From: Triparma columacea
Taxonomy: Eukaryota > Sar > Bolidophyceae > Parmales > Triparmaceae
DNA: 41,176 nucleotides
Assembly (NCBI GenBank): GCA_030267965.1
Contig: BRYA01000172.1
Coordinates: 1 to 41,176 of the forward strand
Direction of reading: 5' to 3'
The notes under the pieces were generated by a model. The model was not told where the DNA came from. It saw only the letters and a list, made by a program, of their open reading frames with translations, and made no database searches. The stretch's first letter is position 1. Each line of letters begins with the position of its first letter. The translations under genes and the position numbers were made by a program. Shown here piece after piece: positions 1-41,176 of this stretch.

Positions 1-381
1 ACACAATCACTGACGATGATACATATAAAGGCACAGCGACAAAGTGCGACCTCCCACACCGCCACAACTTACCAAAAATGGGAGGTTGGGAAATTGAGGG
101 AAAATCCTGGCGCACACGCACGAAGCAAATCCAACGGATGCAAAGAGAAAACCAAAATCTCAAAGTAAAAATGTTTGCGTTTGATGACGACATTGTGTTT
201 GTGTTTTCATGGCCATCCTACGAAACCCCCATTCCTCCATTCCCTCCCAACCGTGTGAACAAAGAATCACTGCACGCTTCTTTCATCTAGGTAGTGTCTC
301 TCCTGTCCTTCTCTCCGTGTTCACGAAACCCTCACCACCCGACCACTCCTCTCTCCCCCCCTAGGCACGAGGCTGGATGCC
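1..381 (-). repeat. Spacer copy A of the secreted-leader gene array
   Basis: This stretch matches 1990-2382 almost base for base, with small indels. It holds the 3' flank of the gene ending at 382 (shared string near 300-370 with cctaggcacgaggctgg) and, at its left end, the same upstream block that lies before the starts at 1866 and 3207 (tacatataaaggcacag, cgacctcccaca, cttaccaaaa). In the other two copies that block lies about 125-140 nt upstream of an ATG on the minus strand, so another leader-type gene probably begins just left of the window. The small plus-strand ORFs here look spurious. Confidence 0.8.
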
Positions 382-1866
382 CTAACAAACTCGGGAGGAA
401 CCGGTGTTGGCCTGAGCAGCCAACTGGGTCCACTCGTCCAACTCATACCCCAATTGACTGCCGCACTGTCCACACGCGGACTGGTAGTATTCGGTTCTGT
501 CGTCTCCTGGTACCTGAAAATTATCCAAATCCCAAGCCATGGGGTAAACTGGTGGTGTGGAAGAAGGGGTTAGAGAAGGAACAGAAAGTGTGGCATCCCA
601 GTTCAATAACCCTCCTCCCCCCCTGCTCACCTGTCCCCTTTGACTGATCCCACCGTGCAGCATAAAATTTGGTATTGGCCATCTTTGCGGGAGAGCAGAA
701 CCACTTATCGCAAGGGTTGCTGAGCGATTCCCCTCCACCGGCAGGGGCCGCCTCAATGAAGTTCCACTCCCCCCCGTCGTAAACCTCTACCCAGTTGTGG
801 TTGCCGTTCTCATAGACGTCGTTCCAAGCAGGAGTTCCGGCGACCCTGGCGGGGACCCCGACGCTCCTCAGTGCGTCTACGAAAAGTATGCTGACGCCGG
901 TGCAACTGGCGAAGCCGTACACGAGGGTAGACATCGGATCGTAGATCAAGGGGGTCTGGCCGCTCTTGAATACCACGGTCTGCGAAAGGTTGTTCGTCTG
1001 GGAGTTCCACATGTTGGAGTTTATCAGGCTCACCACGGAGCTAACATCAGTGGGGGGCTCGTCAGCCGCGTCAATTATGGCGGACATGGCGGAAGAGAGT
1101 AAGGGTCTAATGTTGTTCCTTCCCTCGTTCACGTTTGCGTAAGACGCGACGTATTCATTAAAGATCTGCGGGGGTTGGATTCGTTAGATAAATATAGGAG
1201 GCCGCGCTGCGTGTGCTCCTTTCCCCTCTCCAACCCCCCTTGCCCCCCCCCACCCCCACACCCAACCCCCCCTAACTTCCCTCAAACCGCCCTCACCTCT
1301 TGCTCCACCCCCTTGGCCCATTCATAACTCTGCAGGGCCTCCAGGGACACATTGAGGGCCACCGTCGCAATGCCGTCCTGTAAACCATCAATGTCAGGGA
1401 TGGAAGAACTGTGAAACCCAAGAGAAGCAGCATTTGTGACATCATAGGACGGAAGATTCATGTACAGGAAGTCGTATGCTGACGCATAAGCATCATCGAA
1501 GGACATACACCCCGAATCAAACTGAAGTACGACAAAGAACAGGGTGTTAAAGATGAGGAAGGTGTCGGACGATAGCACAATGGTCAACACATATGGACGT
1601 CAAGGCCTCACCTCAACCTCATCATCGCTGCAGACGTCCTCCCCGCCGCCCTTGGCCTTGCCGCCCTTGGCCTTGCCGCCCTTGGCCTTGCCCTTCCCTT
1701 TGAGCTTGCGTTGGGCAGGCTCATCGTTCATGTGGATCATAAGTCCATCATCAGTCTGGGTAGGTCCTTCGGCTTCCGGGGCGCGAAGATTGTCTGCAGA
1801 GGCTGTTTTAAGGTCTTTTGTCACCGCTAGGAGGACAAGGACGATGTAAGGTAGGATATTCTTCAT
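382..1866 (-). CDS. Secreted transglutaminase-like protein with Lys/Gly-rich leader
   Basis: Four exons read on the minus strand: 1866-1612, 1521-1297, 1165-631 and 548-382. They join to an open frame of 393 residues, with GTGAGG or GTGAGC donors and CAG acceptors. Residues 1-24 are a signal peptide (MKNILPYIVLVLLAV...ASA). The leader then reads DNLRAPEAEGPTQTDD, an RKLKGKGK motif and three KGGKA repeats encoded by a 15-nt tandem repeat. Exon 3 carries a transglutaminase-like fold: FASCTGVSILFVDALRSVGV holds the nucleophile Cys, NHNWVEVYDGGEWNFIEA holds the His and an acidic third residue. That matches the core of the transglut superfamily (PF01841), so acyl transfer or proteolysis outside the cell is likely. 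The Cys-containing tail (GQCGSQLGYELDEW...) resembles the tail of the next gene. Function beyond the fold is inferred. Confidence 0.82.
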
Positions 1867-2382
1867 GTCTGCGGTGTGGGACGGTCGCGGGAAGAGGGAA
1901 TATTGAGTGAAGCAGAAACAACCAACATTTTCGGGTTGTTTTGTGGGTTGATTAGATTTTACACTCTACGAAGCCACATGAGTGCCAAAAACACACAATC
2001 ACTGACGATGGTACATATAAAGGCACAGTGACAAAGTGCGACCTCCCACATCGCCACATCTTACCAAAAATGGAGGTTGGGAAATTGAGGGAAACCAAGA
2101 CAGGATGAGGAAAATCCAAGGCAAAAACAAACGAGAAACGAAAATCTCAAAGTAAAAACGTTTGCGTTTGATGACGACATTATGTTGATGTATTTATGTT
2201 TTCATGGCCTCCTACGGAGCCCCCATCCCTCCATTCCCTCCCAACCGCGTGAACCCCGTCAAAGAATCACTGCACGCTTCTTTCATTCTGCTTAGTGTCT
2301 CCCTGTTCTTCTCTCCGTGTTCACGAAACCCTCACACACCCGATCACTCCTCTCTCCCCCCCTAGGCACGAGGCTGGATGCC
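1867..2382 (-). promoter_or_regulatory. Spacer copy B: 3' flank of one leader gene and promoter of the next
   Basis: Homologous along its length to 1-381, and in its promoter half to 3208-3450. On the minus strand a TATA-like CTTTATATG lies at about 2014-2022, some 150 nt upstream of the ATG at 1866. The same string occurs at the same relative place in all three copies. The 3' part, near 2280-2380, is the conserved 3' flank of the gene ending at 2383. Promoter identity rests on position and conservation between copies. Confidence 0.6.
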
Positions 2383-3207
2383 CTAACAAAATTGGTAGGA
2401 ATCGATGTCGGCCTGACGAGCCAACTGGGTGCCCAACTCATTCGCCAACTGACTGTAAGTCTTGTTAACGATCTCAACGGGCTCAGGAAACCTAACCATG
2501 TACATAACATTCTTCGAGGTGCACACTGTTGCACCGTTTTCAACACAGAGAGCGTCACGGTAGATTTTGGCAGTGTTCCCATTCTTGCAAACTTGAACAT
2601 TTCCAGGAGCATAGCGGGGCGGGCCTGCAAGCGAGAGGAATTGTTCATCGCCTTCCATAGCTCCCAAATAGCCAGGGAAGGTTGTGAGAGCTAAACCAAT
2701 GTTACCCAAAAACGGGATTTCGTCGGTACCGTCAATAATGTTAACAAAATATTGTAGTCCGAAGTAGTTGCAGGAGGTGTTGGGTTCGGCTTGAGAGAAC
2801 CTAAACACAGCGTTTCCTTGAACAATAGGTCTACCGTCGTTGTAGTAGGTGGTGAGTGGGTCCAATACAAGCCAATCTCCTGAAATGTCCTGGCATCTCT
2901 GCGTCTGTGGGGAGAGGGGTAGGGGAGGGTATGTGGGTAGGTGCGAGTTAGTGTGTGTGTGATGGGTTCAGGGCAAAGGGAGTACCTGCAACCAAATTTG
3001 CCTCACCCCGTCACCCTTGCCCTTGCCCTTCCCTTTGAGCTTGCGGTGGACCTGCCCGTTCTCCACGTGGATCGTAAGTCCATCTGAATCATCAGTCTGG
3101 GTAGGTCCTTCGGCTTCCGGGGCGCGAAGATTGTCTGCAGAGGCTGTGTTAAGGTCTTTGGTCAACGCTAGGAGAAAGAAAGCGATGTTAAGTAGGATAT
3201 TCTTCAT
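2383..3207 (-). CDS. Secreted protein sharing leader and tail with its neighbour, unrecognised core
   Basis: Two minus-strand exons, 3207-2986 and 2904-2383, join in phase 0 to 247 residues. The first exon is nearly the same as that of the gene at 382-1866: signal peptide MKNILLNIAFFLLALTKDL, then NLRAPEAEGPTQTDD, then HRKLKGKGKGKGDG. The mature core (RCQDISGDWLVLDPLTTYY..., with CNYFGLQYFVNIIDG and YAPGNVQVCKNG) has about five Cys and no transglutaminase motif. I do not recognise its family; a small secreted beta-rich domain is possible. The last residues (SQLANELGTQLARQAD) and the 3' flank are again like the neighbour's. So the two genes are related at both ends but not in the middle. Confidence 0.78.
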
Positions 3208-3548
3208 ATCTGCGGTGTGTGACGGTCGCGGGAAGGGTAAGAAAAGGAAATATTGATTGTAGAAGTGGGAACATTCGATTCTTATTGTCCCGATATGGTT
3301 AGATTTTACATTCTACGAAGCCACATGAGTGCTAAAAGCACGCACAATCACATATGATGATACATATAAAGGCACAGTGACAAAGTGCGACCTCCCACAC
3401 CGCCACAACTTACCAAAAGTGGAGGATTGGGAAATTGGGAAAACCCAATGAGCTTGAGGAAAATCCAAGGCAAAAAACAATCGAGAAACGATGGATATAT
3501 CACACAAACACTAACACACACACAAACGCACGCACACACACACCCGTA
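3208..3548 (-). promoter_or_regulatory. Spacer copy C: conserved leader-gene promoter, then CA microsatellite
   Basis: From 3208 to about 3490 this matches the upstream blocks of the other two units, including the TATA-like string at about 3358-3369 and the cgacctcccacaccgcc block. The match stops before 3500. A CA-rich simple repeat (about 3504-3543) then separates the array from the OmpA-domain gene. There is no third tail or 3' flank here, so the array ends at this point. Confidence 0.6.
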
Positions 3549-5221
3549 CTAGATGCACCCTAAAACCGCCGCCTGAATGATAATCTCCCTCACGACATCA
3601 TCGTTAATATTTTTCCTCAACCCCATCAAGTAGATCACTCTAACTTTCTCCCACCTCCACCTCGCCTCGACCAGAACCTCAGCCGCGGCTCTCCTCAACC
3701 CCTTAGTCTGCGACTCGTCCACCGCTAGGGCAGCGAGAGTTCCAACAGCTGAGGAGTCATTCATTAAAGCGTCAGTCCTACCTAGAGACTTCATGCTATG
3801 CTTTGTTGAAAGCTCGCTTATGAGGAAGCAAACTCTTCTATTGAGAGCCCTATTCTCTCGCGTATCGTTGCTAACTACGGGTCTCTGTGGAAAGGGTTAA
3901 TAATAAAACATAAACCAAACCCTCCGAACATTTCTGTCCCCTCCCCCCACCTCACCTTCTCCCCGAAGCCCATAGCCTTAACCCTACTCTCTCCGACCCC
4001 CATATCTACAAGGTAACCCCTCACGGCGTCCGCCCTATCCTGAGATAGTTGTAAGTTAGTCCCGAATGGGTTATGTCTATCGTCCGTGTGTCCCTCTATC
4101 ACGATATGGTGGAACGGTTGGGAGGCTAGTAAACGGGCAACCTGCGAAAGCACCACTTTCGTCGACGACGTAGGGGTCTCGTCGTCAGAGTAGAGGTCTA
4201 ACTCAGAGGAACATGAGCTGAACTCAATTTGACAGTCGAGGTGGATAGTCTGGACAGTCTTGAAGGTAATGGTTGTGGTGGTGGACCTACTTCGAAGCTG
4301 GGGGTTCCGACGGAGTCTACCCATGCTGATGCCCTGCTCGCCAAGGGCCTTCTCAATGTTGGTTACTATATCCTCGGCGCCGTTTCCAGCTGGATAGCAG
4401 ATTTCAATTATCGACGAATTGACGTCATTCTCTTGTTTCTTAAGCTGCAGGGCAACATTCTCGACTTTCGCTAAGTCCACACGAGTTAGCTCGACGTCGC
4501 CCTCCCTAAACTCCAGCCGCTCCTTGATCACGAGTCCGATTCCCGACCTGTCGAACCGAGCGAGTTCCTTTTCATCTTAATCCTTGTCTTCCCTTTCTCC
4601 TATTTCATCTCCCACCTCGTCGTTTCCTTCCCCTCCATCCTCTTCCTCTTCGTTCACCTCAATCTCCCCAATCCCTATACCATAGTTAGCAACAACAAAA
4701 ACGAACAAGCAATGCGCTAACTTCCCGGCAAACTTGCTGCTCTCAAAGTTAACCGCATTAGCCCCCCCACCCTCCTCCCTCCTTACCAAGCCTCCCTGAA
4801 CGGCAATACCGTCACCCCCGACGCCCCATATCGGGGGCAGCTTGCTTCCCGAATCACCGGTCGATCTCCTCCTCCTAGGCTTGGGGTTCCACTTGGATGG
4901 AAAGGATAGATCTTTGACTAGATTGAGAGCATGAACTTCACCTCCGAGGGAAGTCGCGAGGAGCCGAATTTTGGTTGCATCCATGTTAGGTTCACCCGTG
5001 TAGTTCTGAGCTAAAGAGCGTAAGGTTGTGGTGAAGGAACCTACTAAGTCTGTCGATGAATTGGGGGAGGAGCCGAGGAGGAGACAGTGGAGGGAGCGTA
5101 AAATATTAGAAAGCGTTGACGATGGACGGTGAAGGGCGTGGGATGAACCGTCAACTTGAAGACGGCAACGGGCCCATGATAGGGCATCCATTTGCTGTTG
5201 CAAGGTAGGTGAGTACGCCAT
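3549..5221 (-). CDS. OmpA-family C-terminal domain membrane protein
   Basis: Minus-strand gene. The last two exons are clear: exon ending 3956 (GAGAAG|GTGAGG) joined to 3884-3549 (CCACAG acceptor). Together they rebuild an OmpA/MotB-like domain: IVIEGHTDD, NLQLSQDRADAVRGYLVDMG, VKAMGFGEK|RPVVSNDT and ENRALNRRVCFLI, with the conserved Asp, Arg and NRRV signature. In bacteria this domain binds peptidoglycan; its ligand in an alga is unknown. The N-terminal part (MAYSPTLQQQMDALSWARC) contains one probable membrane helix (KLAHCLFVFVVANY). An in-frame TAA at 4577-4579 separates the halves. An intron 4680-4576 (TATG|GTATAG...TTAAG) would remove it and give 498 residues, but the donor is weak. About 85 residues after the OmpA domain are unrecognised. 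Confidence 0.72.
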
Positions 5222-5313
5222 TCTCTGCCACTTCGACTTCGACTCACATTTTCTTCTAATCCAGCAGCTTTTCTTCTCACGCTTATCGTCATTTTCTGAG
5301 ATAACGCTTCGCC
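5222..5313. promoter_or_regulatory. Short divergent promoter between OmpA-type gene and LETM1
   Basis: Only 92 bp separate the two start codons, which point away from each other. The segment must hold both core promoters and 5' leaders, unless transcription starts inside the neighbouring genes. No TATA box is obvious. Confidence 0.5.
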
Positions 5314-8300
5314 ATGCTGCGTATTAGTCTCCGATTAGGCTCTATGCGCAATCCTTCTCTCCAAATACCCCGTAAATCTCTCACAAACTCTTCCTCCTTT
5401 AGAGTCCCGACGAGGGCATACAATTTCCCTCAGAATTTCCCTATTAAAGGTTACAATCGACAATATTATAGCACCACACGCATCACACACGCCCCTTCAA
5501 TATCCATAGCGATGGACACCTTCAATCATGACTCAGAGGAGGAGGAAATGAAGACATGTGGCGAGTCAATGTTTCCCAAGACTCTTCCTCTCAACTCAAA
5601 ACAAACACAAATGAGGAATTGTAGACAGCTAGGTAGACATTTTAGCACGCAATCGTTTAGCACAAGCGTACCGAGGAACAAAAAGGAGAGGAGGAATATA
5701 CTTTATGAGAGGTATCCCTTCATGAGACCGAGAGCAGCGAATGCCACAAAGCTTCAACGCCAAGCCTTCTCTACCTCCAATAAACCCTCTGCTGCCCCTC
5801 CCTCCGCTGCCCCACCCCCCTCCTCCCCCCCCGCTACCCCTCCAACTCCTTCTACCCCCGTCCCCGCAAAGTCCATCTCCCCCAAGCCCCAACCATCCGT
5901 CTCTAGCATTGTCATCAAAAAGACCTCCGAGCTCTCCCAAGCCGCAATAAAGGCAATCGGGGAGTTCCTCATGGCTCTCCCCTCCAACGTCTGGTACTAT
6001 CTGACGCACCCCGCCGAGTTTGTCGCAAAGATGAAGGACATCAAGGAGCACGCGAAAACCGAGGCCAAACACTACTGGATGGGTTCCAAGCTCCTCCTCG
6101 CCGAGATCAGCACGGCCAGGAAGCTCATGATGAGGACTCTCTCCGGCTCCCCCCTAACCCGTCGCGAGCGCAAGCAGCTCCTAAGGACGACGACGGACCT
6201 TTTCCGTCTCATCCCCATGAGCATGTTCGTGCTCATCCCCTTCATGGAGCTCGCGCTACCGTTCGCTCTCAAGATCTTCCCCAACATGCTCCCCTCAACC
6301 TTCCAGGACAGCCTGAAGAAGGAGGAGGACATGAAGCGCGAGCTCAAGTCTAGGATCGCCATGGCTGGCTTCTTCCAGGAGACCCTCCAGGAGCTCGCCA
6401 AGGAGAAGAAGAAGCTGGCCAGCTCGAGGCTGGCGAAGAGGAAGCAGGTGGCCAAGGCGAAGAGGGAGAAGGAGGGGGAGAGGGAGCTAATGCCATGCGA
6501 GACTATGGAGAGCGAGGAGGACGAAAGGAGCGCCAAGGAGTTCATGGAGGTGAGGACGCGGTGTACAGGAGCGAAGGCGAAAAGGGCCGCTTATGACAGC
6601 ACATTACTGACGACAAAACCGCGCCAATTCTAATCTATCAACCAATCCCCCCCGCCTTCCCTCGCCCGCAGTTTCTAGAGGCCGCAAAGACGGGTCAGGA
6701 CCTCCCCCCCACCTCAATTATAAAGTTTTCCAAGTTCTTCAAGGACGATCTAACCCTCGACAACATGGGTCGTATGCAGCTCACCGGTATGTGCACATAC
6801 ATGTCTATCCCCCCCTACGGGAGCGACAACTTTTTGAGGTTTCAACTTAGGTTTAAGATCAGGGCACTTAAGGAGGACGATCAGAGGATACTTTGGGAGG
6901 GTATCGACAGCCTTACTAAGATGGAACTTAGGGAAGCTTGCCAGGAGCGAGGGATGAGGAGGTGAGAGAGAGAGGGAAAAGAAGATGAATACATCGGCAC
7001 CTTCACTTGCGCTACGCCTCGTCCTAATCCCCCCCCCTCCCCCCCCCTCCAGCACGGGTCTTAGCAAGGGTGCCTTGCAGCGCAGCCTCCAGCAGTGGCT
7101 CGACCTCAGCGTCGTCAACCACGTCCCCATCAGCCTCCTAATAATGAGCAGGACCTTCTTCCTATCCTCCGACGAGGAGGGTCTCGCCGGCGCGGCCGGG
7201 GAGGACGCGAGCATCAGCAAGCTTGCGGACACCATCAGCGGGATGGAGGAAGAGGTCGTTAACGAGGTACTGCTGGAGGTGGCCACGCCGGAGGAGAGCA
7301 AGAGCAACACGGACGTTATTAAGGCTAAGCTCGACGTACTGGAGGCGGAGAATGAGAGGATTGAGGAGGAGTATGAAATGAGGAGGAAGGAAGAGGAGAA
7401 GAAGGCGAAGTTAAAGGAGGAGAAGGAGGCAAGGGAGAGGGAGGAGAAAGAGAAGGAGGAAAGGGAGAGGGAGGAGGAACTTACCATTTCGGACGATAAG
7501 AAGGGAGAGGGAGGGGGAGGAAACGAGGAGGACAAGGGGAAGGGAGAGAGGAGAGAAGAAGAGGATGTTGGAGCGAAGGATTCGGGGGCGGAGATGGGGG
7601 AGGAGGAAATGAAGGAGAAGATTAAGACTATGGAAACGGTGGAGGAGACGATAGAACAGACTTTGGAGCAGGAGGTTAAGGAGGTGAAGGAGGTGAAGGA
7701 GATTGAGAGTAAGGAGGAGATGGAAATTAAGGAGCAGGAGGAGAAGAAAGAAAAGGAGGAGGAGGACGAAGAAGAAGAAGAAGAGGAGGAGAAGGAGCTA
7801 AGCTCGTCCGAGCTAGACGCCATCGCCGAGATGGTTAGCAAGGACCCGGTGGAGAATGAGAAGAAGGAACTGGAGAGGCTGAAGGAAGTTCTGGAGGAGG
7901 TCGTACTTGACGACGAGGACGAGGAAACGGAAAAGGGGGAGGACGAGGTAGGGGAGGTAGAGGAGGGGGGGGAAAGTGAGAAGGATCTGGTTATGGAGGA
8001 CGAGAAGGAAAGGGGGGAGATCGAGGAGGTTGGGGAGGAGTTTGTTAGTGAGGGGGGGGAGGAGGGTGAAAGGGTCATTGAGGAGAAAATGGTCGAGGCC
8101 AAGACTGATCTTGAGATCAATGATGAGGAGAGCGTGGAGGAGGAGAAGAAGGAGGGGAGCGAGGAGAAGGAGGAGAAGGAGGAGAAGGAGGAGAAGAAGG
8201 TTAGGAAGAGCTCGGATGAGAGGAAGCTTGACAAGTCCGTGAACCAGCTGAAGGACAAGCTAGGTGACATGCTCTCAGGCCTCGAGGACGAGCTGAAGAT

Positions 8301-8664
8301 GGTCGAGGAGGGCGTAGGGGACAGGATGTGGATGCTGGACAAGGACGGGGACGGAGTTTTGGACAGGGAGGAAATGATGGTTGTTCTGAAGGAGGTGCTC
8401 AGGAGGGATGTTAGCGACGAGGAGGCCATGAAAATCGTGGAGGACATCGACAGGGACATGGACGGGAACTTCACTGTCGAGGAGCTTAGGGAGTGGGTGG
8501 AGGTGAGGAAGTTTGTGAAGGAAGTTGAAGAGGACAGGTACGGGGACATACCGGTGGGCATGGGCATGACGCCGGACGTGCTTGAAGAAGACGAGGAGGA
8601 GAGGGTGGAGGGAGGGAAAGTGGGGAAGGTGGGGAAGGTGGGGAAGGTGGGAAAGGGGGAATAA
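5314..8664 (+). CDS. LETM1: LETM1-type mitochondrial inner-membrane cation exchanger with EF-hands
   Basis: Three exons, 5314-6549, 6672-6961 and 7053-8664, give 1045 residues. The basic, Ser/Arg-rich N-terminus (MLRISLRLGSMRNPSLQIPR) looks like a mitochondrial presequence. A Pro-rich linker follows. The LETM1 core spans about residues 210-560: HYWMGSKLLLAEIS, SPLTRRERKQLLRTTTDLFR, the membrane helix LIPMSMFVLIPFMELALPF, FPNMLPSTF, then LRFQLRFKIRALKEDD and LQQWLDLSVVNHVPISLL. LETM1 proteins handle K+/H+ or Ca2+/H+ exchange at the mitochondrial inner membrane. A Glu/Lys-rich coiled-coil insert of over 300 residues follows, then two canonical EF loops (DKDGDGVLDREE and DRDMDGNFTVEE), and a 9-nt tandem repeat encoding KVG near the C-terminus. 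The protein is longer than typical LETM1 because of the insert. Confidence 0.95.
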
Positions 8665-8856
8665 GCGGGAGCAGAAGAAAGGGGGGGGGGAAGGGGGGAG
8701 GAGGGGAGGGGGAGGGCAATTTCAATAGTTTGAGTCATATTTCTTTCAGAAAAAAAGGACGTTAAAGCTGTCGCGGACGTACTCTTACTACACACGCAGT
8801 TACGTAATGTGTCATAATGTAAACGCGCTGAGCCTGCCTGGCTTTTCTGAAGAACA

Positions 8857-8968
8857 TCTCTCTGCAGATAAACCGCCTTTGCAAATAAGCCGTCTCTGCA
8901 AACAGAATCGTGTCTGCAAACGATCGTCTCTGCCAAATGGAATCGTCTCTGCAAATAAATCGTCTCTC
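8857..8968. repeat. Degenerate short tandem repeat with TCGTCTCTGCAAA core
   Basis: About six imperfect units of 16-20 nt with the core CGTCTCTGCAAA follow one another: ccgcctttgcaaataag, ccgtctctgcaaacagaat, cgtgtctgcaaacgat, cgtctctgccaaatggaat and cgtctctgcaaataaat. They lie in the 382-bp gap between the convergent 3' ends of the LETM1 gene (8664) and the small plastid-type gene (9047). The rest of that gap is G-rich, then C-rich, with no gene seen. The units are too degenerate and lack spacers, so this is not a CRISPR array. Confidence 0.7.
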
Positions 8969-9046
8969 CCCCCCTCATTCATCCTCTCCCTCCCCCCTCC
9001 CACCCCCCTCCCTCCCCCTCCAACACCCCCCCTCCCTTATCCCTTC

Positions 9047-9397
9047 TCACTTGGCCGCATACAGCGCAATAAGTCCTAGTACAAACGGTAAGCTGATCCC
9101 CGCGAGTCCCGCCAGTGCGATCGGTAGCTTCTCCGCGTCTGACATGTCGTCCATCTTAGCTGTGAAGAACTCGTCTGGTTCGTTGTCACGGGTTAGGGGC
9201 TTGGCGTCCTCGTCTTCACCGAAGAAGTAGAGACGAGTGGATGGGGGGGAGGGGGAGGGGGAAAGAAGGGGGGATAATCTCGAGGAGGACGAGGAGGGGG
9301 GGGATAAAAAGGTTCTTGAGGATGATATGAGGGGGGTGAATGATATTGATGTTGTGAAGAGGCTCAGAAATATCGTAAGAAATACGTGAATGTACAT
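9047..9397 (-). CDS. Small plastid-targeted single-helix membrane protein
   Basis: A single exon of 116 residues. Residues 1-19 are a signal peptide (MYIHVFLTIFLSLFTTSIS) followed directly by FTPLISSSRTF, a Phe at the predicted +1 site and then a Ser/Pro/Arg-rich stretch. In heterokonts this bipartite pattern sends proteins across the four-membrane plastid. The mature part is acidic (DEDAKPLTRDNEPDEFF, KMDDMSDAEK) and ends in one membrane helix (LPIALAGLAGISLPFVLGLI) with a short ALYAAK tail. This looks like a small thylakoid or envelope protein with its N-terminus outside the membrane. I do not recognise the family. It diverges from the gene starting at 9538. Confidence 0.8.
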   Translation of the reverse strand: MYIHVFLTIFLSLFTTSISFTPLISSSRTFLSPPSSSSSRLSPLLSPSPSPPSTRLYFFGEDEDAKPLTRDNEPDEFFTAKMDDMSDAEKLPIALAGLAGISLPFVLGLIALYAAK

Positions 9398-9537
9398 TTT
9401 GACGGGGAGGAGGGGGATATTTGCCTGCCTTTTTGGTGGAAATATTCCTGATGTGGCTTTTGAGCTTTGAGCTGGTTTCAGACTTTGGACCGATTTGGAA
9501 ATTCCTAAATTTACAAAATAGGTTTAGAAAAAAGAAA
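9398..9537. promoter_or_regulatory. Divergent promoter region
   Basis: This 140-bp AT-rich segment lies between two start codons that point away from each other. An in-frame upstream ATG at 9421 could extend the plus-strand protein, but would leave almost no room for the minus-strand promoter, so I chose the ATG at 9538. Confidence 0.45.
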
Positions 9538-10909
9538 ATGAGCCAGCACAACAAAGAAAGTGGGAAGCCCGCGATGATGTGCCTTACCATGGTTTTCATT
9601 CTAGGTCCCGCTTTCTTGATTGCAAGTCTTGTCTATCACGTAAAATCCGTCCAAGATGAGCGGTCGGAGGTAGGTGTCCTTAGCCATTCCTACCACCCCC
9701 CCCTTGCACCCACCCTAACTCTCCTACGCCCCGCACCCCTCCCAGCTCCTGGGCACTTACAACGATGCTGTCATGCTATGGCATAACAGCAGTAGCCAGG
9801 ACTCTGAGCCCACGATATACGAGGCCTGGGAGACCCAGATTTTAAGCAGTGATCCCTCCGTACTTACCGGCTTCACTTTAGAGGGCTTCTCATCCGGTAT
9901 TAAAACTGGGGATCTACAGATAGCACGAGCAACTGGGGACGAGGATTACTCCGAGCTTGCTGAATCGAGAATAGCATTGCCTTCTCTGCTTGATGATAAC
10001 GACGATGACATCATAGATTACGAGCAGTCGATGTGTCTCTTTAAAGAGTATTCAAACGCTCACAAGAAAAACACAGCGTCGCCTGAAATTATAACAATAT
10101 CAACCTCCTCAGTGGCTGAGGAGTCCATACCCATCACCGTTAAAGGGTTCGAATGCGAATACAAGAAGAGAACTAAGGTCAGAGAATGCGTCAACGACAA
10201 CGGGCGTCAGATATGTACAAATTACGGTAAGAGAGGTTGCTGGTGTGTGTGTTGAATTGTATGAATTCGTGCGCTCTAACACATTTACGCCGCCCTCTTC
10301 ACAGAGATAGTTAGTGCTACCCGGAGATGGCTGACAGGTGTGAAGCTTACTTTGGACACGTCCAACGAACTCGCGGTGCAGGAATCATGCGCAACAACGT
10401 GGAGCACTGACAGTGACGTTTGGAAAACAGGTGAGATATGCTAAGCGAGAAGAAGATGAGCTAGGGATGTTTGAATGCTAATATCGTTAATCCTCCGACC
10501 GATTTTCGTCACAGTGATGCATTCGGAAAGCAAAGATGATATGACGGAAGAAAACGCAGCCAAGGCTAAATGTCAGGAACTTGATCCGCCGAGAAACTTG
10601 GACCTCATTGTTACTATTCGGTCTCCTAATGACCCCTACGTTGTCGCGGCTGAAGAGACTGGCTGTGACTATGATTTCGGACCAACTGCAGAGGAGGTGA
10701 GTTCACTGCCGAGAAAGAATACATCTCTCCCACGTTTGCACTAATTCAACATTTGCCCGCCGCAGCATCAACGGATGGCAAATCTATTCCTTTGGATAGG
10801 TGGTGTATTGTTCTCACCAGCGGTTATCTTCGGGCTCGTTTATGCGCTACGTCGCATGTTTTGCCATAAGACTAACGAACCTGCGGTCTCGTCTGTACAA
10901 ATGACATAG
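9538..10909 (+). CDS. Two-helix membrane protein with large acidic lumenal domain, family unknown
   Basis: Five exons (9538-9669, 9746-10226, 10305-10430, 10515-10696, 10766-10909) give 354 residues. Every junction has a GT donor and AG acceptor and keeps the frame. A membrane helix near the N-terminus (MMCLTMVFILGPAFLIASLVY) and one near the C-terminus (MANLFLWIGGVLFSPAVIFGLVYAL) bracket about 270 residues. That domain contains LLGTYNDAVMLWHN, an acidic run DDNDDDIIDYEQ, a Cys-bearing segment (FECEYKKRTKVRECVNDNGRQIC) and ESCATTW. The short C-terminal tail RRMFCHKTNEP is basic. The topology suggests both ends in the cytosol and the domain in the lumen or outside. I do not recognise the family. 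Confidence 0.8.
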
Positions 10910-11236
10910 TAATAAGGTATATAGATGTGGAAATTTTAACATGAAAAACAGGCAAGGTTGTAATCGCCAACATTTGCATCTATATCGGAGGTCGCGGTGA
11001 AGACCGAGAAGATGTTATCATCAATTTGTAAGTCCTCGCACCGAGAAATTACCTCGAGCGAGAGGTTGCAGAAGACAAGATCCCAGCACAAGACTTGATC
11101 GTACCTTGAAACATAAAAAGCAAAAACTGGGTATCTGTATATACCTGTTTTATCAGTCAAATTAGCGATATTTCACAACATAATAGTATTTTTAAAGTTA
11201 GTAACTGAGTCTAAGTTCCAACATCCAGTAAATACA
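10910..11236. other. Intergenic region, no gene seen
   Basis: These 327 bp are AT-rich and hold the 3' flank of the gene ending at 10909 and the upstream region of the one starting at 11237. A 74-codon minus-strand ORF at 10936-11160 has no signal peptide, domain or splice context, so I do not call it. Confidence 0.6.
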
Positions 11237-13938
11237 ATGAATATCGTCAGTACAGTGATATTAATAGCACTTTTTTTCACTCTGGCCGAATCTGGTGAGG
11301 GAAAGAATGGACTTGTTGTAGGTAAGAAAGGGTTAAGGAACGACTAATTGAGGCTGAGTGGTTATAAGAGGGCGTTGAGGTGACGAAAAATAGAGGATGT
11401 GACGTATAAACACGTATTGCCCATAAATACTGATATGATGTAGAAGAGGGATGTAGAAGAAGGATCTTGGATTTTGGGCTAGGTTTAACCCTTGACACAG
11501 TAACAACTCGCAAGAAGGAAAACTATTGATGGCACCTGACCTGAGAGCACGCCGCCGCTGCAGCAGTGTTCTCGACACATGCGGAAGCTACACCCATAAG
11601 AGCCTTTCAAACACCAACAATTTATTCCCACCAACAATTAATTCCCAACAACAATCACACTCTCTCATTCTCTCATTCTGCTCCACACCTCATTTCAACT
11701 CAACCCCTCCCACATTCGTTCCACCTCAATCTCTCTCTCTTAGGTTCCTCCAACGTGGATATAATCCTCCCCACAATCTCTGCCCCAACATACCCCACCC
11801 TTTCCTCCCCAAACGTCGTCCTCCCTACCGGTCCCACCTCAACCGTCTCTCCCGGTGGTAAGGGTTTAAACCAAGCAACCTCCCTCCTATCATACATGCC
11901 CCCAAACTCGGATGTATCCTTTATTACATGCATACCTGACAACTCAGAATGCCCACTTTGCAGTTACTTAAAAAACCACCTCGTCAATAAAGGCTTATCT
12001 AAAAACTCCCACATTGTAACACCGACTTCAAAAACACTCCCAGGTCTAGGTTTAGTCTTCCCCTCACCGTCAAATCCTGATGTATCCTCAATAGTATCAC
12101 CTGGTTCCAACAACCTCTGGCCTATAAACTGGTCCATTTCATCCTCCCTAACTTCAAGAGTTTCGAATGCTGAGGTTGTTATGATACAAAGGGAGGTACC
12201 TTCATATGTAAATGATGCTGTGCTTAAAGCGGTTTCTGATGTTAAAGAGGAGAGGAATATAAACAATAGACCGGTTGTCATCATTGACTTAGGGGGTAAG
12301 ATGGGAGGTATGGAACTACCAAAAGGACTGAGGGAAGGGACTGTTGACTGGGTTACAGGGAACGTTCAAGAGTGGAGTTCCATGCTAGGGCATTCGAGTG
12401 GTGAAAATGTCGAGGAGGTAAACAAGGGTGTCAGGAAGTACTTGAGTGAAACAAAAGAAGTTCAAGGTGCCGTTGTTACTCTCGGTGTAGACGGTGTAGT
12501 AATGCACAGTCCTGACGGTTCGTCATTCCCTATACCCGTACCTATCAAATGCTCACCCGTCGACCCTACGGGTGCGGGGGACTGCTGGAGGGGTGCGTTC
12601 GGTGGTGGCGTTGCTAGGGGGATGACTAACAAAGACGCGGCGAGGTGGGGGAACGCGGCGGCGGCTGTTAGCACGGAAAGAGTTGGGGCGTGGACACCGG
12701 GGAGGGAGGAGGTTGAGATTAGGATGAGGGGGGGAATAGGGGTAAGAGGAGGGGGAGGAAGAGGGGAGTTTATGGGGGGTTTCGGGAGCAGACTTAACAG
12801 CATGAAGGACAGGAGGGAACTGACGGAACATGGGGACGATCTGGTTGGGTGGATTAGGAGAATGGGGGAGTGTGGGGGGGTGGATTTAATCGACTTTAAC
12901 AGCCCACAACATGTGGGGGAGGGGACAGACTTGGAACTTGTTAAGAGGGAAATGGATAAGGCGGGATTGAAGGCTGGGGCTGTATGTTTGAGGTACCCGA
13001 AGACCATGATCAGAGGAGGTGAGGAAGGGTTGGAGTTTGGGCGAAACAGCAGATTCGGGCTGGGGAAAATTATATTCTTTCCGAACCTAACTAACTTTTT
13101 CACCCTTCACTTCCCCGACCAGCGATGACGAATCCCGACCCCGAGCTTCGTTCCGAGGCCGTTCGTTTGACGAAGGACGCCTGCAGGATCGCCAAGGTCC
13201 TCGGTTGCACCGAGGTGGTAGTCTGGAGTGCCTACGACGGCTACGATTACACCCTCGCCTGCGACTACGGGGACCTCTGGGACCGCGTCGTTTCGGGGTT
13301 CAAGGAGGTCTGCGACGAACACCCGGACGTCAAGGTCAGCCTGGAGTATAAGCCGACGGACGAGAACACGCGCTTCTTCATTGTACCATCCACGGGTGCG
13401 GCCCTGAACTTATGTAGGGACGTTGATAGGGACAACTTCGGACTGACCCTGGACTTTGGACACTGCTTGATGGCAGGCGAGAATCCAGCTCAGTCGGCCT
13501 TCATGGCAGCGAGGGAAGGGAAGCTATTTGGGATACAACTTAACGACGGCTACTCAAGGTGAGAAGTTGTAAGAGGGGAGCCAAAAGACTGACCGAGTGA
13601 CGGGTTGGAGAAAGTCAACGCTAACTCTACTCGTGTTTATGTTTCGCAGGCTCGCGGCGGAGGACGGGATGATGTTTGGTTCCGTTCATCCCCTCATGGC
13701 CCTCGAGTTTGTCCTCGTCCTCCGTCAGTTCAACTACCAGGGCCACGTATACTTCGACACCTTCCCCCACAACGAGGACCCGAAACTTGAGGCAGAAAGG
13801 AACGTTGAGGTTTTCAAGAGGATGTGGGAGTGGGGGAGGGAGATGGAGGAGAGAGGGATCGAGGGGGCGAAAAGGAACATGGACGTCATGAAGGTCATGA
13901 AAATCGTGGATGAGGTCATGTACGGGAAGGGCGGGTAA
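11237..13938 (+). CDS. Fusion of ribokinase-type sugar kinase and xylose-isomerase-like TIM barrel
   Basis: Four exons (11237-11321, 11744-13018, 13123-13558, 13650-13938) give 694 residues. Exon 1 encodes a signal peptide (MNIVSTVILIALFFTLAESG) and runs into the first strand of a PfkB/ribokinase domain (GLVVGSSNVDIILPT). That domain shows the sugar-binding GGKGLNQATSLL, later VVTLGVDG, and the ATP/catalytic VDPTGAGDCWRGAF with the base Asp. From about residue 400 a TIM barrel of the xylose-isomerase-like family (PF01261) follows: GAVCLRYP, GAMTNPDPELRSEAVRLT, VVVWSAYDGYDY, VKVSLEYKP, LTLDFGHCLMAGENP, IQLNDGYSRLAAEDGMMFGSVHP and HVYFDTFPHNEDP. The Glu, Asp, His and Asn in these strands are the expected metal ligands. 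Together the halves could isomerise and phosphorylate a sugar; the substrate is unknown. Intron 1 is unusually long (422 nt). Confidence 0.88.
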
Positions 13939-14071
13939 TGCAGGGAAGACCAGTGCTTGCAATCTAAAAACACAATGATCTTACTTGAGTTCTCAGTCGC
14001 CGGCGGGTAATGCAGGGAAGACCAGTGCTTGCAATCTAAAAATAGAATCATCTTACTTGAGTTCTCAGTTC
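13931..14071. repeat. 72-bp tandem duplication spanning two convergent gene ends
   Basis: Two copies with a 72-bp period, the first from 13931 and the second from 14003. Each begins gcgggtaatgcagggaag and ends cttacttgagttctcagt. Copy 1 contains the TAA stop of the kinase-isomerase gene (13936-13938). Copy 2 contains the TGA stop of the glutaredoxin-like gene read on the minus strand (14065-14067). Both stop motifs exist in each copy, so the two genes once ended within about 70 bp of each other and the duplication separated them. Confidence 0.9.
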
Positions 14072-15036
14072 CCACACTCCTTGCACTCCCTCTTCCTCTC
14101 CATTCTCCCTGCATCGGGCTCCGATCCAATGCTATCAAACTTTCCCTCCTCCCCCTCCTCTGCCTTCTTCTTCATTTCGGACTCCCAGTCGACGTCCTTG
14201 GGGAACCGATGCTTGAACCAGTACGATCCATTACCAGTGACGACGGGTATGTCGTACTTGTACTGCGTGGTGGGGTGGTGGTGGTGGTGGTAGGGGTGGA
14301 CTAGTTAGAATATTTATGGCTGCTGAGATGACGCGCTGTAGGACGACACTTCTTCCGCACTTAAAACTCCCTCCCTTTACTCTTACTTTTTCGTAAAGCT
14401 CTTCGTTCCCGGCGTCAGTGATGTCTACAGACTGTGGGGTAGTGGGTGTTTGGGAGGGATGAGCAGTTTTGGGTTAGAGAAAGGGAGCAATAGGGTGAAA
14501 ACGAAACCACAAAGGGAACAAGTCGTCATCCCCAATTAGCAGCCATTGTGCAACATTGGAACGAGAAGAACCATTAAATCAGATGGATAATAGTACCTCC
14601 TCCTGCTCTTCACTTCCATACCACTCCTTAAACCAACACCACATACCTCAAATGTGAAAGCCACCTCTCCAGTACCCTTTAAGTCCTTGAATCCAGCCTT
14701 GACGACATCACAAAGCGTACATCCACCCTTTGTGTACATCCTGATGTGGAGAGGTCCCTCAGCCCAATGCATTTCAGAGACAGAGGAAGAGGAGGGAGTC
14801 GATGATGTCGACGACGATAAAGAAGAAGACGAGGGAAGGGAAACGAAATGGCGAACTGAGCGCCTAGATGCAGTAAAGGAGGATAAAAGTTGGGGTGACA
14901 TTCTCGACCATTCTCGACAGCGCTGTAACTGAAGCATTCTTAAGTTTGCGGGTGAATTCGAAGATGCAACGCGAGTTTGAATATAAGCGGTGATGAATTG
15001 TGCCAGAAAAAGTAAGGGAATCAAAGCCTTAAGCAT
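14065..15036 (-). CDS. Glutaredoxin-like (DUF836) protein with N-terminal targeting sequence
   Basis: Three minus-strand exons, 15036-14647, 14431-14387 and 14262-14065, give 210 residues. The joins rebuild a thioredoxin-fold protein of the glutaredoxin-like DUF836 family (PF05768): IRMYTKGGCTLCDVVKAGF with a CxxC redox pair, FTFESVDITDAGNEELYEKY and YDIPVVTGNGSYWFKHRFP with the cis-Pro. The tail is charged and ends CKECGN. Residues 1-18 are hydrophobic (MLKALIPLLFLAQFITAY), followed by a Ser/Arg-rich stretch, which suggests a plastid or secretory presequence. Exon 2 is only 45 nt. A GGT microsatellite lies just upstream of exon 3, in intron 2. Likely role: thiol-disulfide exchange; partners unknown. 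Confidence 0.82.
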
Positions 15037-15164
15037 TTATTTGAGAAGTTGGAAAATAGTTGTGAGGTTTTCTGCCAAATAAATCGAAAACAGTTTGGGG
15101 TCAAACGCGCAGCCTCTGCTCTTGACTAGCCTTACGTATCTTATGTATTCCCCCATCTTACAAT

Positions 15165-16348
15165 CTACCTCCCCTCCTGCTTCCTCCTCCAAAACTTGCC
15201 CATGACTGGATAATGGTCGCTAATACATTCCCACCCCTCCTCCCCCTCAACTTCAACCTTTCCGACCGCTCCCTCCCCCTCCAGCCCTCCTGATATCCAA
15301 GCATAATCCAACACCATGCCCGTCCTGCCCCCACCCGTAAGCATCCTATCGCTCTCCGGGTTGACAGTGCTTGGCCACCCCTCGGCCTCAAAACCTTTGT
15401 CTATAAGCGCCATCCCAGCGTCTCCCAGTCTTGCCTTGAGCTCCCGGTACTCCCTCCCGTTGACCGGCGCGTTGAAGTCCCCTGCCAGCACACCCTCGAG
15501 TCCCTCCTTCTTCCACCCTTTCACTACGTCGCAAGCCTCGCCAATCTGTGACAAGCAAAGCAATATCGAATGGGGTTAGCAGAAAGACATTTCGTCGTGA
15601 TCAAAGCACACTTGCTACGCACCTGTTCTGAGTATTTGTCTAGTAAGTTAATGAGGAATTTAGGCATCCCGTTGAAGACTTCCAGCACCCCGATAGGGGG
15701 ACCGAAGTGTGTGCTGCCGACGCAAGTAGTGATGGGAGACTTCCCCTCCACTTTCTGCACAATCTTGCAGGAAAGGACACCTCGCTGCACTGTCCAGTAA
15801 TCGTATAAGATCCTATTGACGAACGGTGTGTGCTGCACGTCCTGTAGCTGGTGGGTGGAGAATATAGCTAGGCCTGAGTTTGCCCAGAGAGCTGGGAAGA
15901 TCTCCCACGGCTTGTTCCCCGGCAGGGCAGAGTATTTGTAACCATGCTCGGCCATGAGGGCCTTGAACCAGGTGCGGTTGCGGTCGCTGTACCAGCACCC
16001 GAAGAGCTCCTGCATGCAGACGACGTCGTAGAGAGGCTCGCCGGAGGGGGTGAGCAGCTTCGTGCGGAGAAGCATTGAGAGGCGCTCCCTCTTGTAGTCA
16101 TGGGAGTGGAAAATTGTGAGGAGAGTTATTAATGGTAAGGATGTGTAAAAACACAGAGGTGCTGCCAACCACGTTACGATGCCGAATATTCCGGCCGATA
16201 TTAAGTAAATCGGCGGGAAAATCAAGAAGAGAAGGAGAAAAATGGTGAGGGTGAGAACAGCTCCAAGAAGACTTCCTGTTTGAAGGTAGCGTTCGCGGGA
16301 TCCTGGAGGGAGAACGCAAACATTCTGGGAGTAAATACGGATTGACAT
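15165..16348 (-). CDS. Endonuclease/exonuclease/phosphatase (EEP) enzyme with membrane insert, sphingomyelinase-like
   Basis: Two minus-strand exons, 16348-15623 and 15545-15165, joined in phase 0, give 368 residues. The fold motifs of the EEP superfamily appear in order: first strand IRIYSQNVCVLPPG with the Asn, DVVCMQELFGCW with the Mg2+-binding Glu, GSTHFGPP with a His, AGDFNAPVNGREY with Asp and Asn, and CISDHYPVMGKF with the catalytic Asp-His. Between the first strand and the Glu motif sits an insert of about 75 residues with two or three hydrophobic segments (LLGAVLTLTIFLLLFLIFPPIYL, AGIFGIVTWLAAPLCFY). The order of motifs resembles neutral sphingomyelinase and related phosphodiesterases, so a membrane lipid or phosphoester substrate is plausible but not proven. 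It lies 128 bp behind the glutaredoxin-like gene, on the same strand. Confidence 0.82.
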
Positions 16349-16602
16349 ATCCGAGAGGGGTCGACCGGGCTATTGGAGAACAGGGAGGGGAGGGATCTTG
16401 TAACAGAAACTGGATTCCTAATGCAATGCTTTCCTGGATTGAGAAGATTTCGAAAGGGAAAACTCTGCGTCTGGACTAAAACGGCCAGAGGTGCTATACA
16501 GTTTTTCATTCTCGGTACTGTCCAAAACCGACCTTCACCTTCAATTACACAATCAAATCTGTTGGGGTCATCTTGTCTGATCGGACGATAGCTTAGTGAA
16601 TC
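16349..16602. promoter_or_regulatory. Divergent promoter region between EEP and esterase genes
   Basis: 254 bp lie between start codons that point away from each other. The segment must hold both promoters. I see no clear TATA box or repeated motif in it. Confidence 0.45.
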
Positions 16603-17940
16603 ATGAATTGCCTCATGAGCATGATCCTCGTCCTCCCCGTGTACTTCGTTCTCGTATCCTCCGTCGCACCTCCTCTCTTCAACGCCTCCGAGCTTGACCA
16701 AACAGAGCTCCTTGACCAAATAGAAACCTCAGCAGTAAATCTCCTTAAGAGCTGGTCCACGCACACGTCCTTTTCCGATCCAGCCATCACTACCGAGGGC
16801 AAAGGCGTGCCAATGACTAAAATTCCCGTCCCGGAGTCGTTCAAGGACTCGACGATGTGCCTTGACGGTTCACCTTTTTTCTTTTACATTCGACCAGGCG
16901 ACCCCACGAGGGTTGCTTTGTTCCTTCAGGGAGGCGGCCTGTGTATAGAGAGGTTCGACTGCGAGCACAGGGCCACGACTCGCCAGGGATCTTCGAACGA
17001 CTGGGAGGAAGAGCTTTACGATGAGAGCAACATCCTCTCTCAGGATCCGAGGAGCCCCCTGAGCAACTACACTCACGTCTTCATGAGGTATTGCTCAGGA
17101 GACACTTGGACGGGCACAAACACCCTTGAGTCCGGGCCCGGGCGTTACGGGCTGTACTTCAGTGGTCATAACCAGGTCGCTGCAGCCCTCTCCCATTTGC
17201 AGACGACGTTGGATTTCGGTAGTACCCCCGGCTCCCACTTCTTCCTCTCAGGCGCCTCAGCTGGCGGCATCGGTACGAACAACAACTGCGACTTCGTCGC
17301 CTCGACCCTTGGCCCTAACGTGTCTGTGAAGTGCAGCCCCCAGGCCGGCCTCTTTTTCCCTCAGGATACCACTGCGCTCTGGCAGTCAAGGTTAGGCGTA
17401 GAGGGGGTGACCACGAACCAGATCGCTAGCGTGTATTTATCTAGGATGTTCTCGTCCCACCACGACGCCTCCTGCGTCGCCCACGCTATCAGGAGCTTAG
17501 ACCCAGCCTCTTTCTGCTGGGAAGGCTCGTACTTGACACCCCACATTTCTACCCCCATACTCGTGGCCCAGAACTTCTGGGACCAGCTACAGATTGACAA
17601 CATTTTATGCTTTCAGGACAACCTGAAGCAAGCGAGCTGCCCGGAGGACTTCCTAGTTGACTTCAAGACCCACACCATTGAGCAGTTGACTGAATTGAGT
17701 GTTAAACAGCAGCTTGGTTTCTTCGCTCCGTCCTGTTACATGCACACTGGGAACTTGTGTTTGTTCAACACCGAAGACGACGATGAGAACGTGGTTGTCG
17801 CCGGCCGCACGTATTTGGACGCGGTCAAGGCGTTCGTCGAGGACGGCGAGCTGACCGTGAGCGTAGACGACTGCGGGGGGGAGGGTGGGGACGAGGACTA
17901 CGTGCCGTGCAACGAGGTGTGCGAAATGCACTGCGGGTGA
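16603..17940 (+). CDS. Secreted Notum/pectin-acetylesterase family carboxylesterase
   Basis: A single exon of 445 residues with a signal peptide (MNCLMSMILVLPVYFVLVSSVA). The alpha/beta-hydrolase motifs of the PAE family (PF03283) follow: VALFLQGGGLCIERFDCEHR (oxyanion region), HVFMRYCSGDTWTG, FFLSGASAGGIGTNNNCDFV and CSPQAGLFF. The candidate triad is Ser219 (GASAGG), Asp327 (NFWDQLQIDN) and His381 (SCYMHTGN). The 108-residue Ser-Asp spacing equals that of human Notum (S232-D340), and the Asp-His spacing is close (54 against 49). Family members remove O-acetyl groups from pectin or palmitoleate from Wnt; an algal member most likely deacylates a wall or matrix polymer. Several Cys pairs suit an extracellular protein. 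It converges on the LRR gene ending at 18102. Confidence 0.9.
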   Translation: MNCLMSMILVLPVYFVLVSSVAPPLFNASELDQTELLDQIETSAVNLLKSWSTHTSFSDPAITTEGKGVPMTKIPVPESFKDSTMCLDGSPFFFYIRPGDPTRVALFLQGGGLCIERFDCEHRATTRQGSSNDWEEELYDESNILSQDPRSPLSNYTHVFMRYCSGDTWTGTNTLESGPGRYGLYFSGHNQVAAALSHLQTTLDFGSTPGSHFFLSGASAGGIGTNNNCDFVASTLGPNVSVKCSPQAGLFFPQDTTALWQSRLGVEGVTTNQIASVYLSRMFSSHHDASCVAHAIRSLDPASFCWEGSYLTPHISTPILVAQNFWDQLQIDNILCFQDNLKQASCPEDFLVDFKTHTIEQLTELSVKQQLGFFAPSCYMHTGNLCLFNTEDDDENVVVAGRTYLDAVKAFVEDGELTVSVDDCGGEGGDEDYVPCNEVCEMHCG

Positions 17941-18044
17941 AACGGGGAAAATATGTATTTGCTAAAGTAATTGTGAAGAGCATGTCGCTTCTGAAAGAGC
18001 TAAAGACTAGACTATGACACTTTTCTTGCCTACATTGTTCAACA

Positions 18045-18103
18045 TTGATTTTAGAGTTTGAAAGTATAATCATCTAGTATTAATGGGTTTTGATTTTAGA
18101 GTT
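18045..18103. repeat. 14-bp direct repeats 45 bp apart at the end of the first LRR gene
   Basis: The string ttgattttagagtt occurs at 18045-18058 and again at 18090-18103. The 31 bp between them are absent from the same place in the other two units. Either a short tandem duplication that then diverged, or a small insertion that duplicated its target, would give this pattern. The second copy overlaps the TAA stop of the LRR gene. Confidence 0.6.
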
Positions 18104-18884
18104 ACAGGAATTCCAGAATAACTCTCCACATAACTTTCGGGAGCTTCTTGAATGCCGCAGTTCCCTGAAGCGCGACCACTTCATCTCCGTCAAGGCGCTT
18201 CCGCTTCAGCCTATCCGATCTCCTGGGTTGGACCTCCAAGAGTTTCTTGAGGCAGGCCAGAACGGTGACGCGTTCAAGTATGCGGTGCCACCTAGAATGG
18301 AGGAGGTCCTTGACAGTCGACATATTTTGATCGGCAGCTGCTGAGATAAGGGCGGTGCAGTTTGAGAAGCAGTCGTAGCCGATAGAGACCGCAGGAGCTA
18401 AACTGAGTCTTGTCAGGGCGGTGCATCCATGGAAGGCTTGATGGTGAATCGTCGTCACTGAGTCCGGGATGGTGATGGCCGCGAGAGAGGAGCATACCCA
18501 GAAGGCACGTTCGCCAATTGTCGTCACTCTGTCCGGAATGGTGATGGCCGTGAGAGAGGAGCATCCGTAGAAGGCGCATCTGCCAATCGTCGTCACCGAG
18601 TCCGGGATTGTGATGGCTGCGAGGGAGGAGCATCCTTCGAAGGCCCATCTTCCAATCGTCCTCACTCCGTCTGGGATTGTGATGGCTGTGAGGGAGGAGC
18701 AACTCGAGAAGGCGTATTGGTCAATCTTCGTCACTCCGTCCGGAATTGTGATGGCTGCGAGGGAGGAGCATCCCCAGAAGGCGCCCTCGCCAATCGTCGT
18801 CACTCCTTGTGCAAAAATCACCTCTGTGAGTTCACGATCATTCAGGAAGCTCTCTACGCCAGAGTATATTGCTGATTTGGGCAT
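18102..18884 (-). CDS. BspA-type leucine-rich repeat protein, array copy 1
   Basis: One exon, 260 residues, no signal peptide. After MPKSAIYSGVESFLNDRELTEV it has seven LRR_5 (BspA/TpLRR, PF13306) repeats of 23 residues with the consensus LxAITIPDxVTTIGxxAFxGCSS. The last repeat is divergent (LTRLSLAPAVSIGYDCFSNC). A C-terminal helical region follows (TVKDLLHSRWHRILERVTVL, then a basic RSDRLKRKR stretch) and ends LPKVMWRVILEFL. Repeats of this kind stack into a solenoid that binds proteins. The true partner is unknown. LxAxxIPD spacing is regular and all repeats are intact, so the gene looks functional. Confidence 0.88.
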   Translation of the reverse strand: MPKSAIYSGVESFLNDRELTEVIFAQGVTTIGEGAFWGCSSLAAITIPDGVTKIDQYAFSSCSSLTAITIPDGVRTIGRWAFEGCSSLAAITIPDSVTTIGRCAFYGCSSLTAITIPDRVTTIGERAFWVCSSLAAITIPDSVTTIHHQAFHGCTALTRLSLAPAVSIGYDCFSNCTALISAAADQNMSTVKDLLHSRWHRILERVTVLACLKKLLEVQPRRSDRLKRKRLDGDEVVALQGTAAFKKLPKVMWRVILEFL

Positions 18885-19314
18885 TTTGGTAAGGATTTGG
18901 GAAGGATGAAAGGATAAGTCCTCACAGCGCTTGAGTTAGGGTATGTCGTGAATGTTTAGATGGAGAAGAGGAGATTGAAAGTTAGGGAAATTGGCGGTGT
19001 AGTTTTTTGGGATCAAATTTGAGCTAAAATACAATGTTTTTGGATATGGCGTAGGTAGCAGAGTATCGTTGTGTTGGTATTTTGAAGATTTTGATCGGCC
19101 GTGAAACGTAGCTTAAGTGTATAATACAGTTTTCTTGTCAAATTCTGCCAAAATCTCCCACCAAGGTTTTCCTCATTTTCCTCATTTATTTTTCCTCTAC
19201 TTGGTGAGAGCTACTCTAAAATAGCTCAGTGAGTAGCATGAGCATGTCGCTTCTGAAAAGAGCTAAAGACTATGACACTTTTCTTGCCAACATTGTTCAA
19301 CATTGATTTTACAG
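18885..19314. other. Intergenic spacer between LRR copies 1 and 2
   Basis: This spacer carries the duplicated 5' flank of copy 1 and, from about 19237, the duplicated 3' flank of copy 2 (gagcatgtcgcttctgaaaagagctaaagac, also at 17979-18009). I see no gene in it. Confidence 0.7.
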
Positions 19315-20217
19315 TTACAGAAATTCCAGAATAACTCTCCACATAACCTTGGGGAGCCTCTTGCGTACCGCAGTTACCCCAAGTGTTTGCACTTCACCTC
19401 CGTCCTGTCGCTTCCTCTTTTTTTGGTCCGTATAGAGTGTCTTGAGGCAGGTCAGAACGGTGACGCGTTGAAGTATGCGGTGCCACCTAGAATGGAGGAG
19501 GTCCTTGACAGTCGACATATTTTGATCGGCAGCGGCGGCGTTTAGGGCATTGCAGTTCGAGAAGCAGCTGAAACCGACGGAGACGGCAGGAGATAAACTG
19601 AGTCTCGTCAGGGCAGAGCATCCGTAGAAGGCGCCACTGTGAATCCTCGTCACTGAGTCCGGGATGGTGATGGCCGCGAGGGAGGAGCATTCTTTGAAGG
19701 CCCAAGTGCCAATTATCGTCACTCCGTCCGGGATTGTGATAGCTCCGAGGGAGGAGCATCTGCAGAAGGTGCCAACGCCAATCATTGTCACTCCGTCCGG
19801 GATGGTGATGGCTGCGAGGGAGGAGCATGCACTGAAGGCGTCATCGCCAATCGATGTCACTCCATCCAAGATTGTGATGGCTGCGAGGGAAGAGCATCTG
19901 CTGAAGGCGCACTTGCAAATTGTCGTCACTCCGTCCGGGATTGTGATGGCCGTGAGCGAGGAGCATTCGTAGAAGGCGCCAGCGCCAATTATCGTCACTG
20001 AGTCCGGGATGGTGATGGCCGTGAGGGAGGAGCATCCGTAGAAGGCGCCCTCGCCAATTGTCGTCACTGAATCCGGGATTATGATGGCTGCGAGGGAGGA
20101 GCATGCCATGAAGGCGTATTGGTCAATTGTTGTCACTCCCTTTGCAAAAGTCACCTCTGTGAGCTCACGATCGCCAGAGAAAGTCTCTTTGCCAGAGTAC
20201 ACTGCTGAGTTGGGCAT
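19315..20217 (-). CDS. BspA-type leucine-rich repeat protein, array copy 2 (nine repeats)
   Basis: One exon. I place the start at 20217 (MPNSAVYSGKETFSGDRELTEV), the position matching the starts of the other copies; an upstream in-frame ATG at 20247 would add MSTNTFILPT. It then has 300 residues with nine 23-residue LRR_5 repeats, two more than copies 1 and 3. The extra repeats contain variants such as IGVGTFCRCSS and ICKCAFSRCSS. The C-terminal region is shorter than in copy 1 (KKRKRQDGGEV) but ends with the same LPKVMWRVILEFL. The difference in repeat number points to unequal crossing-over inside the array. Confidence 0.87.
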   Translation of the reverse strand: MPNSAVYSGKETFSGDRELTEVTFAKGVTTIDQYAFMACSSLAAIIIPDSVTTIGEGAFYGCSSLTAITIPDSVTIIGAGAFYECSSLTAITIPDGVTTICKCAFSRCSSLAAITILDGVTSIGDDAFSACSSLAAITIPDGVTMIGVGTFCRCSSLGAITIPDGVTIIGTWAFKECSSLAAITIPDSVTRIHSGAFYGCSALTRLSLSPAVSVGFSCFSNCNALNAAAADQNMSTVKDLLHSRWHRILQRVTVLTCLKTLYTDQKKRKRQDGGEVQTLGVTAVRKRLPKVMWRVILEFL

Positions 20218-20640
20218 TGTGGGAAGGATGAAAGTATTTGTGCTCACAGCGCTCGAGCTAGAGTATGGGGTATGGCGTGAATGTTTAGATGGAGAGGAGG
20301 TGAGTGAAAGTTAGGGATTTTGGCGGTGTAGTTTTTTGGGGACCAAATTTGAGCTTAAAATACAATATGTTTGGATATGATGTAGGTAGTAGTATCGTTG
20401 TTGGTATTGTGAAGAGTTAGGTTGGTTGTGAAACGTAGCTAAAGTGTATAATACAGTGTATGATCCAGATTTCTTGCCAATATTGTCCAAAACTTTCGCA
20501 AAGTCCCAAATCCGAACCAAAATGGTTTGAGGTTTTTGGCTCCGGAGACTCCAAAAAAGAAAGCGTTTGTTCGTAAGAAAGCATTGTGTTCGATAATATT
20601 GAAAGACCCTTCTGTGTGCTGTTCAACATTGATTTTAGAA
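20218..20640. other. Intergenic spacer between LRR copies 2 and 3
   Basis: The left part is the duplicated 5' flank of copy 2. The part from about 20460 to 20600 is unique to this spacer (tgatccagatttcttgccaatattg and the aaaagaaagcg region). The last 40 bp are the duplicated 3' flank of copy 3. No gene is seen. Confidence 0.65.
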
Positions 20641-21423
20641 TTACAGAAATTCCAGAATAACTCTCCACATAACCTTCGGGAGCTTCTTGAATGCCTTAGT
20701 TCCCTTCAGCGCGACCACTTCATCTCCGTCAAGGCGCTTCCGCTTCAGCCTATCCGATCTCCTGGGTTGGTCCTCCAAGAGTTTCTTGAGGCAGGCCAGA
20801 ACGGTGACGCGGTCACGTATGCGGTGCCACCTAGAATGGAGGAGGTCTGAGACAGTCGCCATATTCTGATCGGCAGCAACAGAGATTAGAACGGCGCAAT
20901 TTGAGAAGCAGTCGTAACCGATAGAGACCGCAGGAGATAAACTGAGTCTCGTTAGAGCGGTGCATCTGTCGAAGGCGTAATTGCCAATCATAGTCACCGA
21001 GTCCGGGATTGTGATGGCTGCTAGGGAGGAGCATCTCAAGAAGGCCTGAAAGCCAATCTTTGTCACTCCATCTGGGATTGTGATGGCTGCGAGGGAGGAG
21101 CATCTGTTGAAGGCATTTTCGCCAATCGTCATCACTGAGTCCGGGATTGTGATGGCTGCGAGGGAGGAGCATCCCCAGAAGGCGCCATTGCCAATCAAGG
21201 TAACTGAGTCCGAGATTGTGATGGCAGTAAGGGAGGAGCATCCTTTGAAGGCGTAATTGCCAATCGTCATCACAGAGTCTGGGATTGTGATGGCTGCGAG
21301 GGAGGAGCATTCCCTGAAGGCGTCTCTGTCAATCTTCGTCACTCCCCTTGCAAAAGTCACCTCTGTGAGTTCATGATCATCACAGAAGCTCTCTTTGCCA
21401 GAGTATACTGCTGATTTGGGCAT
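20641..21423 (-). CDS. BspA-type leucine-rich repeat protein, array copy 3
   Basis: One exon of 260 residues from the ATG at 21423 (MPKSAVYSGKESFCDDHELTEV). This is the same length as copy 1, with seven LRR_5 repeats and the same C-terminal block (RSDRLKRKRLDGDEV, ending LPKVMWRVILEFL). The frame stays open upstream to 21642, but those 73 extra residues match the conserved 5' flank of the other copies, which is noncoding there, so I reject the longer start. Copies 1 and 3 are more alike in the C-terminal part than either is to copy 2. Confidence 0.87.
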   Translation of the reverse strand: MPKSAVYSGKESFCDDHELTEVTFARGVTKIDRDAFRECSSLAAITIPDSVMTIGNYAFKGCSSLTAITISDSVTLIGNGAFWGCSSLAAITIPDSVMTIGENAFNRCSSLAAITIPDGVTKIGFQAFLRCSSLAAITIPDSVTMIGNYAFDRCTALTRLSLSPAVSIGYDCFSNCAVLISVAADQNMATVSDLLHSRWHRIRDRVTVLACLKKLLEDQPRRSDRLKRKRLDGDEVVALKGTKAFKKLPKVMWRVILEFL

Positions 21424-21959
21424 GTTGGGAAGGATTTGGAAGGATTTGGAAGGATTTGGGAAGGATGAAACTAATTGTACTGACAGCGCTTGAGTTAGGA
21501 TATGTCGTGAATGTTTAGATGGAGGAGGAGGAGATTGAAAGTTAGGGATTTGGGCGATGTAGTTTTGTTGGGAATCAAATTTGAGCTCAAAATACAATGT
21601 TTTTGGATATGGTGTAGGTAGTAGTATTGTTGTTGGTATCATGAAGAGTTAGGTCGGTTGTGAAACGTAGCTAAAGTTTATAATACAGTTTACTTGGCAA
21701 ATAATGCCCAAATCAAAAACCCTCTTTTCCTCATTTTCCCGAGCAATCTGGAATAGCCCTTCAAAGCTCAAATTGTTAGTTTGTTACGATATAGTTGTAG
21801 TAGTTGTGCTTAAACAATACACATATAGCTATATCTTGCGTTATATTGGATATAGGGATAATACAGGGAGTTATAACAGTCCACAATCATCGAGGTGACA
21901 TAAGTGAAGTTCAATTTGCTCCTCATTTTCCGACTCTTTTCTACAAGCACATACATATT
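21424..21959. promoter_or_regulatory. Divergent upstream region of LRR copy 3 and carbamoyltransferase
   Basis: The part to about 21690 is the duplicated LRR 5' flank, with three tandem ggaaggattt units at about 21428-21460. The rest (21700-21959) is AT-rich with tatagctatatcttg and tacatatta strings and is the upstream region of the plus-strand gene at 21960. No other gene is seen. Confidence 0.55.
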
Positions 21960-24900
21960 ATGGTATCAGTCGTCAGCAAGTTAATCAGTGTATACTTAGT
22001 GAGCTTTGTTGTGTTTCTTTATGCATTTCCTCTTTATGCATTCACCACTCCAAACTACACTCCAAACTACAGTCCTTTCTACAATCCTATCTACACGAAA
22101 TGCAATGAAGAGAACAAGATGAGTGGAGAGAAGATGAGAAGAGGACACATTATGAGAGGAGAAATGAGTGGAGAGATTGATGGAGAGATTGATGGAGCAA
22201 ATGACAAAGAGAGTGCTCCCGATAGCGCTCTCGATCGCGCTCACCCCCCCGCTGAAACCAACGATGTTATCTTTGGTGTTAACAAATACTCCCATGATAC
22301 AACACTTTGCGTATTCGACCTCAGAAAAGGGAAGAATAAAATATGGATGACAAGCAAGGAAAGGTAAGAAAGAGTGTTGCAAACTACAATCTCAACTACA
22401 ATCTCAACTACTACCAAGACTACGAAGACTACCAAGACTCATATTACAACTCACTACTTAACTTGGAAAATACCTCTGCCTCTACCCCTATCTCACACTT
22501 ACAAACCCTCACAACCCCAAACCCTCTCCCCCCAAACCCCAGATTCAGTAGGCATAAGCACGACGGTGGTTCTCTTAGTATCTGTACCTCCTCGTGGTTG
22601 CAGAGTAACCCAGAGTTAACCTCCCTCTCCTCCCTCTCCCCCCCTACCCTCCCCAATGTAACATGTTACCATAACAATCACCACTTTCCGATTTCAACGA
22701 TAGATCAACCCAGCATCTACGACCCGCGTTTAACTGAGGATAAAAACGCCGTGTTATGGGGATCTATGTTATCCACAACGTTATCTACAAATGACGATGA
22801 AGATGACTTATCATCGGATTTAAACATACCCTCCAAATCACCTTCCACAATAGGTCATCATCTCTCCCACGCGTTTTCCGGTGCGTCTTTAGCTGTGTTT
22901 AACAATGGTATGAATAAAGGTGTCGTCAGCGTTATGGACGGTATGGGCGATACATGGGATATGGGGAAAGACGAAAGAGACGAGTGGGAGGAGGGGTTTA
23001 CAGCCGTTTTACAGGTAAGTAGGGGGAAGGAGGGGTATGGTGGGGGGGTTACAACGGAATTTATATTATATACATGAACGAATCAAATTAAAACACACAT
23101 TCTCAACTCACGAACCCTCCCCACCCGAACTCTAGGATGATGGTAGGGGTATAATCCTAACCCCCGGTGGTAACTCAAGCATCCCCTCCCTCCCCCCACA
23201 TTTAACATTCCGTGAATCCGAGTCGTTTTACACCTTCACCTCCACCTCATCAACCCAACTATCCTTAACCTTGAAACCAATATTAAAACGTTACGCATCA
23301 ACTTATTCACCGTTTACAGCGGGACATGGTTTTGAGAACATAAATTCCCTCGGAGCTGGTTATTCCCGTGTTTCCTCCCACGTGTTTAAGCATTGGAACT
23401 CCTGTGGTAAAGTGATGGGTGTATCCCCTTACGCTAAAACCAGGAAAGGTTGGGTTGTTAGAGGGAGTGTGGTGGGGATGAGGGGTGTGGAGGTTAATAC
23501 TAAGAGATTAGGGGGAAGACCGAAGGGGTTTGATGTTAGTGATAGAGAGGTAAGGTGGGGGGGAGGGGGAGATGGGTGTTTTATGGACGGTTTTTTTGAT
23601 GAGAAACTACGAAATGAGACTAACACGAGAGGGCTTGTAGATTGATTTCCTAAATCGATTCCAGTCCTCCTCCTCCTCCTCCTCTTCTCCCTCCACCCGT
23701 GCTATGGGTTTAGGCGAAGATGGTTGGGACATAGAAAGTGTATCCGACCCCAACATCGCGTCCGTAATATCCCTCTGTCACGACGTTCAGTTAGACACCA
23801 ACACCATGGTGTTTGAAACCTTATCCCACATCCGCCATCTCGCCACCAGTACCCACGGCCCTGAGTATGGGGACAACGTTGTACTGACGGGTGGCGTTGC
23901 ATTGAACAGTGTTACGAACGGGCTTTTGAAGACGGATCCATCCTCCCCATTTTCCAACGTTTACATACCCCCCTTCACTGGTGATGAAGGTGTAGCGTTC
24001 GGGGCAGCCGTTAAAGCCGCGATTGACGAGTATGGGGGGGAAGAGAAGGGGAAGAGGTTGAGGGAAGTTCTGGAGGTATTTGAACCTTTTACGGGGACTG
24101 TTTATGGGGAGGAGGAGATTTTGGAGGCGTTAGAGGAGGTGAGGAGGAAGGGGAATACAAAGAGGAATTCAAAGGACAGGAGGGAGACTTATTCATCTAA
24201 CGCAAATCGACGTCTCCCCCCCCTCCCCCCCCCCCTACTATTTATCACGCAGTTTGAAGGGTTCATAAACGTGGATAATTTCACTGGTCTCTCAGACGAT
24301 CTAGTCACCTTCGCCGCCTCCCGTATCGCCTCCGGCTCGGTGATCGCATGGTACCAGGGCGGCTCAGAGGTCGGCCCCAGGGCCCTCGGCCACCGCTCTA
24401 TACTGGGGGACCCGAGGGACGGGAGGATGGTGGAATTCATTAACAAGAAAATTAAAGTCAGGGAAAACTTTAGACCGTTTGCACCATCCGTACTTAAGGA
24501 GTACGTGAGCGAGGTGAGTATTATACAGGAAGGCACAGCAAATTTCTCTCAGCCTTAGCAGTGGTTCGTATTATACAGGAAGGCACAACAAATGTTCTCT
24601 CAGCCTTAGCAAACTAACCAAGCCCCCCCCCTATTTCGCAGTGGTTCGAATGGGACGACGTGTCTGACCAGGACGTCTCCCCATACATGAGTCTAACCCT
24701 CCAAGCACGTCCAGACAAGGTCCTAAAAATTCCAGCCGTCATACACGTAGACGGTAGCAGTAGGATACAGTCCGTCGACGGTACCAAGCCGGGAACCCGA
24801 CTCTACCATAAGCTTATAAGCAAGTTCAGGGAGATTACGGGTGTACCCATGGTCCTTAACACGAGCTTCAACACAATCAAGGGGGAGCCTATCGTGGAGA

Positions 24901-25292
24901 AACCTAGGGGCGCACTCGTGAGCTTCCTAACGAGGGCACCAGAGCTGAGGTGGCTCGTTATAGGGGACTACGTTATTGAGAGGAGGCGTTGCGTTGTCGG
25001 GAGGGAGGATATATTCCAGGTTAAGGGAGGCTTCAGCATTACGACAAGGGAAAGATTTTGGGGGGGGAAGGGGGATATGGGAGCGGTTGAAGAGGTCACT
25101 GTTAGAATGCAGGGACTAGAGGAGTGGGGGGATATCAGCGTGGATAAAGACTTTGGGGGGGATGTTCTGGCACTCTGCGACGGGACGAGAACTGTTGAGG
25201 AAGTCGCTGAAGAGATGGGGGTTGATGTTGACGAAATTATCGAAGTGGTGGGGTCGCTAGAGAAAAAGATGCTCTTAAGACAACACACTTAG
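21960..25292 (+). CDS. Secreted NodU/CmcH-type carbamoyltransferase with PqqD-like C-terminal domain
   Basis: Five exons (21960-22363, 22543-23014, 23136-23549, 23665-24513, 24642-25292) give 929 residues. A signal peptide (SKLISVYLVSFVVFLYAFPLYAF) and a linker precede the N-terminal carbamoyltransferase domain (PF02543): NDVIFGVNKYSHDTTLCVFD, KERFSRHKHDGG across intron 1, HHLSHAFSGASLAVF, VSVMDGMGDTWD and CGKVMGVSPYA. The C-terminal half has NVVLTGGVALNSV, SEVGPRALGHRSIL and FRPFAPSVL, then VDGSSRIQSVDG and TGVPMVLNTSFNTIKGEPIV. These enzymes use carbamoyl phosphate and ATP to carbamoylate a hydroxyl group. The final 100 residues hold VLALCDGTRTVEEVAEEMGV, the signature of a PqqD-like winged helix. 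The acceptor substrate cannot be read from the sequence. Confidence 0.9.
24519..24618 (+). repeat. 50-bp tandem duplication in carbamoyltransferase intron 4
   Basis: Two copies, 24519-24568 and 24569-24618, begin tattatacaggaaggcaca and include ctctcagccttagca. The true acceptor of the intron (cgcag|tggttcgaatgg, exon start 24642) has a look-alike between the copies (agcag|tggttcgtatt, about 24558-24570). Splicing at the look-alike would run into a TAG within about 50 nt, so it should be silent or unproductive. Confidence 0.85.
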
Positions 25293-25342
25293 GCAACAAG
25301 ACTGTAAGAGTTGAGGTTTTCATAAGGACTTTACAATTTTGA

Positions 25343-26557
25343 TTACGATCCAAAGACTTGAACGGCATTTAAGTTGAATGTCTTTTCATCTCCTCCAGCT
25401 TGACGATTGACTTTTTCCAGGCGCACAATCCTAACCCCGGCAATCGGATGCGTCAGCTTGAGCTTGAAGCCCTCATGGTGTTCAGAGTTTTCTACAATCT
25501 TCTCGAGGAGAGGAGAGCGACTGCTGTCAAGCAACAAAACCTTAACGCCGGTGAGTCTTCTAGCATATCCGGGCCTACCGTAAACGTGGATTTCTTGGCA
25601 AGTGCTTTCCCTCTTTAGCTTCACTTCCCAAAAGGGCAAGTCGTCTCGTTGAGCAGTGTGAGAGTAGGAACCTGCTCCCCCGAAGCCCCTTGTGGAGGCA
25701 AAGCTTCCCCTGATTGCCTGAGAGGCAGTCATGCCTTGGCCATAATTAGTGCTTTGGCTTGCGGTTCCATCAAAGGTGAGGTCGATGGCTCCTCCAAGGT
25801 CTCTGGGAGCTGTCCCTGAAGTTGGCGTCTTGCAGCCTTCCACAGTGCAAGTCGACTCACTAAGATTAAAGCTGCGAAGACTGACAGCCGTGCTAACTAC
25901 CGAATCACCGACGGCGGTGGCAACGGGGACCACAATTTCATACTCATCTTCGAGCTTTTCAGCAGGCCCACGGTATTCAACCTCCGTGAGATTGCCAGAG
26001 AAGTCCGGGGCCATGTCATCAGAGCCAATGTGATGTCCAATCATCCTGCCAATGTTGATAACTGTGTCAGGGTGGTCACCGACGGCATGGAGGCCCTCGC
26101 CATCAACGTGGCCATCCACAAGGACCTTGTATTTTCCATCCTCGAACTTGACCCCGACTTGGTGATTTCGTCCATCGTCAACCCTCGTCCTTCCAACAAC
26201 ACATCCAACCCATCCAATGTCGAAGCAGACGACGCCCTTACGCAGGAAGAGCATCTTTCCTTGCCCCTCATGGCCCCCATTTTTCCATAAACCACTGGGG
26301 AAGCACTTGGCCGCGATGGATCCCCTTTCCTTGGAAGTTCGGATCCGTGCAGTCAACGTGAATGGAACTTGACCGGAAAAGTCCCACGACGACGCCGAAG
26401 GGGATTGGCTAGCAGCAGCAGCAGGCAGCTTACTAACTGTTCCTTTGCCTTTTCCGAAGGCTATGGCCTTTGCTTCTGTTAGGTTGTTTCCGCAACGCGG
26501 GCAGAACTTGAAGGTGTCCTCGCACTTGAGGCCACATAAGTGGCAAAAAAATACCAT
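25343..26557 (-). CDS. Zinc-ribbon protein with LamG-like and discoidin/fucolectin-type domains
   Basis: Single exon. I chose the ATG at 26557, which puts a zinc ribbon at the N-terminus (MVFFCHLCGLKCEDTFKFC, then PRCG) and gives 404 residues. An upstream ATG at 26611 would add a hydrophobic segment (MPFLLSVFCCYLLILLSQ) and turn the start into a signal peptide. A linker precedes a LamG/concanavalin-like domain (SWDFSGQVPFTLTARIRTS, VVCFDIGWVGCVV, NHQVGVKFEDGKYKVLVDG). The C-terminal 150 residues look like an F5/8-type or fucolectin sugar-binding domain: DLTFDGTASQSTNYGQG, FWEVKLKRESTCQEIHVYGR and VRIVRLEKV. A carbohydrate-binding role is likely; the zinc ribbon is unexpected beside it. It converges with the carbamoyltransferase gene 50 bp away. 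Confidence 0.82.
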   Translation of the reverse strand: MVFFCHLCGLKCEDTFKFCPRCGNNLTEAKAIAFGKGKGTVSKLPAAAASQSPSASSWDFSGQVPFTLTARIRTSKERGSIAAKCFPSGLWKNGGHEGQGKMLFLRKGVVCFDIGWVGCVVGRTRVDDGRNHQVGVKFEDGKYKVLVDGHVDGEGLHAVGDHPDTVINIGRMIGHHIGSDDMAPDFSGNLTEVEYRGPAEKLEDEYEIVVPVATAVGDSVVSTAVSLRSFNLSESTCTVEGCKTPTSGTAPRDLGGAIDLTFDGTASQSTNYGQGMTASQAIRGSFASTRGFGGAGSYSHTAQRDDLPFWEVKLKRESTCQEIHVYGRPGYARRLTGVKVLLLDSSRSPLLEKIVENSEHHEGFKLKLTHPIAGVRIVRLEKVNRQAGGDEKTFNLNAVQVFGS

Positions 26558-26689
26558 TTGCGAAAGAAGGATGAGTAAGTAACAGCAAAAGACGGAAAGA
26601 AGGAAGGGCAAATCTTTGGACCAAAGGACTTTTAGAGTGAAGCCAAATAATTTTATCCTATAAATGTTGCTGCTTCGCTGCTTCTTAAA

Positions 26690-28651
26690 TTACTCCTCAT
26701 CCTCATCTTCAATCGGCAGTACACTGCTTACTTTCGTCTTCCCACCTGGAATAAACTCCACTGGCACTTTAGCTTTCATCACATCAGTAAACCACTCTGG
26801 CTGCTCTTCTTGCCACTTAGCCCAATTTAGCTTAACCCATTTCTTGATTTCTCCTTGAATTGAGACCCAATGACGTTTTGACCTTTTAAAGACCACGAAC
26901 ATTATTGCATCACTTTTCCCTTCAAGGAAATACGCCATAGTCTTGTCCTTCCCTCTTTGTATGCTCCAAAAAGTGCGCAAGTACTTCTTCTCAATATTCA
27001 AAAAGAAGGCAGCAAAGCATAGGGTAGTTATCAGTATGGAATACTTCATAATCGATGATGCAATATCAATTGCCTTTTCATCAACATAAGGCGAAGCTAT
27101 GAATATTGACACAGGTAGGCTTCCCATTGTCAACAGAAGACCAAACAACCAATAGAATCCTCCAACTTCGTTAGGATGTCGAAAGTGCGCAATTGATGTG
27201 AAGTCAACAACGATCTTTACCACCACTCTCATTAGAATGCTACTGACAATCTCGGAGTTACCCCCAAATGGCAACCAGTACCAGAAGTCACCCCTCAATA
27301 TCTTAACCAACAAGTACAGGCCTAGGTCGGCTCCAATGTAGAGAAAGGCCCAACTACCCCCAATCAACCCAAGAAGTACTATTGTTGTACACCTTATTAG
27401 AAGCATCCCTGCTGTAAAGAGCATCATGGACACAAATACTGCTGTTCTCTTGCTTGCTTTTGCAGGTATATAGCCGTAGAAATCTTTGTCCCTTTCTCTC
27501 TTACCAGGCTCTGTGTCCACGTCATAACTAATTGTTGCAGAGGCAAAGCCTGTTGTAATCGCTGACACAGCAACTGAAAGCCATGCTGAAGTTCCAACCT
27601 CTTTTTCACTGGTTGCTATAGCCATAAGTTGGATAATCACTCCAGGAATTGCCTCAGCAAACATCTCAATAACTTTCATCCAAGTCATCTCAAACATTGG
27701 GTCAGTTGCAGCCCCAACCTCTTGCTTTGCTCCAGTTGCAACCCTGTAAGCATCAACTGCAGGCTTGTACCCAAGCAAGATTGGAATCCATTCCCTTAAG
27801 ACCCTTTCAATCCCCAACTTCCTGTTCTGTGCCCAAACAGCAATCATTTGAAGCCCAATTGACACTACAAAACTTGCCAGAGATGCCTTAAAGTACCCAT
27901 ACTTCTCATCACTCCAAAACTTGTATGTCACATACACATCAGTGAGCAAATCAGACATGCTCAGCACTGCACCAAACACAACCCATTTTTTCGAGCCAAA
28001 GTTTGTCGTGACGAATAACTCCTTAACAACAGCCTCGAGCATTGGGCTTAGCCAGCCATTCTCTCTCATGACTTCTTGTACCTCAGAGTGCTCCCCTGCC
28101 CAGACTCTGACTGCTTCCTCAGCAGACGTTGTAACTAACATTGTCTTTGTCAGATCACACCCGATCTCCCACCCCTTGGCTTCCTCCTCATTCTCATTCA
28201 AGCCCTCCTTTGCAGCGTCCCTTTTCAGTGTTTTCCTCACCACAGCGCACAACATGGTTCCGACAAAATTGTGCTGCTCTTTTAGCTCCCCCAGTGCTTG
28301 GTTGCTTGAGATGAAATCCTTTACGACCTTCAATTTACTTTCTCCGTTATGCCCACGTTTCCTCTTCTTCACTGTTTGCATCAACTGCTCGCCAATTCTT
28401 GTTCCAACGATAACTTCTCCTTCCCCTGTGGTTAAAGCATCTGTAAGAGGGTCCATAACGTCGAGCTTTTCACACTCGTCGTCTTCAACATCAACTACAA
28501 TATCACTCTCCACAATGGCCTGTTCTTCGCGCACAGCAGTACCACCTTCAGTTGCCTTAACCATGTTGTTCTCTTTTGCGCTCACATCTCCTAGGGCTGT
28601 AACACCATCAATGTGCGAATCTGTCGTCGATTTCGCCACATCATGGGGCAT
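26690..28651 (-). CDS. Polytopic membrane protein, XK-related-like, function unknown
   Basis: Single exon of 653 residues. The first 230 residues are soluble, acidic and basic in patches (DIVVDVEDDECEKLDVMDPL, KKRKRGHNGESKLKVVKDF). About eight membrane segments follow, starting WVVFGAVLSMSDLLTDVYVTYKFW. The (S/A)DLLTDVYVTY motif in the first helix and the next helix (YFKASLASFVVSIGLQMIAV) recall XK-related (XKR) scramblases, but the likeness is limited. Later segments are VIEMFAEAIPGVIIQLMAI, AVFVSMMLFTAGMLLIRCTT and YSILITTLCFAAFFLNIE. The C-terminus is basic, then acidic (IEDEDEE). I am sure of the gene but not of the family. Tandem repeats lie upstream of its start. Confidence 0.8.
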   Translation of the reverse strand: MPHDVAKSTTDSHIDGVTALGDVSAKENNMVKATEGGTAVREEQAIVESDIVVDVEDDECEKLDVMDPLTDALTTGEGEVIVGTRIGEQLMQTVKKRKRGHNGESKLKVVKDFISSNQALGELKEQHNFVGTMLCAVVRKTLKRDAAKEGLNENEEEAKGWEIGCDLTKTMLVTTSAEEAVRVWAGEHSEVQEVMRENGWLSPMLEAVVKELFVTTNFGSKKWVVFGAVLSMSDLLTDVYVTYKFWSDEKYGYFKASLASFVVSIGLQMIAVWAQNRKLGIERVLREWIPILLGYKPAVDAYRVATGAKQEVGAATDPMFEMTWMKVIEMFAEAIPGVIIQLMAIATSEKEVGTSAWLSVAVSAITTGFASATISYDVDTEPGKRERDKDFYGYIPAKASKRTAVFVSMMLFTAGMLLIRCTTIVLLGLIGGSWAFLYIGADLGLYLLVKILRGDFWYWLPFGGNSEIVSSILMRVVVKIVVDFTSIAHFRHPNEVGGFYWLFGLLLTMGSLPVSIFIASPYVDEKAIDIASSIMKYSILITTLCFAAFFLNIEKKYLRTFWSIQRGKDKTMAYFLEGKSDAIMFVVFKRSKRHWVSIQGEIKKWVKLNWAKWQEEQPEWFTDVMKAKVPVEFIPGGKTKVSSVLPIEDEDEE

Positions 28652-28683
28652 TTCAGTATCTCCGGACGAAGCTGTCGTCGAAG

Positions 28684-29040
28684 TGTATTTAAACGCTCCC
28701 GCTGGAAAAGCTTTGCCGCAGTGGTGATTGAGGGCGCTGGGACTGCTCTGAGGTTGAGAGTCACCGAGAAGTCCTTGCAGGTAGGGTGGTGGTGCTCACA
28801 CGCAGAAGCGTTACGGGTCAATTTTCACAAGCGTATCGGTTGTGTCCGTATATATACGCGCTCAAGCAGGAGAAACGTTGCCGCAGTGGTGATTGAGGGT
28901 ACTCAAACAGGAGGGAGTCTCCGACAGGCCTTGCAGGTAAGGGTTGTGCTTGTGCTTGTGCTGATGTGTAGAAGTGTTAAGGGTCGGTCTACAAGCACAA
29001 ATCGGTCGACTAGATGTATTTATGCAATCGAGCAGTGCTT
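28684..29040 (+). repeat. Tandem copies of a roughly 165-bp dispersed repeat upstream of the membrane-protein gene
   Basis: Two full units and a third partial one. The anchor tgccgcagtggtgattgaggg starts at 28714 and 28879, a 165-bp period. Each unit is preceded by a TATA-like string on the minus strand: near 28685 (gtatttaaacgctc), 28844 (gtatatatacgcgctc) and 29010 (gtatttatgcaatcgagc). Because the gene at 28651 reads to the left, each unit could supply its own core promoter. A further inverted relative lies at 36745-36912 (shared string gggtcggtctaca-gcacaaatcgg). I see no coding frame in it. Confidence 0.75.
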
Positions 29041-29170
29041 TTAAGAGAGCTTTCGGGCAGTTCTCTGTGAGTGCTGGGGTCTGGTTCTAGCAAAAAAGAT
29101 TTTTTTCCTCATGGTGGGGTTGGAACAAACAAAGCATAATTTTCACCGAAGTTAAGCATGCATGAGTTGT

Positions 29171-29206
29171 CATATATATATATATATTTTTATATATATA
29201 TATATG
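29171..29206. other. AT-repeat perfect hairpin
   Basis: A 15-bp perfect inverted repeat of alternating AT, opening CATATATATA and closing TATATATATG around a T-rich 6-nt loop. It lies about 70 bp beyond the stop codon of the S46 peptidase gene, whose 3' end points toward it. It could form a cruciform or aid 3'-end formation, or may be only a microsatellite. The rest of 29041-29275 shows no gene. Confidence 0.6.
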
Positions 29207-29275
29207 CTAGCAAGCTCCCCGCTCGCCCGGCATTAAAATATACTATATTCTATCCCCAAACGCACCACTCCCTCA

Positions 29276-31440
29276 TTATTTACGCAACATCTCGTTCAAC
29301 ACTCGTTTGTTATCGTCGTAAATGCCAACCAAACATAACACATAGCGAACGTCGACTCCGATACTGCGTGAGTAATCCTTCGACCACTTGTATTCGTTCA
29401 TTAAGCCCTGACGCTGACGGTCAAAGTTCACTGCAACTAGCTCCCCCTTTGCGTTCATCACCGGCGAACCACTGTTGCCTCCGACCGTATCTGTGCTGTA
29501 AAGTAAGCAGGTTGGAACGTCGCCAAGAGCAGGTTGGTTTCCAATCAAGTCCACGAACCGGTCCGGGCAGTCAAAATCACTCCCCCCGCCACCTCCCGCC
29601 TTTGCATCAGCCGCCTTCTCCATGACCCCTTTGATGGTTGTCTTAGGGTGGTGGAAAACTGCGTCCGCTGCATTGTATCCAGAGACGTGGCCGGCGCTTA
29701 TCCTTAGCGTACCGTTGCAGTCGGGGTAGAATACGACGCCCTCCCCGGCGTTCGCCCTCTGAAGCTCGATGATCTTCGCAAATAGCTCATCACGCTCCGA
29801 GATGAGCGCTTTCTCCTTGTCCCTGTTCTTAACATATACATCGTAGGTGCTTCCTGCGGCGAGTACAAACCTTGGCGAGCGTGACGAGTTAGAATAAATA
29901 TAATGGTGTGGTGATTTCGTCATTTTGTAACTCACCTGTCCTTCCTGACCGTGTCAATCGCCTCGGCGTCGCCCCTCATTGCCTTCTCAAAGTTGGCGGA
30001 TAAGACTTCGTGGCTCGACTTGACAGCGGCCTCAATGTCTTCGCCGATTATTCCTGCAACTCCTGCAAGCTCGTCAAACGCACTGGCCATTTCGATCGCA
30101 TGAGCGATATCCTCGCAATTAAAGGGTTGAACGACGTCATCAAGGCGAGTGTTGAAGTACTTGACGCGCATCTCAATGTTGCGCTCCCTATAGCTAGACT
30201 CACGCTCGTGGTCAGGTTTGGCGAACTCGTGGTTGACGAACTCGTTAAGAAAGTGACCGACGGCCAAAAGCGCGCTCCCCCCGTAGATCCCATGCAAGGC
30301 GCTGAGCGCGTTGTCGAGCGCACTCAGCTCCTTAAACTCGTTGTAGATCTCGCCGAGGCGTTCCAGCGGTACTTTCGCCTCGTCCCCCACTCTTTCAATC
30401 AAGTCCAACTCTTCGGACTTGCGCTCTTCCAGCAGCTTCAGCTTACGCATCATCACGAGTTTGCCTTTGCAGCGCTTGAACTCGTTAGCAAGGCCCTTCT
30501 TAATCCCCTTCAATTTCAGTGCGGCTTCAGGTGAAGCCTTCTCGTGCCTACTGATCATTTCCAGCTTCCGCCCAAAGTCCTTGACCTGGGCGGGGACAGC
30601 GACCTGATCGCTGAACTCTAGCCTCGAAGCTGGAGCATAGCGCATCGTGCTCCCTGGAAATCCCAGGAGGAACACGAAGTCGTCCTGCTCCGCTCCGGAC
30701 TCGCTAACGACGATCGACGAGCGGGGTTTGTAGGGCACATTATCCTCGCTGTAGGGAGCAGGCGACCCGTCGGGGGCAGCATATGCACGTAGGAGGGCGA
30801 AGTCCGCCGTGTGCCTCGGCCATTCAAAGTTATCTGTATCGCCTCCGAAGTTGCCGAGGGATTTCGGGGGTGAATAAACTATGCGGACGTCCTGCAGACG
30901 AGTCTGAGTAAAGAGGACGTATGATTCGTTCGGTAGCATCTCTTGGACGTCGCATCGAACTCCTTCTGCGTCCTGCTGCGCAGAGGATGCGATGGACTGC
31001 GTGCAGTCTCTTATTGCATTGGCTCTCTTCAGAGGGTCTGGTTCGGCTTTGATAACAGCCAGGACCTTATCAGAGACGTCTACGCACGAGGTGGTAATCC
31101 AGCACTCGTAAGGTGACTTAATCTCCTCGGACTGGGTGTTGGCGCTGAATCCATCCCTCAAATAGTCCTTCTCATCCTTTATCGAAGCGACTCTCACAGC
31201 CTCGTGAGCAACGTGCCAGTTCGTGATTATAAGTCCTGTATCACTAATGAATGAACCCGTTCCGCCCCTTCCGGTTGATCCAACCGATACGAGTGCTTCT
31301 GAGATCGTTGGCTTGGAGCTAGAATTTGCAGTTGTCCCATCGATATCCTCCGCTGAAAGCCTCAAACCCATGCTCTGGAGTTGAGGGAGGATAGTGGAGG
31401 TTGCAGTGATGGGCCAGGTTCGGAACCGGAGGGCGGACAT
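29276..31440 (-). CDS. Family S46 serine dipeptidyl-peptidase, DPP11-like
   Basis: Two minus-strand exons, 31440-29936 and 29870-29276, joined through AG|G, give 699 residues, the usual S46 size. Motifs in order: MGLRLSAEDI, GTGSFISDTGLIITNWHVAHE with the catalytic His, SLGNFGGDTDNFEWPRHTAD with the catalytic Asp, LLGFPGSTMRY, and DTVGGNSGSPVMNAKGELVA with the nucleophile Ser635. The residue 18 after the Ser is Arg (NFDR). In bacterial DPP11 the S1 pocket Arg sits at that spacing (Ser655, Arg673) and selects Asp/Glu at P1; DPP7 has Gly there. So removal of dipeptides after acidic residues is predicted. The frame is open upstream to 31587, but only through a GTG, so I start at the first ATG. 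No clear signal peptide is seen; bacterial members are periplasmic. Confidence 0.88.
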
Positions 31441-31587
31441 GTCGTAGAGAGCGGAGAGGGGTGATGGAAAGTGTTGTTTGTAGTCGTGGTTTTGCAGGGA
31501 TTGGGTCCGGGGAAACTGTGAAAATGTGGTAAATCCGAAGTAAACCCCTATAATAACAGATTTTCGAACAACGCGCCTTTCTGACAC

Positions 31588-33636
31588 TTAGTTAATGAGT
31601 TCTCGATTCTTTTCCTGCAATTCTCGTACTATGTTGTCGATGTCGCTGGTGACTCGGTCCTCTTTGACCCCGCCTTTCCAGCCCGTGATAATTTTAACAA
31701 TATCCTCAATCATCTCAATGTTCCCCATAATGTCAACGTGATCCGCTGCTTTTGGGCCCTGTCGGAAGGGATCAGAAAGATCGCTCCCAATGGATCCTTC
31801 GTTGGGGTATTCCCTAGTGAAAACCTTGGACTTGGAGGGGTTGAGCTTCCCTCCCTCCTTCCCGTTCTTCGCCTTCCAACCGCCTCTACACATGTACCCG
31901 AGCGATACAAGGGGCACAGTCGCATCGCCATCTCCTATTTTTACGCCGTACCTGACCTTCTCTTCTGGCTCATTCACGCTCGTATCAAGGATGTAAGGAA
32001 GATTCTACGAGAGCGGAGGGGGATGATCAAGGTTAGCTATATGTTCTACCTACTTTTTGCTGCATGCTGCCACACAGCTCACCTGCTCAATGTCTGCGTT
32101 TGGATTCTTTTTATAATAGTACGCAAATTCAGTGTCAATGCCAACCCCATAGAGACAGTAATGCGTAAAAGACGCCGCCTTTGGTAGTGGCGTTGTCATG
32201 GGATTGTGCCAGTTACTTTTCTGCTTCGCAAGAGAGCTTCCGAACTGATCAAAGCTTATCCCGATCGTCTTCGAATAATTGACACCGTGTCCACCCCCCC
32301 ACTCCTCCAAAAGATTGATAAACTCTTCCGTACTCCTCTCCGACTTGGTCCCGAACTTTGCCAGCATCTCGTTAACGGAAAGTCCCCTCTCCTCATCTAC
32401 GCCGTCTGTGAATGAAACAATCGCCCCGTCACCCCAAATCTTGTTCCCCCCCTTGCTCATCAAAGTCCAGATGCTCCCCCACGTCGAGAAAAGTGCCCTT
32501 CTCGTATCCTTCCCAAAGAATCTCTCCAGCATTGGCTCAAATGGGGACACCTCAGCCGTGTCTCTCATCTCCCCACTCAAGATCGCAGTCATCGCCTTAG
32601 GCGTACCGAGTAAAGGCCCGGCAATACTGATATGTCCTGCGATATACTTCTCCACCCATGACGCGCCCCCACCTCCTCCCCCAACATTCACCTTCCTCGT
32701 TACCCACTGCAAGAAGTAGAACATATGATTTGTTCCCATGCTATGGCTTAGCAGCTGCGCTTTCTCCCCCGTCGACGTGACTGCGATTTCAATCGCGGCT
32801 TTCAACTTTGTAAAGTAGCCATCCCTCTCCTCGAGCTTGTCAGGGCTCAGTCTCCAGTCGTAGCTGAACATTTCCATTTTGGATGAATCGTAGCCTACAT
32901 CCGCAAGGTTCATGATAATTCTTGACCACACCCAGTAGTTCCCGATGAGGAAATCTGCACTCTCGAAGCCGCTTGCCGCTCTTAATTTGACCCCGCTTGG
33001 GTCCATCCCGTTGTCTGTGTTGAGCCTGAGGTGCCTTGCCCAGCAGTCTCGGTCCGTGAGAAAGTTCTGCACCATCGTCGTCGAGCCCCACATCCTCTGC
33101 CTGAAGTACTTCTTCGCACATTCTTCGCCCTGCCACAGCTCGAGACCAGTGGTGACGAAACCTGGTATGAGAAATACAGGATGCTTTGCCCTTGCCCCCT
33201 CATCTGCCAACATTTTTCCTGGCCTAGGCAGCGCATTGTTGTTATCCAGCGGGATTCTCTCTGATATAAATGGAATCAAAGACTGTCTGAGGAAATCGTC
33301 CATCAGGTCTGTCTCAGTAACGCCAGCTACGTGTAGAACCTTCGGGGCAATGAGGAAGGAGGGCAGAATGAATCCCAACAATATTCCCACACTGAACCAG
33401 AAGCGTTTTGCCTTCACGACATTCTTCACCTTACTTATCTTCTTCTCGTGTTTGCTGACAAACTTCCGTATGCGTGGGCTCAAGCTCCCAGGAGTGTGTG
33501 CAGGTGGAGGTGGAGGTATTAGCTTTTCATCCTCGTATGTTAGCCTCACACCCGAAGGGGAGGTGTGGATCCTATAAGGAGGAGATGTTCTTCCGGTCTC
33601 TTCCCCACCAACTCTCTTGCGGAGGCCGTTTGACAT
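31588..33636 (-). CDS. PDAT1: Phospholipid:diacylglycerol acyltransferase (LCAT family)
   Basis: Two minus-strand exons, 33636-32083 and 32004-31588, joined in phase 0, give 656 residues. A basic N-terminal region and one membrane helix (FWFSVGILLGFILPSFLIA) precede the lumenal LCAT-type domain: HPVFLIPGFVTTGLELWQG, CWARHLRLNTDNGMDPSGVKLRAASG, NYWVWSRIIMNLADVGYDS and MFSYDWRLSP. The triad is Ser in LLSHSMGTNHM, Asp in GDGDATVPLVSLGY and His in ADHVDIMGNIEM. PDAT moves an acyl group from a phospholipid to diacylglycerol, making triacylglycerol at the ER. Length and order match yeast and plant PDAT. The nucleophile elbow reads SHSMG rather than the usual GHSMG. Its stop codon lies 147 bp upstream of the S46 start, on the same strand. 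Confidence 0.95.
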
Positions 33637-34031
33637 GCCTTTGGAGCCTCAACCTTTTCCGCGACTTGCTTCACTCGTCACAGAAGAGCACCTTGGCCTC
33701 AGCGTCCGAATCCTGCACGGATTGCACAGCGGGCACGGCAAGTAATTCTGTTAGGGTTAGATTTTCCTCACTTTGGAGCTTGGAGCTCTGCAGCTCCGCC
33801 TGAAAGAAGTTGTTCCTTCACATTTTATATCCCTTTTTTTACGGCCTGTTTTCCAACCTCGATTGATTCGCAGCACTCCGAGGACCTACCTGTCCCGGAG
33901 ATTACACAATTCACTTGAACTCAGCAAACTCCCCACACAGGTTAAGACATCGAGGGAGTGCAACGAATCGCACGATATATAGCCATTTTCTAATTGTATT
34001 TTTTCGCCTGATCAGGCATCTTTCCGAAAAC
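33637..34031. promoter_or_regulatory. Divergent region between PDAT and 7-TM genes
   Basis: 395 bp between start codons pointing away from each other. Overlapping short ORFs on both strands show no domain or signal and are treated as chance. A TATA-like atatatag string near 33974-33981 lies about 50 bp before the plus-strand ATG and could belong to that gene. Confidence 0.45.
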
Positions 34032-35640
34032 ATGAGCGATCTTCTGTCTTGGCAGGTGTTTGGTCTTCTATGTTGGTGCATGGCGACCTGCGTCGCGCTC
34101 TGGAGGCTAATTGTCAACGCAAAGTACACTGTCAGAATAAACAGACTTAATGAAATGGGCAAGAGTTCAAGCACGTGCGTGTATCTTCGGTGAGTGAGAC
34201 GCGTTGAATGGATGGAGCTTATTATAGGATACGTATGTTGAAATACTCATTTGTTTCCTTCCTTCCACTAACATCCTTCCACCCCCACCCCAAGGTTCCT
34301 CTTCACATCATCTGTTCCTTACTCCGACGTCGACTCGTTCCGAATCAGGCAGCAAAACCTGTGGTTCCACGTCTTTTCTTTCTTCGGATCTGCCTTTGAG
34401 GTGAGTCCGGGGACTTAGGTTGTTAACCTTCCAGTTTTCCTCCTTACCCTCCACCCTCCACCCACAACACCCACCAGATCCCAAAATACGTGACCTATAT
34501 CGTCCTCGGCGACAATGACAAGTACATTATGAGTCTGTACCCTCTCCATCTCTTCTCCATTTTTTGTATCTATATAAGGTGAGAATGGATAAGAAGAGAA
34601 AGATTATATTGAAGTCGATGATCCACTAACGCAACATACCTTCCCGCCTATTTCTTCGCATACTTCACTCGTTGCGCTCGTTAGTTTCTGTATCATTATT
34701 AACCTTTGGGGCTCTGCCATCGTCTTTGAGGCAAAGGACAGCAAGAGAGCGATAACCCTGAGGACCGTCCTTGTGGTGCTCTCTGCAATCGACTTCATTC
34801 TTGTTGTCATTGTCAGCGTAAAGTGCTATATGCTCGAAAACTTAAATGCACTGATCGAGGACGATCGCTGGTACATTATCATGACCACCTACCAGAGTGT
34901 AGGCATGAGCACGCTGAGCATCTTCTTCCTGATCTTTGGCTACGCAGCTCAAAGGAAGATATGGAGGACCTTCACTAGGTCTGAAGGCTGGAAGCGGGGT
35001 AAGAACTGACAATTGGGAAATGTAGTAGTCTGTGTGTGTACGATAGGAGGGCACTGTACTGCATAATTAACCTCATTCACTCGTCGCTTTGCTCCTCACC
35101 ACAACAGATGACAACTTCTGGAAGGGCCTCATCAGGCTGAACATCATCATAATGATCTGCTTTTTCTGTTTCACTCTTAAGGCGGGCCTCCTTTACTTGC
35201 TTCAGAAGGGTAGCAACAACGACCCCGATCAAAACCCGCTCTACATACCCCCTTTCGCATGGTACATGCTCTATGAGTGGATTCCTGATATCTTGCCCAG
35301 GCTTGCCCTTCTCTACCTCATGAGCAGGAACTTGAGTGCTGACGAGACGAACAGAGCAGACATGAGCACTAGCGGCGAGGGCGGTGGGCCCGGTCACCTT
35401 AGGAGCAGCGAAACCTTCTCTGAAGATCATGTGTTCTTCATGGGCAGGAGCTTCACGACAGACTCGGTTGACTTTGCAGTCAATGGAGAGCAGCAGAAGA
35501 TGGTAGCGGAAAAGATGAAGAAGGCTCTCTCCGACGAGGCTCCTAAGACGGCAATTAAATTTAGCGGAGATGGAAATCCTAACGAGGGAAGCACCTGCAA
35601 GAGGGACAGCCTTGAAGCCCCTCTTCTTTCCAGTGTATAA
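34032..35640 (+). CDS. Seven-transmembrane protein, GPCR-like or TOM1/THH1-like
   Basis: Five exons (34032-34189, 34295-34400, 34478-34578, 34685-34998, 35108-35640) give 403 residues. Seven hydrophobic segments are visible: FGLLCWCMATCVALW, WFHVFSFFGSAFEI, LHLFSIFCIYI with FCIIINLWGSAIVF, TVLVVLSAIDFILVVIVSV, VGMSTLSIFFLIFGYAA, IIIMICFFCFTLKAGLLYLL and YEWIPDILPRLALLYLM. The C-terminal 100 residues are hydrophilic, Ser- and Lys-rich, and probably cytosolic. The size and the QQNLWFHVFSFF segment recall plant TOM1/THH1 proteins or GPCR-like proteins of stramenopiles, but I cannot assign a family. The ends of exons 1 and 3 split Arg codons. Confidence 0.78.
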
Positions 35641-35744
35641 CGAAACGACGACCGAAACAAAACTTAAACGAACGAAGGGTGGTAAACCCCAAACTTTACA
35701 ACTAAACAACAAACAATCTGTCGATCTCATTATTTCATCCCCCC

Positions 35745-36677
35745 TCATCCACTAGGAGGCGGTAGACTCATTCCCGAGAATTTGGCCATCTGACGCTTCT
35801 CCTCTTCCGTCAATTCCATGCCGCTGCTTGTCATGATTGGCCTTGCGGTCACTTGTTTCTTTCCCTTTGTGTTCCCTCCTCTGCTTGCCATGAGCCTCTG
35901 CTTTGCCAAGCCGCTCCTGTCGAACCCGCCCCCCTCTGCACTTTCGTCATTGGATGTGACGTGCTGCTTCTTCTTCGTAGCCTTTGCAATTTCAGTCTTT
36001 ATTGCTTGAGCAAGCTCAGTGGCTCCAAAGTCAAGGGCGTGCATTAGGGGGGTCTTAGGATAGCTGAGGTCCGTCTCGAGGACCACCGGAGCAAGGAGAG
36101 ATGTAGCGTCTTCTCTCCTCAACTTCAACTCTACCGAGAGGTACGCCACTATTATTTCCTGCAGCTCTGCCTGCCCGCTGACCCCATGCTTCTGCTCTTT
36201 CTTGCTGTGGAAAGAGCGATTGGTGGGGGCGAATGCAATGATACGTGTGGGAAAACACATATAAGAAGTACAACACAATGGGTGGGGGCGAATGCAATGA
36301 TGCATGTGGGTGGAGTTAACATAAGGTAGTGCAACGCAATTCAAATCAGCCCAAAGACCCAACCATCCTTCTGCTCTTGCTACCCCACCCCACCCCCTCT
36401 CTGCTCGCACCTCTTCATGCTCTCTGTTGTGAATTCCTTCGTAACTTTCATTATGCCCTGCGTGTGAGGGGGGGGGTAGGTGTGAGTTTATCCTAGCAGT
36501 CGGTCAGTCGTAGAACCGAAGCCTCCTATGCTTTTCTATCTCCCAACCCCTTCTCTCTCTCCGAACCCAATTCACCTCTCTCAGAGTCAACGTTTTACCC
36601 GATAACAACGCATCTCTCAGTAAAGCCTTTGTCGACCTCTCGCGTGTGTCATGGAAAATACCTTGTTCATTCCCCAT
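35745..36677 (-). CDS. Small soluble protein of unknown function
   Basis: Three minus-strand exons, 36677-36576, 36457-36411 and 36204-35745, give 202 residues. Splice sites are GAG|GTGAAT, CGCAG|GGC, AAGAG|GTGCGA and CCACAG|C. The protein begins MGNEQGIFHDTRERSTKALL and continues LRDALLSGKTLTLREGIMK. A helical middle follows (LQEIIVAYLSVELKLRREDA, PLMHALDFGATELAQAIKTE), then a Lys/Gly-rich tail and TEEEKRQMAKFSGM. There is no signal peptide or membrane segment. The frame may extend upstream through NPIYLRTF to a further exon inside the repeat at 36.7 kb. A duplicated 20-bp string (gtgggggcgaatgcaatgat) sits in intron 2 at 36223 and 36283. I do not recognise the family. Confidence 0.6.
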
Positions 36678-36744
36678 GAATGTTCTCAAGTAAATGGGGT
36701 TCGCTTGTCTCTAATTTATTTAACCAATTCCGGAACCGAGCAAG

Positions 36745-36912
36745 GAATCCGAAAGGAAGGGAATTCGGCCAGAAACTCTCCCAGCGGAGTCCTAGCGACC
36801 TTAATCAAATTGGCGACAAAGCTCCTCCTGCTCGATTGTATTAATAAGTATACTTATCCGATTTGTGCGTGTAGACCGACCCGTAATACTTATACACATC
36901 AGCACAAGCACC
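36745..36912 (-). repeat. Inverted, diverged copy of the 28.7-kb dispersed repeat
   Basis: Read on the minus strand this matches the repeat at 28684-29040: gcttgtgctgatgtgta, then gggtcggtctaca, gcacaaatcgg, caatcgagcag and agctttg-cgc, in the same order. It lies between the divergent starts at 36677 and 37023, as the other copy lies upstream of a gene start. The whole gap 36678-37022 otherwise shows no gene. Confidence 0.7.
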
Positions 36913-37022
36913 TTATCTGAGGATTCGATCCCCCTCCCTCCCTCCCCCAACCAACTTTCTCACTACGGACGCCACATAACTTCGCCGTACACCTTGTCAT
37001 TTCGAGGGATATCCAGCTCATC

Positions 37023-40000
37023 ATGCTAACGGCCGAAGTTAACTTCCCAAGGCCAGCCCTCCCGCGTGGGACCGTAAGGAGAGAAAGTAGGATGTGGATT
37101 TGCATAGTTACGCTCCTCTCTATCGCCACCATGGTCGGGGAAGGTAAGGAGAGGGTACAAAGAGAGGGTTGAGGGGGGATTTCAATTGGGATGTACAGCG
37201 CTGTAAACTAGATTCCTTACCCTTCGCAGTCATTTCACTTCCTGATGTCCTCTTCGAGACAGCGACTTCCTCTGAGAACCATACCCACCTTCCAGTCCAG
37301 CGCCACTGGCGTCATGACCATGTTGACACCTTCGCCTCCGACTACCTCGGGAGCAGAGAAACAGAGGACTGCGCCAGCCCCGGAGATCGTGTCCACGTCC
37401 ACCAACCGCGCGCACCCGAGATTGCAGATAACGCCTCTTCCTTCCAGAGGCACTTTGAGGACGATTTCAGTCCGACCCCCTCATGGTTAGACGAAATCGT
37501 CGCCACCCAACCCGGCAAAGCGCCCCACCTTGAGTTACAGCCAATCCAGATTGCTTCGACGCCTATCGCGTTCGGGATCGTTGTCGAGGATCCTATTGCG
37601 CAACCTGCTTTGACACCCATCCCGACAAGCCTCGTCATCAATGATCCTACTACGCAACCTGCACCCAGACCCCCCGTGGGAGAAGGTAAGTAAGAGAGGG
37701 TGGTGGAGGAGTTCTAGGGGAGGTCAGGCAAAGTGCTACACACTTAGATTCTAACATCCCAGTCGTAGTCGCCTCGGTCCCGACCAACCCAGACTTTGCT
37801 CCTCTTGGAGTTAAAGGCGCCCTTTTGCATGAGGACGTCATTCCTTCGGATCTTCCAAGCATGATGCGCTGGTTCCAGGGTGACAACGTCAAGGCTTCCT
37901 CTTTAGACGCGAGTAGGGTCGTTGAGAAGCTTGTGGCTGCTACAACTAAAGCATTCGCAACGGTTCAAGGTAAGAGGAGGGGGGAGCTACGTTAGGAGGG
38001 GAGAATCGAGCTGTTCTGCAGCTACTGTAGCTAATGCAACGTCTCGCTTCGCCCCGCAATCACAGCCTCCTTGCCCTTTGCCGCCTCCTTGCTCTTCGCC
38101 ACCTCGCAGAACCCCTTTGCCCTCGTCGTCTACGATCCAACTGCACAACCTGCACCTGAGCCCCCTGCACCTCTCACATGGTCAGACAGTCTCGTCTTGT
38201 TCTTCACGGTCCTCGACCTCTTTGGGATGGCTGCCTTCTACGTCATCAACCTCATGCCAAAGGCCTTCTCGTACAGGCTCAGGCTGAGTGGCAACTTCAT
38301 CCGCACGTTCAACATCGTTATGCTCAACTGCATTGTGATGCAAGGCACAGTCGCTCAGTCCTTTGGGGCGGGGGAGGTGCGCAGGACAGCAACGAGGACC
38401 CTCAAGGGGGAGAAGACGAACCAAGGGGAGGAACGACCTTACATGGCGAACGTGCTACTGCCTGCCAGTGCGGGGGAGGAGGGAAGGAAGCTATCGATTA
38501 CGCTGAGTGGGAGCAGCACAGGGAATTGCGCGGTTAACGGGAAGTGCTTCAGCTCGTTGAACTACGGGAGTAATGAGCAGTGCACGTTCACAATGGGCGA
38601 GGATGGGGTGTTAAAAGTCATCTCATTTGAGACTGAGATTGGCTATGACAAGCTTACTGTGGGGGGGATTCAGTATGATGGTACGAATGGACCTCAAGGT
38701 ATCTCTGTTTCTGCTGGAGAACAAACCACATGGCTTTCAGATGGGAGCGGAACAAGAGCAGGGTTTGAGATTTGTGTTAGTGACCCCTGTGTTGCCAGCA
38801 GCACTCCTTCTGATGATGGGTCTGATGGAAACTTCTACTGCATCAATGGGGGAGATGTTAGAGGTTGGTGGGACGAGGATGGCTCATCTTGCACCTGCTC
38901 TTCCTGCAACACTGGCCTCGGTGGTCCAAACTGTGCTATCTGTGCAACAGGCTATAGTGGATCACCTCCTGATGATTGCTCTCCTGATCCTTGTATAGCC
39001 ACATCAACCTCTACTGATGATGGGTCTGATGGTAACTTCTACTGCATCAACGGGGGAGATATTGGTGGGACTACAGGATCTTGCACCTGTTCTTCTTGCA
39101 ACACTGGGTTTTATGGTATTAGTTGTCAAAACCCCCATCATGTAAGCGACATGAATGTATTGTTTAACACGGTCAGTAATGCTGATAATGAGTATACTTC
39201 CAACACTGGCAACTCCATCATAGTGAATGGTGACACTGTGATTCTAGCTGTTAGGTCGTATAAATGCTCAATGGGGACTTGTGCAACTAGTTATACCATG
39301 CTGTGGACAGATGACTTGAATGGAGAGGTCAAGTGTGTGGAGGACAACGCAAGCTGTGTGTTGGATGGAGAGAATGAAAGAAGAGTGATGATGGTGCTTG
39401 GAACTGGGAGTGGAACACTTATTCTCCGAGCTCTCACCTTCGACAAGGGGTATACCAGTGGTCTTGGTGGAGGGGTTGTCATTCAAGATGGTGCCATAGT
39501 GGACTTGCAGCTCTTAGTCTTCTCCAACAATAGAGCTATAAGTGAACAATTTGGAGGTGGAGCAATTTACGTTCTTGATAGTGGAACAACTGTCAATGTC
39601 TACGGAACACGCTTCATTGGAAATGCAGCAGACTCAGGAGATGGTGATGATATTTACAGGTCCACAAGTGGTTCACCAACCATCACCATCCACAATACGT
39701 GCCCTTCTCCCTACTCCTCCAACACTCCAATCCAAGGTAAGATGAGAATGAGGTTTGTGTGGTCTATAGAACCATTCCTAACCCCACAACTCACTTTACT
39801 TTACCGCTGCACCAATTCCTATTTCTACCTCTCTTGTTTCTCAGGGTCTGCTTTGGGCACACACAGTATGGCAAGCCCTCCCTACTACTCTTACAACTGT
39901 GTCTTCTACAGCTGTGACGCTGGCTTCTCCAACCCAACCTCTGGCATATCAATCTCTGACTGCGAAGAGTGTGTAGCAGGAAAGTTCTCATCTGCTGGTT

Positions 40001-41176
40001 CTGGCACTTGTTCTGATTGCCTAAAAGGTAAGTACCCCACTTCTCTTCAATCCTTTCCTTTCAACACAATCTAACTCACTCCCAACAGGCACCTACAGCA
40101 GATCTCAATCAGAGACTTGCACAAACTGCCCTGAAGGGAAGTACACTGAGGCAGACTCCTCCACCACTTGCACTGGCTGCTCTGTGGGCAAGTACGTACC
40201 CACTGAAGGTTCCTTCTCCCAGTATGACTGCATCAATTGTGAAGCAGGAAAGTACCAGGCTTTTGCTGGTCAGGCTCGGTGTGAAGAGTGCTCAAGTGGA
40301 ACATACTCTGCCGAAATGGCAAGAGTTTGTACTGCTTGCCCTCCAGGGACATATTCGTCTACAGATTCAGCTACAGGGTGCTCAGAGTGCACAGTAGGAA
40401 AATACACATCAAGTCCAGGTAGCACAACATGCTTTTATTGCCCATTGGGAGAGTACAATGTCGGCATAGCCAATGTTGGATGTACATTTTGCGAGGCTGG
40501 AAAGTTTCTTGTCTTTGATGTCTTTGATACTGACCATAAGTGCAGGGCATGCCCTGCTGGGAAGTTCAGTGTGGTCGGAGACATCCTCTGCAGGACCTGT
40601 GAAGTTGGATTTGTCAGCAACAATCCAGAAGGTGCCAGCTTTTGCGAGCCGTGCGATGCAGGCAAGTACGCTAGTGCTGATGCTGCAACGTGTGTAGGCT
40701 GCGAAGCAGGGTTTTGGAGCAGTCTTGCCTCCACTTCTTGCACTGCTTGCGAAGTTGGCAAATTCAACACTGCCTTAAATTCAACTAGCTGCAGCTGGTG
40801 TACGGATGACACTGTTAGGGGCTCAACAACAGACTTGGTAGCCTCCAATTCTTCATCACAATGTCGCTGCGATGCTGGATTCTTTGAGAGTTCTCAATCC
40901 TGCGAAGCTGTGGGAGAAGGGATGGACTCTGAAACAAAGGGGATGACTACATCACTACTTAAAATTCAAAAAGGCTACTGGCGGACAGGTGCTGATTCAC
41001 TCAACATTCTTGCATGCCAGAATAAGGAGCACTGTTTAGGGGGGACAGATCCCAACAACTACTGCGCTGAAGGCTATGGTGGACCCCTCTGCGCTGTCTG
41101 TATAGATGGCTACAGTGCCGTTGGTGCTGGAGAAGGTCTATCATGTAGTAAATGTGAAGGTTCTGCAACAGCTACT
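37023..41176 (+). CDS. Large surface protein with CUB, EGF-like, beta-helix and Cys-rich repeats (partial)
   Basis: Six exons in view (37023-37143, 37230-37685, 37763-37969, 38066-39736, 39845-40027, 40089 onward); the frame is open at the window end. A signal anchor sits at residues 24-38 (MWICIVTLLSIATMV). A hydrophilic part carries three copies of a (V/I)xDPxxQPAPxPP motif, then two hydrophobic stretches (LVLFFTVLDLFGMAAFYVI, FNIVMLNCIVMQG). A CUB-like domain follows (CFSSLNYGSNEQCTFTM, YDKLTVGGIQYDG), two near-identical EGF-like repeats (DDGSDGNFYCINGGD...CTCSSCNTG), a right-handed beta-helix segment (GTLILRALTFDKG, GGGAIYVLDSGTTVNVYG) and at least ten GCC2/GCC3-type Cys-rich repeats (CPEGKYTEADSSTTCTGC). 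The last visible part, GYGGPLCAVCIDGYSA, usually precedes membrane helices in such proteins. It is probably a cell-surface receptor or adhesin; the ligand is unknown. Confidence 0.85.

Follow-up and report, generated by a model that had tools for sequence, protein, structure and literature searches.

In Triparma columacea (Parmales, the sister group of diatoms), a single leader precedes five different cores within one genome: core 1, a transglutaminase and the cores of loci C220, C262 and C388. We consider it probable that these genes form a family with a reused 5′ (often also 3′) unit, into which cores were swapped by ectopic recombination and whose leader serves as an address for secretion or the cell wall. 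The 5′ unit would consist of flank and leader, and the 3′ unit, in many copies, of tail and 3′ flank; duplication, both tandem and dispersed, would have made the copies, and unrelated mature domains would have entered this expression and secretion frame by ectopic recombination. The interpretation in an earlier note on this DNA is supported and is extended by a free-standing relative of one recruited enzyme and a likeness to silaffin precursors. Leader, tail and free-standing relative are available together, and at the protein level each join is located to a single residue, so that domain recruitment is caught nearly in the act.

Two adjacent genes with common ends and different cores

The window, a stretch of 41,176 nucleotides of contig BRYA01000172.1, contains two adjacent genes on the minus strand, A (2383-3207) and B (382-1866), that have flanks, leader and C-terminal tail in common (Table 1). 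The exon structure of gene A is that of NCBI protein TrCOL_g4784 (P0125), and gene B is a predicted model that we made from the sequence alone, with 4 exons and GT..AG introns. A self-comparison of positions 1-5000 revealed a leader/start block of 148 nt (1747-1894 and 3088-3235, 91% identity), a tail/stop block of 94 nt (336-429 and 2337-2430, 90% identity), a 95-nt flank block at position 2 with copies at 1994 (87%) and 3343 (92%), and additional colinear blocks. This confirms the claim of the earlier note that the two genes combine common ends with different cores. Its description of the spacers as nearly identical is too strong: the A-B spacer matches the other flank copies in the window at 86% (1-429) and 80% (3209-3491), and flank copies elsewhere in the genome at 73-95%.

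Table 1. Parts of genes A and B and their flanks in the window.
Positions	Strand	Feature	Remarks
3208..3491	-	5′ flank (promoter region) of A	copies precede other genes of the family; match covers 3209-3491
3007..3207	-	A exon 1: signal peptide, propeptide, Lys/Gly tract	signal peptide to ASA/DN, by eye; propeptide with HRKL; tract KGKGKGKGDG
2383..2904	-	A exon 2: core 1, C-terminal tail, stop	predicted beta-barrel; tail TYSQLANELGTQLARQADIDSYQFC
1867..2382	-	Spacer, A stop to B start	3′ flank of A and 5′ flank of B
1612..1866	-	B exon 1: leader, K/A/G tract, EDV, start of transglutaminase	
1702..1866	-	B leader to RKL	within exon 1
1642..1701	-	B K/A/G tract	within exon 1
from 1632	-	Transglutaminase CSDDEVE	within exon 1
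1297..1521	-	B exon 2	transglutaminase-derived
631..1165	-	B exon 3: Transglut_core	FASCTG cysteine, NHNW histidine
382..548	-	B exon 4: end of transglutaminase, A-like tail, stop	transglutaminase to GQC (463); tail GSQLGYELDEWTQLAAQANTGSSRVC and stop in same exon (382-462)
463..1632	-	Transglutaminase-derived segment of B	matches TrCOL_g1057 (P0001) from its mature start (residue 19) to its last residue (308)
1..381	-	3′ flank of B	

The note had called one core transglutaminase-like, and the core of B is indeed Transglut_core (PF01841, E 4.4e-13, 49.9 bits against a curated cut-off of 23, residues 135-210 of the searched segment). Of the Cys-His-acid triad typical of these enzymes, the cysteine in (F/Y)ASCTG and the histidine in NHNW are, as judged by eye, those of P0001-P0005, P0013 and P0036. 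A Pfam search assigned the A core to no family, and AlphaFold2 predicts it as an all-beta barrel followed by a C-terminal helix. A calycin/lipocalin barrel, which has eight strands and a GxW motif, is a candidate for this fold. That the two cores are diverged copies of one fold, which would have refuted the note's reading, is rejected on this model of A set against PF01841 in B (AlphaFold2 was applied to the core of A, and the fold of B is that of its Pfam family); comparison of the two sequences gave a chance-level match only (E 0.64). Sequence searches of the B and C262 cores against solved structures returned only low-complexity or chance-level matches.

Gene B carries a complete mature transglutaminase

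Residues 79-367 of B are 93.8% identical to residues 19-308 of TrCOL_g1057 (P0001), a leaderless transglutaminase with its own signal-peptide-like start that ends at GQC. The B core corresponds to the whole mature part of P0001: it begins directly after the signal peptide of P0001 and reaches its last residue, past which B runs into an A-like tail, both joins being in frame. Among the 120 transglutaminase matches listed of 620, the C-end motif is the exact end in 43 of the 63 relatives that bear it, and none of the 120 contains leader or tail words. The P0001 sequence comes from the protein database; no leaderless copy of B's enzyme, P0001 included, was found in the 37.85 Mb of genome searched (published, 43.0 Mb).

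An assembler could have made the leader-transglutaminase join, given the tandem repeats, the draft assembly and the runs of N near relatives, and no second independent record of B itself is known. Such an artefact is nevertheless very unlikely: at 93.8% rather than 100% identity to P0001 the B core is a separate sequence, the two joins are in frame, the introns are canonical, and leader fusions also occur in environmental records, with a C220-like core in P0141 (63%) and a distant relative of the C388 core in P0143 (33% identity).

The tail of B is nearest to that of A (0.826 over 69 nt; the nine other tails compared reach 0.667 at most), as are its leader (0.867, 12 compared) and 3′ flank (0.88, 10 compared). 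Its 5′ flank is not (C388, 0.830; C220, 0.819; A, 0.818). The middle of the B leader, DNLRAPEAEGPTQTD, is identical to A and equally to C404 (45/45 each), and the leader end MNDEPAQRKLK matches C388 at 27/33 nt versus 23/33 for A, although two 30-nt windows within this end region favour A. By eye, the B leader appears to be a mosaic with a middle as in A and C404 and an end resembling C388. Assuming that copying ran from the transglutaminase gene to B, B would have taken up the complete mature part of that gene, most likely at the DNA level because B has introns; the insert would follow a leader end resembling that of C388 and pass in frame into a tail like that of A.

Leader copies and other cargos across the genome

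The leader is not confined to A and B, as the earlier note had anticipated, and its spread exceeds what was claimed. By DNA it is found at 15 places, ten with A-type cores, one with the B core, three with other unrelated cores and one a relic; by protein there are 17 matches, two of them weak. All core-1 matches (11/11) stand behind a leader, that of C553b being interrupted by a run of N. Among the seven cores compared, no cross-match was better than E 0.5. The note's test was for one leader and one tail to recur at many loci around unrelated cores; this was borne out for the leader, and an unrelated core with both leader and tail of the family is found in B only. C220, C262 and C388 have only the 5′ part in common with the family, and the second gene at C404 has both family flanks around a different coding sequence without the leader. 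A 23-mer of the leader had no match in viral contigs.

The C262 core matches an environmental protein, P0144 (81% identity over 73% of the query), which has its own signal-peptide-like start, and the N-side join of C262 relative to P0144 is of the same kind as that of B relative to P0001. Where such a relative is known (B, C262), the join lies directly behind the relative's own signal peptide. GH7/GH16 glucanases are jelly rolls with an ExDxxE motif. A Pfam search of the C262 core found no match above cut-off, and Foldseek relates it to GH7 (E 1.3e-9), with E90, D92 and E95 invariant in 11 sequences. The C388 core falls below the Pfam EF-hand cut-offs (EF-hand_7, 23.2 bits versus 30; EF-hand_8, 21.8 versus 28). 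In the genome searched, second core copies were found for C220 only, with relatives at C277, and none for C262, C388, C507 or the second gene at C404. The C277 relatives also have a K/G tract, where looked at.

Flank DNA alone reached four loci. Three of these (the second gene at C404, C507 and the fourth gene at C777) code for a signal-peptide-like start, RxL and a K/G-rich stretch, and C12 does not. The fourth gene at C777 has two KGGKPGKGG blocks flanking an acidic spacer with RHL and RGL.

Repeated use of a single frame with several cargos, together with head-to-tail pairs or triples at C171, C263, C553 and C777, could reflect dedicated shuffling machinery, either a programmed recombination process or a mobile cassette whose ends are defined. 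We regard this as extremely improbable, as the joins vary in position (near the start codon in the second gene at C404, after SDGLTI in C220, at the mature start in B and C262, inside the last exon in B) and inverted repeats in 1-5000 consist of CA-rich arms only. No defined ends or target site were seen at the joins. Ectopic recombination suffices without dedicated swapping machinery. Of the cassette system put forward in the earlier note, the swapping of cargo is retained (B, C262) and the dedicated system is not; ten of the 15 leader copies are joined to a single core family.

Probable exchange or conversion of the ends

Among core-1 copies, synonymous divergence (pS) is 0.077 in the leader versus 0.263 in the core and lower in the leader in 35 of 36 pairs, with about 42 synonymous leader sites, at which constraint could also hold the leader alike. 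The 5′ unit data reject the core tree (p-AU 4e-7); in the reverse test, the 5′ tree is not rejected by the core data (p-AU 0.10). The greater similarity of leaders than of cores, which extends to synonymous sites, points to exchange or conversion of the ends, and among core-1 copies the ends appear to have been exchanged or homogenised. Ends would have been exchanged or converted between copies as cores diverged, with conversion the suggested cause of the likeness. The note's alternative, ends held alike by gene conversion around diverging cores, fits these copies, and its cassette alternative fits the swapped cargos of B and C262.

Conotoxin-type families, with conserved ends and diversifying cores, provide the model for another explanation, that purifying selection and not conversion keeps the ends alike and that cores change faster under diversifying selection. 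Core omega (1.21, GY; 1.09, MG) and pN > pS in 27 of 45 core pairs are consistent with this, yet leader omega is also about 1 (1.37, 1.07), indicating no strong purifying selection on the leader. Since the 5′ unit is also in conflict with the core tree, and unrelated cores such as those of B and C262 are left unexplained, we consider selection by itself rather unlikely.

Comparison with known secretion leaders

Oomycete Crinkler effectors and frog preprodermaseptins, likened here by description, place a conserved N-terminal part before varied C-terminal parts. In Schistosoma japonicum, a core promoter and signal sequence are described as dispersed genome-wide before different products, with ectopic recombination proposed (PMC3434034), and Triparma similarly places one expression and secretion front end before unrelated products. 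For the S. japonicum genes, no relatives are reported from other organisms, and a role of flanking retroelements is proposed (PMC3434034), whereas the Triparma frame holds an entire known enzyme of which a free-standing relative exists, shares its 3′ end as well, and has a leader that combines a polycation tract with a processing-like site. Malaria PEXEL leader exons, with signal sequence, export motif and a phase-0 intron, are thought to have been acquired by existing genes, and FIKK orthologues in other species are described without the leader (PMC1431722). Leader acquisition by pre-existing genes with leaderless relatives would be common to both systems, as is the phase-0 intron; they differ in compartment and lineage; in Triparma, RxL precedes a Lys/Gly tract, the B joins lie inside exons, and 3′ ends are reused.

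Leader build and likeness to silica-wall proteins

The leader runs from a putative signal peptide (hydrophobic N-terminus and ASA site, by eye) through a propeptide and RxL to a Lys/Gly tract. RxL lies at most 9 residues before the Lys-rich stretch in 5/5 leader types examined, compared with 3-14% in shuffles of each; the five cases are not independent, C220 and C277 being related, and the stretch in the second gene at C404 comprises 6 residues. HRKL is also found in T. retinervis (P0130, P0132). Reading "LRALE" as an RxLR motif of oomycetes or a PEXEL motif of malaria parasites was rejected, as the residue after LRA/LRT/LRS is L or P depending on the copy.

Silaffin-type precursors are marked by their occurrence in biosilica and by modified lysines and phosphoserines. 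Diatom silaffins are described with a signal peptide, an acidic domain, RXL and lysine clusters, the latter directing proteins to the frustule (PMC4557024, PMC9650480). The Triparma proteins resemble silaffins and cingulins, as known here from sequence alone, in putative signal peptide, acidic stretch (silaffin), RXL and lysine-rich stretches (PMC4557024, PMC9650480). Five lysines within 12-14 residues, the published definition of a lysine cluster (PMC9650480), are found for example in KLKGKGKGKG of gene A. The lysine stretches of silaffins and cingulins are described in repeats or Ser/Gly-rich mature parts (PMC4557024, PMC9650480), whereas the Triparma tract heads a folded domain, and silaffin lysine clusters contain serine, which the Triparma tract lacks. 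Silicon transporters and silicanin are reported from Parmales (Ban et al. 2023, PMC10328945); in the available text of that paper, "silaffin" appears once, in a reference title.

By analogy, the leader may deliver cargo to the silica wall: it would route cargo to the secretory pathway, an RxL endoprotease would cut off the propeptide, leaving the Lys/Gly tract as the N-terminus, and this tract would direct or hold the cargo at the silicified cell covering. A more speculative reading, which we hold to be less likely than not, is a modular silica-wall delivery tag in Parmales (signal peptide, RxL, Lys/Gly tract, shared expression frame), for which enzymes (a transglutaminase cross-linker, a glucanase-like protein) and binding barrels would have been taken on through recombination. 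Cargo swapping would then drive the evolution of the wall proteome, and the fourth gene at C777 would be a silaffin-like member of the same unit. The family would also offer an entry point for asking how these close relatives of diatoms, their sister group, might target proteins to silica plates.

A plain secreted-protein family with chance fusions, in which the leader is a generic secretion signal, Lys/Gly a linker and no wall targeting occurs, is a serious possibility that we place somewhat short of even. Wall location is argued from analogy, signal-sequence sharing through ectopic recombination is already described (PMC3434034), and one core family is kept in ten of the 15 leader copies. 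Against this, RxL and Lys/Gly adjoin different cores, and the three genes found only through flank DNA share the build with other leaders.

KGKGKGKGK-coding repeats are not particular to this leader family, occurring at 76 places in the genome versus 40 in a reversed control. Further KG-repeat loci were observed at C188, C218, C225, C469 and C658.

The same leader precedes different cores

We searched the T. columacea genome (37.85 Mb in 789 contigs as searched; published as 43.0 Mb in 1,858 scaffolds, PMC10328945) for the leader common to genes A and B and found it at 15 places on 11 contigs by DNA and at 17 places at the protein level, the latter including weak matches on contigs C658 and C16. 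The C16 copy has the look of a frame-broken relic. Core 1, the gene A core, lies behind 10 of the 15 DNA copies (window contig C171, C404, C553, C248, C263 twice, C777 three times, C265) and the transglutaminase of gene B behind one; the copies on C220, C262 and C388 each precede a core that is neither. A search with core 1 gave 11 matches, all downstream of a leader (11/11), the eleventh (C553b) having its leader interrupted by N. The C265 copy has an in-frame stop near the beginning of the core-1 exon and a differing C-terminus, so it may be decayed or differently spliced.

An all-versus-all comparison of seven cores, with C220 and the transglutaminase represented by one exon each, gave a best E-value of 0.51. 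No Pfam family scored above cut-off in C220, C262, the second gene on C404 or the searched part of C507; the C388 core has a sub-threshold EF-hand pair. The fold predicted with good confidence for the C262 core (pLDDT 89.3, pTM 0.88) resembles GH7/GH16 glucanases (E 1.3e-9).

The family leader is also present in two environmental proteins: P0141, 63% identical to the core of C220, and P0143, 33% identical to that of C388. Leader-cargo fusions are therefore not accidents of one assembly. A third environmental protein, P0144, carries MTKFLLLPLLTASAFASKTYCPV at the position where C262 runs from its KG tract into KTYCPV. The first of the C220-core relatives on C277 has a different leader, yet contains RxL and KGKGKGK.

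The spacer between genes A and B, used as query, gave 27 matches. The second gene on C404 has the family 5′ flank up to its start codon and the 3′ flank resuming 19 nt past its stop, but a different coding sequence between them. C507 and the fourth gene on C777 have only the 3′ flank, and C220, C262 and C388 share only the 5′ part with the family. In each of the C404 second gene, C507 and the C777 fourth gene, a signal-peptide-like start is encoded along with RxL and a stretch rich in K/G. The C777 protein, secreted-looking, has an acidic spacer with RHL and RGL between two KGGKPGKGG blocks and looks silaffin-like in build. C12 retains a 58-nt fragment of the 5′ flank and nothing more of the flanks, and no gene of signal-peptide-like/RxL/K-G build was found in the adjoining 1.8 kb that were examined.

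Gene B joins a transglutaminase to the family ends

Both genes lie on the minus strand, the gene A product being P0125 (TrCOL_g4784). Residues 79-367 of gene B are 93.8% identical to part of P0001 (TrCOL_g1057), a 308-aa T. columacea transglutaminase with its own signal-peptide-like start; the match opens at P0001 residue 19, with CSDDEVE, and extends to the end of that protein. In the same exon, 26 more residues follow as a gene A-like tail (0.826 identity over 69 nt; nine other core-1 tails, at most 0.667). The leader and 3′ flank are also nearest to gene A, which falls slightly behind in the 5′ flank (C388 0.830, C220 0.819, A 0.818). Gene B is very probably a chimera.

Within the leader, gene B matches gene A, and likewise C404, at 45/45 nt over DNLRAPEAEGPTQTD, and both of its 30-nt windows in alignment columns 120-180 are nearer A than C388. 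MNDEPAQRKL, the KAKGG tract and GACGTCTGC are C388-like as far as the cysteine codon that opens the transglutaminase: MNDEPAQRKLK matches C388 at 27/33 nt versus 23/33 for A, and the window after it at 0.93 versus 0.78. Judged by eye, gene B thus appears to combine sequence from three sources.

Probable exchange of ends, and divergence of cores

Among the nine core-1 genes with whole leaders (36 pairs), mean identity was 0.83 upstream, 0.85 in tract plus intron and 0.73 in the 3′ flank. Mean pS and pN were 0.077 and 0.083 in the leader and 0.263 and 0.252 in the core, with core pS above leader pS in 35/36 pairs. Tested against the 5′ unit, the core tree was rejected at p-AU 4e-7; tested against the core data, the 5′ tree was not rejected (p-AU 0.10). 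The 5′ units were likely exchanged among copies, and for the ends as a whole we consider exchange somewhat favored.

Codon models gave omega of 1.09-1.21 for the core (10 genes) and 1.07-1.37 for the leader (9 genes), and pN exceeded pS in 27/45 core and 21/36 leader pairs. Core diversification is possible from these substitution patterns; alternatively, omega near 1 may reflect relaxed constraint.

The leader resembles silaffin precursors

RxL lies near a Lys-rich stretch at the leader end in 5/5 types examined (3-14% in shuffles of each), which is support rather than proof because the five cases are partly non-independent and the stretch in the C404 second gene is very short. In diatom silaffin precursors, a signal peptide and an acidic domain occur together with RXL and clusters of lysine (PMC4557024); the Triparma leader has a signal-peptide-like start, RxL and a lysine-rich stretch. 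Silaffin lysine clusters direct proteins to the frustule, and CinW2 constructs did not mislocalize when their lysine stretches were mutated or deleted (PMC9650480). Parmales silicanin homologues have RXL (Ban et al. 2023, PMC10328945). Based on the RxL/Lys-rich pattern and these parallels, the likeliest working mode is that the leader would direct secretion of the cargo, the propeptide would be trimmed at RxL, and the Lys/Gly tract would drive association with the cell covering, this last part being tentative.

In the open-licence literature we found no publication on this leader-sharing family, none on Triparma and transglutaminase, and only PMC10328945 on Triparma and silaffin. Different products behind a common promoter and signal sequence, as in the Triparma family, are already known in Schistosoma japonicum (PMC3434034), as is leader acquisition in malaria PEXEL genes (PMC1431722).

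Other features of the window

Of the three tandem ORFs, the domain scan covered the first, where it found LRR_5 (E 6.6e-57). Peptidase S46 is best known from bacteria, and here its gene sits in an algal contig; an OmpA-family domain likewise sits in this eukaryotic contig.

Locations of additional features in the window and on other T. columacea contigs
Feature	Location	Strand	Remarks
Tandem ORF 1, BspA-type leucine-rich-repeat look	window 18102-18884	minus	
Tandem ORF 2, same look	window 19315-20247	minus	
Tandem ORF 3, same look	window 20641-21642	minus	
Peptidase S46	window 29932-31587	minus	E 6.4e-95
OmpA-family domain	window 3875-4531	minus	E 7.1e-15
Ephrin-receptor-like and NCD3G cysteine-rich repeats	window 40184-41176	plus	open at contig end
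C777 fourth gene	C777 17898-18323	minus	141 aa
C220-core relatives	C277 24133-27895		apparently three in tandem; 40-53% identity
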